A DNA stretch of 64,000 nucleotides from Burkholderiales bacterium. GTDB lineage: Bacteria; Pseudomonadota; Gammaproteobacteria; Burkholderiales; Burkholderiaceae_C. Position numbers and translations under genes: made by a program. The notes under the pieces were generated by a model, which saw nothing but the letters and a program-made list of their open reading frames with translations, searched no databases and was not told the origin of the DNA. Shown one piece after another: positions 1 to 64,000 of this stretch; within the stretch, counting starts at the first letter, position 1; each line of letters starts with the position of its first letter. The stretch is taken from positions 28,058 through 92,057 of the forward strand of contig CANBTT010000004.1 in the NCBI GenBank assembly GCA_947372465.1, written 5' to 3'.

Positions 1-367
1 AGACTTTGAAGCGGCCCGTGACGGGTTTGTACACCGCTTGCTCAATGAGGTTTTGAACCTCCTCTACCCCGCGATTGGAGGCCGCATCAAGCTCTGTGTA
101 GTCAACAAAACGACCCATGTCAATGGCCATGCAGTTATCACAAACACCACAAGGAAGCGCAGTGATGCCTATCTCACAATTCAACGACTTTGCCAAAATT
201 CTCGAAACCGTGGTCTTACCAACACCCCTGGTGCCCGTGAAGAGGTAGGCATGGTGCAAGCGCTGTTGGGTCAATGCGTTCGTCAATGCTTGCACCACAT
301 GCGGCTGCCCCACCAATTCGGTGAAGTTCTTTGGGCGATACTTTCTGGCCAAGACAAGGTAAGACAT
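1..367 (-). CDS. dnaX: DNA polymerase III subunit gamma/tau (5' end only)
   Basis: This is the N-terminal part of the clamp-loader ATPase, about 122 codons; the gene runs off the left edge of the window. The reverse strand reads MSYLVLARKYRPKNF, the classic DnaX start, followed by a Walker A box GTRGVGKTT and the beginning of the zinc-binding module (CGVCDNC). Gamma/tau loads the beta clamp onto DNA and couples the polymerase cores to the helicase. The ORF track lists only plus-strand shadows here. The start at base 367 is the only ATG that gives the family N-terminus. The gene is divergent from the SRP RNA gene, a frequent arrangement in Burkholderiales. Identification is certain although the gene is partial. 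Confidence 0.95.
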   Translation of the reverse strand, partial: MSYLVLARKYRPKNFTELVGQPHVVQALTNALTQQRLHHAYLFTGTRGVGKTTVSRILAKSLNCEIGITALPCGVCDNCMAIDMGRFVDYTELDAASNRGVEEVQNLIEQAVYKPVTGRFKV

Positions 368-499
368 GGCGTCATTCTAAAGGGTCAAAACAGCAAAAGT
401 CTGGCATTTCCTCGCCCACATATAAATATTCAACGAGCCCCTTTCCCCCACCCAGCGCCAAGCGACTTCAAACCGAGCACACAAAAACCCGTACAATAG

Positions 500-590
500 A
501 CCCCGACGGGCCTTCCCGCATGGCGAAGCGGCCAACCGGGTCAGGTGGGGAACCAAGCAGCCCTAACTGTGGAGTCAGTGCCGGGGTCAA
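500..590 (+). ncRNA. ffs: Signal recognition particle RNA, small bacterial (4.5S) type
   Basis: The core GGTCAGGTGGGGAACCAAGCAGCC matches the universally conserved apical region of bacterial 4.5S RNA (GGTCAGG...GGAA..AAGCAGCC). The ends GACCCC and GGGGTC pair to close the long hairpin, giving a length of about 90 nt. With Ffh this RNA forms the SRP that targets inner-membrane proteins during translation. A TACAAT hexamer at 492-497 is a likely -10 box, so the true 5' end may lie a few bases right of base 500. The ORF-track entries crossing it are artefacts. Confidence 0.93.
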
Positions 591-703
591 GGCTCGTCTT
601 TTATCACCTTCACCCTCTGCGCCTTTTGATGAAGGCGGTGCCTTTGATGCACCCATCTCTCAGCAATGCGCGGGTCACCCATTTCCAACCACCTACGGCC
701 ATC

Positions 704-1150
704 ATGAACATTGAGCGCATCGATCACATTGGGATCCGTGTCACTGAGCGCCAAAGAGCTTTGGACTTTTACGCGCTTTTGGGCTTTGAAGTCGCACTTG
801 AAGTGGACTTTGACGCGGTCCTTGTGCTGAAAAATGCAAAAGGCATCGAGCTCAATTTGATCGTCAATGGGGTAGACACCTTGGGCTCAAGAAACATCTT
901 GATGGATGTTGAACAAAAGCACCCAGGCATCACCCATGTTGCCTTTGCAGTCGAAGATATCTCAGCGTGTCGGGCTGATTTAACGGCAAAGGGCATTTTG
1001 ATCACGCAAGGCCCCGTGAGTTTTGGAGATGGTCATGTGTCCCTCTTTTTTCGAGACCCCGACAAAAACACCCTTGAGCTTAGAAGCCGACTCAAGCCAG
1101 GGGAAGAGGACCAGATTGAAGGTTTGAGCTTTTATGACCCAAAAGGCTAA
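704..1150 (+). CDS. VOC (glyoxalase/bleomycin resistance) family protein
   Basis: The protein has 148 residues with one vicinal-oxygen-chelate fold. It contains IDHIGIRV near residue 5, ITHVAFAV in the second beta-alpha module, and TLELRSR at the end, which supply the usual His/His/Glu metal ligands. Families with this fold include glyoxalase I and ring-cleaving dioxygenases, and the substrate cannot be read from the sequence. The ORF track extends upstream to 545, through the SRP RNA. The ATG at 704 (MNIERIDHIG) is chosen because homologous domains start exactly here and the upstream residues are the RNA gene in translation. It stands alone between the RNA and a convergent copper chaperone gene. 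Confidence 0.8.
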   Translation: MNIERIDHIGIRVTERQRALDFYALLGFEVALEVDFDAVLVLKNAKGIELNLIVNGVDTLGSRNILMDVEQKHPGITHVAFAVEDISACRADLTAKGILITQGPVSFGDGHVSLFFRDPDKNTLELRSRLKPGEEDQIEGLSFYDPKG

Positions 1151-1187
1151 AGCCTGCTCTCATTGCATCTCGCTGGCTCGCTATTTC

Positions 1188-1679
1188 TCAGTGGTGCTGG
1201 TGATTGGCCCCATGCACCATGCCTGAACCCTCAGCCGTCGGGGCTTGTATCAGCACGGGCACTTTCAGCTCCATTTGTGTTTTTTTACCCGCTGCATCTT
1301 GAAAGGTCAAGCGCACATCAATTTGGCTGTTTTTTTCTAGCGTTTTTTTCAAATCCATGAGCATGATGTGGTACCCCCCTGGTTGAAGTTCAACCACGCT
1401 GCCAGCGCTCAAATCCAAGCCATTTGGCAAAGCCGTCATCTTCATCACATTGTTGTCCATGCTCATTTGGTGCACTTCACTGACCATGGCAACAGACGAG
1501 CTCACAGAAACAAGTTTTGTGCCCTGGGAGGCCTTCAAGCTCATGAAAACCCCCGTGGCATTTTGACCCTTCACACTTGCACGCGCCCAAGCATTGGAGA
1601 CAGTGACGTTTTGAGCGCTTGCCAAAGCACTCAAGGACAAAAAAGCTACGAACCAAGCGTATTTTTTTAAAAGTGTCAT
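1188..1679 (-). CDS. Periplasmic copper chaperone, PCuAC family
   Basis: The protein has 163 residues. A signal peptide (MTLLKKYAWFVAFLSLSALASAQ) is followed by a single PCuAC/DUF461 beta-barrel domain. Copper ligands of the family's H(M)-X-M...HxM pattern are visible: EVHQMSM and HIMLMDL. The C-terminus ends in a His-rich tail (HGANHQHH) that may hold more metal. PCuAC proteins bind Cu(I) in the periplasm and pass it to the CuA centre of cytochrome c oxidase, often with a Sco partner; no sco gene is visible here. It is divergent from the TonB-dependent receptor at 1859, with a shared intergenic region of about 180 bp, which suggests a common metal-related role (inference). Confidence 0.85.
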   Translation of the reverse strand: MTLLKKYAWFVAFLSLSALASAQNVTVSNAWARASVKGQNATGVFMSLKASQGTKLVSVSSSVAMVSEVHQMSMDNNVMKMTALPNGLDLSAGSVVELQPGGYHIMLMDLKKTLEKNSQIDVRLTFQDAAGKKTQMELKVPVLIQAPTAEGSGMVHGANHQHH

Positions 1680-1858
1680 GTTGCTTCCATCAAGAGTAAG
1701 AACTTGTATTGCTATGAAAACCCATTATCTCATAGGCCCCAGATCCTCAATGCGCACAGGCCAAAAGGGAAAACCTCAATGAAATCAAACCCAAATCACT
1801 TTTAAAATAAAAATCTCTTTCAAACACCATATTTGGTTCATTCGCCTCACCTCCTTCC

Positions 1859-4321
1859 ATGCACTTGCCAAAGCTTTCTAGCTCAGACCCTCGCCATCTT
1901 TTTCTTGTCTTGGCCCTTGCTGGCCAAAGCGCCCTTGCACAAAATGAGGTTGAAAGCATCGAAATCATCGCCAGCACTCCCACCCTTGGCGCGAGCACCA
2001 ACAAGAACACCCTCGCCTCCAACGTTCAGCTGGCCCTTGGGGATGACATTGAAAACACAGGCTCCCTCAATTTAGCCGATTTTTTAAAAAACAATTTCAC
2101 AAGCGTTCACATCAACGACAACCAAGGCAACCCCTTTCAAGTTGATTTGAATTACAGGGGCTACAGCGCTTCTCCCTTGCTGGGTACCCCACAAGGCCTT
2201 TCCGTGTATGTGGATGGCGTCAGAATGAACCAGCCCTTTGGTGACATCGTTCAGTGGGACTTGATTCCCAACTCAGCCATTAAAGACATCAGCCTCTTTG
2301 CCGGCTCCAATCCAGTGTTTGGCATGAACACCTTGGGAGGTGCGCTCAGCATTCACACGAAAGACGGCATGAGCTACCAAGGCACTGAAATCGAAACTGG
2401 CCTGGGCAGTTACAGAAGAAAAAGCTTTGAACTTGAACACGGCGCGAGGCACTCAAATGGACTGCACACTTATTTCAACTTCAAAGACTTCAAAGATGCA
2501 GGCTGGCGAGATCACTCCCCCTCAAGTGTTCAACAATTGTTTGGCAAAGTGGGCTGGCATGACCGATCGACCGATCTCAAGCTCTCATTGTCAACTTTCT
2601 CCTCCGCACTGACTGGCAACGGCTTGCAGCAACAAGAACTTCTCAATCAAAACTACGCCAGCGTCTTTACGCAGCCCGACCAAACCCAAAACAAGTCCTC
2701 CGTTTTGAACCTGGAGCTCAAACACGAGCTCAGTGATGACTGGTCCTTGTCAGGCAACACGTACCTCAGACACATCTTCAGCAGCACCTTCAACGGGGAC
2801 TTGAACGCCAACTCATTGGCTGAAAAAGTCTATGGCTTCAGCAGCGCAGAGGGCAACTGGCTTCTTGCAAACCAGCTTTTGAAGCCCGGTGGCTCAAACA
2901 ACCAAACGCCCAGTGCGCTAGGCACCGGTTTTCCAACGCTGCGATGCATCGCTCAAGCCGCACTGAACACCGAACCCAATGAAAAATGCGACGCGTTGAT
3001 CAATCGCACACAAACGCAACAAAAAAGCCTGGGCCTGAACGCTCAATTGAACAGCAGCGCTGAGCGATTTGGGCTGCCCAACCGCTTGAGTGTGGGCATC
3101 GCCCTTGACCTGTCTGAGTCAACCTTTCTTCAGCAAACACAGTTTGCTTACCTCACCCCTGAGCGCTCAGTGATCGGGGTGAATGCCTTTGCCGATGGGT
3201 CGCAGAACTCAGAAACAGCCTTTGATCAACGCGTTCAACTCAAAGGTCAATCCCTGCGCACCAACCTTTTTGCCATGGACACGCTAACATTTGCCGCACA
3301 AAAAACCCATTTGAGTGCAGCAGCCATGTGGACGCACACCCGCATTGACAACACGGATTTGCTCTTTCCTTATGCCAACACATACTCCCCAATGGCGCTT
3401 CAAGGAGGACTGCAAAGAGGCAGTTTGTCGGGCGCCAGCACCTACCAGCGCTTGAACCCCGCACTTGGCTTGTCATACACACCAAGTCCCCTCTTCAATC
3501 CCTTTATGGGTTACAGCGAGAGCTCTCGCGCTCCGACGTCCATTGAACTGGGTTGCGCCGACCCAAGCTACGACTGCCGACTGCCCAACTCCATGTCTGG
3601 AGATCCACCCCTCAAACAAGTGGTCACCAAAACTTGGGAGCTTGGTGTGCGAGGCAAGAGAGATGACAGCACCCTTCAATGGAATGGAGCCTTCTTTATG
3701 GCTCAAAATAATGATGATATTTTGTTCGTCTCAAGCAGCACCAATGCGGGATCTGGTTACTTCAAAAACTTTGGGCAAACCAAACGACAAGGTTTTGAGA
3801 TGAGCATCCAGGGCAAAAACAAAGCGTTCACTTTCGGACTCAATTTCACAAGCTTCAAAGCGAGCTACGAAACCTCCGAGTCCATTGTGAGCAGTTTGAA
3901 CCCACAAGCCAATGCGCAAGGACACATCAACATTGCGCCTGGCAATGCCATTCCCCTGATGCCGTCCCATTTGCTCAACGCTCGAGCGGGCTATGCTTTT
4001 TCATCCAACTTCAAATCGGGTTTGAGTCTCTCCGCCGTGGACTCAAGCTTCATGAGGGGCAATGAAAACAACCTCCCCTCAGCCAAAGTTCCCGGTTACG
4101 CTGTCTTCAACTGGAACGGCGCATACAAACTGAGTGAAGATGTGTCACTTTTTGCAAACATCTCAAATTTGTTTGACAAAAAGTTCAGCACCTCTGGCGC
4201 CATTGGGAGCAATGCCTTTTCAAGCAGCGGCAGTTACAACAACACCAACCTGGGCACTCTTTTTCAAGCGCCTGGTGCGCCCAGAATGTTCAATGTTCAC
4301 ATGCGCATGGAGTTGCACTGA
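1859..4321 (+). CDS. TonB-dependent outer-membrane receptor
   Basis: The protein has 820 residues. A signal peptide ends near AQNEV. VESIEIIAS is a plausible TonB box, followed by a plug domain (residues about 50-170, with LSVYVDGVRMNQPFGD and NTLGGALSIHTK) and a 22-strand beta-barrel to the C-terminus. These receptors use proton-motive force through TonB-ExbBD to import scarce substrates. The substrate is not evident: neither siderophore- nor cobalamin-specific motifs were recognised. The divergent PCuAC chaperone next door makes copper a reasonable guess. The last residues are MELH rather than the more usual terminal Phe or Trp. No strong ribosome binding site precedes the ATG, so the exact start is uncertain, but the signal peptide supports it. 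Confidence 0.85.
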   Translation: MHLPKLSSSDPRHLFLVLALAGQSALAQNEVESIEIIASTPTLGASTNKNTLASNVQLALGDDIENTGSLNLADFLKNNFTSVHINDNQGNPFQVDLNYRGYSASPLLGTPQGLSVYVDGVRMNQPFGDIVQWDLIPNSAIKDISLFAGSNPVFGMNTLGGALSIHTKDGMSYQGTEIETGLGSYRRKSFELEHGARHSNGLHTYFNFKDFKDAGWRDHSPSSVQQLFGKVGWHDRSTDLKLSLSTFSSALTGNGLQQQELLNQNYASVFTQPDQTQNKSSVLNLELKHELSDDWSLSGNTYLRHIFSSTFNGDLNANSLAEKVYGFSSAEGNWLLANQLLKPGGSNNQTPSALGTGFPTLRCIAQAALNTEPNEKCDALINRTQTQQKSLGLNAQLNSSAERFGLPNRLSVGIALDLSESTFLQQTQFAYLTPERSVIGVNAFADGSQNSETAFDQRVQLKGQSLRTNLFAMDTLTFAAQKTHLSAAAMWTHTRIDNTDLLFPYANTYSPMALQGGLQRGSLSGASTYQRLNPALGLSYTPSPLFNPFMGYSESSRAPTSIELGCADPSYDCRLPNSMSGDPPLKQVVTKTWELGVRGKRDDSTLQWNGAFFMAQNNDDILFVSSSTNAGSGYFKNFGQTKRQGFEMSIQGKNKAFTFGLNFTSFKASYETSESIVSSLNPQANAQGHINIAPGNAIPLMPSHLLNARAGYAFSSNFKSGLSLSAVDSSFMRGNENNLPSAKVPGYAVFNWNGAYKLSEDVSLFANISNLFDKKFSTSGAIGSNAFSSSGSYNNTNLGTLFQAPGAPRMFNVHMRMELH

Positions 4322-4371
4322 AGACGCCCCTTGGCTTTTAGGCAGCCCACGGGATGGATGGATCCCCTTGT

Positions 4372-5043
4372 TTAAGAACCACTTGATTCGCTCAAAGCCT
4401 CTTTCATCGCATCCAAAAGGGTTTGTGGCTCTTGCGCACCTGAGACACCCAATTGAGCGTTCAGGATATAAAAAGGCACGCCATTGATCCCCAACGCTCG
4501 TGCGCCCTTTTCTCTCTCTTGCACAGCTTGGTGTGCGTGCGCATTGCCAAGCCCCTCCTCAATGGCCGCATCCGACATGCCCGTGCTTAGAGCAATCGAT
4601 CTCAAAACCTCTTTGCGGGTTAAATCCATCGAGTCTAAAAAATAAGCTTTGAACAAGGCCTCCACTAGGCTTGCTTGAGCTTGTGGGGATTGCGCTTGGG
4701 CAATCAGGCTGTGTGCGAGAAGGGTGTTGGGTTGGCGCTTTATTTGATCAAATTTAAAATCAATGCCGACCGATTGACCCACACCTGAGACCCGTTCATA
4801 AACAGACAGTGACCGGTCACCAAATTTCTCTTTCAAGTACTGCGTCCTCTCAATGCCCTCCAAAGGCAAATCGGGGTTCAATTGAAAGGCAGACCACCTC
4901 ACCAAAGGGGTGGGCTCAGAGGGAAACTGCTCTTTAAAAAGTGTCAATGCACTCTCCAAGCGCCTCTTTCCGATGTAGCACCAAGGGCAAACCACATCAG
5001 ATAAAACATCGATGATCAAAGGTGTTTTAACGGGTGTTGTCAT
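4372..5043 (-). CDS. DsbA family oxidoreductase, FrnE-like
   Basis: The protein has 223 residues in the thioredoxin-fold DsbA/FrnE (2-hydroxychromene-2-carboxylate isomerase-like) family. The N-terminus carries DVLSDVVCPWCYIGKRRLE with the active-site CPWC motif, and the C-terminal part has the family signature GINGVPFYILN with the cis-proline. No signal peptide is seen, so it probably acts in the cytoplasm as a thiol-disulfide oxidoreductase. FrnE in Deinococcus and E. coli YfcG-like functions are only distant guides. It converges on the receptor gene and is divergent from trxA, which may be coincidental or may reflect a shared redox theme. Confidence 0.85.
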   Translation of the reverse strand: MTTPVKTPLIIDVLSDVVCPWCYIGKRRLESALTLFKEQFPSEPTPLVRWSAFQLNPDLPLEGIERTQYLKEKFGDRSLSVYERVSGVGQSVGIDFKFDQIKRQPNTLLAHSLIAQAQSPQAQASLVEALFKAYFLDSMDLTRKEVLRSIALSTGMSDAAIEEGLGNAHAHQAVQEREKGARALGINGVPFYILNAQLGVSGAQEPQTLLDAMKEALSESSGS

Positions 5044-5186
5044 CTTGAGGTCCTTGTCTCTTTGAAAATATGAGGTTTATTTAACCACGAAGCGAGTGGG
5101 ATTTTTTAAGACTTGAACATTCCTTGCCCGTTTCTGTCAAAATAGAGCTTTTACTGAAATCATCTTCCCCCAGCTGAAAGATCAAA

Positions 5187-5519
5187 ATGGCCAACGAACT
5201 CATCAAGCACACCACAGATTCGACCTTTGAGGCCGACGTCCTTCAATCCAGTCAGCCTGTTTTGGTCGATTACTGGGCCGAATGGTGTGGCCCCTGCAAG
5301 ATGATTGCCCCCATCTTGGACGAAGTGGCGACAGGCTATGAAGGCAAACTTCAAATCGCCAAAATGAATGTCGATGAAAATCGCGAAATCCCAGCCAAAT
5401 TTGGTATTCGAGGCATTCCAACACTCATGCTTTTCAAAGATGGACAATTGGCCGCAACCAAAGTGGGCGCTTTGAGCAAAGCGCAATTGACCGCTTTCAT
5501 TGACCAACAGTTGGCTTAA
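5187..5519 (+). CDS. trxA: Thioredoxin 1
   Basis: The protein has 110 residues and is a classical single-domain cytosolic thioredoxin with active site WAEWCGPCK (Cys34 and Cys37) and the cis-Pro segment [11 protein letters not shown]. It reduces protein disulfides, including those of ribonucleotide reductase and PAPS reductase, and is itself reduced by thioredoxin reductase. A weak GAAAG ribosome binding site precedes the ATG. A clear hairpin terminator follows the stop. Placement directly upstream of rho is the same as in E. coli and many proteobacteria. Confidence 0.97.
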
Positions 5520-5545
5520 AACCATCCACTTGACACACCTCAAGA

Positions 5546-5566
5546 AGCACCTTCTAGGTGCTTTTT
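5546..5566 (+). terminator. Rho-independent terminator after trxA
   Basis: AGCACCT-TCT-AGGTGCT is a perfect 7-bp stem with a 3-nt loop followed by TTTT. It begins 26 bases after the trxA stop codon. Confidence 0.85.
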
Positions 5567-5683
5567 ACATGGGATTTCATTGACAAAATGAGTACTTTTG
5601 ATTTCATTTAATCGAATCCATGTTGCTCATAGATGGCGCAGTTGGCACTTGCACCGGAGAACTTGACTTGATGCAGGGATGTG

Positions 5684-5712
5684 TTCACAAATTGTATTTT
5701 CTCTGACATAAT
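5684..5712 (+). promoter_or_regulatory. Likely sigma-70 promoter of rho; the 5567-5833 stretch holds the rho leader
   Basis: TTCACA and CATAAT are separated by exactly 17 bases. This gives an untranslated leader of roughly 115 bases before rho. rho is autoregulated through its leader in E. coli, and a long leader fits that pattern, but no leader peptide is obvious here. Otherwise I see no gene in the 314-base trxA-rho gap. Confidence 0.55.
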
Positions 5713-5833
5713 GTGCACCAGTGACAAGAGCAACCACAAGCTTGCATCATTAACCGGTCTCGAGCCCTCGGCTCATCGCGATTAGACCATTCCCCACAAA
5801 CCTTATCAACGAACTCCCACCTGGAGTCTCTTC

Positions 5834-7096
5834 ATGCATCTGAACGAACTCAAGGCACTGCATGTGTCTGAAGTACTCAAACAAGCCGAAGTCCTGGAAA
5901 TTGAAAACACAGGGCGCATGCGCAAACAAGAACTCATGTTTGCCATCATCAAAAAAAGAGCGCGCGCAGGCGAGCAAGTTTTTGCCGACGGCGTTCTTGA
6001 GATTTTGCCCGATGGATTTGGCTTTCTAAGAAGTCCCGACACCAGCTACACCGCCAGCACCGACGACATCTACATCAGTCCAAGCCAAGTTCGCCGCTTT
6101 AATCTTCACACGGGCGACATGATTGAAGGCGAGGTGAGAATCCCCAAAGACGGCGAACGGTATTTTGCCTTGACGAAACTCGACAAGGTCAATGGAGATC
6201 TGCCAGAGAACAATCGCCACAAGATCATGTTCGAGAACTTGACGCCCCTCTTTCCTAAAGAGCAAATGCGTCTAGAAAGAGACATCAAAGGCGAAGAAAA
6301 CATCACGGGCAGAATGATTGACATCATCGCTCCCATCGGAAAAGGGCAGCGAGCCCTCTTGGTCGCTCCCCCAAAGAGCGGCAAAACGGTCATGATGCAA
6401 CACATTGCGCATGCCATCACCGCCAACTATCCCGATTCACACATGATGGTCTTGCTCGTTGACGAACGACCCGAAGAGGTCACCGAGATGCAAAGAAGCG
6501 TCAAAGGTGAAGTCATTGCGTCCACCTTTGATGAGCCTGCAGCCCGACACGTTCACGTTGCGGAAATGGTGATCGAGCGCGCAAAACGTCTAACAGAACT
6601 CAAAAAAGACGTGGTGATCTTGCTCGACTCCATCACCCGCTTGGCACGCGCTTACAACAACGTCGTCCCCAGTTCAGGCAAAGTTCTCACAGGTGGCGTT
6701 GACGCCAATGCCTTGCAAAGACCCAAGCGCTTTTTTGGTGCGGCCAGAAACATTGAAGAAGGTGGCTCCCTCACCATCATCGCCACCGCACTGATCGACA
6801 CCGGCTCCAGAATGGATGAGGTGATCTTTGAAGAGTTCAAAGGCACGGGCAACTGTGAAATTCATTTGGACCGCCGTCTTTATGAAAAACGCGTCTTTCC
6901 AGCCATTCAGCTCAACCGCAGTGGTACCCGACGCGAAGAGCTTTTGCTCGCGCCAGAAATTCTGCAAAAAACTCGCATCTTGCGTCAATTCATCTACAAC
7001 ATGGACGAAATTGAGTCCATGGAGCTCATGCTTAAAAACATGCGCTCGACCAAGACCAACGTCGACTTCTTTGACCTCATGCGTCGAGGCGGTTAA
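5834..7096 (+). CDS. rho: Transcription termination factor Rho
   Basis: The protein has 420 residues, the standard length for a compact proteobacterial Rho. The N-terminal Rho-N helical domain ([16 protein letters not shown]) is followed by the cold-shock-like RNA-binding domain (residues about 50-120, GFGFLRSP) and a RecA-type motor with Walker A APPKSGKT near residue 180 and [11 protein letters not shown] near the Walker B region. The hexameric helicase loads on C-rich transcripts and dislodges RNA polymerase. There is no acidic or insertion domain. A hairpin 30 bases past the stop may terminate it. Confidence 0.98.
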
Positions 7097-7126
7097 CCGT
7101 TTAGTTTTCAAATTGACGGTTTTCGG

Positions 7127-7153
7127 GCCCCTTTGTAACAACACAGGGGCTTT
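7127..7153 (+). terminator. Probable terminator after rho
   Basis: GCCCCT and AGGGGC flank a 12-nt loop and are followed by TTTC. The stem is GC-rich but the U-tract is short, so the hairpin is only moderately convincing. Confidence 0.55.
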
Positions 7154-7186
7154 CAAATCCTCCAAATTAGACCCTAGCAATACATT

Positions 7187-7203
7187 CCTGCTACAATAGC
7201 AGG
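7187..7203 (+). promoter_or_regulatory. Palindrome overlapping a TACAAT -10 box upstream of rpmE2
   Basis: CCTGCTA-CAA-TAGCAGG is a perfect 7-bp inverted repeat. The central TACAAT (7192-7197) is a good -10 hexamer, though a -35 box is not clear. An operator embedded in a promoter is one reading; a small 5'-end hairpin is another. Zinc-free L31 paralogues are often Zur-controlled, but this sequence does not resemble the AT-rich proteobacterial Zur box I know. Confidence 0.4.
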
Positions 7204-7264
7204 CTTCACGGAAAGTGCGCCAGATTGGCTGACGTGGCTACCGGCTTTACTCAAGGATGAGAAC

Positions 7265-7522
7265 ATGAAAGAAGGCATTCACCCCAATTACCGCGAAGTT
7301 TGCTTCGTCGATTTGTCCAATGGCTTTAAGTTTGTTACCCGCTCATGCGCTAACACCAAAGAAACCATCAAAATGGACGACGGACGCGATTTGCCTTTGT
7401 ACAAATTGGACACATCAAGCGAGTCACATCCTTTTTACACAGGAACACAAAAATCTGTGGACAACATGGGTGGACGTGTTGAGCGCTTTAGAAACAAATA
7501 CGGCAAAACAGCAGCAAAATAA
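7265..7522 (+). CDS. rpmE2: 50S ribosomal protein L31, type B
   Basis: The protein has 85 residues beginning [12 protein letters not shown], the type-B L31 form, with HPFYTGTQK and the C-terminal [10 protein letters not shown]. The CxxC zinc ribbon of type-A L31 is absent; the two cysteines (EVCFVD, RSCANT) are far apart. L31 sits at the central protuberance and bridges the subunits. The zinc-independent version can release the cell from zinc demand. RBS AAGGATGAG lies just before the ATG. A strong terminator follows. Confidence 0.95.
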
Positions 7523-7573
7523 TTGCTTATTGTTGACCGCTTCTGAACTGGATTGCATCTGGGTCAGCACCAA

Positions 7574-7607
7574 GGCAGCACGGGTTCCCGCGCTGCCTTT
7601 GTTTTTT
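7574..7607 (+). terminator. Rho-independent terminator after rpmE2
   Basis: GGCAGCACGGG-TT-CCCGCGCTGCC forms an 11-bp stem with one internal mismatch, followed by TTTGTTTTTT. This is the clearest intrinsic terminator in the left part of the window. Confidence 0.85.
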
Positions 7608-7650
7608 GGGATTCATCCTCCCGCCCCCTCTTTGTTAAGGTGCAATTGAC

Positions 7651-9342
7651 TTGAAACAACCAACGCCAGCAATTGTCAGCCAAGAGGCGGTTCGCCGCTT
7701 GCCCCGCTTGGCGCTGTATGTCTTTTGCATTGCCTATGTCATTCCAGGATTCTGGTTTCGCGAGGCGTGGAAATCAGTGGACCTCACGTCCCTGGGCTTT
7801 ATGTTGGAACTCGCGCACAACAAAAGCAATTGGTGGCACCCCACCGTCCTTGGACAAACACCCGAACTCGATGCCCTCCTGCCCTATTGGCTTGGTGCTT
7901 GGTCCATTCAATGGCTCACCCCATTTCTGTCCGCAGCGCAGGCCTCTCGCGTGCCCTTTATCGGCATGTGCTTCATCAGTCTTGGTGCCACGTGGTACGC
8001 TGTGTACGCACTGTGCAAAAGCCAACACGCTCAACCCGTGGCCTTTGCATTTGGCGGCGAGGCCAATCACAAAGATTATGCAAGGGCCCTGGCCGATGCC
8101 GCCCTCTTGGCCCTGATATCTTGCCTTGGATTGGCGCAACCCATGCATGAGGTCACCCCCATGCTGGCGCAATTCACCTTTATCACCATCGCATTTGCAG
8201 CCCTTGCAAGCTTGCCCTATCACACGCGTTTGAGCCTTTGTGTTTGGGGCGTGGGCTTGCTGGGTTTGAGTCTTTCAGGCGCACCGAGTTTGGCTCTCTT
8301 GTTTGGACTCATTGCATCCATCCTGTGCTTTTTTGATACTGAACTAGAAAGCCCCAAACAAAAGGCTCTTGCATTGCTTCTCATGGCCCTGTTGCTCGCT
8401 TACCTCACGCCAAGCACCATGTGGCACTGGCGAGTGCAGTGGCCAGAAATGAGCCTGACCCATTGGCACGGACAACTGCGACTGTGGCTGTGGTTCACTT
8501 GGCCCGCTTGGCCCTTGACCCTGTGGACGCTTTGGCGGTGGAGACACCACTGGATCGCGGCCAAACAAAGTCGACACCTCTTGATCCCACTGTGTTTTGG
8601 TACGCTCTGCGCTTTGAGCGCCATGCTCAGTGTGCCCCCAGAGCGTGTCTTGCTTTTGTCCTTGCCCTTCTTTGCAGCATTGGCCGCCTTTGCCCTGCCA
8701 ACCCTGCAAAGAAGCGTGAGCGCTTTGATTGACTGGTTCACCCTTCTTTTCTTCAGTGGTTGCGCCTTCATCATTTGGGTCGTTTGGTTGGCCATGCAAA
8801 CCGGTTGGCCACCACAACCGGCCGCAAACGTGGCCAGGTTACTGCCAGGCTTCTTGCCAAGCTTTGGTCCAACGGCCTTTGTCGTGGCGCTTTTAGCCAC
8901 CTTGACTTGGATTTGGCTCGTCAAGTGGAGAACGGGACAACACCGCTCGGCCATTTGGAAAAGCTTGGTCCTGCCTGCCGCTGGCGCTGCGCTTTGCTGG
9001 CTCTTGCTGATGTCTTTGTGGCTCCCGCTCTTGGACTACGCCAGAAGCTACGTGCCCATGATTCAAGAGGTGGAGAAAAGCATTCCCTCAAAAACGCTGT
9101 GCTTAAAAGACCTGAACGTGGCTCAGTTCACTGCTTTCAAAATTCAAAGCACCCTTGACGTTGAGCCCTTTGATACAGCTCAAAACTCAGCGTGTGAATG
9201 GGTGATCGCAGAAAGCGATCACAAAGGCCAAGCCAACCTTGCACCTGCGCTCAAAATTGAGGGGTTTGAATGGATCAAAACCATTCCCAGACCTTCAGAC
9301 GACAATCAAGAGATGGACCTCTTTAAAAAAATCAAACCCTAA
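7651..9342 (+). CDS. Polytopic membrane protein, probable GT-C type glycosyltransferase-like
   Basis: The protein has 563 residues with about a dozen hydrophobic segments between residues 10 and 470 and a soluble C-terminal tail of about 90 residues. The layout (N-terminal membrane helix, then a periplasmic loop with conserved-looking WWHPTVLGQTPELDALLPYWLGA, then many helices) recalls ArnT/PMT-like GT-C enzymes that move sugars from lipid carriers in the periplasm. I cannot identify the sugar or acceptor. The ORF begins with TTG, with AAGG about 13 bases upstream. It lies 3 bases before the MATE gene on the same strand, so the two are probably cotranscribed. The function call is an inference from topology and resemblance only. 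Confidence 0.55.
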   Translation: MKQPTPAIVSQEAVRRLPRLALYVFCIAYVIPGFWFREAWKSVDLTSLGFMLELAHNKSNWWHPTVLGQTPELDALLPYWLGAWSIQWLTPFLSAAQASRVPFIGMCFISLGATWYAVYALCKSQHAQPVAFAFGGEANHKDYARALADAALLALISCLGLAQPMHEVTPMLAQFTFITIAFAALASLPYHTRLSLCVWGVGLLGLSLSGAPSLALLFGLIASILCFFDTELESPKQKALALLLMALLLAYLTPSTMWHWRVQWPEMSLTHWHGQLRLWLWFTWPAWPLTLWTLWRWRHHWIAAKQSRHLLIPLCFGTLCALSAMLSVPPERVLLLSLPFFAALAAFALPTLQRSVSALIDWFTLLFFSGCAFIIWVVWLAMQTGWPPQPAANVARLLPGFLPSFGPTAFVVALLATLTWIWLVKWRTGQHRSAIWKSLVLPAAGAALCWLLLMSLWLPLLDYARSYVPMIQEVEKSIPSKTLCLKDLNVAQFTAFKIQSTLDVEPFDTAQNSACEWVIAESDHKGQANLAPALKIEGFEWIKTIPRPSDDNQEMDLFKKIKP

Positions 9343-9345
9343 GCG

Positions 9346-10719
9346 TTGTGCAAAGTGACCCAAAAAACTGAGCGCAAACTCATCGTTGAACACGCTTCGA
9401 CCATTTTGGTGGGGCAGCTTGCCGTCATGGCCTTTGGCATCACAGACACCTTGGTGGCTGGCCGCTATGATCAAAAAGCCTTGGCCGCTTTGTCGGTTGG
9501 GTCTGCTGTTTATATCAGCGTCTTTGTCGCCTTGATGGGGGTCTTACAGGCCTTGCTGCCTGTTTTATCGGAAATGCATGGCGCCAAAAAACCGCTTGAA
9601 GTCGGTCGCCAATTTAGGCAAGGCTTTTATTTGCTCCTCGGGTCCTGCGCACTTGGGATTGCCATTTTGTTGAGCCCCCATCTGATTTTAGAGTGGACCC
9701 AAGTGCCTGAGAACTTACAACACGACGTGAGCGCCTATCTCTCAGTGCTGTGCCTAGGACTGCCCCTCGCCCTATTGTTCAGGATGTTTGGCACCTTGAA
9801 CCAAAGCATCGGGAAACCCAAACTGGTGACCTGGATTCAAATCATTGGACTGCTGCTAAAAATCCCGCTCTCCATTGCGTTTACTTTTGGCCTCTTTGAC
9901 ATGCCGCCCTTGGGTGTCGTGGGTTGTGCGTGGGCCACCTTTTTTGTGAATTTGGCGATGGTGCTGCTTTGCTTGGGACTGCTCAAAAAACAAGCCCTCT
10001 ACAAACCCTATGACATCTGGAGAAGACTTGAAAAACCCGATTGGCGTGGCCTAAGCACCCTGCTTCGCATTGGACTGCCAAACGCCTTGTCTGTTGCAGT
10101 GGAAGTCACCTCTTTTACCCTGATGGCGCTCTTCATCTCCAGGCAGGGCACCACCGCTGCAGCCACCCATCAAATTGTGACAAGTCTGGCCGCCTTGCTC
10201 TACATGGCCCCGTTGTCTTTGGCCATCGCCACCAGTGCAAGAGTGAGTTTTTGGCTGGGTGCTGAAGACCCCTTTAAAGCACGCATGGTGATGAAACAAG
10301 GTTTTCTCTTGGGTTGGAGCTTGGCGGCAATTGTGAGCATCCTGCTGTATTTTTTGAACCCCTGGATTGCGCCCCTCTTCACGACACACCCAGAGGTCAT
10401 CACGGCCGCCTCTGGCGTTTTGATTTGGCTGTCCTTGTACCACTTGGGAGACGCCACACAGGTGATGTGCTTCTTTATGCTCAGGTGCTACAAAATCACC
10501 ATCATGCCTTTGCTCATCTATTGTGTTTTTCTTTGGGGCGTGGGCCTGATGGGGGGCTACCATTTGGCCTACGAAGGCTTGGTGCTGCTCAATGTACCCG
10601 CCATGCCTTCACCCAAGACATTTTGGCTCAGCAACACGGCCGCTGTTTTTGCAGTGTGCCTTTGTATGCTCACCTTGCTCAACTGGGTATCAAAGAAATC
10701 AGTTCAAGAGCGCTTGTAA
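9346..10719 (+). CDS. MATE family efflux transporter
   Basis: The protein has 457 residues with 12 predicted membrane helices in two MatE repeats. The N-terminal repeat has ITDTLVAGRYDQKALAALSVGSAVY, the characteristic MATE helix 1-2 region. Members export cationic drugs or metabolites in exchange for Na+ or H+. The substrate is unknown. The ORF opens at a TTG (9346); a GTG nine bases later is an alternative. It directly follows the polytopic membrane gene, which suggests an operon. Its last 21 bases overlap the 3' end of phoR on the opposite strand. Confidence 0.88.
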   Translation: MCKVTQKTERKLIVEHASTILVGQLAVMAFGITDTLVAGRYDQKALAALSVGSAVYISVFVALMGVLQALLPVLSEMHGAKKPLEVGRQFRQGFYLLLGSCALGIAILLSPHLILEWTQVPENLQHDVSAYLSVLCLGLPLALLFRMFGTLNQSIGKPKLVTWIQIIGLLLKIPLSIAFTFGLFDMPPLGVVGCAWATFFVNLAMVLLCLGLLKKQALYKPYDIWRRLEKPDWRGLSTLLRIGLPNALSVAVEVTSFTLMALFISRQGTTAAATHQIVTSLAALLYMAPLSLAIATSARVSFWLGAEDPFKARMVMKQGFLLGWSLAAIVSILLYFLNPWIAPLFTTHPEVITAASGVLIWLSLYHLGDATQVMCFFMLRCYKITIMPLLIYCVFLWGVGLMGGYHLAYEGLVLLNVPAMPSPKTFWLSNTAAVFAVCLCMLTLLNWVSKKSVQERL

Positions 10720-12069
10720 GTCATGTGCCTCAATCGCTCTGACCCGGGTTTTGGGCAGCACCCAAGAAAACTCCGACCCCTTGCCAATTGCACTTTGGAT
10801 ATGCATTTCGCCCCCATGGCGTTGAATGACGTGCTTCACAATGGCCAAGCCCAAACCTGTCCCACCGGTCTCTCGTGAACGACTTCTGTCCACCCGGTAA
10901 AACCGCTCGGTCAACCTCGGTATGTGCTCGGCAGCAATGCCCACACCATTGTCCTTCACAGCAAAACGCCACTCGCCCGTTGCCAGCACCCAGCAACTCA
11001 CGCGCACTTCGGCCCCAAGAGGCGTGTAACGCAAGGCGTTGCTGATCAAATTGGACATGGCGCTTTGAATTTCAGCCTTGTTGCCAGAAATCTCAACGCC
11101 CTCCTTAGGCCCCTCGTACTCAAAAATGAGTTCATGGGGCAACTGTTGATCCTGTACAAGCGTTCTGGATAAACCCCTCGCCTCGACTTCACAACTGTTC
11201 AGCAAGGACGACAAAGCAAACCAATCCAAAGTGCTTGGCAAAGGACTGCCCTCCAACTTGGACAAGGTCAACAAATCTTGAACCAAAATCTGCATCCTGC
11301 TTGCTTGTTGCTGCATCAAAGCCAAATAGTGGGTTTGCTCCTCAGGCGCTAAGCGCAAGTTTTGCATGGTCTCTACAAAACCAGCTAAAACGGTCAAGGG
11401 CGTGCGAATCTCATGCGACACATTGGCCACAAAGTCTCGCCTCATCAACTCAGCTTGTTCCAAAGCGGTGATATCACGCGTCAACATCAATTTGTGTCCA
11501 TCCCCATAGGGAAACAACTGCAGAGAAATTTTTGAATAGTTTTGAAATTGACTTTGAACACCCTCGATCACGACCTCGTGGTCATACACCATGGCGTGCG
11601 CATAGGCAGTGTAAGCAGGGTCTCGCACCAAGTTGCCTATGAGTTGATCTTTGTCGCGCTGAAAGTCAATGCCAAGATGAACTTTGGCCATGCCATTGGA
11701 CCATTCAATTCGACCTTCTGGATTGATCAACAAGACCCCATGGGGGGAGGCTTGAATGGCCGCTAAAAACTCGGTCAATCTGGCGTTGCTTTTGACCGTC
11801 TCTCGCTCACGCATCTTCACCACACGCAATACCCTGTCTCCAACTTCACCCCACACCCCTCTTAAAAAAGGGGGGGTCTTCAGATCCTCACTTCTCAGCC
11901 AAGACAGGGTTTTAGAAGCACGGTTGATGTCAAACAAGTACAAAACAAAACAAGTCACCAACAAAGAAATGAAGGCACTTTCCCAATAATTCTTGAAGGG
12001 CAACATGACTTCACCAACCAGTACACCGGCAAGTAAAAAAAGACTGAAAATAAACGTCCGCCAAAACAT
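10699..12069 (-). CDS. phoR: Phosphate regulon sensor histidine kinase PhoR
   Basis: The protein has 456 residues. Two N-terminal membrane helices (residues about 5-45) lead into a PhoR-type linker, a PAS domain (about 95-200, GVLLINPEGRIEWSN), a HisKA domain with VSHEIRTPLT (phospho-His at about residue 219), and a HATPase domain with NLISNALRYTP, DNGVGI and GTGLGLAIVKH. PhoR phosphorylates PhoB when Pst-PhoU signals phosphate shortage. In related bacteria phoR directly follows phoB. Here phoB lies 20 kb away (31861) on the same strand, with a catabolic gene block between. No Pho box is visible in the 109-base upstream gap, so expression may be uncoupled from the pst operon. Confidence 0.93.
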   Translation of the reverse strand: MFWRTFIFSLFLLAGVLVGEVMLPFKNYWESAFISLLVTCFVLYLFDINRASKTLSWLRSEDLKTPPFLRGVWGEVGDRVLRVVKMRERETVKSNARLTEFLAAIQASPHGVLLINPEGRIEWSNGMAKVHLGIDFQRDKDQLIGNLVRDPAYTAYAHAMVYDHEVVIEGVQSQFQNYSKISLQLFPYGDGHKLMLTRDITALEQAELMRRDFVANVSHEIRTPLTVLAGFVETMQNLRLAPEEQTHYLALMQQQASRMQILVQDLLTLSKLEGSPLPSTLDWFALSSLLNSCEVEARGLSRTLVQDQQLPHELIFEYEGPKEGVEISGNKAEIQSAMSNLISNALRYTPLGAEVRVSCWVLATGEWRFAVKDNGVGIAAEHIPRLTERFYRVDRSRSRETGGTGLGLAIVKHVIQRHGGEMHIQSAIGKGSEFSWVLPKTRVRAIEAHDLQALLN

Positions 12070-12178
12070 GATTGAAATCCAAGTTCAACTCGTTTTTGAG
12101 TTAAAAAATATCAAAAGCAGACTGTACACGAATGCAGCTAGAACTATGGAAAAAACAGTCCCTTTTTAAAAGAAATAC

Positions 12179-13174
12179 TTAAAAATTACTCAAATTGAGT
12201 GACTTGATAATGGGTGTCAATTGACGCTCATCTTGTCTGACGTAATTGGTGAATTCATCTGGACCCATGACCGTCGATTCTGCGCCCAGGGTGGCCAACA
12301 AATCCTGCGACTTGCTTGAGGCCATCACCTTGGCGAGCGCTTTGTAGAGCTTATCAACAATGAGCTTTGAGGTCCCTTGTGGTGCAGCCAATCCATTCCA
12401 AGACTCGGACAAATACCCAGCAAGACCAGATTCTGCAACCGTTGGCACGTCTGGGAACAGCATCGATCGCTTGGCGCTGCCCACCGCAATGGGACGAAGC
12501 TTGCCGCTTTTAACATGCTGAATTTGAGGCGTGATGTTCACAAAGGACACCTCTACTTGCCCACTGAGCACCGCCATCACCGCAGGCGCAGCCCCCGCAA
12601 AGGGAATGTGGGTGAGTTTGATGGAGGTCATGCTGTTGAACAACTCGCCACTCAAATGAGGTCCGGTCCCGTTGCCCGCAGAAGCATAATTGAGTTTTCC
12701 AGGATTTTTCTTTGCAAACGCAATGAGTTCGGCCAAATTATTAATGGGCACCGAAGGATGAACAGAGATCAAGTTGGGGACCGTTGCAAACATGGCCACC
12801 AAGACGAAGTCTTTTTTGGGGTCATAAGGCAGCGCTGGATTCATCACCGATTGAACCACCATGGGGGCCACCGTGGCCAACAAGAATGTGTAACCGTCAG
12901 CTGGCGATTTTGCAACCAGGTTGGCCCCAATCACGGTCCCACCCCCTGGTTTGTTTTCCACCAAAAACTGCTGCCCAAATTCAACGCTTAAACCTTCTGC
13001 GAGCATTCTCACAATGTTATCGGAGGGTCCACCAGGCGCATAAGGATTGACAATTTTCACAACCCGTTCAGGCCAATTTTGCGCAAAACTGCTGAGCATC
13101 CCGAGCGCCATAAAAGCAAACATACACGTGCGCAATAAACATCCCAATTTTTGCGTGCTTGAACCTTGATTCAT
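12179..13174 (-). CDS. Bug family (TctC-like) periplasmic solute-binding receptor 1
   Basis: The protein has 331 residues. A signal peptide ends near SSFAQNWP. The mature part has the Bug hallmarks: VNPYAPGGPSDNIVRMLAEGL (first ligand loop), ENKPGGGTVIGA, and NYASAGNGTGPHLSGELF (second ligand loop). Bug proteins bind carboxylates and other small molecules in a Venus-flytrap cleft, sometimes feeding a TctAB transporter and sometimes acting in sensing. No tctA or tctB is in the window, so its membrane partner is unknown. It lies 10 bases downstream of the flavin reductase gene on the same strand and immediately upstream of phoR. Confidence 0.88.
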   Translation of the reverse strand: MNQGSSTQKLGCLLRTCMFAFMALGMLSSFAQNWPERVVKIVNPYAPGGPSDNIVRMLAEGLSVEFGQQFLVENKPGGGTVIGANLVAKSPADGYTFLLATVAPMVVQSVMNPALPYDPKKDFVLVAMFATVPNLISVHPSVPINNLAELIAFAKKNPGKLNYASAGNGTGPHLSGELFNSMTSIKLTHIPFAGAAPAVMAVLSGQVEVSFVNITPQIQHVKSGKLRPIAVGSAKRSMLFPDVPTVAESGLAGYLSESWNGLAAPQGTSKLIVDKLYKALAKVMASSKSQDLLATLGAESTVMGPDEFTNYVRQDERQLTPIIKSLNLSNF

Positions 13175-13184
13175 CTAGTTGCTC

Positions 13185-13832
13185 CTATTTGTTTTGATTG
13201 ATCCAACCCTCACCCCCCGGGGGTTTTTGAAGCATTGGTTTTTCAATGATCTCACCCATTTTGGCGTAATAGGGTCCCCCCATCCGGGAGATGGCCTTCA
13301 TCTTGATGGAGTCGACTCGCTGGCCGTCGTAAATGTCCTCTCTAAGGTGAAATGCCACCACTTCACCTATATACAGAATATTTCTGCCCGTGCCTAAAAC
13401 CACTTTCTGGTCAAGCTTGCATTCCATTTGAACGGGACTGCAGGCAATTCGTGGCACCTTTACAATTTGACTGCTTAAAAGCTCAATGCCTAAAACATCC
13501 GTCTCACTGGTTTCTGGGGGAAATTCCTGCGCACTTGCATGCATCTGATCCAAGTTCGCTTCGTCCGCTACATTGACCACAAATTCGCCCGTCTCCAAGA
13601 TGTTTCTCGCCGTATCTTTTAAGACACCGGAGCGCTCAGCAATGTTCACGGCCAACATCGGAGGATCTGTCGCCACATAGTTGTAAGAGCTAAAGGGGGC
13701 GGCATTGACCAAGCCATTGAGCCCCATGGTGGTGATCCAAGCAACTGGCCTTGGAACAACACATCCAACGACCAATTTGTACGCCTGAGCGGTGTCCAAT
13801 CCTTTTGCGGGCACATAAATAAATTTACTCAT
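13185..13832 (-). CDS. Flavin reductase family protein (FMN-binding split barrel)
   Basis: The protein has 215 residues from the ATG at 13832; a TTG three codons earlier is the ORF-track start. Visible family features include PRPVAWITTMGLNGLVNAAPFSSYNYVATDPPMLAVNI and the stretch NILETGEFVVNVAD. Members either reduce FMN with NAD(P)H for a partner monooxygenase or act on their own substrates. No monooxygenase component is encoded nearby. It is cotranscribed with Bug receptor 1 and divergent from the carboxymuconolactone-decarboxylase-like gene. Confidence 0.82.
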   Translation of the reverse strand: MSKFIYVPAKGLDTAQAYKLVVGCVVPRPVAWITTMGLNGLVNAAPFSSYNYVATDPPMLAVNIAERSGVLKDTARNILETGEFVVNVADEANLDQMHASAQEFPPETSETDVLGIELLSSQIVKVPRIACSPVQMECKLDQKVVLGTGRNILYIGEVVAFHLREDIYDGQRVDSIKMKAISRMGGPYYAKMGEIIEKPMLQKPPGGEGWINQNK

Positions 13833-14030
13833 CAACGTCAATCCAATCCGTCCATTAAAGGTTCAGCAAAAGCTTGATCATATTACAGGAGTTCAGAAAA
13901 AAAATTCAAACAAAACAGATTTAAACCTAGGGGTTTACACAATTGCAATCCAGTGCAAGAGGAGAAAAATATATTTCAATGTGGGTTGAAAATCAATTCA
14001 TAATTCAAGCCATTAAATTTGAAAGTCGGT
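13833..14030. promoter_or_regulatory. Divergent intergenic region inside the catabolic block
   Basis: About 200 AT-rich bases separate the leftward flavin reductase gene from the rightward CMD/amidohydrolase/Bug operon. Promoters for both directions are expected here, but no hexamer pair stands out enough to place one. No ORF is supported. Confidence 0.4.
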
Positions 14031-14603
14031 ATGCCTAGAATTACACTTCCCTCGCCTGATCAGATGAATGAAGACCAGCTCAAAGTGTTCAATAAAATGA
14101 TAGCGGGACCCAGGGGCAAAGTTCAAGGCCCCATCAGAGCAGCCATTCACAATCCAGAACTCGCTGATCGTTGGCAAGCACTGGGGGCACTGTTGAGATA
14201 CAACACGTCTCTCACCCCCCGATTGTCAGAAATTGCCATCTTGGTCACAGCCAGGTCCTCTCAGTCGCCATTTGAATGGTATGCCCACCGAATTGAGGCC
14301 GAGAAAATTGGACTTGAAAAACACATCATCGAGTCCATATTGGTCCTCAACAAGTCAACCGCTTTCGCCAAAGAGGAAGCCCTGGTGTTTGATTTTGCGC
14401 TTGAATTGTGTCAAACAAAGTCGGTCTCTGATTCGACCTATAAAAAGGCCTTAGAACATTTTGGTGATAAAACAATCGTTGAACTCACCGCCTTGGTGGG
14501 CTATTACACAATGGTTGCAATGACCCTCAACGCGCACGAAATTCCTTTGCCTGACGGTGTCGAGCCTGCATTTTTACTGCCCCAACAAACACTCACATCA
14601 TGA
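14031..14603 (+). CDS. Carboxymuconolactone decarboxylase (CMD) family protein
   Basis: The protein has 190 residues from the ATG at 14031; the ORF track starts at a TTG 12 bases upstream. The CMD core reads LTPRLSEIAILVTARSSQSPFEWYAHRIEAEKIGL, with the E-W-x-x-H motif typical of decarboxylase-like members. The CxxC of AhpD-type peroxidase members is absent, so a peroxiredoxin-reductase role is unlikely. The substrate is unknown. The stop overlaps the start of the next gene (ATGA), which shows translational coupling with the amidohydrolase. Confidence 0.82.
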   Translation: MPRITLPSPDQMNEDQLKVFNKMIAGPRGKVQGPIRAAIHNPELADRWQALGALLRYNTSLTPRLSEIAILVTARSSQSPFEWYAHRIEAEKIGLEKHIIESILVLNKSTAFAKEEALVFDFALELCQTKSVSDSTYKKALEHFGDKTIVELTALVGYYTMVAMTLNAHEIPLPDGVEPAFLLPQQTLTS

Positions 14604-15406
14604 ATTCAAAATGGGATTGCCATGCCCACGTTTTCGGGCCCTTTGAAAACTACCCACTCGCCGCCGGCAGAAGTTACTCCCCCAATGAAGCACGGCTTGA
14701 AGACTATTTGAGTTTACTTGCGAGCTTAAACCTCCAACATGGCGTTCTGGTCCATCCCAGTGCATATGGACAATCCTTCGAGTTGCTGCTTGACTGCCTT
14801 GAGAGAGAGAAATCTCTCAGAGGTGTCATTGTGATCAATCCCTCAACCGAGATTGACCTCCAAGAACTGCGAGGCAAGGGCATCCGAGCAGCGCGCTTTA
14901 GTGCACGCAGTGGCGCGAGCACCAACTTCTTTGGAAGCGCAAGTTTTGAAGACTATCAATCCTTGCGAACACAGCTGAGAGACGCTGGACTTCATGCTGA
15001 ACTATGGACGGACTGCAAAATGTTGCCCCTCATCGAGAAGGAACTCTTGGCATCCCCCGTGGATGTTGTCATTGACCACATGGGCGGATTTGATGTCAAC
15101 TTAGGCGTCAATGATCCTGGGTTTCAATGCCTTTTGAGGTTGATGGACAGTGGAAAAATTTGGCTAAAGCTGTGTGCTTATAGAAACTTGCTTCAAGACG
15201 CCACCATGGATCGGGGGCGAGCATTTCATGAAAAATTGCTTCAAGCCAATCCCGATCGATTGGTTTGGGGAACGGATTGGCCTCATTTGAACGTCTCACC
15301 ACCACCCCATACAAGCACACTCTTAGAAACGGTTTCAAAATGGACCCAAGACGACACCGTGCTTACAAAAATTTTATCCAGCAACCCTCAACAACTTTAT
15401 CAATGA
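14600..15406 (+). CDS. Amidohydrolase, 2-pyrone-4,6-dicarboxylate lactonase (LigI)-like
   Basis: The protein has 268 residues in a TIM-barrel metallohydrolase fold. The N-terminal metal motif is DCHAHVFGP, the middle has VVIDHMGGFD, and the C-terminal motif is WGTDWPHLN, the order seen in the LigI branch of COG3618. LigI opens the pyrone ring in protocatechuate 4,5-cleavage, but the branch is broad and specificity is not proven. The gene overlaps the CMD gene before it and the Bug receptor gene after it by 4 bases each. This predicts one transcript for lactone hydrolysis, decarboxylation and uptake. Confidence 0.82.
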   Translation: MNSKWDCHAHVFGPFENYPLAAGRSYSPNEARLEDYLSLLASLNLQHGVLVHPSAYGQSFELLLDCLEREKSLRGVIVINPSTEIDLQELRGKGIRAARFSARSGASTNFFGSASFEDYQSLRTQLRDAGLHAELWTDCKMLPLIEKELLASPVDVVIDHMGGFDVNLGVNDPGFQCLLRLMDSGKIWLKLCAYRNLLQDATMDRGRAFHEKLLQANPDRLVWGTDWPHLNVSPPPHTSTLLETVSKWTQDDTVLTKILSSNPQQLYQ

Positions 15407-16386
15407 GCCTTTGCTTCAAATCTTTTTGCCGCGCCCTTGTCCTTGGCGCAGTGATATTGGGTCTTCAGCTGAGCGGTCTTGCTTCTCCATTGATCAAAAA
15501 ACCCATTCGACTGATCGTGCCTTTTCCAGCAGGAGGTGCAACGGACATCATGGCCCGAGGCATTGCAGCTGGACTTGCAAGCGAATTGGAGCAAACCGTT
15601 GTGGTCGAAAACAAAGGTGGTGCTGGGGGTGCTATTGCAGCCGAATATGTGACCCACGCAACGCCCGATGGAACAACGCTTCTTTTTGCAACCATGGGCG
15701 TGATGTCAATCAACCCAAGTTTATACCCCAAGCTGAAGTACGACCCCATCAAAGATTTCACCCCCATCTCTCTTACACACCTCACACCCAGGGTACTCGT
15801 GGTCAACTCGGCCCTCCCCATCAAAAGTGTTGCTGAACTCATTGCATACGCCCAGAAAAAGCCCGGACTGTTGACTTACGGCTCCTCAGGAAACGGAAGT
15901 TCCAGCCATCTGTCTGGCGCACTTTTTGAAAATCTAGCAAAAGTAGACCTGCTTCATATTCCCTACAAAGGCAGCTCATTGCTTTTAACGGATTTGATCT
16001 CAGCTCGAGTGGACATGGCCTTTGATGCTTACGCGGTTTATGAAGAGCACATCAAGAGCGGAAAATTAAGGCTTGTCGCCATCACCTCGAAAAAAAGGAT
16101 GCCCTGGCTACCCAACACCCCGACCATCTCCGAGTCCGGCTTGCCCAACTACGAGGTTGCAAATTGGCTAGGCGTGGTGGCCCCCACGGGACTGCCCAGT
16201 GACGTGACCAAAGCCATCAACACTGCTTTGGTCAAAGTGATGGGGAACCCGGCCATGAAACAGCAACTCTTTGACATTGGCATTGAGCCCACGAGCTCTT
16301 CGCCAGAGGAATTCACCCGAACAATTCAAAGTGAAGGCCTCAAATGGGCAGAGATTGTCAAAAAGGCCAACATCACGCTGGATTGA
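15403..16386 (+). CDS. Bug family periplasmic solute-binding receptor 2
   Basis: The protein has 327 residues from the ATG at 15403, which overlaps the upstream stop codon as ATGA. The ORF track begins 138 bases earlier, inside the amidohydrolase gene. The signal peptide (FCRALVLGAVILGLQLSGLAS) is followed by LIVPFPAGGATDIMARGIAAGL, ENKGGAGGAIAAE and TYGSSGNGSSSHLSGALF, the two Bug ligand loops. It closes the CMD/amidohydrolase operon and presumably binds the acid that this operon processes. No transporter membrane subunits are encoded. Confidence 0.87.
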   Translation: MSLCFKSFCRALVLGAVILGLQLSGLASPLIKKPIRLIVPFPAGGATDIMARGIAAGLASELEQTVVVENKGGAGGAIAAEYVTHATPDGTTLLFATMGVMSINPSLYPKLKYDPIKDFTPISLTHLTPRVLVVNSALPIKSVAELIAYAQKKPGLLTYGSSGNGSSSHLSGALFENLAKVDLLHIPYKGSSLLLTDLISARVDMAFDAYAVYEEHIKSGKLRLVAITSKKRMPWLPNTPTISESGLPNYEVANWLGVVAPTGLPSDVTKAINTALVKVMGNPAMKQQLFDIGIEPTSSSPEEFTRTIQSEGLKWAEIVKKANITLD

Positions 16387-16662
16387 TGCGTAAAAGCCTG
16401 TGTTGAACAAACAAGCCAACGCTCTAAGGTGATCTGACCTTTTTTAAGCACCCAAACCCATTTCATGGACGCTTGCTGCATCAACTTCTTGTACGGTTTG
16501 GCCGATGAGCTTGTCGCAATGGCCCCTTGGTGGGCAATATATGTTTTCTTCGCTGGCGCATTGAGCGTCAATGTGAGCGCTTCTCTCATTTTTTACCTGA
16601 ATACAGAAGGTATTCCATTTGACGCAACCACTCCATACCTGGAGGGTCAGCGCTCATTAGAA
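16387..16662. other. Non-coding gap between convergent gene groups
   Basis: These 276 bases lie between the ends of Bug receptor 2 and the MaoC gene. The ORF-track entries here (87 aa minus, 104 aa plus) have no family features, and the plus one runs into the MaoC gene antisense. I see no clear terminator. A decayed gene remnant is possible but unsupported. Confidence 0.4.
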
Positions 16663-17121
16663 TTAAAGTTCATACAAAAGCAATATGAAGTCAGCTACAA
16701 CGCAAGGGCGCGCCAGACCTTCGAGCTCAAAGACGTTGGAAGTGGTGATCTTTGTCGCGTGAACGCCTACTTCGGCTGACAACAAAGTTTGATGCAACTT
16801 GATGCGAGAGCCTACACTCACGGGCTCAATGTAACGGACTTTATTCGACCCATAATTCAAACCTCTACCTCTTTGATTGACGGTGAAAATTTGTCTTTGT
16901 AAAAAAGGAATGAGAGAAAGAATGAACAAACCGTGAGCAATGGTTTTCCCGTTGGGCATTTCATTTCTTGCTTTTTCTTCATCGACATGGATCCAAAAGT
17001 CATCCCCCGTCAATGCCGCAAATTGGGAAATGTGGCGTTGTTCAACCTTAAACCAATCGCTTTCACCCAACTTTTGTCCAACATGGTTTTTAAAATCCGA
17101 GGGGGCTTCAATCGTCAGCAT
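16663..17121 (-). CDS. MaoC-like (hot-dog fold) enoyl-CoA hydratase/dehydratase
   Basis: The protein has 152 residues. It has the hydratase-2 catalytic region ALTGDDFWIHVDEEKA with the Asp/His pair, then the conserved IAHGLFILSLIP helix. MaoC proteins add water to enoyl-CoA thioesters, giving the R-3-hydroxyacyl product. The start lies 1 base after the stop of the upstream fused acyl-CoA dehydrogenase gene, so the two are transcribed together. A substrate made by that dehydrogenase is the natural inference. Confidence 0.87.
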   Translation of the reverse strand: MLTIEAPSDFKNHVGQKLGESDWFKVEQRHISQFAALTGDDFWIHVDEEKARNEMPNGKTIAHGLFILSLIPFLQRQIFTVNQRGRGLNYGSNKVRYIEPVSVGSRIKLHQTLLSAEVGVHATKITTSNVFELEGLARPCVVADFILLLYEL

Positions 17122-17122
17122 A

Positions 17123-19441
17123 TCAGTTCGGTAAATTTAAAACTGATTTGCTAAGAATATTGCGCTGTATTTCATTGCTGCCGGCAAAAATTTTAGCGCC
17201 CATGGCATTGAAAAGTGGTGAAACCACATGCATGTCTATATCTGAGCAGTGATCTTTGATGCAAGCATATTCTTGCGCAGCCTCAATGAGCAAGAGGGCC
17301 AAGCGCTCGTAAGTTTCGGTGGACCAAATCTTAAGCATAGAAATACTGGCAGGCAACATTTCTCCTTTTTTCGCAATCGCAGCAAAGGTGGTGTATGCCG
17401 AGATCAAATCTTCGGTGTCAAGTTGAAGGTCTGTGAATTTAGAACGAAAAATCGGATCATCAAACAGCTTCAACTTATTCGCAATTTTTCCGACTTGGTG
17501 AATGGTGTGCTGAGAGTGCTTGGGACTGCCTGTGAACAAACGCTCAAAGCCGAGCAAGGCCTTTGCAATGGTCCACCCCTCATTGATTTGACCCACAAGA
17601 TTCTCAATGGGCACCAGAACATTGTCAAAGAAAACTTCACAAAAATCTGTCTCCCCCGCAATGTTCTCAATGGAACGAACGGTGATCCCCGGCGACTTCA
17701 AGTCAACCAACAAGAAACTGATGCCCGCTTGTTTTTTGACCGTTTTATCAGTTCGAACCAACATGAACATGTGTGTGCCATCCATGCCCCAAGTTGTCCA
17801 AATTTTTTGTCCATTGACCTTAAAGATGTCTCCCTCTAAAACTGCACTGGTTTGCACAGCAGCCAAATCCGAACCCGCATTGGGCTCAGAGTACCCTTGC
17901 GTCCAAATGTGTTCGCCCGCTAGAATTTTCGGCAAGAAGCGTTTAATTTGCTCATCTGTACCAAACCGCATCAAAATTGGCCCCACCATCACGAGACCTT
18001 GATCAGGACACCTTGCAACCCCCCAAGACTCGGTCTCTTCAATATAAGCAATCAGTTTTTCAGGTGTGAGTCCCATGCCTCCATGCTCTTTTGGCCAAGC
18101 AGGTGCCAACCACCCCAAATGCGACAGGGTCATGTACCACGCTTTGGATTCACTCCAACTTTGCCGGTAAGGCAAGTATCGACGTTGCTCGGGGTAGTGC
18201 TGCTTGAAGATGCTGCGAACGACGAGCCTGAATTCAAGGTCACTCAATGCGTTCCAATCCTGATCTCTGGTAAATTCAGTCGATAAAGTTTCAGCAGAGG
18301 ACTCCTTTTCCTCTTTGAGAGAAGTTGAGGACAGTTCTGAATATCTTCTTTTGTGAAAAGATGCATTTCCAAATTGAGCACTTAAAAACATCGCTCTTTT
18401 AAAATACAAACCCACGTCATACTCATTGGTGGTACCAATGGCCCCGTGAAAATGTATCGCTGTTTTGGTGAGCGCCAAAGCCATGCTTGCACATCGAGCT
18501 TTTAATCGGCTGGCGCAAGAACTCAAGAAATTTCCATCCTGACCCGGCATCTCAAAGAACCGGATCACTTCTGCGAAAGAAAATTTTGAAAGCTCAAGCT
18601 CAATGCGCAAATCGACCATCCTGTGTTGAATGGCCTGATTGCTGCCAATGGGCTTAGAAAACTGAATTCTTGTGCGCAAATACTCGCAAGTCATCTCCAT
18701 GACTCGCTCTGACAAGCCGATCAGTTGTGCACACTGAATCAAAATTGTTTTCTCTATTGCACGCAAAAGCAAATTCAAAACATCTTGCCCCGTGTGAAGC
18801 ACATGCTGACTGGACACCAGACTTGCATTAAAAATAAGCTCATGGCTTTTTAAGCCATCCACACTGCGGCAAGACACAAGGTCCAAACCCGCCGTGCTGA
18901 CCGGCACCCAAAGGACTGAGAAATCCCCTTGCATTTGGCCCACGACCAACCAGCCATCAATCTCTGCGCCTGGGCGCAAAAACCTCTTAACACCATCCAA
19001 TTTGACAAATGGGCCTTGAGTGGAAACTGTGGTTTTGATGTTTTGGGAAAAAACGTCCCCAACCTCCTCTTGAGCGGCCAATGAAACGACCAACTCACCA
19101 GAGATGATTTTGCCGATCAAGTCATTTTTGAGTTGCGTATCCTTCAACCCCAGTAGGACTTGAAGGGGCAAAAAAGAAGCGTCCCATATGGGCTCAGGCA
19201 ATAATTCTTGCCCACACATTTGAGCCATTGCGCAAACAATGCTCAATTCCAAACCCAATCCACCCTTGTCCTCGGGGACACATGCGCCCAACCACCCCAT
19301 GTCAGCAATTTCAGACCAAACTTTTCGATCAAATTCGCATCCATTTCTCTCTAAGTCTCGCCCTCTCCGGCGTTGATCCGTCGACTTTAAATACGACAAT
19401 GCACTGTCTTGATAAATTTGATAGGAATTTTGGTCAATCAC
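17123..19441 (-). CDS. Fused two-domain acyl-CoA dehydrogenase
   Basis: The protein has 772 residues, twice the length of a normal acyl-CoA dehydrogenase (about 380-400). Residues 1 to about 360 form one ACAD unit (WSEIADMGWLGACVPEDKGGLGL; RTRIQFSKPIGSNQAIQHRMVDLR; HGAIGTTNEYDVGLYFKR). Residues about 390-772 form a second (LGWLAPAWPKEHGGMGL; GYSEPNAGSDLAAVQTSA; GSNEIQRNILSKSVLNLP). The second half keeps the flavin/substrate loop and the C-terminal motif; the first lacks the TEP/SEPxAGSD loop. This resembles heteromeric acyl-CoA dehydrogenases of actinobacterial steroid catabolism, with the two subunits joined in one chain. The reaction is presumably FAD-dependent alpha,beta-desaturation of an unusual, perhaps branched or bulky, acyl-CoA. 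Confidence 0.85.
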   Translation of the reverse strand: MIDQNSYQIYQDSALSYLKSTDQRRRGRDLERNGCEFDRKVWSEIADMGWLGACVPEDKGGLGLELSIVCAMAQMCGQELLPEPIWDASFLPLQVLLGLKDTQLKNDLIGKIISGELVVSLAAQEEVGDVFSQNIKTTVSTQGPFVKLDGVKRFLRPGAEIDGWLVVGQMQGDFSVLWVPVSTAGLDLVSCRSVDGLKSHELIFNASLVSSQHVLHTGQDVLNLLLRAIEKTILIQCAQLIGLSERVMEMTCEYLRTRIQFSKPIGSNQAIQHRMVDLRIELELSKFSFAEVIRFFEMPGQDGNFLSSCASRLKARCASMALALTKTAIHFHGAIGTTNEYDVGLYFKRAMFLSAQFGNASFHKRRYSELSSTSLKEEKESSAETLSTEFTRDQDWNALSDLEFRLVVRSIFKQHYPEQRRYLPYRQSWSESKAWYMTLSHLGWLAPAWPKEHGGMGLTPEKLIAYIEETESWGVARCPDQGLVMVGPILMRFGTDEQIKRFLPKILAGEHIWTQGYSEPNAGSDLAAVQTSAVLEGDIFKVNGQKIWTTWGMDGTHMFMLVRTDKTVKKQAGISFLLVDLKSPGITVRSIENIAGETDFCEVFFDNVLVPIENLVGQINEGWTIAKALLGFERLFTGSPKHSQHTIHQVGKIANKLKLFDDPIFRSKFTDLQLDTEDLISAYTTFAAIAKKGEMLPASISMLKIWSTETYERLALLLIEAAQEYACIKDHCSDIDMHVVSPLFNAMGAKIFAGSNEIQRNILSKSVLNLPN

Positions 19442-19459
19442 AACAACATCCTTTTGTCA

Positions 19460-20680
19460 TCAAATGACTTTTTTAAGCCTCAAATCATCAAGCTGTGCTT
19501 GCTCAAAATTCAGCAGCTCTTTGAGTATTTCATGTGTATGTTGTCCAAGAGTGGGGGGGGCCATTTCATAAACATTGGGGGTTTCAGAAAAGATGATCGG
19601 GTTTGAGATCTGAGGAATTTTCCCAAGCGTGGAGTGTTCCATTTCAAACTGTACATTGCGGTGCTTGATTTGGGGGTCACTGAACACGTCTGCAAACTCG
19701 TTGATGGGACCACTTGGAACGCCAGACCGCTCAAACGATGTGTACCAAAAGTCCAGGGTGTTGCCCTTGATCACCTGTTCAAGCTGAGGAATCAAGGCGT
19801 CTTTGTTTTTCACGCGCATTTGATTGGTTTTAAATCTGTCATCAAGCGGCAAATGAGCCAAGCCAAGTACTTCACAAAACTTAAGGAATTGACTGTCATT
19901 GCCTACCGTGACCATGATGGTTCCATCAGAACACTCGAATGATTGATAAGGACAGGTGATAGGAGACGCATTGCCCAAGCGTTTTGGCTGCTCACCTGAG
20001 ACCAAATACATCATGCCTAGATGCGACAGGGACGCCACCTGGGCATCAAAGAGGGCCAAGTCGATGTGCTGACCGCGACTTGAAACAGCATCTCGATGCC
20101 TCAAAGCCGCAAGAATTGCACACACCGCATAAAACCCAGCGGTGATGTCTCCTATCGCAAAGCCCGTTCGCACAGGACCGCCCCCCACCTGCGAATCGGC
20201 TTTGCCGGTCACACTCATCAAGCCACTCATGGCTTGAAAAATTGGATCATACCCAGGCCGATGACTGTAAGGACCCGTTTGCCCAAACCCACTGATGGAG
20301 CAATAAATCAGCTTTGGGTTGATTGCTTTCAATGACAAATAATCTAAGCCAAAGCGCTCTAAATCTTTGGGTTTGAAATTCTCAACCAATACATCGGATT
20401 GGGCAACCAATGCCTTGACGATGTCTTGGCCCGCAACGGTAGAAATATCAAGGGTGATGGATTTTTTTCCTCGGTTCATTGCGATGAACGAGGAGGTTTC
20501 TTGGGTGGCCTGCCCCTTTGTATCCTTCAAAGGAATGCCTTGATAGCGAACATCATCTCCCTTTGATGGCCTCTCCACCTTGATGACCTCCGCACCAAAA
20601 TCGGCCAACATTTGAGTTGCCCAAGGACCCGAGAAAACACGGCTCAAGTCCAACACCCTGATGCCATTTAAGCTGCTCAT
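19460..20680 (-). CDS. CaiB/BaiF family CoA-transferase 1
   Basis: The protein has 406 residues in the class III CoA-transferase family. It begins GIRVLDLSRVFSGPWATQMLADFGAEVIKVERP, the family signature. The catalytic Asp is in RPGYDPIFQAMSGLM, about residue 145. These enzymes move CoA between carboxylates and form interlocked-ring dimers. It lies just upstream of the fused dehydrogenase on the same strand (18-base gap), so it may make that enzyme's acyl-CoA substrate. It resembles CoA-transferase 2 (22133) more than CoA-transferase 3 (26158). Confidence 0.9.
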   Translation of the reverse strand: MSSLNGIRVLDLSRVFSGPWATQMLADFGAEVIKVERPSKGDDVRYQGIPLKDTKGQATQETSSFIAMNRGKKSITLDISTVAGQDIVKALVAQSDVLVENFKPKDLERFGLDYLSLKAINPKLIYCSISGFGQTGPYSHRPGYDPIFQAMSGLMSVTGKADSQVGGGPVRTGFAIGDITAGFYAVCAILAALRHRDAVSSRGQHIDLALFDAQVASLSHLGMMYLVSGEQPKRLGNASPITCPYQSFECSDGTIMVTVGNDSQFLKFCEVLGLAHLPLDDRFKTNQMRVKNKDALIPQLEQVIKGNTLDFWYTSFERSGVPSGPINEFADVFSDPQIKHRNVQFEMEHSTLGKIPQISNPIIFSETPNVYEMAPPTLGQHTHEILKELLNFEQAQLDDLRLKKVI

Positions 20681-20707
20681 TGAAATCCCTTGCCTGTCAT
20701 TAGCATA

Positions 20708-21313
20708 TCAGCCTTCAATGGGCAAGGTGTTGTGCACACTGGGGCGCGTCTCGATTGTTTCGTACCATTGGCTCAATTTAGGAGCTTTGCTGCGCCACTT
20801 GAGCGCATCAAATCGATAGTCCAAATAACCCAACGCACAAACAAGCGACACAAGTCCGATTGTGAACTTGGATGCCCGTATGTCCTCGACTTCATTTTCC
20901 AGTACATCCAATGTCGCCAAGGCTTTTAACTCAAAGGCGGCCAAGAGTGCGTCAAGCGGGACGGCCCTTTCCCTTTCATTTCTCCATAAAATCAGCGCAT
21001 CCAACAAGCCGTCTCCCAGCGCGTGCCATTGAAGGGCCTGCCATTTTTCTTGATGGCCAGAGGGAAAAAATTCACCTTTGTAGAGATCGTTCAAGTATTC
21101 ACAAATAACAACTGAATCAAATAACCTTGTTCCATCGCTCAAAACAAGCGTAGGTATTTTCGACAAGGGATTGTCAAGCATCAACTGCTTGTTGGGCTGC
21201 GTCATGGCGGCCACTGAACGAACCAACTCGATATCGTTTGCCGCATCAAGCTCCTCAATGAGGATCATTACTTTTCGAACGTAAGGTGATTTTGGGGACC
21301 AATGTAATTTCAT
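20708..21313 (-). CDS. Glutathione S-transferase family protein
   Basis: The protein has 201 residues. The thioredoxin-like N-terminal domain starts MKLHWSPKSPYVRKVMILIEEL, with a Ser-Pro-Tyr-type active-site start, and carries NPLSKIPTLVLSDGTRLFDSVVICEYLND, the glutathione gamma-glutamyl-binding segment with the cis-Pro and Asp-Ser. An all-helical C-terminal domain follows. Possible roles in such clusters are detoxification, thioester or epoxide conjugation, or isomerisation. It is sandwiched between CoA-transferase 1 and the enoyl-CoA hydratase gene with short gaps, so it belongs to the same transcription unit. Confidence 0.85.
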   Translation of the reverse strand: MKLHWSPKSPYVRKVMILIEELDAANDIELVRSVAAMTQPNKQLMLDNPLSKIPTLVLSDGTRLFDSVVICEYLNDLYKGEFFPSGHQEKWQALQWHALGDGLLDALILWRNERERAVPLDALLAAFELKALATLDVLENEVEDIRASKFTIGLVSLVCALGYLDYRFDALKWRSKAPKLSQWYETIETRPSVHNTLPIEG

Positions 21314-21322
21314 TTTTTTCTC

Positions 21323-22099
21323 TCAACGACCAATAAATTGTGGAAGGCGTTTTTCTTTGAATGCCTGTTGGGCCTCTTTGGCATCCTCGGTTTTAGCGAT
21401 TTGTGCGGTCATGTCTTGTTCATAACGGTAACCATCGCGCAAACTCAAATCCTCTACAACATTCAAAGTGTGCTTGATCATTTTGGTGGATATGGGACTT
21501 TTCGCTGCAATGGTTGCGGCAAGCTCAAGGGCCTTGATCATCAATTCATCTTGCGGAACACAAAATTCAATCACCCCTAGGCGAAGCAATTCTTTTGCAT
21601 CAACTCGATAACCCGTCAAGGCCATTCGCCTTAATCTCGAATGGCTAAACAAACGCTCTGCATGCTTGCACCCGCCAAGCAATCCGACGTCAACCTCTGG
21701 CAAACCCACCGTTGCATTGTCTGAAGCGAGCAAAATATCACTGGAAGCGATCATGGCCATGCCGGAGCCCAATGCGGCACCATTGATGGCTGCAATCACG
21801 GGCTTTGCACACTCTCGGATGGCATGGAAACATTCCCGCGTTCTTCTTGAATGGGCTATCAGATCGCCTGGACCTTTGATGTTTTCGGCTCTAGCCTTCA
21901 GATCTGCTCCCGCACAAAAGACTTTCCCCTTGGCCGTCAATACCACCACCCGAACGTCGTCGAGCTCGGAGATGAGGTCCAAGGCATGGGTGAGCTCATC
22001 ATTGAGTGTTCTTGTTAAGGCATTGACAGGAGGACTGTTCATCGTGAGCACGGCCACATGGTCTTTGACGAATACCTCTAACTCTTTAAATTCGAACAT
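21323..22099 (-). CDS. Enoyl-CoA hydratase/isomerase family protein
   Basis: The protein has 258 residues from the ATG at 22099, preceded by AGGGAAG at good spacing. The ORF track begins 11 codons earlier with no better RBS. It is a crotonase-fold protein: VAVLTMNSPPVNAL, the first oxyanion-hole segment FCAGADLKAR, and the second AAINGAALGSGMAMIASSDI. VGLPEVDVGLLGG carries the acidic residue position. It most likely hydrates an enoyl-CoA from the neighbouring dehydrogenases. The downstream GST gene starts 9 bases after its end. Confidence 0.87.
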   Translation of the reverse strand: MFEFKELEVFVKDHVAVLTMNSPPVNALTRTLNDELTHALDLISELDDVRVVVLTAKGKVFCAGADLKARAENIKGPGDLIAHSRRTRECFHAIRECAKPVIAAINGAALGSGMAMIASSDILLASDNATVGLPEVDVGLLGGCKHAERLFSHSRLRRMALTGYRVDAKELLRLGVIEFCVPQDELMIKALELAATIAAKSPISTKMIKHTLNVVEDLSLRDGYRYEQDMTAQIAKTEDAKEAQQAFKEKRLPQFIGR

Positions 22100-22132
22100 A
22101 TCTTCCCTATAAAAATTTATATTTGTAAGCAC

Positions 22133-23353
22133 TCAAATGACACGCTCGTTGCTTAAATTTTGTATTTCTTGTTCCGAAAAACCCAAGTCACTCAATATTT
22201 TTACGGTATGTTGCCCCAAAAGTGGTGGCGCTTGGTCTACTTTGATGCTGGCATTTTTAAAATGAAACGGCGTCATCACTTGTGAGACCTTGCCTGAAAC
22301 CGGGTGATCCAACTGCCTGACCATTTTGCGGTGAACAATTTGCGGATCGTTCAAAGCCTCGGCCACAGAGTTGATAGGTCCACAGGGCACCTCTGCCGCC
22401 TCCATTTTCTCGGTCCAAAATGCACGTGTATTCTTGAGAAATTCAGCGTCTAAAAGAGGCCTAAGTTCAAGTTGGTTTTTAACCCTTTGAGAGTTGGTCT
22501 TGAACCGATCGTCCAGCGCCAAGTCCGGCAAACCCAAGGCCTTGCACAGGCTCACAAATTGACCATCGTTTCCAACCGCGAGCACCACCTGTCCATCAGA
22601 GCACTTAAAAACATCTTGAGGTTGTATATTGGGGTGCGCGTTGCCCCCTCTGACTGGCGTTTTTCCTGTCATCAAAAAATTCATCGCTTGATTGGAGAGC
22701 AACCCCACCTGCACATCCAACATGGACATGTCAATGTACTCTCCCTCTCCCGTGACCTCTCTGTTTGATAGCGCGGCCAATATACCAATCGTGGCATAAC
22801 TCCCAGTAATCAAATCGATGATAGGAATGCCCACCTTTTGCGGCCCTCCACCAGGATTTTGATCCTTTTCACCTGTGACACTCATCAACCCCCCCATGGC
22901 TTGAATTAAAAAATCGTAAGCCAGGTGACTTGCTTTTGGCCCTGTTTGACCAAAGCCGGTGATTGAGCAATAGATTATTTTTTGATTGACTTTTTTTATG
23001 CTTTCATAATCCAAGTTGTAACGCTCAAGGGTTCCAACCTTGTAATTCTCCAAAATGATATCCGCCTCTTTTGCCAATGCTCTAATAATTTCTTGACCCT
23101 TGGGCTGGGAGATATCGACCGTGATGGATTCTTTGCCACGGTTGACACCCAAGTAGTAGCCAGATTCTTTTGAGTTGTCACCGTTTTCATCCTTCAAAAA
23201 GGGTGGCCCCCAAGCCCGGGTATCGTCTCCAGCACCTGGCCTTTCGACCTTGATCACTTGAGCCCCCAAATCTGCCAATATCTGGCCCGACCAAGGTCCG
23301 GCAAGAACCCTGCTCAAGTCCAAAACTTTGATGTGCGATAGTAAGTGCTTCAA
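22133..23353 (-). CDS. CaiB/BaiF family CoA-transferase 2
   Basis: The protein has 406 residues with LSHIKVLDLSRVLAGPWSGQILADLGAQVIKVERPG at the N-terminus and the catalytic Asp in HLAYDFLIQAMGGLMSVTG at about residue 147. The only credible start is TTG; no ATG or GTG lies between the upstream in-frame stop and the conserved domain. Three perfect copies of a 12-base repeat sit just upstream of that start and would read in frame as KSQI repeats if translation began earlier. The enzyme transfers CoA to a carboxylic acid whose identity cannot be read here. Confidence 0.88.
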   Translation of the reverse strand: MKHLLSHIKVLDLSRVLAGPWSGQILADLGAQVIKVERPGAGDDTRAWGPPFLKDENGDNSKESGYYLGVNRGKESITVDISQPKGQEIIRALAKEADIILENYKVGTLERYNLDYESIKKVNQKIIYCSITGFGQTGPKASHLAYDFLIQAMGGLMSVTGEKDQNPGGGPQKVGIPIIDLITGSYATIGILAALSNREVTGEGEYIDMSMLDVQVGLLSNQAMNFLMTGKTPVRGGNAHPNIQPQDVFKCSDGQVVLAVGNDGQFVSLCKALGLPDLALDDRFKTNSQRVKNQLELRPLLDAEFLKNTRAFWTEKMEAAEVPCGPINSVAEALNDPQIVHRKMVRQLDHPVSGKVSQVMTPFHFKNASIKVDQAPPLLGQHTVKILSDLGFSEQEIQNLSNERVI

Positions 23354-23361
23354 TTGTTGCC

Positions 23362-23397
23362 TTTGTGATTTGATTTGTGATTTGATTTGTGATTTGA
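23362..23397. repeat. Three perfect tandem copies of a 12-base repeat (TTTGTGATTTGA)
   Basis: TTTGTGATTTGA is repeated exactly three times, followed by a degenerate fourth unit (TGTGTGATTCGC). The array lies in the 98-base spacer between the acyl-CoA dehydrogenase gene (23452) and CoA-transferase 2, 8 bases upstream of the latter's TTG start codon. Repeat number changes by slippage would alter the leader length in steps of 12 and so keep frame. Confidence 0.85.
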
Positions 23398-23451
23398 TGT
23401 GTGATTCGCTTTGATTGAGCGCTTGGCTTGATGGTTATGTTTTTACAGCCC

Positions 23452-24645
23452 CTAGTACGACCTCTCTAATCCCAAAACGTGTTGTGCGATGTATGCCAAA
23501 ATCATATTCGTAGAAATTGGCGCAATTTGATACAAACGGCTCTCTCGCCACTTGCGCTCCAATTCGTATTCCTTCGCAAATGAGAATCCACCAAGCGTCT
23601 GCATCGCCACATCCGCTGCCTTGAAGGCTGCCTCTGAAGCCACCAATTTCGCTATATTGGCCGCCTCGCCACAGTCTTGTTGTGCATCAAACAAGGCCGC
23701 TGCCTTGCGACACATCGTATCGGCCACCTCTAGCTCAATGTGAGCTCTTGCCAACGGAAATTGAACGCCTTGATTCTTACCAATGCTGCGCCCAAAGACG
23801 GTCCGACTGTTTGCGTAGTTGACCGCATGGTTCAAACACCAGCGACCATCTCCAACCGCTTCGGTTCCAACCAAAATGCGTTCAGCATTCATGCCATCCA
23901 AGATATATTTAAATCCTTTGCCCTCTTCTCCAATTAAATTCTCTGCTGGCACACGCAATTGATCGAAAAACACCTCTGTTGCACCGTGATTGATCATGGC
24001 ATCTATTGGACGAATATCAACACCTTGTCCAATACTTTGCCTTAGGTCGACGATAAAGACCGACAAACCATCCGTTTTTTTGCTCACCTGCGCAAGGGGT
24101 GTCGTTCTGGCCAAGAGAAGCATCAAGTCTGAGTGCAGTGCTCTTGAGGTCCAGACCTTTTGACCATTTACCACATAGTGATCGCCTTGTTTGACTGCCG
24201 TTGTCTTTAAACTGCTAGTGTCCGAACCAGATGTGGGCTCAGTCACACCAAACGCTTGCAGGCGCAACTCACCACTGGCAATTTTTGGCAGATAGAGATT
24301 TTTCTGAGCTTGACTTCCATGTCGCAGCAAGGTGCCCATGATGTACATCTGCGCATGTCCTTGACTCGCAACGCAACCACTTGCATTGATTTCCTCCAAA
24401 ATAACCGCCGCCGCCCGCAGGGGAAGACCCGAGCCACCATACTCCTCAGGAATCAAAGAGGCCAAAAATCCTGCTTGCGTGAGCGCGTTGATGAAGTCAG
24501 TTGGGTAGCTTGAATCATCTTCCAGCGCTCTCCAATAAGATCCAGGAAATTGGCCACAAATGCGCTGAACAGCATCTCTGAGCTCAGGATAGTCCCGCCC
24601 CAAGGGCATTGCAACTTCGCTGTCATTGTTTTTCGAATTCGACAT
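23452..24645 (-). CDS. Acyl-CoA dehydrogenase
   Basis: The protein has 397 residues, the normal single-domain length. It contains ASLIPEEYGGSGLPL in the N-terminal helical part, FGVTEPTSGSDTSSLKTTA at the flavin/substrate loop, and NGQKVWTSRALHSDLMLLLAR in the beta domain. The C-terminal helical bundle has TLGGFSFAKEYELERKWRESRLYQIAPIS. It oxidises an acyl-CoA to the trans-2-enoyl-CoA, passing electrons to ETF. No etf genes are nearby. The gene begins 3 bases after the end of the MmgE/PrpD gene, which indicates tight cotranscription. Confidence 0.9.
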   Translation of the reverse strand: MSNSKNNDSEVAMPLGRDYPELRDAVQRICGQFPGSYWRALEDDSSYPTDFINALTQAGFLASLIPEEYGGSGLPLRAAAVILEEINASGCVASQGHAQMYIMGTLLRHGSQAQKNLYLPKIASGELRLQAFGVTEPTSGSDTSSLKTTAVKQGDHYVVNGQKVWTSRALHSDLMLLLARTTPLAQVSKKTDGLSVFIVDLRQSIGQGVDIRPIDAMINHGATEVFFDQLRVPAENLIGEEGKGFKYILDGMNAERILVGTEAVGDGRWCLNHAVNYANSRTVFGRSIGKNQGVQFPLARAHIELEVADTMCRKAAALFDAQQDCGEAANIAKLVASEAAFKAADVAMQTLGGFSFAKEYELERKWRESRLYQIAPISTNMILAYIAQHVLGLERSY

Positions 24646-24648
24646 GTT

Positions 24649-26097
24649 TTACTTTTGAGTGTGATTAAATAGGGATCGGATGCTTTTCATGTCCTGAAGA
24701 TGGATGAGTTTTTCGTACAAGTCAAGCGCTTGCGATTCTCGACCTTTAAAACCCCCATAATTGAAACAGTCTAAGAATTTTTCTTTCAATGCAACTTGTG
24801 TCAGCGGTAAAAAAGCGTTTCCACGGGGAAATCTGATATCACCCGAATCAATGGTTTTCCCATTTTTTAAATGGATCATCACTCGATCATTGATTGAAAA
24901 AGCAGGATCAATCGGACACTTTGTATCAACAATGTCGACGTCAACTTTTTTCATGAGATCTTGGACCTCACGCAATTGAACAAAGGCATCCGTGAGCTCA
25001 GCCAAACCAACCCGGCCCACCAACAATGCACAGGCCACTGAAAACTCCAAACTGAATTTTGCCTCTAAACCATTTTGTGGCAAATGGTTTCTTAGCATCG
25101 AAGCTTGTGCAGGACCGATCCAGGCCTGAACCCTTGCAACCTCTTCATGAGCAAATCCATGGCTCATCATTGCATCCAATACACCATCAACGACACGGTG
25201 CGCTGAGTAGCACATGGGGTACTGCTTGATAGACAGCCTAGCATTTGCGATTCTTGATGTGCTTAAACATGTTGCCGGACTGTCCAAATCGACTTGCCCC
25301 TTTGGCGATATCGCGTTTAGAAATCCGGCGCTAGACTCAAATACAGCACTGGACGCGGTCATGCCATTTTTCGCATACATCACGGCCTCAATCGCATTGG
25401 AGACAGCACGGCCGGCCTGCATGGGCTTGGACATCGAGCCAAAATTGGCCGTCAAACCTGAAGCCATGCTGGCTGCCAAAGAGATGGCGTGGGTTGATTG
25501 AGAGGCGTTCAATTGGTAGAGGTGCGCAACCGCCGCTGCGCATGCAACCGTCCCCAAAACGGCGGTGGGATGCCAGCCCTTTAAATGGTATTGATCGCTC
25601 TCGCGACTCAACAACTCAGCCCAAACTTCATATCCCACCCAGTAAGCTTGCAGAACTTGCTCGCCAGACGCCTCCACAGCATGGCCCACAGCGAGAACCG
25701 CCGGCCCCAAGACAACACTTGGGTGACCCGAAAGCGCCACATCATCGTAGTCCAAGGCATGACCAAGGCTTGCATTTAAAAATGCGGCGTCTTGCGTTTT
25801 TAGATACGTATCGAAGACGGGCACTGGAGAAAAACGCTCGAAGTTCGCTCCATGCACAAGAGAGGCGTGGTTGCCAGCGTCTTGCTCTTGGAAAAATTTC
25901 AACAACACCGCAGCTACAGGCTCATTCTTTCCAGCATACATCGTGGCCACCGTATCGGTCAGACCCATCTTGATGATTTCAAACGCCTCCTGCCTTGTTG
26001 CTTGAAGCTTGGGTGTTTCCTCAGGGCCCGTGGCCTGACCAAAAAATGGTTGGCTGATGAATTGACCCAATGCAGCAGATAATCCCAATCGATTCAT
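24649..26097 (-). CDS. MmgE/PrpD family protein
   Basis: The protein has 482 residues in the family of 2-methylcitrate dehydratase PrpD and cis-aconitate decarboxylase. It has LGHALDYDDVALSGHPSVVLGPAVLAVG, the conserved Asp-Asp region of the active site, and KGWHPTAVLGTVACAAAVAHL, with a conserved His-Pro-Thr. Members dehydrate or decarboxylate hydroxy- or unsaturated tricarboxylic and dicarboxylic acids. No prpB or prpC is in the window, so the methylcitrate cycle itself is not implied. Together with CoA-transferases, a route for a branched dicarboxylic acid is a reasonable but unproven idea. Confidence 0.87.
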   Translation of the reverse strand: MNRLGLSAALGQFISQPFFGQATGPEETPKLQATRQEAFEIIKMGLTDTVATMYAGKNEPVAAVLLKFFQEQDAGNHASLVHGANFERFSPVPVFDTYLKTQDAAFLNASLGHALDYDDVALSGHPSVVLGPAVLAVGHAVEASGEQVLQAYWVGYEVWAELLSRESDQYHLKGWHPTAVLGTVACAAAVAHLYQLNASQSTHAISLAASMASGLTANFGSMSKPMQAGRAVSNAIEAVMYAKNGMTASSAVFESSAGFLNAISPKGQVDLDSPATCLSTSRIANARLSIKQYPMCYSAHRVVDGVLDAMMSHGFAHEEVARVQAWIGPAQASMLRNHLPQNGLEAKFSLEFSVACALLVGRVGLAELTDAFVQLREVQDLMKKVDVDIVDTKCPIDPAFSINDRVMIHLKNGKTIDSGDIRFPRGNAFLPLTQVALKEKFLDCFNYGGFKGRESQALDLYEKLIHLQDMKSIRSLFNHTQK

Positions 26098-26157
26098 AGA
26101 AATCCTTCGCGATGCTTTGTTTGGCTGATTTGATGACTTAAGTTGAGAGGCTTTTTT

Positions 26158-27330
26158 TTATCCAGGGTCCTTGAGCGAACCCAGCCAAGCCTGGCTGTCT
26201 TGACCCAATTTGGGAGGAGGACCATAGGGCGCTGGCCGAACACCATTAAAACTCAAGGGAAGACCCAAAAATTTCATGCCAGTGCCTGACACTTCTTGAA
26301 CCAAACCCAACGCCTTGGTTTGATCATGCTCAAGCATTTGAGCCAAGTTCTGGATGGGCGCACAGGGAACGCCCTGAGCTTCGAGCACTTGTTGCCAATG
26401 GGCCGAAGTTTGGCCCACCAAGACTTGATCAAGCATGTCATAGAGCTCTTTGCTGTGCTTGACTCGATCGGGATTGGTTAAAAATCGTGGATCCTTGGCC
26501 CATTCAGGGTGACCCAAGGCCTGAGAGAGGGCTCGAAAAAGATCATCGCTACCGGCTGCAATGACCAGCTCACCATCCAAGACCTGATAGGCCTTGTAAG
26601 GGACAATACCGGGCGCTCCTGAGCCTTGTTTGGGACTCAATTCACCACTTGCTAAAAATTGAGCGGCAAGCAAAGACACCCACTGCGTTGCCGTTTCATA
26701 CAAGGAAACATCAATGCATTGACCTCGTCCTGTTTCTCTCTTGTTCAAGAGGGCCGTCAATATGCCAATCACAGACCACATGCCTGTGCCCATGTCAACA
26801 ATGGAGGCGCCGACTCGAACCGAGGGTCGCCCGACCTCACCCGTGGTGCTCATGATGCCACCAAAGGCTTGCATCAAGGGATCATAGCCAGGCTTGGATT
26901 TCAATGGACCTTGTTGTCCAAAGGCACCCAAATTGCAATAAATCAAAGAGGGCTTCAAAGCCAACAATGTTTGTCCATCAAGTCCCAATTCCTCAACATG
27001 GCCAGGGCGCAAATTTTGAACAACGACATCGGCCTTGCTCACAATCAAATCGATCAACGCCGCTCTTTGCCCCTCATCTCTCAGATCACAAACCACCGAA
27101 TCTTTGTTGCGGTTGAGTGCTTGAAAAAAAGCAGAGGCCCCTTCCCAAAAAGGAGGGCCCCAACGCCTGGCATCGTCTCCCTGAGGTTTTTCGATTTTGA
27201 TCACCCGTGCGCCCAACTCAGAGAGTATTTGCGCAGCGTAAGGAGCAGCGACACTGCTGCCCAACTCGACCACAATGAGATCTTTGAAGGCGCTAGAGAA
27301 TAAATGGCTTGAATTCATGCAATGGTTCAA
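26158..27330 (-). CDS. CaiB/BaiF family CoA-transferase 3
   Basis: The protein has 390 residues, shorter and more divergent than the two other copies. The start region reads LIVVELGSSVAAPYAAQILSELGARVIKIEKPQGDDARRWGPPFW. The catalytic Asp lies in SKPGYDPLMQAFGGIMSTTG at about residue 150. It heads the long leftward gene run (CoA-transferase 3, MmgE/PrpD, dehydrogenase, CoA-transferase 2, hydratase, GST, CoA-transferase 1, fused dehydrogenase, MaoC) and faces away from Bug receptor 3 across a 201-base divergent gap. Confidence 0.9.
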   Translation of the reverse strand: MNHCMNSSHLFSSAFKDLIVVELGSSVAAPYAAQILSELGARVIKIEKPQGDDARRWGPPFWEGASAFFQALNRNKDSVVCDLRDEGQRAALIDLIVSKADVVVQNLRPGHVEELGLDGQTLLALKPSLIYCNLGAFGQQGPLKSKPGYDPLMQAFGGIMSTTGEVGRPSVRVGASIVDMGTGMWSVIGILTALLNKRETGRGQCIDVSLYETATQWVSLLAAQFLASGELSPKQGSGAPGIVPYKAYQVLDGELVIAAGSDDLFRALSQALGHPEWAKDPRFLTNPDRVKHSKELYDMLDQVLVGQTSAHWQQVLEAQGVPCAPIQNLAQMLEHDQTKALGLVQEVSGTGMKFLGLPLSFNGVRPAPYGPPPKLGQDSQAWLGSLKDPG

Positions 27331-27531
27331 TGGACGGGCGATCCTCCTGAGGGTCTAAGCGCAAAGACCCACCCCCCTCAAAAGAAATTGACACAATAAG
27401 AAGCAATTCATTCTAGGGCGCCCCCAAGCCCTGTCAATGGGTTTTCTACTCAGCAAAAAAGCTGACAATTGGTGATCTAATTCTTCAATTGATAACATTT
27501 TTAGCCATTTTCTTTTACACAGGTAGGTCCC
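27331..27531. promoter_or_regulatory. Divergent promoter region of the main catabolic operon and Bug receptor 3
   Basis: This 201-base gap separates the start of the nine-gene leftward run from the rightward Bug gene. It is AT-rich at its right end and is the logical place for the control of both units. No convincing operator palindrome or hexamer pair could be fixed by eye, and no regulator gene lies nearby. Confidence 0.45.
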
Positions 27532-28587
27532 ATGTCACACGACCCCACTCAAACTGCTTTTACCCCCACGTCTTCTATCGATTCAAAGCGACGTGAGTAC
27601 CTCAAAGCTCAAATGCTGCTCGCCCTCGCAAGCACGGGAGTGCTTTCCTCGCCCTTGAGCTTTGCCGCCGATGCGCCCAAGAGCACTTACCCCAACAGGC
27701 CCATCAAAATGATCGTGCCTTGGCCTCCCGGGCAGGCCACTGACTTGGCGGCTCGGGTATTGAGTCAAGAGATGTCTAAAATCATTGGCACTCAAATCAT
27801 CATCGACAACAAGGCTGGCGCAGGTGGCGGCATTGGAACCGATGCGGTTGCCAAATCTGCTGCGGATGGGTACACCATTTTGGCGGGATCAAGCGGCCCC
27901 GTCACGGTGAGCCCTTTGCTGCAAAAAACCCCTTATGACGTTGAAAAGGAACTGATCCCTGTGGCCATGCTGGGCTTGTCCCCTTATGTCTTGGTCACCG
28001 CCATGAATTTCCCAGCCAAGGACATCAAGGAATTGGTGGAGATGTTCAAAGCCAGTCCTGGCAAATACACCTTCGCCACCTCTGGCACAGGAGCCACAGC
28101 CCACCTGATCACGGAAGCGTTCAATGCCGCACTTGGCATCCAAGGCATTCACATTCCATACAAAGGCTCTATTCCTGCTCTCACCGATGTGGTCAGCGGA
28201 CAAGTGCATTACTGCATCGAGACGGCCGCCTCCGTGATGCCTTTGATTCGGGGAGGCAAACTCAAACCCTATGGTGTTTCTTTGGAAAAGGGCAGCGCTG
28301 TCACGCCGGGTATTCCAGCGATGTCCAGCACCCTGGACCTACCAGGATTTGACATGGGTGCTTGGCTCGGTCTCATGGTGCCCACTGGAACACCCAAGGA
28401 TGTGGTCGAGAAAATTGCCATTGCCACAGAAAAAGCCATGTCCTCCGCCGAGGTCAAACAAGCCTTCAATACCATTGCTTTGGAGATCGACTACAGACGC
28501 AGCGATGAATTCATCAAATATTTAAAGAACATCAAAACCGCGTTTTCTGATGTGATCAAGAAAAACAACATCAAAGTCGATTCTTAA
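27532..28587 (+). CDS. Bug family periplasmic solute-binding receptor 3
   Basis: The protein has 351 residues. The N-terminus is long and ends in a hydrophobic stretch (AQMLLALASTGVLSSPLSFAADAP); SKRREYLKAQ before it is weakly reminiscent of a Tat-like signal but lacks a proper twin-Arg motif with the following Phe-Leu-Lys. The mature part has IVPWPPGQATDLAARVLSQEM, DNKAGAGGGIGTDA and FATSGTGATAHLITEAF, the Bug ligand loops. It has a good RBS-like AGGTAGG upstream. Its stop region overlaps the 3' end of the convergent acyl-CoA ligase gene by 4 bases. Confidence 0.88.
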   Translation: MSHDPTQTAFTPTSSIDSKRREYLKAQMLLALASTGVLSSPLSFAADAPKSTYPNRPIKMIVPWPPGQATDLAARVLSQEMSKIIGTQIIIDNKAGAGGGIGTDAVAKSAADGYTILAGSSGPVTVSPLLQKTPYDVEKELIPVAMLGLSPYVLVTAMNFPAKDIKELVEMFKASPGKYTFATSGTGATAHLITEAFNAALGIQGIHIPYKGSIPALTDVVSGQVHYCIETAASVMPLIRGGKLKPYGVSLEKGSAVTPGIPAMSSTLDLPGFDMGAWLGLMVPTGTPKDVVEKIAIATEKAMSSAEVKQAFNTIALEIDYRRSDEFIKYLKNIKTAFSDVIKKNNIKVDS

Positions 28588-30203
28588 GCCTTGTTGCCCG
28601 CCAAGAGCTGAACTGTTGGGTAAGGACCGTCCAAAAGTTCATAGCGCGACAAGACCAATTCACGGACCTTCTTGCGACTGATCTTGCCCTGGGGGTTTCT
28701 TGGTAGCGCCTTGACATCAAGCAAAATTCTGGGCTGCTTGTATTTGGACAAAGCGCTCAATCTGGTGCTCACCTCCAGCGTCCATTCAGCGCCAACCCCT
28801 TCAGCCACTGCTATGATCACCTCCCCCCAATATTCAGAAGGCAAAGAGGTGATGCTAACGGTGTCCCATTGAACTGAGCCAGCCAACAACAATTCAATTT
28901 CATCGGGATTGACACGGTAGCCCCCTGTTTTGATCACATCGGCGATTCGTCCTGTGAGCATCAAGCGCCCCTTGTCATCAAAATACCCCAAGTCTCCTGT
29001 TGCGTGCCAGCCCTCATGTTCGTGCTCAATGACACCTTGAGGATTGAGCAAGAAACATGACATCTGCGGCGCTCTGAGATAAATCTCACCTTGCTTGAGC
29101 TCTTCCTCATCGCCCTCCTCCTCCAGAGCATCTGCTTCTGAGTGAGGAACAATTTTCATCTCTACACCAGTTTGAGGCCAACCCACACACGCGCCAGCAG
29201 GCAGCGTCTTGGTTTGATAAAAATCATGCGTTTGCTCAGGACTCAAAACCGTGATGGGGTTGACGCACTCGGACTTGCCATAGGTCACTCTCACCACAGG
29301 ACCAAACATCTGAAGGGCCTTGTCATAAAGCCCCTTGGACAAGGGTTGCGTGCCCGTGAAGATGCATTTGACCCCCTTGAACACACGCCCCTCATGGCCT
29401 TGAATCAGTTTTCCAAGAACAGTGGGAGGCGCAAAAATATATTGCAATGCTTCGCTCTCCAAGAGAGGTGTAATTTTTGGCAAATCGACCCCACTCAAAA
29501 GCACCACTTCTGCACCAAAATCAGCCCAGGCAAAGGTCATCAAGGAAGCTCCGTGAACAAAGGGCGTCATCAAAAGAAGCTTGGATCCTTTTTGAGGCAC
29601 AAAGGGCATTGAAGCCTTAAGCATTTGTTCGGCAATCCAGCGTCTTTGATGGGAGTAGACCACACCCTTGGGCTTGCCTGTCGTGCCGGAAGTGAACAAG
29701 ATTCGACCCCAATCTTCAGACTTGACGCTTGGGAGGACCTTTACCGCAGCTGCCACAGTTTTGATCTGTAAATCAATTTCAGCCCTCAACTCTTCAATGC
29801 TGAGAACGCCAAAGCCAAGCTGGGTCAATTGACTGCGTTTATTTTCATAAGTGATGATCCATTTGAACTTAGCAACATCTGCACACCACATGAGCTCATC
29901 GGTGGTGCTGTTGAAACTCAAAGGGACCTCAGCGGCTCCATTCAATTTGATGCCATAGGTGATCCAAATGGCGTCAAGATGGTTGGGTAGCAAAGACGCA
30001 ACTGGTTCAGCACTTTTGATGCCTTTTTCATTCAAAACGCTGGCAAGCACATGGGCAAAGGTGTTCAATTCATTGAAAGTCAAGAACTCATCGGCACCGT
30101 CTGAGGCAAAGGTGCGTGGACCAAATTTTTGAGCCAATTGGTTCAAACTCTCAGACCAATTGATGTGTGTGATAGAGCCCTGGATGGAGGAGTTGGTTGA
30201 CAT
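28584..30203 (-). CDS. AMP-binding acyl-CoA synthetase/ligase
   Basis: The protein has 539 residues in the ANL superfamily. The P-loop-like A3 motif is ILFTSGTTGKPKGVVYSHQ. The hinge region A8 is GRLMLTGRIADVIKTGGYRVNPDEIE, and the C-terminal lysine motif is PRNPQGKISRKKVREL. It activates a carboxylic acid with ATP and ligates CoA. Substrate specificity cannot be deduced. It lies 41 bases downstream of the D-aminoacylase-like gene on the same strand, and both could receive read-through from the phoU-phoB transcript because no terminator is visible after phoB. Confidence 0.9.
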   Translation of the reverse strand: MSTNSSIQGSITHINWSESLNQLAQKFGPRTFASDGADEFLTFNELNTFAHVLASVLNEKGIKSAEPVASLLPNHLDAIWITYGIKLNGAAEVPLSFNSTTDELMWCADVAKFKWIITYENKRSQLTQLGFGVLSIEELRAEIDLQIKTVAAAVKVLPSVKSEDWGRILFTSGTTGKPKGVVYSHQRRWIAEQMLKASMPFVPQKGSKLLLMTPFVHGASLMTFAWADFGAEVVLLSGVDLPKITPLLESEALQYIFAPPTVLGKLIQGHEGRVFKGVKCIFTGTQPLSKGLYDKALQMFGPVVRVTYGKSECVNPITVLSPEQTHDFYQTKTLPAGACVGWPQTGVEMKIVPHSEADALEEEGDEEELKQGEIYLRAPQMSCFLLNPQGVIEHEHEGWHATGDLGYFDDKGRLMLTGRIADVIKTGGYRVNPDEIELLLAGSVQWDTVSITSLPSEYWGEVIIAVAEGVGAEWTLEVSTRLSALSKYKQPRILLDVKALPRNPQGKISRKKVRELVLSRYELLDGPYPTVQLLAGNKA

Positions 30204-30244
30204 GGGATGATTTTAAAAAATTGATGCGCTCAGTTTTGTAGGAT

Positions 30245-31768
30245 TTATAAAGCGCCCATGGACTTGGTCGTGCCATCTTGGTGGCACAAGACTTGGCCCG
30301 AAAGTCTCCCCGTTGCACGTCCGTCTTGATAGACCATCTCGCCATTGACCCAAACGCCAAGGATGCCTCTCGAAGCCGCAACTGGGTGCTCGTAACTAGA
30401 GACCGCATTGACCTCTTCAGGATCGAAAAGTGTCAAATCTGCATAGCAGCCCACACGAATTTCACCACGGCCAGTCAATCTAAAATTTTTGGCCGTGGTG
30501 GACGTCATTTTTCTGATGGCACTTTCGAGTGGAAACAAGCCCAAAGTTCGACTGTAATGCCCGAGCACTTTGGTGAACGAGCCCCAAAGCCTTGGATGAG
30601 GAAATTCATCATGTGGTAGACCATCTGAACCAATCATCACCTGTGGGTGCGACAAAATGGTTTGTACATCTGACTCATCCATTCGGAAATAAATGGCGCC
30701 CGCTGGATCCAGTTTCTTGATGGCCTCCTCTTCGCTGAGCTCAAGCTTTTGGGCAATGTGCGACAAGTCCTTGCCCGCCATTTCAGGCATGGCCTTTGAC
30801 CAAGTCACGATGACCCTTGAAGCCGTCACCGCGCGGTCGAAGCTCAAAATGGTTGAGCTTGCAGGGTAAGGGTAGCAATCAAAACAGATTTCTTGCCTGT
30901 CTTGATGGGCTTGAATATGGGCCAAAGCGCGTGAAGACTGGCCATAATTTTTAACGCCAACCACCTTGAGGTGCGAAATGATCACAGGGGCGTCCACTTC
31001 ACGCCCCACTAAAAAGCTCTCGTCCAAGGAGGCCAAGAGGCCGTCTGCTTCGTCTCTCATGTGGGTGCAGTACACGCCCTGAAATTCTCTCAATGGCCTA
31101 CATATTTCAACGACCTCTTGCGTGCTTGCAGCTTTTGCAGGCTCGTAATAAAGGCCTGTGGAGACGCCAATGGCCCCGGCCTTCAAAGCCTCACGGACTA
31201 GCTCACGCATGGCTGAGATTTCTGCCTCATTGGCCTCTCGGTTCAAGTCCTCCATGGCTGCAACTCTGAGGGTCGTGTGTCCCACCAACAATGCACAATT
31301 GATGGCCGAAGGATGGTCTTTTAAGGCCTGAAGATAAGAGGCAAAGTCCTTAAAGCGAAACCATTCACCAGATTCATCAAGCAAATTCAAAGGCGGCGTC
31401 ACATCCGTTTTAAACGCCTTGGGCATTGGGGCCAAAGAAATACCGCAATTGCCAGCAATCACGGTCGTTATACCTTGACTCAATTTGGGCATCATTTGAG
31501 GATCAGACAAAAGAAGCCGATCATCGTGTGTGTGCGCATCAATGAAGCCAGGCGACAACACCTTGCCCTTGGCATCAAAAACAATGCTCGCACAAGACAT
31601 TTGCGCTTCTAGCGCACAAGCGTCCTCTTGTAGATGCCCATCAAATACACCGACAATTTTGTCTGCTCGGATAGCAACAGCCCCATTGAACCTGGGTTGG
31701 CCAGTCCCATCGATGATGGTCGCATTGAAGATGAGTAAATCGACAAGATCCACAGTTAAGTCTGTCAT
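30245..31768 (-). CDS. N-acyl-D-amino-acid deacylase (D-aminoacylase) family amidohydrolase
   Basis: The protein has 507 residues. The metal site HTHDDRLLL follows the family entry VLSPGFIDA. Further conserved pieces are GNCGISLAP, VSTGLYYEPA, THMRDEADGL, VIISHLKVVG, and the Asp in MIGSDGLPHDEFPHPR. D-aminoacylases hydrolyse N-acyl D-amino acids; related subfamilies act on other amides. An acid or acyl group released here could feed the acyl-CoA ligase next to it. It starts 92 bases after the phoB stop and marks the right edge of the inserted block. Confidence 0.88.
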   Translation of the reverse strand: MTDLTVDLVDLLIFNATIIDGTGQPRFNGAVAIRADKIVGVFDGHLQEDACALEAQMSCASIVFDAKGKVLSPGFIDAHTHDDRLLLSDPQMMPKLSQGITTVIAGNCGISLAPMPKAFKTDVTPPLNLLDESGEWFRFKDFASYLQALKDHPSAINCALLVGHTTLRVAAMEDLNREANEAEISAMRELVREALKAGAIGVSTGLYYEPAKAASTQEVVEICRPLREFQGVYCTHMRDEADGLLASLDESFLVGREVDAPVIISHLKVVGVKNYGQSSRALAHIQAHQDRQEICFDCYPYPASSTILSFDRAVTASRVIVTWSKAMPEMAGKDLSHIAQKLELSEEEAIKKLDPAGAIYFRMDESDVQTILSHPQVMIGSDGLPHDEFPHPRLWGSFTKVLGHYSRTLGLFPLESAIRKMTSTTAKNFRLTGRGEIRVGCYADLTLFDPEEVNAVSSYEHPVAASRGILGVWVNGEMVYQDGRATGRLSGQVLCHQDGTTKSMGAL

Positions 31769-31801
31769 TGGCCCATTTTAAGGCCACAAACTCAGTGGAT
31801 G

Positions 31802-31820
31802 CACCCGTTGAATACGGGTG
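31802..31820. repeat. Inverted repeat at the phoB-side edge of the catabolic block
   Basis: CACCCG-TTGAATA-CGGGTG is a perfect 6-bp stem followed on the plus strand by TTTTC. In the direction of transcription of the flanking genes (minus strand) there is no U-tract after it, so it is not a good terminator for phoB. It could be a remnant of the old phoB-phoR region or of the junction. Confidence 0.4.
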
Positions 31821-31860
31821 TTTTCACCAAGCACACTCGACGAGAGACTTGGAAAAATGC

Positions 31861-32580
31861 TTATGCCGCGTCAGCAATCTGGACTTGTGCAGTGAAGCGG
31901 TATCCTGCTCCCCTGACCGTCTCAATCATGGGCCCAGCAGCGCCCAATGACTCTCGCAAACGCTTCACATGCACATCGACCGTGCGCTCCTCAATGAACA
32001 CGTGATCACCCCAAATTTTGTCAAGGAGTTGCGAGCGTGAATGCACACGCTCAGCATGGCGCATCAAATAATTCAACAACTTGAATTCTGTGGGACCGAT
32101 CTTAAGCGCCACATCTCTGAAGTTGACCCTGTACGTTGCACCATCCAGGGTCAAATCACCAACCGTGACCGTGTCCAATGCTTGTTCCGGTGCGCGTCGC
32201 CTGAGGACCGCACGAATGCGTGCCAACAACTCCTGGGTCGAAAAGGGTTTGGTGATGTAGTCATCCGCTCCAGCATCCAGGCCGGAGACCTTGTCGCTTT
32301 CATCGCTTCTGGCTGTCAACATCACAATGGGAACGCTTTTGACTCTTGGATCGGCTCGCCATCTTTTGGCCAAAGTCACACCACTTTGACCAGGGAGCAT
32401 CCAGTCGAGCAAGATGATGTCGGGCAAAATCGTGTCAATCTCTCTTTGTGCCGACTCTCCATCTTCTGCCCAAATGGGTGTGAGCCCATTGTGACGAAGA
32501 TTGACTGCAATCAATTCGGCGATGGAGGACTCATCTTCTACGATCAAGACTCTAGGAGGATGTCTCATTTCAATGGCCAA
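31861..32580 (-). CDS. phoB: Phosphate regulon response regulator PhoB
   Basis: The protein has 239 residues in the OmpR/PhoB class. The receiver domain (residues about 8-125) has acidic pocket VEDE, phospho-acceptor Asp at about 59 (IILLDWMLPG), and Lys in DDYITKPF. The winged-helix domain (about 140-235) ends with FIEERTVDVHVKRLRESLG and VRGAGYRF. Phosphorylated PhoB binds Pho boxes of two 7-bp repeats and recruits sigma-70 polymerase. It starts 3 bases after phoU, so it is part of the pst operon. Its usual partner phoR is not next to it. An ATG four codons into the ORF is an equally possible start. Confidence 0.96.
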   Translation of the reverse strand: MAIEMRHPPRVLIVEDESSIAELIAVNLRHNGLTPIWAEDGESAQREIDTILPDIILLDWMLPGQSGVTLAKRWRADPRVKSVPIVMLTARSDESDKVSGLDAGADDYITKPFSTQELLARIRAVLRRRAPEQALDTVTVGDLTLDGATYRVNFRDVALKIGPTEFKLLNYLMRHAERVHSRSQLLDKIWGDHVFIEERTVDVHVKRLRESLGAAGPMIETVRGAGYRFTAQVQIADAA

Positions 32581-32583
32581 TCT

Positions 32584-33285
32584 TTATTGAAGGGTGGACT
32601 CAATTTGTTCAATGGATGTATGGCGTACATCGGCCCCATTGACAATATAAATAATGAGCTCAGCAATGTTTTTAGCATGGTCCCCAATTCGCTCAATGGC
32701 TTTGGCAATGAAGAGCAAATCCAAGCTTGCAGAAATGGTTCTTGCATCTTCCATCATGTAGGTGATCAGGATTCTCAAAAACCCATCAAACTCAGAATCT
32801 ATCAAATTGTCATCTTTCAAGATCGACAAAGCCGTCTTGGTGTCCAAACGTGCAAATGCATCAAGGGCTTTTCTTAAAATAGAACTGGCCATTTCTGAGG
32901 CGACTCTAAGTTCAGACGCTGGGAGAGCACGGCTGTTGCCGCTTTGGATAATGGACTTGACCATCCGTGCAATTTTCTCGGCCTCGTCGCCTGCTCGCTC
33001 TAAATTGGCCGTCATTTTTGAGATCGCCATCAAAAGCCTCAAGTCAACGGCTGTGGGCTGTCTGCGGCCAATGATAGAAGTCAAATCGCGATCGATCTCA
33101 ACTTCTAATGCATTGACTCTCGCCTCGTTTTCTATCACGTGATCAGCAACCTCGGCGCTGAATTGGGAGAGTGCATAAACAGCTTGCCTGATTTGAGATT
33201 CGACCAAGCCACCCAGCTCCATCACTCTAGAGGAGACACTGTTGAGCTCGGAATCAAATTGCGTTGAGAGGTGTTTGTCAGCCAT
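32584..33285 (-). CDS. phoU: Phosphate signalling complex protein PhoU
   Basis: The protein has 233 residues as two three-helix bundles. Each repeat has the metal-binding E/D-rich pattern seen in the family (for example MELGGLVESQIRQAVYAL in repeat 1 and AIERIGDHAKNIAELIIYIVNG in repeat 2). PhoU links the Pst transporter to PhoR and keeps PhoR in its phosphatase state when phosphate is plentiful. It lies between pstB (42-base gap) and phoB (3-base gap). Confidence 0.96.
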   Translation of the reverse strand: MADKHLSTQFDSELNSVSSRVMELGGLVESQIRQAVYALSQFSAEVADHVIENEARVNALEVEIDRDLTSIIGRRQPTAVDLRLLMAISKMTANLERAGDEAEKIARMVKSIIQSGNSRALPASELRVASEMASSILRKALDAFARLDTKTALSILKDDNLIDSEFDGFLRILITYMMEDARTISASLDLLFIAKAIERIGDHAKNIAELIIYIVNGADVRHTSIEQIESTLQ

Positions 33286-33327
33286 GATTATTTCCTAAAT
33301 TTCTAGTCAATATAATTTATTTCAATT

Positions 33328-34104
33328 TCAACCGAAGCGACCCGTAATATAGTCCTCTGTCTCTTTTCTTTGAGGCTTGAAGAACATTTGCTCCGTGGCG
33401 CCAAATTCAACCAAATCACCCAAGTACATATAGGCTGTAAAGTCGCTGCAACGTGCTGCTTGCTGCATGTTGTGGGTCACAATCACAACGGTGTAGTCTT
33501 GCTTCAATTCAATGATCAACTCTTCCACTTTGGCCGTCGAGATCGGATCGAGCGCAGAGCATGGCTCATCAAGCAACAAGACCTCAGGCTTGATGGCAAT
33601 GCCTCTGGCGATGCACAAGCGCTGTTGCTGCCCACCGGATAGACCCGAGCCACTTTGCTGCAACTTGTCCTTGACTTCTCCCCAAAGTGCGGCCTTTCTT
33701 AAGGCCCACTCCACTCGGTCTTCCATCTCACTTTTGGTCAAGTTTTCAAACAACTTCACGCCAAACGCGATGTTGTCAAAGATGGACATGGGAAATGGCG
33801 TTGGCTTTTGAAAAACCATCCCAACCTTGGCCCTGATCAATGCCACATCGTCCTTGGAGGCCAATAAATTTTCACCATCCAAAACAATTGAACCTTCTGC
33901 GCGCTGCTCTGGATAGAGTTCAAACATGCGGTTAAACGTTCTGAGCAAGGTTGACTTTCCGCAACCTGATGGGCCAATGAAGGCCGTTACTTTGTTTTCT
34001 GGAATTTCCAAATTTATATTTTTAAGTGCATGGAACTTTCCATAATAAAAATTTAAATTCTGAACAGATATTTTAGATTGTGTAATTGTTTCTGCTTGCA
34101 TCAT
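33328..34104 (-). CDS. pstB: Phosphate ABC transporter ATP-binding protein PstB
   Basis: The protein has 258 residues and is a complete ABC ATPase: Walker [10 protein letters not shown], signature LSGGQQQR, Walker [14 protein letters not shown], and the switch His in [10 protein letters not shown]. It powers high-affinity phosphate import by PstSCA and participates in signalling to PhoU/PhoR. It is 15 bases downstream of pstA. Confidence 0.98.
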
Positions 34105-34119
34105 GATTCCATTTGAAAT

Positions 34120-34968
34120 TTAAGATTTTTGACGGGTAAGCACCCGAGCCAAAATATTCAGACCTAAAACAGCCACAGTGATTAAAAATACACCAGCCCA
34201 GGCCAACTCTTGCCAATTTTGATAAGGGCTCATGGCAAACTTAAAAATGGTCACAGGCAGACTTGCAACCGGCCCACTCAAACTGGAGGTCCAAAATTGG
34301 TTGTTCAACGACGTAAAAAGGAGCGGTGCTGTTTCACCTGAAATCCGAGCAACAGCCAACAAAATACCGGTCACCACCCCTGAGCGTGCGGCCTTTAAGG
34401 TAATGCCCATGATCACCTTCCATTTGGGTGCACCCAAAGCATAGGCCGCCTCTCTAAGCCCTGGAGGGACCAAGAGCAGCATGTTTTCTGTGGTTCGGAT
34501 GACCACAGGTATCACGATCAATGCCAGCGCCAATATACCCGCCCAACCGGAAAATGTATTAAAACGTGCAACAACAAGGGTGTAGACAAACAAACCAATG
34601 ACAATAGAGGGTGCAGAGAGCAAAATTTCGTTGACAAAGCGCGTGATGTTGGAGAGTTGTCCCTTGGGGTTGTACTCAGCCAAATAAATGCCCGCCATCA
34701 CGCCAATGGGCGTACCGACAAAGGTGGCCAACAAAACCATCACAAAGGATCCGTAAATCGCATTGGCTATGCCACCAGGATCATTTGGAGCAGGCGTCAT
34801 TTCAGTCAAGGTGGCCACGCTCAAGCCGTGGAGGCCCAAGAAAATCGTTTGCCACAAAATCCAAATGAGCCAAATCAAACCAAAGGCCATGGCGGCCATG
34901 GACAAGAAAATAGCGATTTGATTGGTTCTTTTTCTCGCTTTGAACTTGGCGACTCTCTCTTGACTCAT
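34120..34968 (-). CDS. pstA: Phosphate ABC transporter permease PstA
   Basis: The protein has 282 residues with six membrane helices. The ABC permease EAA-like loop reads [23 protein letters not shown]. It pairs with PstC to form the phosphate channel. Its start overlaps the pstC stop by 4 bases (translational coupling). Confidence 0.97.
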
Positions 34969-36002
34969 GATGAGGTCCCTTCGTTTTTACGCATTCTTGC
35001 CAACAACAATTTAGACAATGACAAAACCACAAAGGTGATGAAAAACAAGACCAGACCCAGATAAATCAGGGATGCCTGGTGCAATCCAGTAGAAGCTTCA
35101 GCAAACTCATTGGCCAATGCAGATGTGATGCTGTTGGCAGGCTCAAAGAAACTGATGGAATTGAGTTGGTTCATGTTACCAATCACAAAAGTCACCGCCA
35201 TGGTTTCTCCAAGCGCTCGCCCTAGACCCAACATGATGCCGCCAATGACACCCGCTTTTGTATACGGCAAGACCACATTGGAGACCACCTCCCATGTCGT
35301 GGACCCAAGACCGTAGGCCGACTCTTTGAGCAAAGGAGGTGTCACCTCAAAAACATCTCGCATCACTGATGCGATGAATGGAATGATCATGATGGCCAAA
35401 ATGATGCCCGCAGAAAGAATACCAATTCCAACGGGCGGACCTGCCACCAATGCGCCGATGATGGGCACGGAGCCTATCAGCTTTTGCAGAGGAATTTGCA
35501 CATAGGTTGACAAAATGGGGCCAAAAACAAGCAAACCCCACATGCCGTAAACAATGGAAGGGATGGCTGCCAACAACTCAATCGCTGTTCCGAGTGGCCT
35601 TTTTAGCCAAGCAGGCGAGAGTTCAGTTAAAAACAAAGCGATTCCAAAACTCACTGGAACTGCAATCGCCAAGGCGATGATGGACGTGGCCAATGTGCCG
35701 TAAATCATCACGAGACCACCAAATTCACTTTGAACCGGGTCCCAGACGCTTCTGGTGAGAAAGCCCAAACCATACTCATGTATGGCGGGCCAAGCACCGC
35801 TGATCAATGAAAGCAAAATGCCCGAAAGCATTGCAAGCGTCAAACAAGCCGCCGATAATGCAGCCCAACCGAACAAGCGGTCCACGAGGCCATTGACTCT
35901 TTGACTGGGTTTATCGGCAGAAGTATTCATTCGAGAATGAGAAAGTTGATTTGAAGAGCTTGAGTCAGGAACTCCATCTCCTAGGGGATGCTGATAACTC
36001 AT
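34965..36002 (-). CDS. pstC: Phosphate ABC transporter permease PstC
   Basis: The protein has 345 residues. A polar N-terminal tail of about 40 residues precedes six membrane helices. The EAA loop is [23 protein letters not shown], diagnostic of PstC. It forms the channel with PstA. The N-terminal tail is somewhat long; an ATG at MNTSADKPS (residue 25) is an alternative start. The gene starts 30 bases after pstS. Confidence 0.97.
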
Positions 36003-36032
36003 GAAGTTCCTGAATCTCTAAAGTTTTATCAA

Positions 36033-37076
36033 TTAAAACGCAATGGCTTTGCCAGATGCGTCCTTGATTTGTGACCAAGACTTGCGAATAACGTCTTTGA
36101 CTGAAGCAGGCATTGGAACGTAGTCCAAGTCGTCAGCAGTTTTGTCACCATTCTTGTAGGCCCAGTCGAAGAACTTCAATGAAGAGCTCGCATTGGCTGG
36201 CTTGTCTTGCACCTTGTGCATCAAAATGAAGGTCGCACCAGTGATGGGCCAAGAATCTTTGCCGGGCTGGTTCGTCAAAATTTGATAGAAGCTCTTGGCC
36301 CAATCTGCACCGGCTGCAGCCGCTTTGAAGGCTGTGTCATCAGGGTCAACAAAAGTACCGGCGCTGTTTTTCAACTTGGCGTATGTCATTTTGTTTTGCT
36401 TCACATATGAATACTCAACATAACCAATTGAATTGGGAATGCGGGTGACAAAAGCAGAAACGCCCTCATTGCCTTTGCCGCCAAGACCAACAGGCCAATT
36501 GGGAGCCGTGCTCTCACCGACCTTGGTTTTCCACTCAGCACTGACTTTGCTCAAGTAGTTGGTAAAGATGAAGGAAGTCCCTGATCCATCAGAGCGACGA
36601 ACTGGGGCAATCAATGCATCGGGCAAACTCAAAGTGGGATTCAAGGCTTTGATCGCTGCATCATCCCATTTGGTGATTTTTCCTAAATAGATCTCGGCCA
36701 ACAATTCGCCTGTTAAAAGCAATTTACCGGGTGCAATGCCAGCAATGTTTACAACAGGAATCACGCCACCAATGACGGTGGGGAATTGAACTTGCGCTTT
36801 TTTGTTCAACTCTTCATCTGTCAAAGGCATATCGGATGCACCAAAATCAACCGTTTTGGCATCAATTTGCTTGATACCAGCGCCAGAACCCACGGACTGG
36901 TAATTGACCTTGATGGAAGTGGCCTTGTTGTAATCGGCGGCCCATTTGCTGTACAAAGGAGCTGGAAAGGAGGCACCTGCTCCAGTGATGTCCTGAGCCA
37001 AAGCTGCACCGACACCAAAGGCTGCCAATAAAGCAGCGACCATTGTTGAACGCTTGATCATGAATTGTTTCCTCAT
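36033..37076 (-). CDS. pstS: Periplasmic phosphate-binding protein PstS
   Basis: The protein has 347 residues. The signal peptide (STMVAALLAAFGVGAALAQ) is followed by ITGAGASFPAPLYSKWAADYNK, the phosphate-binding loop, and later VRRSDGSGTSFIFTNYLS with the second set of phosphate contacts. It delivers phosphate to PstCA. An internal ATG (MIKRSTM, 15 bases on) is an equally credible start. It is the first gene of the pstSCAB-phoU-phoB operon and carries a Pho box 37 bases upstream of its annotated start. Confidence 0.97.
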   Translation of the reverse strand: MRKQFMIKRSTMVAALLAAFGVGAALAQDITGAGASFPAPLYSKWAADYNKATSIKVNYQSVGSGAGIKQIDAKTVDFGASDMPLTDEELNKKAQVQFPTVIGGVIPVVNIAGIAPGKLLLTGELLAEIYLGKITKWDDAAIKALNPTLSLPDALIAPVRRSDGSGTSFIFTNYLSKVSAEWKTKVGESTAPNWPVGLGGKGNEGVSAFVTRIPNSIGYVEYSYVKQNKMTYAKLKNSAGTFVDPDDTAFKAAAAGADWAKSFYQILTNQPGKDSWPITGATFILMHKVQDKPANASSSLKFFDWAYKNGDKTADDLDYVPMPASVKDVIRKSWSQIKDASGKAIAF

Positions 37077-37112
37077 AAGTTAATGAAAGCTTGTTTACTT
37101 TATTCACTTAAT

Positions 37113-37130
37113 GTGACATTAATATGACTA
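37113..37130 (-). promoter_or_regulatory. Pho box upstream of pstS
   Basis: On the minus strand TAGTCAT-ATTA-ATGTCAC is two 7-base half-sites with an AT-rich 4-base spacer, close to the PhoB consensus CTGTCAT-AWAW-CTGTCAT (five of seven in each half). A further ATTA spacer and a weaker third unit follow. Placement 37 bases before pstS suits PhoB-activated transcription. Confidence 0.75.
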
Positions 37131-37174
37131 ATCTCATTAAAACCCATCTTTATTGTCAATAAACCTCACAGCAC

Positions 37175-37203
37175 AGGTCACTCTTTTGTCATATTTTGAT
37201 CAT
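37175..37203 (+). promoter_or_regulatory. Pho-box-like triple repeat upstream of ppx
   Basis: CAGGTCA-CTCT-TTTGTCA-TATT-TTGATCA shows three GTCA/ATCA cores with exact 11-base phasing. The best pair, TTGTCAT-ATTT-TGATCAT, matches the consensus at six and four of seven positions. It faces ppx, 57 bases before its ATG, in the shared pstS-ppx region. Confidence 0.6.
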
Positions 37204-37259
37204 ATGATAGCTGATTGCTTAAAATAAACGATTTGTCCACCCTTACTTAATTTTTCATA

Positions 37260-38762
37260 ATGCAAAATGGCGCACTCTTAGCCGCTGTAGATTTAGGATC
37301 AAACAGTTACAGGTTAGAAATTGGCAGAATTGAACATGGCCACGTTCACCGAACCGAATACATCAAAGAAACCATTCGTCAAGGCAACGGCCTGGATGAA
37401 AACAGAAACTTGTCCCTGGAAGCCATGCAAAGAGGCTGGGACTGCTTGGCACGCTTTGCTGAGCGCATGTCTGGCCTTGAGAAAAAAAATGTTCGCGCGG
37501 TGGCAACTCAAACTTTAAGAGAAGCCAAAAACAGAGATGTCTTTTTGGAGCAAGCAAGCACCATTTTGGGCTTCCCCATTGAAGTCATTTCGGGGCGCGA
37601 AGAGGCCAGACTGATTTATCAGGGTGTCTCCCATCTCCTTCCCCAATCCAAAGAGAACCGCTTGGTGGTGGACATTGGGGGCAGATCAACAGAAATCATC
37701 TTGGGACAAAACTTAAACCCCAAAGTCTTGGAGTCTTACCGAACAGGAAGCGTTGCTTGGAGCATGAAATACTTCAAGGACGATGTGTTCAGTGCAAGCG
37801 CTTTTGAGAAAGCGGAGATTGCTGCAAAGGCGGTTCTTGATGAAGCCGTGACACTTTACCCCAAGGAAAGCTGGGATCAAGCCTATGGCTCCTCGGGCAC
37901 CATTGGCGCCGTATGCGATGTGCTTTTTGCCAATGGCTGGAACCCCGATGAGATCACCCGCTCTGGATTGGCTTGGCTTAAAAAATCCCTCATCCGTGCG
38001 GGAAACTCCAGCAGCTTGTACCTAGAGGGCCTAAAGGATGACCGCAAAGCGGTGATTGGCGGAGGCATCTCCGTCTTAAAAGCGGTCTTTGACATCCTAG
38101 AAATTGACACCATGCACTATGCACATGGTGCACTTCGACATGGTGTGCTGTACGACTTGATTGACCGGGAAGACGAACACTACGATGTGCGAAGCATCAC
38201 CATCACCAGGTTACAAAAGGCCTTTGGTGTAGACACTCAACAATCCAAGAGAGTCAGCCTTGTTTCCAACCATTTGTTTGATCAATTGAGCATCAAAGAA
38301 ACGGATCCATCTGAACAGGGCAAACTGAAGAAGAAACTCTCCTGGGCCTCGGATTTGCACGAAATCGGCATGGTGATCTCACACAGCGATTACCACAAAC
38401 ATGGCGCTTACATTTTGGACCAAAGTGACACGCCTGGCTTCACGATCCCAGAGTTGCACCGCTTGGGGCTTTTGGTTTTGGGTCACAGAGGAAAATTGAG
38501 AAAACTCAACATCAACTTTGATGACGAAGGCTTTTGCCAGCAATTGATGTGCTTGAGATTGGCGGTCATTTTGTGCCATGCAAGACGGGAGCCGGACTAC
38601 AAGAACTTAAAAATCAAGGCCTCTAAAAAGAGCCCCAAGACGGTCGACCTAGAGATCTCAGAACAATGGATACAGTCCCACCCCCAGTCTTTTCACTTGC
38701 TCCAAATTGAGACCCAGTCTTGGCTTAAAACCAGCTGGGATCTCAAGGTCAATGCCCACTGA
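37260..38762 (+). CDS. ppx: Exopolyphosphatase / guanosine pentaphosphate phosphohydrolase (Ppx/GppA)
   Basis: The protein has 500 residues in the sugar-kinase/Hsp70 actin-like fold. It starts with LLAAVDLGSNSYRLEIGRI (phosphate-1 loop), has VVDIGGRSTEIILG (second phosphate-binding loop), AYGSSGTIGAV, and a C-terminal HD-like helical domain with DLHEIGM. It hydrolyses inorganic polyphosphate from the end. It is transcribed divergently from pstS, toward ppk1's side, so synthesis and breakdown of polyphosphate are encoded together with phosphate uptake. Confidence 0.95.
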   Translation: MQNGALLAAVDLGSNSYRLEIGRIEHGHVHRTEYIKETIRQGNGLDENRNLSLEAMQRGWDCLARFAERMSGLEKKNVRAVATQTLREAKNRDVFLEQASTILGFPIEVISGREEARLIYQGVSHLLPQSKENRLVVDIGGRSTEIILGQNLNPKVLESYRTGSVAWSMKYFKDDVFSASAFEKAEIAAKAVLDEAVTLYPKESWDQAYGSSGTIGAVCDVLFANGWNPDEITRSGLAWLKKSLIRAGNSSSLYLEGLKDDRKAVIGGGISVLKAVFDILEIDTMHYAHGALRHGVLYDLIDREDEHYDVRSITITRLQKAFGVDTQQSKRVSLVSNHLFDQLSIKETDPSEQGKLKKKLSWASDLHEIGMVISHSDYHKHGAYILDQSDTPGFTIPELHRLGLLVLGHRGKLRKLNINFDDEGFCQQLMCLRLAVILCHARREPDYKNLKIKASKKSPKTVDLEISEQWIQSHPQSFHLLQIETQSWLKTSWDLKVNAH

Positions 38763-38795
38763 TTTCTCAGACCATGCACGTGGACGAGGTTAAAT

Positions 38796-39257
38796 TTAAA
38801 TCAAGTCGGCATTTTGCACGGCGTGCAGACTCGTATGAGTCTCGTTGTGCCTTGATTTAGACTTGATCCACCAAACAGAGGCTTTTTTGATGGAGCACTC
38901 GCCAAGCTTCATGTCAAACAAGCTGGCCACGACTTGACCCAAATAAGGTTGATGACCCACCACCAACACGGCGCTTTTTGACACTGGCCATTGCGCCAAA
39001 TCCAACACCTCATCGGGGTGACCGTTGGGCGAAAGCTCCTCTCTTAATTTGTAGCGACGTCCCAAAGCAATCACCGTTTGCTCACAGCGTGTTGCAGGAC
39101 TACAAAATATTCGCGTGCCTTGAGGCAGCACCCGATCAAGCCATTGGGACATGCGTGCAGCCTGTCTTTCCCCTTTGGGTGTCAAGAAGCGGTCCATGTC
39201 GTTGCCACCGGGTGCCAAATCAATGGCCTCAGCGTGCCTCCACAAGATCAAATCCAT
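38796..39257 (-). CDS. sixA: Histidine phosphatase family protein, SixA-like
   Basis: The protein has 153 residues from the ATG at 39257, chosen because GGAG lies 6 bases upstream; the ORF track starts at a TTG 12 bases before. The phosphohistidine motif MDLILWRHAEA at the N-terminus is followed by RFLTPKGERQA, ATRCEQT and VLVVGHQPYLG with the second catalytic His. It is a short branch-2 phosphatase like SixA, which removes phosphate from phosphohistidine in signalling proteins. It lies 31 bases downstream of ppk1 on the same strand and converges on ppx. The actual target protein is unknown. Confidence 0.85.
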   Translation of the reverse strand: MDLILWRHAEAIDLAPGGNDMDRFLTPKGERQAARMSQWLDRVLPQGTRIFCSPATRCEQTVIALGRRYKLREELSPNGHPDEVLDLAQWPVSKSAVLVVGHQPYLGQVVASLFDMKLGECSIKKASVWWIKSKSRHNETHTSLHAVQNADLI

Positions 39258-39288
39258 CTGTCGCTCCAAAAATTAATGCACTTCAGGC

Positions 39289-41346
39289 CTATTTCTTGGC
39301 TTCATAGCGCCGCATCAAAGCCTCTTGCGCACTGTGCTCGACCTTTCCCGGCCCCAAGACAGGCTTTGCATATTTGCCATTGGCTTGAAGACTCCACGCA
39401 TCCTTGGCATCTCCTAGGTAAGCCAATAGACATTCGTCGATGAGTCTTTGTCTGAGTTCGGCATCCAAGACGGGCCAAGCAATCTCCACGCGACGCAGCA
39501 TATTGCGGTTCATCCAGTCGGCGCTAGAGAGGTACAAACTCTCCACATCATCAATCGCGAAGTAAAAAACTCTGGAATGCTCTAAAAACCTTCCAACGAT
39601 AGAGCGCACCTTGATGTTTTCCGTTTGCCCTGGTACTTGAGCAGACAATATGCACGCACCGCGAACGATCACATCAATCAATACACCGCAATGACTGGCA
39701 TCCATCAAGGCTTTCACGAGTCGCTCATCGGTCAATGAGTTCATCTTGAGCACAATGCGACCTCTCTTGCCCCGCAAGGTGCTGGCCGACACTGTTTTGA
39801 TGAATTTGATCATCTGATCATGCAAATGAAAGGGTGCGACCAACAGGTGATTCAATTTTGGCAAGGGACTTTGACCGGCCAAATGCACAAACACTTGCTC
39901 AATATCGGCCGTCATTTTGACATCTGCTGTCAACATGCTGATATCGGTGTAAAGCTTGGCCGTTCTTGCGTTGTAGTTCCCCGTCGACAAGTGGGCATAC
40001 CTCACCAACTTCTTTCCCTCCTTGCGGGTGATGAGAAGCATCTTAGCGTGTGTCTTCAAACCCACCACCCCGTACACGACTTGTGCTCCAATCGACTCCA
40101 GTCTTTCAGACCAATTGATATTGGCCTCTTCATCAAACCTGGCCTTCAGTTCCACCACCGCAGTCACCTCTTTGCCCCTGCGAACCGCCTCCCTTAAAAG
40201 ATCCATCAACTCAGAGTCTGAACCCGTGCGATAAATGGTTTGCTTAATGGCCAAGACATTGGGATCGTTGACCGCTTCCTTTAAAAAAGCCAATACAGCA
40301 GAAAAACTTTCATAGGGCTGGTGAACCAGTATGTCCCTCTTCTTGAGTTGATTGAAAATTGGCTCAAGGCTTGTATAGGCCTTGGGAAAGGATGCTTTGT
40401 AGGGCTTGAACAAAAGAGCAGGCAAATCGACCAAATCAATCAATTGATTGAGTCTGACCAAATTGACAGGACCATGAACTCGGTACAAAGCAGTCTCCGG
40501 CAATTGGAACTGCTTGAGCAAGAAAAGATAAAGGTCTTGAGAGCAACCTGAGGAGACCTCCAGTCGCACGGCTTGTCCAAACTGCCTTTGCTCCAAACCT
40601 TGGCGCAGTGCTGTCCTTAAATTTTGAACGTCTTCCTCATCCACTGCAAGTTCTGAGTCCCTGGTGACTCTAAACTGAGAGAACTGACCCACATGTCGAC
40701 CGGGGAACAAATCGCTCAAGTGCGCGCGAATGACACTGCTCAAAGCGACAAAGTAGTTCTTCTTGCCAACCACTCGTTCAGGTATTTTGATGATGCGAGG
40801 AAGAACTCGGGGCACCTTCACAATGGCAATTTCATTTTCTCGGCCAAAGGCATCCTTGCCCGACAAGCGCACAATGAAGTTCAAGGATTTGTTGGCAACC
40901 GTTGGAAAGGGATGCGCTGGATCCAGGCCGACTGGCACCAACAGAGGTTTGACCTCTTGATCGAAATACTGCTTGACCCATTTTCTTTGAACCAAGGTAC
41001 GCTCACCATGGGAGAGCAACTTGATGCCCTTATCAGCAAAGTCTGCCAACAAGTGCTCGTTGTACAAAGCGTATTGCTCATGGACCAAGCGATGAGCCAA
41101 CTCAGAGAGTTTTAAAAAGGAATGACTGCTGTAGAGGGCTTTGCTTTCGTGGTGATGAACAGCGCGCAAATGCAAGGCCATTCTGACTTCAAAAAACTCA
41201 TCCAAATTGGAGGACACGATGCACAAATACCGCAGTCGCTCCAAAAGGGGGACATCGGCTCTTTTGGCCCAATCCAGCACACGCTCATTGAATGCCAAAA
41301 AGCTTTCATCTCGGGGCAGCAGGACATGCTCTTTAGAATTGCTCAA
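39289..41346 (-). CDS. ppk1: Polyphosphate kinase 1
   Basis: The protein has 685 residues, the full PPK1 length. The N-terminal domain has RLRYLCIVSSNLDEFFEVR. The catalytic region has KTHAKMLLI (His433, equivalent to the autophosphorylated His of E. coli PPK) and RYAHLSTGNYN. The enzyme reversibly polymerises the gamma phosphate of ATP into polyphosphate. Upstream, a perfect inverted repeat lies in the gap to the glycosyltransferase gene. Confidence 0.97.
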   Translation of the reverse strand: MSNSKEHVLLPRDESFLAFNERVLDWAKRADVPLLERLRYLCIVSSNLDEFFEVRMALHLRAVHHHESKALYSSHSFLKLSELAHRLVHEQYALYNEHLLADFADKGIKLLSHGERTLVQRKWVKQYFDQEVKPLLVPVGLDPAHPFPTVANKSLNFIVRLSGKDAFGRENEIAIVKVPRVLPRIIKIPERVVGKKNYFVALSSVIRAHLSDLFPGRHVGQFSQFRVTRDSELAVDEEDVQNLRTALRQGLEQRQFGQAVRLEVSSGCSQDLYLFLLKQFQLPETALYRVHGPVNLVRLNQLIDLVDLPALLFKPYKASFPKAYTSLEPIFNQLKKRDILVHQPYESFSAVLAFLKEAVNDPNVLAIKQTIYRTGSDSELMDLLREAVRRGKEVTAVVELKARFDEEANINWSERLESIGAQVVYGVVGLKTHAKMLLITRKEGKKLVRYAHLSTGNYNARTAKLYTDISMLTADVKMTADIEQVFVHLAGQSPLPKLNHLLVAPFHLHDQMIKFIKTVSASTLRGKRGRIVLKMNSLTDERLVKALMDASHCGVLIDVIVRGACILSAQVPGQTENIKVRSIVGRFLEHSRVFYFAIDDVESLYLSSADWMNRNMLRRVEIAWPVLDAELRQRLIDECLLAYLGDAKDAWSLQANGKYAKPVLGPGKVEHSAQEALMRRYEAKK

Positions 41347-41419
41347 ATCTCTATTCCTTCTTGGCAGTTCACGTTCATCGATTGAATCATTTTAGGGCAA
41401 ATGGCATGCATAATGTGTC

Positions 41420-41438
41420 ATCAAAGAACCTCTTTGAT
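41420..41438. repeat. Perfect 8-bp inverted repeat upstream of ppk1
   Basis: ATCAAAGA-ACC-TCTTTGAT lies 74 bases upstream of the ppk1 start. No U-tract follows on either strand, so an operator is more likely than a terminator. The regulator is unknown; it does not match a Pho box. Confidence 0.5.
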
Positions 41439-41520
41439 CGGCCAAGGGACTTCTAACTGCGCGAGATGAACGCTCATACTCTGCCACAAAAGCCTTATCC
41501 CTCGCCCCATCAGCGCTGAA

Positions 41521-42558
41521 TCAAGGACCGGTGGACTTGACCAAATAGCTCAAAAACAAATCACTCGCCTGCTTCCAATCAAAGTCCAACGCCCTTTGTC
41601 TCGCCTCCCAACGATTGATCTTGAGCGCTTGATGAACAGCCGTGTCTAATTGGTCGCTCATCACCCCTCCCAAGGTCCTTTGAAATGCGTCCCTTTTCTC
41701 CAGCACTTGAAGTGGCCCATCCACCGGGAAAGCCGCCACAGGCGTGCCCGTGCTCATCGATTCAAGCATGACCAAGCCAAAGGTCTCATTGAGGCTTGAG
41801 AACACAAACACATCGGCGGCTCCATACACGCGCGCCAAGGTCGATCGATCCAAGACGCCCAGCCAGCGGACACTGTGATAGTTGGCCTTTAAATCTTCAA
41901 GCACCGGCCCAACGCCACAAACCACTTTGCTGCCCTTTAAATTCAAATTCAAAAAGGCTTTGATGTTTTTCTCGTATGAAACTCGGCCCACATACAAGAA
42001 AATGGGTCTTTCAAGCCCGCTGAGTTGCTCCAACGCCAAAGGTGTTTCTTGGTACTGAAAAAGCTCGGTGTCCACCCCGTGTGTCCAAGCCCTCAGGTTT
42101 TTGAAACCCCTGCCCTCTAGCATCTTCAAGACACCAAGGGTTGGCACCATCACCCCTTGAGAGTGCTTGTGAAAATGACGCATCAAGGCATATCCCAAAA
42201 ACAAAGGCACCTTCAAGGCGGCTTTCAAAATTTCTGGAAACTTGGTGTGAAAGGCTGTGGTGTAAGACCAGTTGTTTTTCTTGGCTGCTTTTCTTGCCGC
42301 CCACCCCAAAGGACCTTCGGTCGCAAGGTGCAATGCATCGGGCTTGAAGTCATCAAGAAGAGCTGTGAGTTTTTTATAAGGCTTCACCGCCAAATCAATG
42401 CCTTGGTAGCCTGGGCAGGGACGGTGATCAAAGAGGTATGGATGAATGACCAAGACCTCATGCCCATCGCCCTCCAATCTTTGCACCAACTCGATGAGCG
42501 TGGTCACAACACCATTGACCTGGGGCGCCCAGGCGTCACTCACCAGCGCTATTTTCAT
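41521..42558 (-). CDS. GT4-family glycosyltransferase, probable diacylglycerol glycosyltransferase (Agt-like)
   Basis: The protein has 345 residues in a GT-B fold. The N-terminal domain begins MKIALVSDAWAPQVNGVVTTL with the glycine-rich donor-sugar loop. The C-terminal domain has IFLYVGRVSYEKNI and SSLNETFGLVMLESMSTGTPVAA, the E-x7-E retaining-glycosyltransferase motif. Similar proteins next to plcP in Alphaproteobacteria (Agt) glycosylate diacylglycerol under phosphate starvation. Here it is 12 bases downstream of the PlcP-like gene in the same operon. Mannosyl or phosphatidylinositol-type transferases are related alternatives. The family call is firm; the acceptor is an inference from context. 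Confidence 0.75.
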   Translation of the reverse strand: MKIALVSDAWAPQVNGVVTTLIELVQRLEGDGHEVLVIHPYLFDHRPCPGYQGIDLAVKPYKKLTALLDDFKPDALHLATEGPLGWAARKAAKKNNWSYTTAFHTKFPEILKAALKVPLFLGYALMRHFHKHSQGVMVPTLGVLKMLEGRGFKNLRAWTHGVDTELFQYQETPLALEQLSGLERPIFLYVGRVSYEKNIKAFLNLNLKGSKVVCGVGPVLEDLKANYHSVRWLGVLDRSTLARVYGAADVFVFSSLNETFGLVMLESMSTGTPVAAFPVDGPLQVLEKRDAFQRTLGGVMSDQLDTAVHQALKINRWEARQRALDFDWKQASDLFLSYLVKSTGP

Positions 42559-42570
42559 GCACGAACTCCC

Positions 42571-43338
42571 TTATGCTTCGACCAATTCATGGGCAGGATC
42601 CTCCATGGTCAAGGGGTCCCAGTAAAGCAGTTCCAGAGAGCCATCAAAATGCTCCACCAATGCAGAACGACTCTCCACCCAGTCGCCATCGTTGCAATAC
42701 AAAACGCCCTCAATGTCTCTGATTTGAGCGCGGTGAATGTGACCGCAAACAACCCCCTGAAATCCCCGTCTTTTGGCCTCTTGCGCCAAGGCCTCCTCAA
42801 ATGAAGTCACGTAATTCAAAGCCGATTTGACCTTGTGCTTCAAGTAAGCCGACAAAGACCAATAGGGCAAACCCAAGTGAGTTCTCAGTTTGGCCAGGTA
42901 GCGATTGAGTTTCAAGGTGAGTTCATACAAATTGTCACCCACATGTGCCAACCATTTGGCATACTGCACGACCGCATCAAAGTAGTCGCCATGTGTGAGC
43001 CACAAACGCCGCCCATCGGCCAAGGTGTGCTCGGCTTCCTCAAGCAACTCCACACCACCAAACTGGTGGTTCACAAATTGCCGGGCAAATTCATCGTGGT
43101 TGCCTGGCACATAAACAACGCGTGTGCCCTTTCTCGCTCGACGCAACAACTTCTGAATCACGTCGTTGTGGGCTTGAGGCCAATGCCATCTTCGCTTGAG
43201 TTGCCAGCCATCAACAATGTCCCCCACCAAATAAAGAAAATCACTGCTGTTGTGCTTTAAAAAACTGAGCAGTGCATCCGCTTGACAACCGGGTGTTCCC
43301 AGGTGCAAATCCGATATAAAAATGGCTCTGTAATGCAT
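42571..43338 (-). CDS. plcP: Calcineurin-like metallophosphoesterase, PlcP-type phospholipase C candidate
   Basis: The protein has 255 residues from the ATG at 43338; the ORF track adds 31 residues that belong to the upstream gene in another frame. The ATG overlaps the previous stop (TGATG). Metal-site motifs in order are SDLHLG (9-14), GDIVDG (39-44), GNHDE (79-83), THGD (115-118) and GHIHRA (about 207). The sequence YLVGDIVDGWQLKRRWHWPQAHNDVIQKLLRRARKGTRVVYVPGNHDEF is the form I know from PlcP, which databases usually label UDP-2,3-diacylglucosamine diphosphatase (LpxH-like). PlcP cleaves phosphatidylcholine or phosphatidylethanolamine to diacylglycerol when phosphate is scarce. The neighbours fit that role better than lipid A synthesis. 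Confidence 0.75.
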   Translation of the reverse strand: MHYRAIFISDLHLGTPGCQADALLSFLKHNSSDFLYLVGDIVDGWQLKRRWHWPQAHNDVIQKLLRRARKGTRVVYVPGNHDEFARQFVNHQFGGVELLEEAEHTLADGRRLWLTHGDYFDAVVQYAKWLAHVGDNLYELTLKLNRYLAKLRTHLGLPYWSLSAYLKHKVKSALNYVTSFEEALAQEAKRRGFQGVVCGHIHRAQIRDIEGVLYCNDGDWVESRSALVEHFDGSLELLYWDPLTMEDPAHELVEA

Positions 43339-44186
43339 CAAGCGCCCAAGAAGTGCTTTCTGTATCGACTGGGCAAATCGGCAATTCTCATGAGCATCGG
43401 CAAATCGGCCGTATTGAAATCGGGGTCCCATGCAGGGGCGCCTAAAATTTTTGCACCCAACCTGAGGTAGCCCTTGATCAAGGCTGGTGGCTCGACGTTC
43501 ACGGGCGCATCAAACTGCTCAATCGGCAAAGCCAAACGGGGCCAAACCTGAAGTTCAATGGGTGCCAAATGGGTTTGTTTGAGCTGCCTCCAAATACTCG
43601 CTGCCGCCTCCCCGCTCACCACACCATTGTGCAGCATTGGAATGCTTGCGCAACCAATCATGGTGTCCAAATTGTTTCTCACCATGAATTCGGCCAACGC
43701 ACCCCAAAGTGCCATGATCACGGCACCTTGTCTGTAATCCGGATGCACACAACTTCTGCCCAACTCCACCATGCGCTCTCTTAAAGACCGCAGGCGTGTC
43801 AAATCAAATTCTGTATCGGTGTAATTGCCGCCCAGGCGCTTGGACTGAGCAGGCGTTAAGACGCGGTAGGTCCCCACCACCTCTTGTGTGTTTTGATCGC
43901 GAACAATCAAATGCTCACAGTAATCGTCAAACAAGTCGATGTCGTGGTTGGGCAATGTGCTGCTGATGCGCGCACCCATCTCACCCGCAAAAATATCGTA
44001 CCGCAGTCGCTGAGCCGCTCTCACCTCATCTTGGTGCTGCGCCCACGAAACAGAAATGCTGCCACGCTCAAGAGTTTTGGCTTCAGACCCAGAATTGGAT
44101 TTATTTTGACTTGGATGAAGTAACCCCCGAGGTATGGCAATGGGGGACAAATCGATCGTTGGTGTTGGCAATTCCTTCATGAACAC
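43338..44186 (-). CDS. olsB: GNAT-fold N-acyltransferase, OlsB-like (ornithine lipid synthesis candidate)
   Basis: The protein has 282 residues. The Acetyltransf_5/hemolysin-like domain (about 48-200) contains QRLRYDIFAGEMGARI, HLIVRDQNTQEVVGTYRVL, and MVELGRSCVHPDYRQGAVIMALWGALAEF, the cofactor-binding region of OlsB-type enzymes. OlsB transfers a 3-hydroxyacyl chain from ACP to ornithine, making lyso-ornithine lipid, which OlsA then completes; olsA is not in this window. An additional 45-residue polar N-terminus is unusual. It is the first gene of the olsB-plcP-agt operon and has a Pho-box-like element 60 bases upstream. The olsB symbol is tentative because acyl-homoserine or other amine acceptors occur in the same family. 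Confidence 0.68.
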   Translation of the reverse strand: MFMKELPTPTIDLSPIAIPRGLLHPSQNKSNSGSEAKTLERGSISVSWAQHQDEVRAAQRLRYDIFAGEMGARISSTLPNHDIDLFDDYCEHLIVRDQNTQEVVGTYRVLTPAQSKRLGGNYTDTEFDLTRLRSLRERMVELGRSCVHPDYRQGAVIMALWGALAEFMVRNNLDTMIGCASIPMLHNGVVSGEAAASIWRQLKQTHLAPIELQVWPRLALPIEQFDAPVNVEPPALIKGYLRLGAKILGAPAWDPDFNTADLPMLMRIADLPSRYRKHFLGA

Positions 44187-44245
44187 TCCTAATGTTTGGT
44201 TTCATGGAGTGTGCTGAATTTCTATGACACGACCGTGTCTTTCAT

Positions 44246-44263
44246 GTGAAACATTTTTGACAA
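44246..44263 (-). promoter_or_regulatory. Pho-box-like element upstream of olsB-plcP-agt
   Basis: The minus strand reads TTGTCAA-AAAT-GTTTCAC: two half-sites 11 bases apart with an AT-rich spacer, matching CTGTCAT at five and four of seven positions. It lies 60 bases upstream of the olsB-like start. By eye it is weaker than the pstS box, so it needs scoring against a matrix. Confidence 0.5.
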
Positions 44264-44291
44264 ATCAAGTCATTTTGATTTCAAACGGCAG

Positions 44292-45617
44292 TCAGATGAG
44301 TGCAGACAGCGCTTGGGCCACGCTTTGCGCTGTGCTTAACTGGCTTGCTTCGACCATGACACGCACCAAGGGCTCTGTGCCACTTGCACGAATCAAAATG
44401 CGTCCCTTGTCCCCGAGTTCTTGCTCATGGTGACTGACCAAATCATTGAGTTCCTCACTGGCTTTCCATGCCACATCCGCGCCATACGGCACGTTGAGCA
44501 GCACTTGCGGAAACAAGACCACTTCTTTTAACAATTCGGCAGGCTCTTTTTGGGCACGCAGACACGTCTGTAGAACTTGCAATGCGCTGATCAAACCGTC
44601 CCCCGTTGAGTGTTTGTCCAAAGCCAACAAATGACCAGACCCTTCGCCGCCAAGAACCCAGCCCTTGTCCTCTAAAGCTTCAAGCACATAGCGATCCCCA
44701 ACCTTCGCTCGGATGAACTCTAAACCCATTTTCTGGATCGCATTCTCAACCGCCTTGTTGGTCATCAAGGTGCCCACCACCCCACCGAGTTGTTCTCCTT
44801 TGGCCACGCGCTCGCTGGCCATCAAGTACAGGAGCTCATCGCCATTGAAGAGTCGACCGTGGCGGTCCACAAACTGCAAGCGATCGGCGTCTCCATCCAA
44901 GGCCAACCCAAAATCAGCCCCTTTTTCTTTGACCATTGCAATCAAGGCCTCAGGGTGCGTGGCCCCGACGCCGTCGTTGATGTTCATGCCATTTGGGCTG
45001 CAACCCAAAGTGTGCACTTCAGCGCCCAACTCGTGAAACACGGCGGGCGCAATTTGATAGGCCGCACCATGGGCCGCATCGACCACAATCTTCAAGCCCT
45101 TCAAGGTCAAATCACCATCGAAGGTGGATTTGCAAAATTCGATGTAGCGCCCCGCTGCATCGTTCAGTCGTTTCGTTTTACCAAGGTCCGCTGAGCCCAC
45201 CCAGACAGGCGCCTGGTCCAGCATCATCTCCACAGCCCTCTCCCACTGATCGCTCAATTTGCTGCCTTTGGAGGAAAAGAATTTGATGCCGTTGTCGTGA
45301 AAGGGATTGTGGCTGGCGCTGATCACAACGCCAAGACTTGCGCGCTGCGCCCTTGTGAGATAGGCCACACCCGGTGTTGGCAATGGTCCCAAGAGAATCA
45401 CGTCCACACCGGCAGAATTAAACCCCGACTCAAGAGCCGACTCGAGCATGTAGCCTGATATCCGGGTGTCCTTGCCAATGAGGACAACGGGCTTGTGCTC
45501 TGTGTTTTTTAAAACTCGCCCCACACAATGGGCGAGCTTCAAGATGAAGTCTGGTGTGATGGGCGCTTTTCCTACATGACCACGGATGCCATCGGTACCA
45601 AAATATTTTCTGCTCAT
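44292..45617 (-). CDS. glmM: Phosphoglucosamine mutase
   Basis: The protein has 441 residues, standard for GlmM. The phosphoserine loop is [18 protein letters not shown], the metal-binding loop is [12 protein letters not shown], and the sugar-binding loop is GGEGSGHL. The phosphate site [14 protein letters not shown] is near the C-terminus. It converts glucosamine-6-phosphate to glucosamine-1-phosphate for peptidoglycan and lipopolysaccharide. It follows folP on the same strand (64-base gap), a conserved order. Confidence 0.97.
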
Positions 45618-45681
45618 GGGTTTTCACTCAATGAATAATGAATCAATGTTATGCGCTTCTTGGTGCTGCTGCGTTGTGAGC

Positions 45682-46605
45682 TCAAGTTGGACTCAAGCTC
45701 GGCCCCAAACCGCTGGCATGCAACCAGACCTTGAGGCCTTCAATTGTAGGGGCCACATCGTGAACCCTGATCACCTGAGCGCCTCGCTCTATGGCCAAAA
45801 CCGCTGCAACCACGCTTGAGCTCACTCGGTTGCCCACATCCTGGCCGGTGACCGCCCCCAAAGAAGACTTTCTAGACCAGCCCATCAAAAGCGGCAAATT
45901 CCGAATGTGCAAGTGATGTTGCTGCCTTAAGAGCGAGAAGTTTTGCGCCACTGTTTTTCCAAAACCAATACCAGGATCCAGCATCAAGCGCTCCTTTGCA
46001 ATGCCTTGACGCAAGCAAGCCTGCACTCGTCCATCTAAAAACGAATTCACCTCGGCCACGACATCCCCTTGCATCGGAGAGAGCTGCATGGTTTTGGGCT
46101 CAGCGTGCATGTGCATCAAACACACTCCACACTCAAACCGACCCACCACCTCCAAAGCGTTGCCTTGCCGAAGGGCCCAAATGTCGTTGATGATGTCAAC
46201 CCCCAACTCAAGGGCACGCAACATGATCTCAGGCTTGTAAGTGTCCACTGAAACAGGCACACCCCAAGTGATCACTTCTTTCAGCACGGGCTCCAAACGC
46301 CGCCACTCCTCCTCTTGAGGCACCTCGCCAGCGCCTGGGCGGGTCGACTCTGCCCCAATGTCCAAGAGATCGGCACCCGCTTTGAGTTGAGAGGCCGCAT
46401 GCTCAAGAGAATTTTGAATCCAAATTTGGGCGCCACCTTTTGAGCTGTCAAGGCCCATCGTGTGGGTAGCAAAGGAGTCTGGCGTGACGTTCACAATCGC
46501 CATGATCTTGGGGCGCAAAAGATCGATCTCAAAACGCCGTGTCTTCCAAACAGAAAAGCGCTCTGTGTTTGGCTCGTCTTGGTCAACTGATTTCAATGGG
46601 TTCAA
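45682..46605 (-). CDS. folP: Dihydropteroate synthase
   Basis: The enzyme motifs are NVTPDSF, DIGAESTRPGA, DIINDIWA, DPGIGFGKT and GWSRKSSLG, in normal order. It joins p-aminobenzoate to the pterin pyrophosphate. The ORF track extends to 46884 over the end of ftsH and the terminator, which cannot be right. In-frame TTG codons at 46605 and 46596 give about 300 residues; neither has a good RBS, and the next ATG (KIMAIVNVTP) would cut into the fold. An intrinsic terminator just upstream implies its own promoter or read-through. The function is certain; the start is not. Confidence 0.9.
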   Translation of the reverse strand: MNPLKSVDQDEPNTERFSVWKTRRFEIDLLRPKIMAIVNVTPDSFATHTMGLDSSKGGAQIWIQNSLEHAASQLKAGADLLDIGAESTRPGAGEVPQEEEWRRLEPVLKEVITWGVPVSVDTYKPEIMLRALELGVDIINDIWALRQGNALEVVGRFECGVCLMHMHAEPKTMQLSPMQGDVVAEVNSFLDGRVQACLRQGIAKERLMLDPGIGFGKTVAQNFSLLRQQHHLHIRNLPLLMGWSRKSSLGAVTGQDVGNRVSSSVVAAVLAIERGAQVIRVHDVAPTIEGLKVWLHASGLGPSLSPT

Positions 46606-46620
46606 AACAAGGGTTTCACT

Positions 46621-46654
46621 AAAAAAAAGCCCCGAACATCCGAAGAGTTGGGGC
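46621..46654 (-). terminator. Rho-independent terminator after ftsH
   Basis: On the minus strand GCCCCAAC-TCTTCGGATG-TTCGGGGC forms a GC-rich stem (one mismatch or wobble near the loop) followed by TTTTTTTT. It lies 27 bases after the ftsH stop and immediately before folP. Confidence 0.85.
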
Positions 46655-46681
46655 CTTGCAGTTTGTGCACCTGTGAGGGTG

Positions 46682-48595
46682 TTAAACCGGGTGAGTGGCA
46701 GGCGTTGGGTGTACAGCAGGGGTTCCACCGCCACCATCACCAGACGGGGGCACGCGAGGCGTCCAGTCTTTGGGGGGCCTTGGGGGACGACCCGCCATGA
46801 TGTCATCAAGTTGCTCGGTGTCAATGGTCTCCCACTCCAAGAGCGCCTTGGCCATCGCGTGCATGTGATCCGAGTGCTCCTCAATCAAGCGACGGGCCAA
46901 TGCATATTGGTTATCGATGATTTTTCTCACCTCTTGATCCACCTTTTGCATGGTCGATTCGCTCATGTTGGTGGTCTTGGTGACTGAACGCCCCAAAAAC
47001 ACCTCACCCTCATTTTCTGCATAGACCATGGGGCCTAGAGCCTCGGTCATGCCGTAACGCATGACCATGTCTCTGGCAATTTGCGTTGCACGCTCAAAGT
47101 CGTTGCTCGCACCAGTGGTCATTTGGTTCATGAACACTTCTTCAGCAATGCGTCCACCAAAGAGCATGCTGATTTGATTGAGCATGTATTCGCGGTCATA
47201 GCTGTAGCGGTCCTTCTCGGGCAAACTCATCGTGACACCCAAAGCCCTTCCCCTTGGAATGATGGTGACCTTGTGAACGGGGTCGCATTTGGGCAGCAAT
47301 TTACCAATCAAGGCATGACCTGATTCGTGGTAAGCCGTGTTGGTTCTCTCCTCCTCTGGCATGACCATGCTTTTGCGCTCAGGACCCATCAGAATTTTGT
47401 CCTTGGCTTTTTCAAAGTCCACCATCTCAACCACTCTGGCGTTTCTGCGAGCCGCCATCAAGGCCGCTTCATTGCAAAGGTTGGCCAAATCTGCACCACT
47501 CATACCAGGCGTGCCACGAGCAATGACGCTTGGCTGAACATCCTGACCAATGGGTACTTTTCTCATGTGAACGTTCAAAATTTGCTCACGACCTCTGATG
47601 TCTGGCAAGGTCACATAGACTTGGCGATCAAAGCGACCAGGTCTTAAAAGTGCCGCATCTAAGATATCGGGACGATTGGTGGCGGCCACCACAATCACGC
47701 CTAAATTGGTTTCAAATCCGTCCATTTCAACGAGCATTTGATTGAGTGTCTGTTCGCGCTCATCATTGCCCCCGCCCAAGCCAGCACCCCTTTGGCGACC
47801 CACGGCATCGATTTCGTCAATGAAAATAATGCAAGGTGCATTCTTTTTGGCATTTTCAAACATATCGCGAACGCGAGCAGCGCCCACACCCACAAACATC
47901 TCAACAAAGTCTGAACCAGAGATGCTAAAAAAGGGCACCTTGGCTTCACCCGCAATGCCTTTGGCCAGCAAAGTCTTGCCCGTTCCTGGAGGGCCCACCA
48001 ACAGCAAGCCTCTCGGGATGCGACCACCCAGCTTTTGAAACTTTTGGGGATCTTTTAAAAAGTCCACCACTTCCTTGACCTCTTCCTTGGCCTCGTCACA
48101 ACCGGCCACGTCCGCAAAGGTCACGGTGTTGTTGTTCTCATCGAGCATGCGCGCTTTGCTTTTACCAAAGCTAAAAGCGCCTCCCTTGCCGCCACCTTGC
48201 ATTTGACGCATGAAGTAAATCCACACACCGATCAAAAGCAACATGGGCCCCCAACTGACCAAGAGGGTCATGATGAGAGAGCCCTCTTCACGCGGTTTGA
48301 CATCAAATTTCACGCCATTGGCAATCAAATCGCCCACCAAACCACGGTCCAAATAAGTCGCATTGGTGCGAACTTTTCTCTCGTCGTTGGTCACCGCGAT
48401 GATCTCTGTGCCACCTTGACCCTCTTGAATGGTGGCCGTTTTAATGCGCTTGGATTTGACCTCTTCTAGAAAGTCAGAGTACCCCATGTAACTGGCGCTG
48501 CCCGCAGCGGTTTTATCAAACTGCTTGAACACCGTGAACAAGACGAGGGCAATGACGAGCCATACGGCAACTTTTGAGAACCATTGATTATTCAA
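46682..48595 (-). CDS. ftsH: ATP-dependent zinc metalloprotease FtsH
   Basis: The protein has 637 residues from a TTG start at 48595 that gives the typical [15 protein letters not shown]-terminus and has GGAG 6 bases upstream. The ORF-track start 23 codons earlier lacks family support. Two membrane helices (about 5-25 and 95-115) bracket a periplasmic domain. The AAA module has Walker A GPPGTGKT, and the protease site is HESGH (in [12 protein letters not shown]). FtsH degrades membrane proteins and regulators such as LpxC. The C-terminal tail is rich in Pro and Gly. A sigma-32-like promoter lies upstream. Confidence 0.97.
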
Positions 48596-48637
48596 TGAAA
48601 GCTCCAATCGGAAATAAAACACAAAAGACTGACAAAC

Positions 48638-48665
48638 ATATGAACCCCATTTTAGGCATTTCAAG
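48638..48665 (-). promoter_or_regulatory. Possible heat-shock (sigma-32) promoter of ftsH
   Basis: The minus strand has CTTGAAA, a perfect -35 for sigma-32, then 13 bases, then GTTCATAT, a partial match to CCCCATNT. It lies 43 bases before the ftsH TTG. ftsH is heat-inducible in E. coli. The -10 match is imperfect. The rest of the 260-base gap to rlmE holds no gene I can support. Confidence 0.4.
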
Positions 48666-48855
48666 GGCGAAGAAAACTATTTTTCAACATTTAATCCCCT
48701 TTTTGGAGCCTGTCTACGACAAATTAGCCACGGGCTTTGCCTTTTCCGCACTTTGCATCACGCCAAATCGGTGCAAGCCCCAAGGGCAACAAGGCTTCAA
48801 GACACACAAAAGTGCACACATCAAACCCCAATGCCCCTATAAAGGCTAGGTCCTT

Positions 48856-49539
48856 TCAAGCCTGAAGGTCTGACTTGATTTTGTCCAGCTTCAAACCCAT
48901 TCCAACCAAAAAGGTCTCAGAGGACTTGTCCCTGGACGCCTTGGGTTTGATGGGTTTGACCTTCAGAAAATGATCCTTGAAGAGTTTGACCAATTGGCTG
49001 TAGCCACTGCCATGAAAGACCTTGACCACCAAAGCCCCTTCGGGCTTCATGTGCCCCATGCAAAACTCAAGCGCCAGCTCCACCAAATGCTCAATGCGTG
49101 CCGCATCAGAAGACTCGATGCCAGACAAATTGGGGGCCATGTCTGAGACCACCACGTCGGCCATTTGACCGAGCATGGCTTCTTGCAAGGCCAAAGACAC
49201 CGCCGGCTCTCTGAAGTCGCCTTGCATGAACAGCACGCCTTCAACAGGCTCCATGGGCAAGAGATCAAGTGCCAAAATGGTCCCATTCAACGCCCCCACT
49301 GCCGCACCTTCAGGCGACAACTTTCTTCTCAAGTATTGACTCCAAGCGCCCGGGGCGCTGCCCAAATCGACCACCAAGTCGCCAGGCTTGATGAGTTTGA
49401 GTTGCTCATCGATCTCTTTGAGCTTGTAGGCCGCGCGCGCGCGGTACCCCTCTTTCTTTGCCAACTTGACGTACGTGTCGTTGACATGGTCGTTTAACCA
49501 CGCTTTATTGACTTTTTTGCTTTTAGTATTGATCTTCAA
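48856..49539 (-). CDS. rlmE: 23S rRNA (uridine-2'-O-) methyltransferase RlmE (FtsJ/RrmJ)
   Basis: The protein has 227 residues. The Lys-rich N-terminus leads to [28 protein letters not shown] (SAM-binding motif I), [12 protein letters not shown] (motif IV) and [10 protein letters not shown] (catalytic Lys); together these give the K-D-K-E tetrad. It methylates U2552 in the A-loop of 23S rRNA. The C-terminus has a short extension past the fold. It precedes ftsH on the same strand as in E. coli and is divergent from yhbY. Confidence 0.96.
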
Positions 49540-49576
49540 TGAAGTGTCTTCCCTTTAACGGTGGATAATACCCATT

Positions 49577-50050
49577 ATGACTGCAATTATTCTTACCCCC
49601 GCCCTAAGACGCGAGCGCCGTGCGCTTGCCCACCACCTTGACCCCGTTGTGATGATCGGCTCTGATGGACTCACCGCCGCCGTGATCAAGGAAGTGGACC
49701 ATGCCTTGAGTGCCCATGGACTCATCAAGGTGCGTGTTCACGGAGACGACCGCAAAGCACGCGAAGAGATGTACATCGCCTTGGCCGACCAATTGAACGC
49801 GGCCCCTATTCAGCACATCGGTAAACTTTTTGTGCTTTGGCGCTATCAACCGCCCAAAGAACATGTGATCGATGAAGACCGCAAACCAGGTCCAAGAGAC
49901 TTCAAGGTTTTGAAATACTCCTCGCGCGGTGGCCAACGCCCCGAAGTTCGCACTCTCAGAGTGCTTGGCAACCAACGCCTCACCCCAGGCGGCCAAGTCA
50001 AACGTGCAAAACCCAAACAAAAGTCGATCAAAAAATCTTCTTTGGGATGA
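49577..50050 (+). CDS. yhbY: YhbY/CRS1 family RNA-binding protein
   Basis: The protein has 157 residues. The CRM domain (1-97) starts LTPALRRERRALAHHLDPVVMIGSDGLTAAVIKEVDHALSAHGLIKVRV and has KLFVLWRYQPP. It associates with 50S precursors. A basic C-terminal extension of 55 residues (lysine- and arginine-rich, ending KQKSIKKSSLG) is not in the short E. coli protein but is common in Burkholderiales. The gene is divergent from rlmE by 37 bases and ends 3 bases from the convergent DUF4149 gene. Confidence 0.93.
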   Translation: MTAIILTPALRRERRALAHHLDPVVMIGSDGLTAAVIKEVDHALSAHGLIKVRVHGDDRKAREEMYIALADQLNAAPIQHIGKLFVLWRYQPPKEHVIDEDRKPGPRDFKVLKYSSRGGQRPEVRTLRVLGNQRLTPGGQVKRAKPKQKSIKKSSLG

Positions 50051-50053
50051 GCC

Positions 50054-50512
50054 CTAAGACGGCAAAGCGCTTTTAAAGCAGCGCTTTGCGTCCTGGATGA
50101 GCAAGGCGCCCGACAACAACCACATCAGTACAAAGGCCAAACTGCCCAAGGCGTGCCAAAGCGCTCGGTTTTCGCCCGCCTTGATCTGAGGAATGATGCC
50201 CCAAAGCATGCACGCACTCACCAGCAAAGCCAAGAGCCCTAAAAGCAACACCGTGCGCTTGTTTGCACCACTGCCTTTGGCTGGCCTTGACCGCACCCAC
50301 ACGGCGCACACAACGCTCAAAGAAGCACACACCAAACTCAGTTGAGTGCTCCACACAAACAAGCTCTGAGCAACACCGCCTGCAAGCGCTTTGACTTCAA
50401 GGCTTCTAAAAAGAAGGGGCACCACCACAGCCCCGATGGCCCCGAGCGCACCCCACCAAAAAGCAAACAGCAAAAACCGAGCTCTTGAGAGTACAAAAAA
50501 CAGGATGTTCAA
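50054..50512 (-). CDS. DUF4149 domain integral membrane protein
   Basis: The protein has 152 residues with four predicted membrane helices (about 8-30, 48-70, 82-100, 120-140) and short loops. The FFVLSRARFLLFAFWWGALGAIGAVVVPLLF start resembles the DUF4149 signature of a first helix followed by a conserved Phe/Trp-rich segment. The function is unknown. In Burkholderiales it commonly sits between yhbY and greA, as here. Confidence 0.75.
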   Translation of the reverse strand: MNILFFVLSRARFLLFAFWWGALGAIGAVVVPLLFRSLEVKALAGGVAQSLFVWSTQLSLVCASLSVVCAVWVRSRPAKGSGANKRTVLLLGLLALLVSACMLWGIIPQIKAGENRALWHALGSLAFVLMWLLSGALLIQDAKRCFKSALPS

Positions 50513-50551
50513 AACATCAGGGGATCGGGGATCCCCGCGTTGAGGGGCGGC

Positions 50552-51028
50552 TTAGAGATAAGAGACGGAGACAATTTCATAACGTTTCTCCCCCCCAGGT
50601 GCTTGAACGATGGCCAAGTCCCCCTCTTCTTTGCCAATGAGGGCTCGCGCAATGGGACTGGAGATGTTGATCAAGCCCAGCTTTAAATCCGCCTCATCCT
50701 CGCCCACGATTTGGTACTTGACTTGCTCAGAGGTGCTCTCCTCCTCAAGCATCACCGTCGCACCAAAGACCACCTTGCCATCTGCATCCACAGCCGAGGG
50801 GTCAATGATCTGAGCCATGGACAGCTTGCTCTCCACCTCCTGAATACGACCTTCTATAAAGCCCTGACGATCCTTGGCCGCATCGTATTCAGCGTTCTCG
50901 CTCAAATCGCCCTGTGCTCTCGCCTCAGCAATCGCATTGATCACCGAGGGGCGGTCCACCGTCTTCAAACGGTGGAGTTCTTCCTTGAGCTTTTCTGCAC
51001 CCTTTTTTGTAATGGGAATCGTCGCCAT
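50552..51028 (-). CDS. greA: Transcription elongation factor GreA
   Basis: The protein has 158 residues from the ATG at 51028 ([14 protein letters not shown]); a second ATG three codons upstream is the ORF-track start. The coiled-coil hairpin includes [20 protein letters not shown], with the conserved acidic tip that reaches the polymerase active site. The FKBP-like C-terminal domain holds [15 protein letters not shown]. GreA stimulates cleavage of backtracked RNA. It follows carB with a gap of about 210 bases. Confidence 0.97.
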
Positions 51029-51201
51029 GGTCTTCAAATCCTAAAGAAAAAACCGCCGGGAAATTGAATTTCCAGCGGTATCAAATGTACCAATGATCTT
51101 CTTGATCACGCTTTGCCAGCAATGCAGGCCGCTCAACACTTGTAGCGCCCCCACGGCTTTGAGACCGTGCCTTCTATTATGAACCAAAATGTGCCCTCCA
51201 A

Positions 51202-51228
51202 AGCCCCCAAAGGGCGCCTTGGGGGGCT
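51202..51228 (-). terminator. Hairpin after carB, possible terminator
   Basis: AGCCCCCCAAGG-CGC-CCTTTGGGGGCT (minus strand) is a near-perfect 12-bp stem with one mismatch, 11 bases after the carB stop. It is followed only by TTGG, so it may rather protect the 3' end. The rest of the carB-greA gap, about 170 bases, shows no gene. Confidence 0.5.
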
Positions 51229-51238
51229 CACTTTGGCA

Positions 51239-54200
51239 TCAATGCAACTGCGCGTGCAACTCCTGAATGGAGTAAACCTCAAGGTGATCCAAGTACTTCA
51301 TGCCTTGTACCGCCGCTTGAGCGCCCGCAATGGTTGTAAATGTTGTGACACGGGCCAAAAGGGCAGAGGTGCGAATTTGCCTGGAGTCGGCAATGGCGTT
51401 TCTTCTCTCTTCCACCGTATTGATCACCAACGCCACCTCGTTGTTCTTGATCATATCGACCACATGGGGACGACCTTCTGTCACCTTGTTCACCAACGTG
51501 ACCTCAATGCCAGCGGCCCTGATGGCCAAGGCTGTCCCCTTGGTGGCCACCAACTCAAAGCCCATCGCAACCAGCTCCTTGGCAATCAGCACCGCCTTGG
51601 GCTTGTCGGCATTTTTCACCGTCAAGAACACTTTTTTGATCGCATCTTTGGGTGAAGGCAACTTGGTACCGGCCGCAATCTGGCTCTTGACAAAGGCCTC
51701 ACCAAAGGTCTTGCCCACGCCCATGACCTCGCCCGTGGACTTCATCTCTGGACCCAAAATGGTGTCCACCCCTGGAAATTTCACGAAGGGAAAGACCGCC
51801 TCTTTGACGCTGAAATAAGGAGGATTGACCTCATGAACAATGCCCTGTGAAGCCAAAGACTGTCCAGCCATGCAGCGAGCGGCCACTTTGGCCAACTGTA
51901 TACCTGTGGCTTTGGAGACATAGGGGACCGTTCTTGAGGCCCGTGGATTGACCTCAAGGACATAGATCACATCTTGCTCATGTTGTTTTTGAATGGCAAA
52001 CTGCACGTTCATCAACCCCACCACCCTGAGCGCCTTGGCCATGGCCGCGGTCTGGCGTTTGAGCTCATCAATGGTGGCCTGGGACAAGGAGTAAGGAGGC
52101 AAGGAGCAGGCCGAGTCGCCGCTGTGCACGCCCGCTTGCTCAATGTGCTCCATGACACCTCCAATGAAGGTGACCTCACCGTCACTCAGACAATCCACAT
52201 CACACTCAATCGCATCGTTCAAGAACCTGTCCAAGAGCACCGGTGAGTCATGGCTCACCTTCACCGCTTCACGCATGTAGCGCTCAAGGTCTCGCTGCTC
52301 GTGCACAATTTCCATGGCTCGCCCACCCAGCACATAACTGGGGCGCACAACCAAGGGGTAACCCAAAATCTCAGCCCTCTCCAAGGCCTCGGCTTCTGTT
52401 CTGGCCGTGGCATTGGGGGGCTGTCTCAAGCCCAGTTCTTGGAGGAGCTTTTGGAATCTCTCTCTGTCCTCGGCCGCATCAATCATATCGGGACTCGTAC
52501 CAATGATGGGCACACCCGCGGCCTCTAAACCCAGTGCCAATTTCAAAGGCGTTTGTCCGCCGTATTGAACGATCACGCCAAAGGGCTTTTCTTTGTCCAC
52601 AATTTCCAAGACATCTTCAAGCGTCAAGGGCTCAAAATAGAGCCTGTCGCTCGTGTCGTAATCGGTGGACACGGTCTCAGGGTTGCAGTTGACCATGATG
52701 GTCTCGTAGCCATCTTCTCGCAAAGCCATGGCGGCGTGAACACAGCAGTAATCAAATTCAATCCCTTGCCCAATTCGGTTGGGCCCACCACCGAGCACCA
52801 TGATTTTTTTGGCATTGGTGGGAGCGGCCTCGCACTCTTGATCGTAAGTGGAGTACATGTAGGCGGTTTTGGTCTCAAACTCCGCTGCACACGTGTCCAC
52901 CCGTTTGTAAACGGGGCGTATGCCTTTGATGTGTCGCGCTTGGCGAACTTGGGCTTCGGTGGTCTTGAGCAACTTGGCCAATCGACGATCTGAAAACCCT
53001 TTTTGTTTGAGTTGCCTCAACTCTTGCGTCGAGAGGGCTCCTAAACTTGAACGCTCAAGTTCCAACTCAATTTTGACAATTTCTTCGATTTGTCTCAAAA
53101 ACCAAGGATCGATCTTGGTGAGGTCATGCACCTCTTGCACAGACATGCCCAAAGCGAATGCGTCCCCCACATACCAAATGCGATCAGGTCCTGGCGCGCC
53201 CAATTCTTTTTCCAAAACCTCTCGGTCTTGGGTCTTTTCGTTCATCCCGTCAACACCCACCTCAAGCCCCCTGAGCGCTTTTTGGAAGGACTCTTGAAAG
53301 GTGCGCCCCATGGCCATGACTTCACCCACAGATTTCATCTGTGTGGTCAAGCGCGAGTCGGCTTGAGGAAACTTTTCAAATGCAAAACGCGGTATTTTCG
53401 TGACCACGTAGTCAATGCTGGGCTCAAAACTGGCAGGCGTTTGCCCACCCGTGATGTCGTTTTTGAGCTCATCCAAGGTGTACCCCACCGCCAACTTGGC
53501 CGCGACCTTGGCAATCGGAAAGCCCGTGGCCTTGGAGGCCAAGGCGGACGAACGAGAGACCCGTGGGTTCATCTCGATGACCACCATTCTGCCGTCCACA
53601 GGGTTGATGGAGAACTGCACATTGGAGCCCCCCGTGTCCACGCCAATTTCTCTGAGAACGGCCAATGAGGCATTCCTCAAAATTTGATACTCTTTGTCCG
53701 TGAGGGTCTGCGCAGGCGCCACGGTGATTGAGTCGCCCGTGTGAACCCCCATGGGGTCCAAATTCTCAATGGAGCACACAATGATGCAGTTGTCTGCCTT
53801 GTCGCGCACCACTTCCATCTCGTACTCTTTCCACCCCAAGAGCGACTCTTCAATGAGCAACTCGTGTGTCGGGGAAGCCTCAAGCCCGCGCTTGCAAATG
53901 GTTTCAAACTCTTCGGCGTTGTAGGCGATACCGCCCCCCGTTCCACCCAAAGTAAAACTGGGACGAATGACCACAGGAAAACCAACGGTCTTTTGTACAT
54001 CCCAGGCCTCTTGCAAGGAGTGTGCGATGCCTGACCTGGCAGACCCCAAGCCAATTTTGCTCATGGCGTCCTTGAACTTCAAGCGGTCTTCGGCCTTGTC
54101 AATGGCCTCTGGGGTGGCGCCAATCAACTCAACCTTGTATTTGTCCAAAATGCCGTGGTGCCACAAGTCCAGCGCACAATTGAGCGCTGTTTGCCCACCC

Positions 54201-54469
54201 ATTGTTGGCAAAATGGCGTCAGGCTTTTCTTTGGCAATGATTTTCTCAACCGTTTGCCAAGTGATGGGTTCGATGTAGGTGACATCCGCCGTTGCCGGGT
54301 CGGTCATGATCGTGGCGGGATTGCTGTTGATCAAAATGACCTTGTAGCCCTCCTCTCGCAACGCCTTACAGGCCTGAACACCGGAGTAATCAAACTCACA
54401 CGCCTGTCCAATAATGATGGGGCCAGCCCCAATGATCAAAATACTTTTAAGGTCTTGTCTTTTAGGCAT
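51239..54469 (-). CDS. carB: Carbamoyl-phosphate synthase large subunit
   Basis: The protein has 1076 residues, the usual size. Two homologous ATP-grasp halves are visible: [22 protein letters not shown] near the start and [22 protein letters not shown] near residue 570, each followed by its ATP-grasp core ([36 protein letters not shown]). The C-terminal MGS-like allosteric domain (about 940-1076) has the effector site. The enzyme makes carbamoyl phosphate for pyrimidines and arginine. Its start overlaps carA by 8 bases. Confidence 0.98.
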
Positions 54470-55634
54470 GGGTAGTGGTCTCCATCAAATGGATGAAGCG
54501 ATCAAACAGGTAAGCAATGTCGTGGGGGCCAGGGGAAGCCTCAGGGTGCCCCTGGAAACAAAAGGCAGGTTGATCGGTTCTTTGCAAACCTTGCAATGAA
54601 CCATCAAAAAGAGAAACGTGCGTGACCTTCAAATTGGCTGGCAACTGAGTGGCATCCACTGCAAACCCATGGTTTTGAGAGGTGATGCACACACGGCCCG
54701 TGTCCAAATCCTTCACGGGGTGGTTTGCACCATGGTGGCCAAACTTCATCTTGTAGGTCTTCGCACCACTGGCCAAGGCCATGATCTGGTGACCCAAACA
54801 AATCCCAAAGGTCGGGATGCCTTGATTGATCAAGGTTTTGGCCGCCTCAATGGCGTAATCACAAGGCTGGGGGTCGCCAGGACCATTGGAGAGAAAAATA
54901 CCATCAGGGTTCAAGGCCAAGACCTCTTTGACCGAGGTCTTGGCCGGGACCACGGTGACGTCACAACCGCGCTCAACCAGCATGCGCAAGATGTTTTTCT
55001 TCACGCCAAAATCAAATGCAACCACTTTGTATTTGGCGACCAAAGGCTTTGCGTAGCCCGCACCGAGTTGCCACTCGCCTTCCTCAAAGCGATAGGTGCG
55101 GTGCGTGCTCACCTCTTGGGCCAAATCAAGTCCCGCCATGCTTTTGGCCGACTTGGCCAAATCGATGGCTTTGGCAATGAGCTCCGGGGTGATGGATTGC
55201 CCCATCTCAAGCGCCAAAATAGCACCATTTTGTGCACCCTTGGTTCTCAAGACACGCGTCAAAGCACGGGTATCGATTCCACAAATACCGAGTTTGTTTT
55301 CTGCTTTGAGGTAGCTTTCTAAGGACTGCTCGCTCCTGAAGTTCGAAGGCGCCTGGGGCAGATCCTTGATGATCAAACCTTGGGCATGGATTTGAGTGGA
55401 CTCGCAATCCTCGGCATTGATGCCGTAGTTGCCAATGTGGGGATACGTCAAGGTCACCAGTTGATGGGCATAACTTGGATCGGTCAATATTTCTTGATAG
55501 CCCGTCATGGAGGTGTTGAAAACAACCTCTCCAACGGTTTGACCTGCGGCGCCGAGGCTGAGGCCTTCAAAGACTGTGCCGTCTGCTAACGCCAAAATGG
55601 CTGGTGGGGTTTTACCCTGAAGAGACAAAAGCAC
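54462..55634 (-). CDS. carA: Carbamoyl-phosphate synthase small subunit
   Basis: The protein has 390 residues. The N-terminal domain has [15 protein letters not shown], and the class I glutaminase domain has [25 protein letters not shown] (catalytic Cys) and [10 protein letters not shown] (His/Glu). It supplies ammonia to CarB. The start codon is GTG ([19 protein letters not shown]); an RBS is not obvious. A long 430-base region precedes it. Confidence 0.97.
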
Positions 55635-56067
55635 TGGGTTCTCCGTATGTGTTCGGTGACGCCCTTAGCGCACACAAATTGTCTTCATCTCGCAAATGAC
55701 GCGCTAGAAGCTTGTGCTTTTGGCTTTGGTGAATGCTAAACTTGTTTGAGCTTGGGGGCGTGCAGTAATGTAATGATTGCTTAAAAAAGCCTCCCATTAT
55801 AGTGCACCAAGCACTGCGCTTGAGAAAGGCTTGGCGCTATATTTTTTTCACTGCTGAGGACAATTCTTCTTCAATTTCTTCCTCCTTGTTCAAGTCATGC
55901 CCTAAAAACCATCCATCGGTGCTTGGCTAGACCCCAAGGACTTGGACTGGAGCAAATTAATCCCATAGTTAACTTTTTTAAAGCACAAAGCGCTTGGCGA
56001 GACAAAAAGCCCCAAAAAAGTCCAAGGTCGGACAGTTCAAAATCGCCCGCCAGCAGGTTCTAAGCAA
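55635..56067 (-). promoter_or_regulatory. Long untranslated region upstream of carA, with a TATAAT box and an inverted repeat
   Basis: No gene is supported in these 433 bases. On the minus strand TATAAT at 55796-55801 is a perfect -10 box, giving a leader of about 155 bases before carA. Just upstream, GCACCAAGC and GCTTGGCGC (plus strand, about 55804-55836) form a 9-bp inverted repeat with one mismatch, followed on the plus strand by TATATTTTTTT. It therefore looks like an operator over the -35 region or a terminator for an unseen plus-strand RNA. carAB is regulated by arginine and pyrimidines in enteric bacteria. Confidence 0.45.
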
Positions 56068-56868
56068 TCATTTGCGCATCACGGCGCTGCTGTATAAACA
56101 AATAGAGGCCGCAACAGCCACATTCAAGGACTCTTGCCCATGCGTTTGCATGATGCGAATGTGTTGGTCGGCTTTGCGCATCAAACTCTCACTCAAGCCC
56201 TGACCTTCGTGCCCCATCAACCAAGCACATGGGTGGGGCAAGCTGCCCTTGGCCACCAAGTCATGAAGGTACTCACCTTGGTGAGAGCTGGTCGCCAAAA
56301 AGGGCAGTTTCAAGGGCTCCAAATCGCCCTCTTGCAAAGACTCCACCAGTCGAAGCGAGAAATGAGCCCCCATCCCAGCGCGCAGCACCTTGCCGCTCCA
56401 AAGGGCCGCACTGCCCTTGATCGCCAAGATCTGAGTGCAGCCCATGGCGGCCGCCGTTCTGAGGATCGCGCCCACATTGCCCGCGTCTTGAAGGCGGTCC
56501 AAAATCAAGGTCATGCAACCTGGGTCAATGTCTTGAACTTGGGGCAACTCGCACTCAAAACCAAAATGCGAACTCGAACCCAATGCACTGATGGACTCAA
56601 AGAGGGTCTCAGACATCAACACATTTTGCTCAGCCACCGCTTTGAAGGTGCTGCCAATGGCGGGCCAGATCGACTCTGAAAACACCGCTTTTTTGATCTT
56701 CGCGCCCTTGTCCAATGCAGCCTGACAAAGGTGCTCGCCTTCAATCCAAAACGTTTGGGTTTGACGGTATTGCACGCTGTCTTGAGACAGCTTCCTCAGC
56801 GCTTTCAGTGCAGCGTTGTCTTTGGACGTGATCAGCAAGGGCTCACTGCGCACAAAAGGCCCACTCAT
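56068..56868 (-). CDS. TrmH/SpoU family RNA 2'-O-methyltransferase (RlmB-like)
   Basis: The protein has 266 residues from the ATG at 56868, which overlaps the rnhB stop codon as TGATG; the 21 extra residues in the ORF track lie inside rnhB. A small N-terminal substrate-binding domain (about 1-100, EPLLITSKDNAALKALRKL) precedes the SPOUT knot domain with LILDRLQDAGNVGAILRTAAAMG, AWLMGHEGQGLS and ESLNVAVAASICLY. The methyl target may be rRNA or tRNA. It is the last gene of the bamA-to-rnhB cluster. Confidence 0.9.
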   Translation of the reverse strand: MSGPFVRSEPLLITSKDNAALKALRKLSQDSVQYRQTQTFWIEGEHLCQAALDKGAKIKKAVFSESIWPAIGSTFKAVAEQNVLMSETLFESISALGSSSHFGFECELPQVQDIDPGCMTLILDRLQDAGNVGAILRTAAAMGCTQILAIKGSAALWSGKVLRAGMGAHFSLRLVESLQEGDLEPLKLPFLATSSHQGEYLHDLVAKGSLPHPCAWLMGHEGQGLSESLMRKADQHIRIMQTHGQESLNVAVAASICLYSSAVMRK

Positions 56869-57521
56869 CAGGTGCTCCCCTTTGATTGCGCAAGCACTTT
56901 GGCAACTGGGGCAAAGGTTTTTCTGTGCCAAGGCGTCACCCCCAAGTCGAGCAAAGCGCGTTGGTGTTGTGCGGTGCCGTAGCCCTTGTGAGATGCGAAA
57001 CCGTAGCCGGGAAACTCTTTGTCAATGCCATGGCACCAGCGGTCGCGGTGCACCTTGGCCAAAATGGAGGCCGCTTGTATGGCCGGGACATAATCATCGC
57101 CCCCCACCAAGGTGTGAACACGCATGGACAACTGAGGGGGACGGTTGCCATCGACCAAAACCACTTGGGGCGCCGTGACAAGACCCAAGACCGCTCGCCT
57201 CATGGCCAGCAATGTCGCTTGCAAGATGTTGAGCGCATCAATCTCTTCAATGCTCGCCTCTTGCACACAATAAGACAAGGCCCGCGCTTTGATCTCGAGC
57301 TCCAATTGATCGCGTTTTTTTTCCGTCAATTTCTTGGAGTCGGCCAAGCCTGCAATCGGACGAGCCGGGTCCAAGATCACCGCTGCCGCCACCACAGGAC
57401 CGACCCAAGGGCCTCGCCCTGCTTCGTCAACGCCGGCCACCAGCAAGTCGCTTGCCAAAATGGCCTGCAGCTCGTGGTCAAAGAGCGTGGAGATACGAGG
57501 AGACACCCGCTTTTGGATCAT
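56868..57521 (-). CDS. rnhB: Ribonuclease HII
   Basis: The protein has 217 residues. The catalytic signature [21 protein letters not shown] carries Asp32 and Glu33. [10 protein letters not shown] and [11 protein letters not shown] supply the further motifs, with the third catalytic Asp in [10 protein letters not shown]. The enzyme cuts RNA in hybrids and at single ribonucleotides in DNA. Its start overlaps the end of lpxB by 4 bases, so it is translationally coupled to lipid A genes as in many proteobacteria. Confidence 0.96.
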
Positions 57522-58699
57522 GACAACTCAGCCACAGAATTCTTTTGTCGCTGCATTTTTGAGCGACTCAAAAGCGAATGTATCGCTTCGGCACACAAAG
57601 TGGGGGTGTCCTTCTTTAAGCTTTGATGCAAGGCTTTGAACCGTTCGACCAACAGGGCCACCCGAGGTGCTTGATTGAACCATTTGAGCGTTTCGTGCGC
57701 CAAGTTCTCTGGCGTGCAATCGGACTGAAGCAACTCAGGGACCACAAACTCTTCACACAAAATATTGGGCAGTCCCACCCAAGGCTGCAGCCGTTGGCGT
57801 TTGATGATTTCCCATGAAAATGCATTCATGTGATAAGCAATGACCATGGGTTTTTTAAAAAGTGCCGCCTCAAGCGTTGCCGTTCCACTGGCCACCATGG
57901 CCACATCGCACGCGGCCAAACAGGCATGAGAGCGCCCGACCAAGAGCGTGCACAATGTGCTCATTTGAGTCTCACGCAAAACGGCCTGAATAAAAGGCAC
58001 GCCCGAGGCCGGTGTTGGCAACACAAATCGAATCTCGGGTTTGAGCTTGTGGATTTCTTTGGCGGCCAATAAAAAACGCCGCGTCATGTGCTCAATCTCA
58101 CTCAGACGACTCCCTGGCAGCAAGGCCACAAGAGGGACATGCGCCGCAAGCCCCAGGGATTGCCTGGCTTGCAGGGGATCCGTCTCCTGTGCAATGACTT
58201 GCGCCAAGGGATGCCCCACAAACGTGGCCTCAATGCCCTGCTGAGCCAAGAGCTTGGGCTCAAAGGGAAACAAACACAAGACATGGTCGACACTTTGAGC
58301 AATCTTGTGCACACGCTTGGCCCGCCATGCCCAAATGGAGGGGCACACAAACTGCACGCTCGGCACGCCTTTGAGCTTAAAGCGCCTGGCCAATTCCAAG
58401 TTGAAATCTGGCGCATCAATGCCAATGAAGACATCGGGCACTTGGCGCATGCTGTCCCTGAACATCTGATCGCGAATGCCCACGATTTCTTTGTAGTGCT
58501 TGAGGACTTCAAAGTAGCCTCGAACAGCCAATTTCTTGTAGGACCACTTGGACTGAAAACCCAAGGCATCCATCTGCGGGCCCCCGATGCCATGAAAGCT
58601 TGAATGGGCAAAACGATCCTTGAGACCTCGCAACATCAAGGACGCGAGCAAGTCCCCAGACACCTCTCCTGCCACCATTGCAAAATTCAAATGCGCCAT
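57518..58699 (-). CDS. lpxB: Lipid-A-disaccharide synthase
   Basis: The protein has 393 residues from the ATG at 58699; a GTG four codons earlier is the ORF-track start. The N-terminus [20 protein letters not shown] and the segments [11 protein letters not shown] and [13 protein letters not shown] are diagnostic, and [10 protein letters not shown] marks the second GT-B domain. It joins UDP-diacylglucosamine and lipid X to the lipid A disaccharide at the inner face of the membrane. It lies about 50 bases after lpxA. Confidence 0.96.
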
Positions 58700-58752
58700 G
58701 TGGTCTTGCACCTGTGTTTAGAAAACGATGGGGCCGTCATCCGTCAAGCGCT

Positions 58753-59547
58753 TTAGCGCACAATGCCACGTGTGGGGGCCGTTTGCTTTAAAAAGTCCAA
58801 CATGTCTTGCACATCGTTTTTGGCCTCAGGGTGCGAATCCTTCAAGCCTTCAATTTGAGAGATGGCTTCAGACAAACTCAATTGATCGCGGTACAAGTAT
58901 TTGTGCATCATCTTGACCGCATGGATTCTTCGCTCCTCAAAGCCTCGTCGCTTTAAGCCCTCAAAATTCATGGAGCGCGCATTGGCGGGTTGACCTTGCG
59001 CCATCACAAAGGGCGGCAGATCGGCAAAAAGCAATGCATTCATCGCGGTAAAACTGTGTTTGCCAATGCGACAAAACTGATGCACCACCGTAAAGCCACC
59101 CAAGATCACCCAGTCTTCCACGACCACATGACCAGCGAGTTGCGTGTTGTTGGCAAAAATGGTTTGGTTGCCCACCTGACAATCGTGGGCCAAGTGCACA
59201 TAGGCCATGATCCAATTGTCGTTGCCTATGCGGGTCACACCTTGGTCCTTGGCGGTTCCGATGTTGAAGGTGCAGAACTCACGGATCGTGTTTCTCGCTC
59301 CAATTTCCAAGCGCGTGGGCTCGCCTGCATATTTTTTATCTTGAGGCACCGCACCCAAAGAGTTGAATTGAAAAATTTGGTTCTTTTCACCGATCTGGGT
59401 GTGCCCTTCGATCACGCAATGAGGACCAATTTGAGTGTCGCGCGCAATTTTTACATGTGGGCCAATGCATGTATAGGCCCCAACGCTCACGCTGCTGTCA
59501 AGCTCAGCTCTTGGATCAATCAATGCGGTGGGATGAATCAGGCTCAT
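58753..59547 (-). CDS. lpxA: Acyl-ACP--UDP-N-acetylglucosamine O-acyltransferase
   Basis: The protein has 264 residues. Hexapeptide repeats of a left-handed beta helix run to about residue 190 (IHPTALIDPRAEL, VSVGAYTCIGPHVKIA). The catalytic His lies in MAYVHLAHDCQVG, and the helical C-terminus follows. It is the first committed step of lipid A synthesis. It follows fabZ by about 50 bases. Confidence 0.97.
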   Translation of the reverse strand: MSLIHPTALIDPRAELDSSVSVGAYTCIGPHVKIARDTQIGPHCVIEGHTQIGEKNQIFQFNSLGAVPQDKKYAGEPTRLEIGARNTIREFCTFNIGTAKDQGVTRIGNDNWIMAYVHLAHDCQVGNQTIFANNTQLAGHVVVEDWVILGGFTVVHQFCRIGKHSFTAMNALLFADLPPFVMAQGQPANARSMNFEGLKRRGFEERRIHAVKMMHKYLYRDQLSLSEAISQIEGLKDSHPEAKNDVQDMLDFLKQTAPTRGIVR

Positions 59548-59598
59548 GGCGTCAAAGTGTAGGTGGGTGAAGAAAAGAAGACCGGGTCCTTGGGACTT

Positions 59599-60039
59599 TT
59601 ATTTTGAAATGGCTTTGACCGCGCACATCAACTGCGCCTCGGTGGCCAACTCATCTCCGACAAATGCTTTGGCATTGAATTTAAAGATGCCGGCTTTCAT
59701 GCGCTCGAGTTCAACATCTAAAATCAATTGGTCGCCTGGCTCCACGGGTCGCTTAAAGCGAGCGCCATCAATGCCCGCAAAGTAATAGACCGATTGATCA
59801 TCGGGGGCGGTGCCCAGTGCATCAAAGGCGAGCAAGGCCGCTGCTTGTGCCAAGGCCTCTAGGATCAACACCCCTGGCATCACAGGGTGGTGAGGAAAGT
59901 GCCCCATAAAATGAGGCTCATTGATCGAGACATTTTTCAAGGCCTTGATGCGCACACCCGTTTCAAGCTCCAAGACCCGGTCCACCAATAAAATGGGATA
60001 GCGATGGGGCAACTGTTTGAGTATTTGATGGATGTCCAT
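59599..60039 (-). CDS. fabZ: 3-hydroxyacyl-[ACP] dehydratase FabZ
   Basis: The protein has 146 residues in a hot-dog fold. The catalytic segment is [26 protein letters not shown], containing the His and Glu of the active site. It dehydrates 3-hydroxyacyl-ACP in fatty acid elongation and shares its substrate with LpxA and LpxD. It begins directly after the lpxD stop with no gap. Confidence 0.97.
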
Positions 60040-61089
60040 TTATGTTCCAGATGAAGTTTGAAGACCTTTTTCAAGAGCCATGATTCTCTCTCTCAATTTG
60101 TAGGCCTGTTTGAGGGTCACAGCATTTTTTTCCCACAAAGCATTGTCTTGGAGGGGATAAATACCGCTGTAATGTCCTGGCTTGTTGATGGAGCGCGTGA
60201 CCACCGTGGCAGCCGAGATGTGCACATGGTCCGTCAACTCCAAATGCCCCAAGACGATGGCACCTCCCCCCACGGTGCAAAACTGACCAATCTTGGCGCT
60301 GCCTGCAACGCCGACACATGCAGCCATCGCGGTGTGAGCACCGATGTGCACATTGTGTGCAATTTGAATGAGGTTGTCCAACTTGACCCCGTGTCCAATG
60401 ACCGTGTCCTCTAAGGCGCCCCGGTCAATGCAGGTGTTGGCTCCAATTTCAACCTCATCCCCTATTTGGACCGCCCCCAGTTGTTCGATCTTGACCCACA
60501 AAGCCCCATGGCCCAGCGCTGAGGCGCTGAACGCTTGCTCAGCACTTGGGTCCTTTGCAAAACCAAATCCATCGGCCCCAATGACCACTCCCGAATGCAC
60601 AATACAGCCCCGCCCAACTTGGCAGTTCTCTGACAAGGTGACGCGAGACTTGAGCCAAGAACCTTCCTCAACCGTGGCGCCTCTCTCAATCACACAAAAG
60701 GGCCCCACTTTCGCAGTGGCGTGAACCCGGGCATCAGGATGAATCACAGCACTCGGATGGATCAGGGGCTCCAACGCAGCGCTGGATTGAGCGGACCGAT
60801 CCATGTGTGCTTTGCGCCACCACTGGGTGAGTTTGGCGAAATACAAATACGGCTGAGGCGTCACCACCAAAACCTGATCAGGTCTTGCCAGCGAGCGAGC
60901 GTCTTCAGAGACGATCACCACAGAGGCCCTTGTATGGAGCAACTGAGAGGCGTACTTGGGATGACTTAAAAAACTAAGTGACCCAGTTTGGGCCACGTCC
61001 AAGGGCGACAGTCGGGAGAGCTGCGTATCGGGTGAACCCACCAGGGTGCCACCCAACGCGTCAACGATATCTCCTAGTCGCAGTAACAC
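60040..61089 (-). CDS. lpxD: UDP-3-O-(3-hydroxyacyl)glucosamine N-acyltransferase
   Basis: The protein has 349 residues. The N-terminal uridine-binding domain leads into a hexapeptide beta helix from about residue 105 ([20 protein letters not shown]). The catalytic His is in [30 protein letters not shown]-terminal helical extension follows. It adds the second acyl chain in lipid A synthesis. It lies 7 bases from skp. Confidence 0.97.
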
Positions 61090-61096
61090 ACCCGCC

Positions 61097-61633
61097 TTAT
61101 TTAGCGCTAGGCGAGCCGGTCGCAGGACTGGCAGCGTTGATGGTCTTGATCACTTTGTCCGTGATGTCGTGTTTGGGGTTGATGTAGACCGCCTCTTGCA
61201 AGACCAAGTCATATTTTTCAGACTCGGCCACTTGCCTGACCACACGATTGGCTTTTTCTAAAACTTGTTGGAACTCTTCATTCTTGCGTGCATTCAAGTC
61301 TTCTTGAAACTCACGGCGTTTTCTTTGGAAGTCACGATCTTGATCGACCAAAGATTTTTGACGCGACGATCTTTGTGTCTCTGACAAAGTGGGCGCATCG
61401 CGCTCGAGTTTTTCGCTGGCGGATTTTAAACCGTTGCCAATATCCACCAATTCACGCTCGCGTTTGGAGAATTCTTGCTCCAATTTGGCTTGAGCGGCCT
61501 TGGCCGTGTTGGCTTCTCGGAAGATTCGATCCGTGTTGACGAATCCAACTCGAAACTCCTGGGCATGAACAGCCAGTGCGGTCACACCAAGCAGGCCAAT
61601 TAAAAAAGTACTGCGAAGAATATGTTTCATCAA
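61097..61633 (-). CDS. skp: Periplasmic chaperone Skp (OmpH)
   Basis: The protein has 178 residues. The signal peptide ends near VHAQEF, followed by [29 protein letters not shown] and a long charged coiled coil (about 40-130) that forms the tentacles of the trimer. It holds unfolded outer-membrane proteins on the way to BamA. Its start overlaps the bamA stop by 4 bases. Confidence 0.94.
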
Positions 61634-63924
61634 AACGAGGTCCCAATTTGAAATTGCAATTTCTGGATTCTATCGCCTTCAAGGTGCCTTATGGGATTTG
61701 CAATCGCAAATCTTAAGGGCCCCATGGGAGAGACCCAGCTGATGCCCATGCCGTAAGAGCTCCTTAATTGGGCCAAACGAATGGCTTCATTTTCCCCAAA
61801 AACGTTGCCCATGTCATAAAACCCATACAAACGCAGCGATTTGTCGTTGCCTGCCCCTGGAAAAGGAATGAAAAACTCTGCATTCACAACGAGCTTCTTC
61901 GCACCACCGATCACCAAACCCGTGATGTCTCTGGGGCCCAAGGAGCCTTGATCAAAACCTCTGACCGATCCCAGTCCACCGACAAAGAAACTCTTGAAGA
62001 TGGGAAAGGGCTGGCCATTGAGTCCTCGACCAACGCCAAGTTCGCTGTTCAAGGCCAAACTGTACTGCTTGGACAAGGGGTAATAGTACTGGTACTGTCC
62101 ACCCGCTCTGACGTAATGCGCAACGCCCGCAATGGAATAATCTGAATAAGCTCGCGCCAAAACACCTCGCGTTGGCGCCATCACCGAGTCTCTGGAGTCT
62201 CTTAACCAACCCACATTGAGTGGCAAGGAGCTGCTGGTGTAGCCAAATCTGTCGGCATAGTCCAAATAAGACGCAGGAATGCTGGTGCCCGGCACGATGG
62301 TCGTTTGCTCAACCGACAAGCCCATTGAGATGCGGTCGATCTCAGTGACGGGTATTCCAAAGCGCATCCCTAAACCGGAGGAAACCAATCGATAGTTGCC
62401 CGCTTGGTCATTGTAGGGACGCATGGAGCGGTGCGTAAAGTCAAATGTTCTTGAAATGCCGTCTTCAGTGAAATACGGATTGGTGGTGTTCATGGTGAAG
62501 ACTTGGTTGTACTTGCTGGTGCTCACCTGGGTGCCCAAGAAGTTACCGGTTCCAAAAATGTTGTCTTGCTGAATACCAAAAGTCACAAAGAGCTTTTCAT
62601 AAGATGAAAAGCCTGCACCCAACTGCAAAGAACCCGTGGGTTTTTCTGCCACCGTCACGGTCAAATCCACCTGGTCCAAGCTGCCTGGCACATCTTGCGT
62701 CTCGATGGACACGTCCTTGAAATAGCCCAGTCTCTCGACGCGGTCTCTGGACAGACGAATGCGGTCGCCATCGTACCAAGCGGACTCCATTTGCCTGAAC
62801 TCACGGCGAATGATCTCGTCGCGCGTGCGGGTGTTGCCGGCCAAATTGATGCGTCGCACATAGGCACGCCTAGAGGGGTCGGCTTGAAGCACCAAATTGA
62901 CCAAGTTCTTTTCACGGTCCACTTCTGTTCTTGGCTCCACGCGAGCAAAAGCAAAGCCAAAATTGCCAAAATAATCGGTGAAGGCCTTCATGGTTTGAGC
63001 CACATCGTTGGCATTGTAGGTTTGCCCGACTTTGATACCGATCAGGGCCTTGAACTCATCTTCGCGGCCCAAATAGTAGCCCTCCAGCTGAATGCCCGAG
63101 ACCACAAAACGCTCACCTTCGAAAACATTGACGGTGATCACAATGTCTTGTCGATCAGGTGAGATGGCCACTTGCGTGGACTCAATTTTGAACTCCAAAA
63201 AACCTCTTGAGAGATAAAACGACTTCAAGGTCTCAAGGTCAGCATTGAGCTTGGCACGAGAATATCGATCCGACTTGGTGTACCAACTCAACCAGTTTCC
63301 CGTGTTCAAGTCCAGTTGATTGCGAAGGTCAGATTGACTGTAAAAGTGATTGCCCACCAATTTAATTTCTTTGATCTTGGCCACATCGCCTTCGATCACA
63401 CTGAAGGTCAGGTTGACGCGGTTGCGCTCAATCGGGGTGATGGTGGTGGTGATCTCCGCGCCATACAAGGAGCGGTTGATGTATTGGCGCTTGAGTTCTT
63501 GCTCGGCTCGATCGGCCAAAGCCTTGTCAAAGGGGCGTCCATCGGCCAAACCAATGTCCCGCAAGGCTTTCTTTAAGGTGTCTTTGTCAAACTCTTTGGT
63601 GCCCACGAATTCAACACTCGAGATGATGGGGCGTTCCTCAACGATCACGATCACGATGCCTTGCCTGGTCTCGATGCGAACATCCTTGAACAGACCCAAG
63701 CCGAACAATGAGCGAATGGCGGCCGTGCCTTGCTCATCGGTGTAGGTTTCACCCACTTTAAATGGCAAGGAGGCAAAGACCGTTCCAGGCTCAACGCGCT
63801 GCAAACCCTCCAAGCGGATATCGCTCATGACAAAGGGCTCGCCAGCCAACGCATTCGAGCTCCAAGCAAACAAGCTCAAGGTCAACAAAAGGACGCTGAA
63901 GAATCGATTGAATAATACGTGCAT
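61630..63924 (-). CDS. bamA: Outer membrane protein assembly factor BamA
   Basis: The protein has 764 residues from the ATG at 63924; a GTG four codons earlier is the ORF-track start. A signal peptide (to about NALAGEPF) is followed by five POTRA domains (about 25-420) and an Omp85 barrel with the VRGFDQGSLGPRD motif in the lid loop and a terminal Phe (FQIGTSF). It inserts beta-barrel proteins into the outer membrane and is essential. The 76 bases to the right edge show no feature; rseP is expected beyond. Confidence 0.97.
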   Translation of the reverse strand: MHVLFNRFFSVLLLTLSLFAWSSNALAGEPFVMSDIRLEGLQRVEPGTVFASLPFKVGETYTDEQGTAAIRSLFGLGLFKDVRIETRQGIVIVIVEERPIISSVEFVGTKEFDKDTLKKALRDIGLADGRPFDKALADRAEQELKRQYINRSLYGAEITTTITPIERNRVNLTFSVIEGDVAKIKEIKLVGNHFYSQSDLRNQLDLNTGNWLSWYTKSDRYSRAKLNADLETLKSFYLSRGFLEFKIESTQVAISPDRQDIVITVNVFEGERFVVSGIQLEGYYLGREDEFKALIGIKVGQTYNANDVAQTMKAFTDYFGNFGFAFARVEPRTEVDREKNLVNLVLQADPSRRAYVRRINLAGNTRTRDEIIRREFRQMESAWYDGDRIRLSRDRVERLGYFKDVSIETQDVPGSLDQVDLTVTVAEKPTGSLQLGAGFSSYEKLFVTFGIQQDNIFGTGNFLGTQVSTSKYNQVFTMNTTNPYFTEDGISRTFDFTHRSMRPYNDQAGNYRLVSSGLGMRFGIPVTEIDRISMGLSVEQTTIVPGTSIPASYLDYADRFGYTSSSLPLNVGWLRDSRDSVMAPTRGVLARAYSDYSIAGVAHYVRAGGQYQYYYPLSKQYSLALNSELGVGRGLNGQPFPIFKSFFVGGLGSVRGFDQGSLGPRDITGLVIGGAKKLVVNAEFFIPFPGAGNDKSLRLYGFYDMGNVFGENEAIRLAQLRSSYGMGISWVSPMGPLRFAIANPIRHLEGDRIQKLQFQIGTSF

Positions 63925-64000
63925 TGTCAAAATCACTCAATGGTGGGGACTCAAAATTGATGGCTGATTATCGATCACTTCACGCACAAAAAATCGATCC

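Follow-up and report, generated by a model that had tools for sequence, protein, structure and literature searches.

A predicted PhoB-controlled olsB–plcP–agt operon for membrane-lipid remodelling in a freshwater Limnohabitans-like bacterium

The genes olsB, plcP and agt follow one another on the minus strand of the window, the 64,000-nucleotide stretch of DNA analysed here, in the genome of a freshwater Limnohabitans-like bacterium. The locus comprises the following features, given with the evidence for each.

44220–44263, minus strand: array of four putative PhoB half-sites in 11-bp phase (dinucleotide shuffles and relatives)
43338–44180, minus strand: olsB, first gene of the predicted operon, ornithine N(alpha)-acyltransferase, GNAT, 280 aa (PF13444 at 124 bits, and OlsB models)
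42571–43338, minus strand: plcP, intracellular metallophosphoesterase-type phospholipase C, 255 aa (identity, tree, GNHDE motif, metal ligands)
41521–42558, minus strand: agt, GT4 diacylglycerol glycosyltransferase, 345 aa (PF13439/PF00534; 45% identity to Agt1, full length)
39289–41346, minus strand: ppk1, polyphosphate kinase, a neighbour (NCBIfam)
37260–38762, plus strand: ppx, exopolyphosphatase of the Ppx/GppA family, a neighbour (NCBIfam)
31861–37076, minus strand: pstS, two permease-type ORFs, pstB, phoU and phoB, for phosphate uptake and sensing (NCBIfam for pstS, pstB, phoU and phoB)
31861–32580, minus strand: phoB, the presumed regulator (NCBIfam)

A preliminary description of this DNA had reported three tightly coupled genes, and their coordinates, overlap and spacing are all found as given there. 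The first gene, olsB, starts at an ATG preceded by AGGAG and overlaps plcP by one base at a TGATG junction; plcP and agt are separated by 12 bases. Family models likewise bear out the phosphate genes that had been named nearby (ppk1, ppx and pst), matching ppk1, ppx, pstS, pstB, phoU and phoB. The operon does adjoin ppk1, as had been claimed, but ppk1 lies 174 bases downstream of agt and is a separate neighbour; its position after agt is kept in relatives. On the other side, glmM is found 111 bases upstream of the operon.

On the sequence evidence the middle gene is a plcP and not an lpxH, as had been proposed. Its product is 56% identical to a protein of P. aeruginosa that we take to be the characterized PlcP PA3219, since it adjoins Agt-like and cyclase genes, as in PA3217–PA3219. 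It is 51% identical to a protein of S. meliloti that is presumably SMc00171, given adjoining genes for an autoinducer synthase and a LuxR regulator that we take to be sinI and sinR. Identity to the LpxH of its own genome is 28% across 123 residues. In a tree of 48 proteins a PlcP clade and an LpxH clade are split at 100/100; placement with LpxH had been set beforehand as a possible refutation, and the window protein falls outside LpxH and within the PlcP clade. The motif GNHD occurs in all 36 PlcP sequences of this tree and GNRD in all 12 LpxH sequences, and the window protein reads GNHDE. The metallophosphoesterase ligands (DLH, GD, GNHDE, GHIH) are present in PlcP, with D10, H12, D40, N80, H81, H116, H200 and H202 invariant. 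Hits in a sample of the phylum fall into two score groups, PlcP-like at 120 bits or more and LpxH-like below 45 bits.

Automatic annotation would instead make the middle gene an LpxH and the cluster one for lipid A synthesis. Annotated plasmid records do name proteins of the PlcP group ‘UDP-2,3-diacylglucosamine diphosphatase’, the routine call that had been foreseen for this gene. LpxH is also the closest solved structure by sequence, a search of PDB sequences having returned weak LpxH matches only and no PlcP. With the LpxH model, however, the window protein reaches 54 bits, where the curated cut-off is 134, and both the 100/100 split of the clades and the contrast of GNHDE with the GNRD of every LpxH examined separate it from that family. 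The question whether a true lpxH exists elsewhere in the genome is answered by L005, where such a gene adjoins two cyclophilin genes and its product scores 213 bits against the same cut-off. It is exceedingly improbable, on these grounds, that the gene serves lipid A synthesis as an LpxH. As a PlcP, its product would be predicted to release diacylglycerol from phospholipids.

Some of the records matched in these comparisons call for comment. The P. aeruginosa copy sits on a plasmid record that apparently carries chromosomal DNA. The label of L069 (CP090106.1) looks wrong, this being a 3.7-Mb ‘pSymB’ that bears genes taken as the chromosomal sinR and sinI, and so does that of L118 (CAMDGF010000010.1), a ‘Klebsiella pneumoniae’ MAG contig with a PlcP that is 66% identical to that of the window and typical of Burkholderiales.

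The third gene encodes an Agt-like GT4 glycosyltransferase, again in keeping with the preliminary description: it adjoins plcP, and its product is 45% identical over the full length to that of the gene after PA3219 (Agt1 of P. aeruginosa). It is the one Agt homologue of the window genome. GalU is present, and a family search of this 99.7%-complete draft found no nucleotide-sugar dehydrogenase above cut-off; nor was such a dehydrogenase found above cut-off in G018, the closest relative. Since no UDP-glucose dehydrogenase was found in the window genome, gene content points to a glucosyl- rather than a glucuronosyl-diacylglycerol as the most likely product of Agt. With both PlcP and Agt closest to characterized lipid-remodelling enzymes, the view of these genes as a candidate lipid-remodelling module is sustained.

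The product of olsB, the sole PF13444 protein of the genome, had been called OlsB-like. Its best NCBIfam matches are two OlsB equivalogs, at 167 and 157 bits and nearly full length; the next best model is OlsF, at 53 bits, and the OlsB models lead GlsB and OlsF by more than 100 bits. Because the scores lie below the equivalog cut-offs (350 and 320, respectively), the acylated amino acid is not certain. As both models seem to cover particular subclades, kinship with OlsB is less called into question by the shortfall than the identity of the amino acid.

The genome encodes three PF01553 acyltransferases, and among them is a candidate for olsA, the partner gene sought elsewhere in the genome. It lies at 1243–2019 of L037, by a dihydroorotase-like gene, and OlsA is its best model (146 bits, cut-off 300), compared with 82 bits for the phosphatidate-type AGP acyltransferase model. 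A separate PF01553 acyltransferase adjoins a gmhB-like gene and looks like PlsC. In plasmid records of Methylomagnum, Nonomuraea, Kitasatospora, Nocardia and Streptomyces, five in all, OlsB and the OlsA candidate match pairs of genes that lie side by side. Since both proteins are present and match such pairs elsewhere, the ornithine-lipid route is probably complete, as far as gene content can indicate.

It might be supposed that the acyltransferase makes another aminolipid, such as one containing glutamine or glycine, in which case the module would still be one of lipid remodelling. The unreached OlsB cut-offs and an identity of about 33% to the S. meliloti protein would accord with such a product, as would the divergent acyltransferase that fills the same slot in some relatives. 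The lead of the OlsB models over GlsB and OlsF, and the OlsA-like partner encoded in the genome, nevertheless make this unlikely, and ornithine lipid is the product predicted here.

Upstream of olsB, four 7-mer half-sites, TTGTCAAAAAT GTTTCACATGA AAGACACGGTC GTGTCATAGAA, span 44220–44263, the array ending 39 bases before the ATG. The earlier claim of a Pho-box-like repeat at this place holds in one form but not in another. As a single 18-bp box of the E. coli Pho consensus the site is unremarkable, with 9 of 14 positions matching, and a scan did not distinguish it in the window genome; a two-unit score gives p = 0.21. As four half-sites in 11-bp phase it stands out in the window genome against dinucleotide shuffles (p = 0.007, z = 4.2), in a form picked after the sequence had been seen and the only one in which the window-genome signal is significant. 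Of 42 homologous loci, which are related and include a few duplicates (L006 = L036, L010 = L076, L011 = L075, and probably L030 = L081 and L032 = L085), 34 have the same phased array before olsB (p < 0.05). In relatives it usually starts about 83–85 bases before olsB. The signal belongs to a period of 11 (z = 4.0) and not to periods of 8–10 or 12–15 (z about 0.4 or less), and it is absent from pieces taken at random from those loci (z = 0.03). Because the form is post hoc and the loci are related or duplicated, the strength of the array lies in this pattern and not in a single p-value. A scan for sigma-70 and terminator signals gave nothing above chance. Phased Pho-like half-sites (AGGTCACTCTT TTGTCATATTT TGATCATATGA, p about 0.02–0.03) are seen also in the pstS–ppx intergenic region, 37077–37259.

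Were the array a product of chance and the nearness of pst and ppk incidental, the three enzymes could be assigned to constitutive lipid turnover. The poor showing of the single 18-bp box in the window genome leaves room for this explanation, but the array is shared by about 80% of relatives and is specific to its period, no signal coming from other periods or from random pieces, and the explanation is therefore very unlikely. We regard the phased half-sites upstream of olsB as real and conserved, and control by PhoB would be expected from them.

The order olsB–plcP–agt, often followed by ppk1, recurs in Limnohabitans, Acidovorax, Polaromonas, Curvibacter and unclassified Comamonadaceae. This conservation rules out an operon unique to the window genome. 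Both olsB and plcP occur in 47 of 110 sampled Burkholderiales genomes; by hand count, the distance between them is at most 2 kb in 8 of the 47 and at most 7 kb in 12, and the close cases span about nine families, with the genes in several arrangements and orientations. Nearness of the two genes by chance would be expected in well under one of the 47 genomes, and a chance neighbourhood is rejected.

Some relatives have olsB–plcP without agt. In L008, from the 99%-complete genome G026, the pair is followed immediately by ppk1, and the genome yielded no Agt homologue. Since olsB–plcP is thus kept without agt, the three steps are not inseparable. In many relatives a gene for UDP-glucose dehydrogenase (ugd) lies beside the olsB–plcP–agt cluster; in L195 (G003) it is transcribed away from olsB, with the Pho array between the two, and in L196 and L197 it lies downstream of agt, while in G023 a mere 121-codon ugd-like fragment is left there. 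The ugd and ugd-like sequences concerned are at L195 4641–6041, L196 4931–6292, L197 5714–4353, L157 1674–3107 and L198 5507–5863.

A second module, found in some relatives, combines a divergent OlsB-like acyltransferase with plcP and Agt and faces ugd. In genomes of the same genus such acyltransferases are encoded at L157 5111–6175 (minus strand), L156 5037–6047 (minus strand) and L031 494–1501 (plus strand). They have 335–354 aa, are about 29–30% identical to OlsB and score 38–46 bits on the OlsB models; the gene overlaps plcP and opens the second plcP–agt module. It is possible that the divergent acyltransferase makes a different aminolipid.

Remodelling by PlcP and Agt has been established in P. 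aeruginosa (PMC8528852), marine bacteria (PMC4796936) and Methylosinus (PMC9239053), and under phosphorus limitation the two enzymes make MGDG and GADG (PMC8528852, PMC4796936). The plcP–agt1 locus of P. aeruginosa (PA3219–PA3218) resembles that of the window in having a plcP (56% identity) followed by a GT4 agt (45%), a Pho box upstream, and a path from phospholipid through diacylglycerol to glycolipid; it differs in that olsBA forms an operon of its own and the organism has a further Agt, PA0842 (PMC8528852). In the window, olsB is instead gene 1 of the same operon, and the genome has one Agt homologue and no UDP-glucose dehydrogenase that could be found. The marine plcP contexts 1–6, which include the plcP–agt of SAR11 and Erythrobacter and the plcP–btaAB of Phaeobacter, likewise have predicted Pho boxes and, beside plcP, a gene that serves the synthesis of a phosphorus-free lipid, but the partners in the main text of that study, which covers a marine set only, are glycosyltransferase and betaine-lipid genes and do not include olsB (PMC4796936).

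In P. putida BIRD-1 both routes are PHO-controlled in one organism, PlcP, OlsAB and TuaD all being PHO-dependent (PMC5082522); the locus tags of plcP and olsAB are, however, far apart, and the genes therefore do not constitute one operon. The olsB of Burkholderia sensu lato is, like that of the window, betaproteobacterial with predicted Pho boxes, and in P. xenovorans at low phosphate ornithine lipid replaces phosphatidylethanolamine, as reported under data not shown; unlike the window, the available portions of that paper present no linkage to plcP or agt (PMC7814305). A search of the full text of open-access papers turned up no account of an olsB belonging to a plcP–agt operon and none of the pathway in Limnohabitans or Comamonadaceae; within that literature, the suggestion that the joint linkage of the two lipid routes may be undescribed stands. 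The enzymes and the logic are known, and it is the joint operon, its conservation in the Comamonadaceae and the modular variants that appear to be new. That this is a new arrangement of a known pathway, and not a new mechanism, is well supported.

It is very probable that olsB–plcP–agt represents a PhoB-controlled operon for membrane-lipid remodelling, by which phospholipids are replaced with phosphorus-free lipids of two kinds. Under phosphate scarcity PhoB, whose gene lies about 12 kb away, would in its phosphorylated form occupy the four phased half-sites upstream of olsB and induce all three genes at once, presumably as one transcript. PlcP would then cut the phosphate-bearing head group from phospholipids, yielding diacylglycerol as well as phosphate for reuse, and Agt would add a sugar, most likely glucose, to the diacylglycerol to form a phosphorus-free glycolipid. 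OlsB, acting with the candidate OlsA encoded elsewhere, would provide phosphorus-free ornithine lipid.

A broader proposal, which we offer tentatively and think on the whole doubtful, is that the Comamonadaceae have welded phospholipid breakdown and the synthesis of ornithine lipid and glycolipid into a single PhoB switch with swappable slots. In such a switch agt could be lost, ugd could be gained, and olsB could be replaced by its divergent, plcP-overlapping relative, which might make an undescribed aminolipid. The compact operon and its natural variants, with agt lost or ugd gained, are well suited to study of the division of work between glycolipid and ornithine lipid. Labels reading ‘UDP-2,3-diacylglucosamine diphosphatase’ often hide a PlcP. 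Growth in lakes is often limited by phosphate, and Limnohabitans and related bacteria are abundant there; correct annotation would show that they can probably, like marine bacteria, economise on the phosphorus of their membranes.
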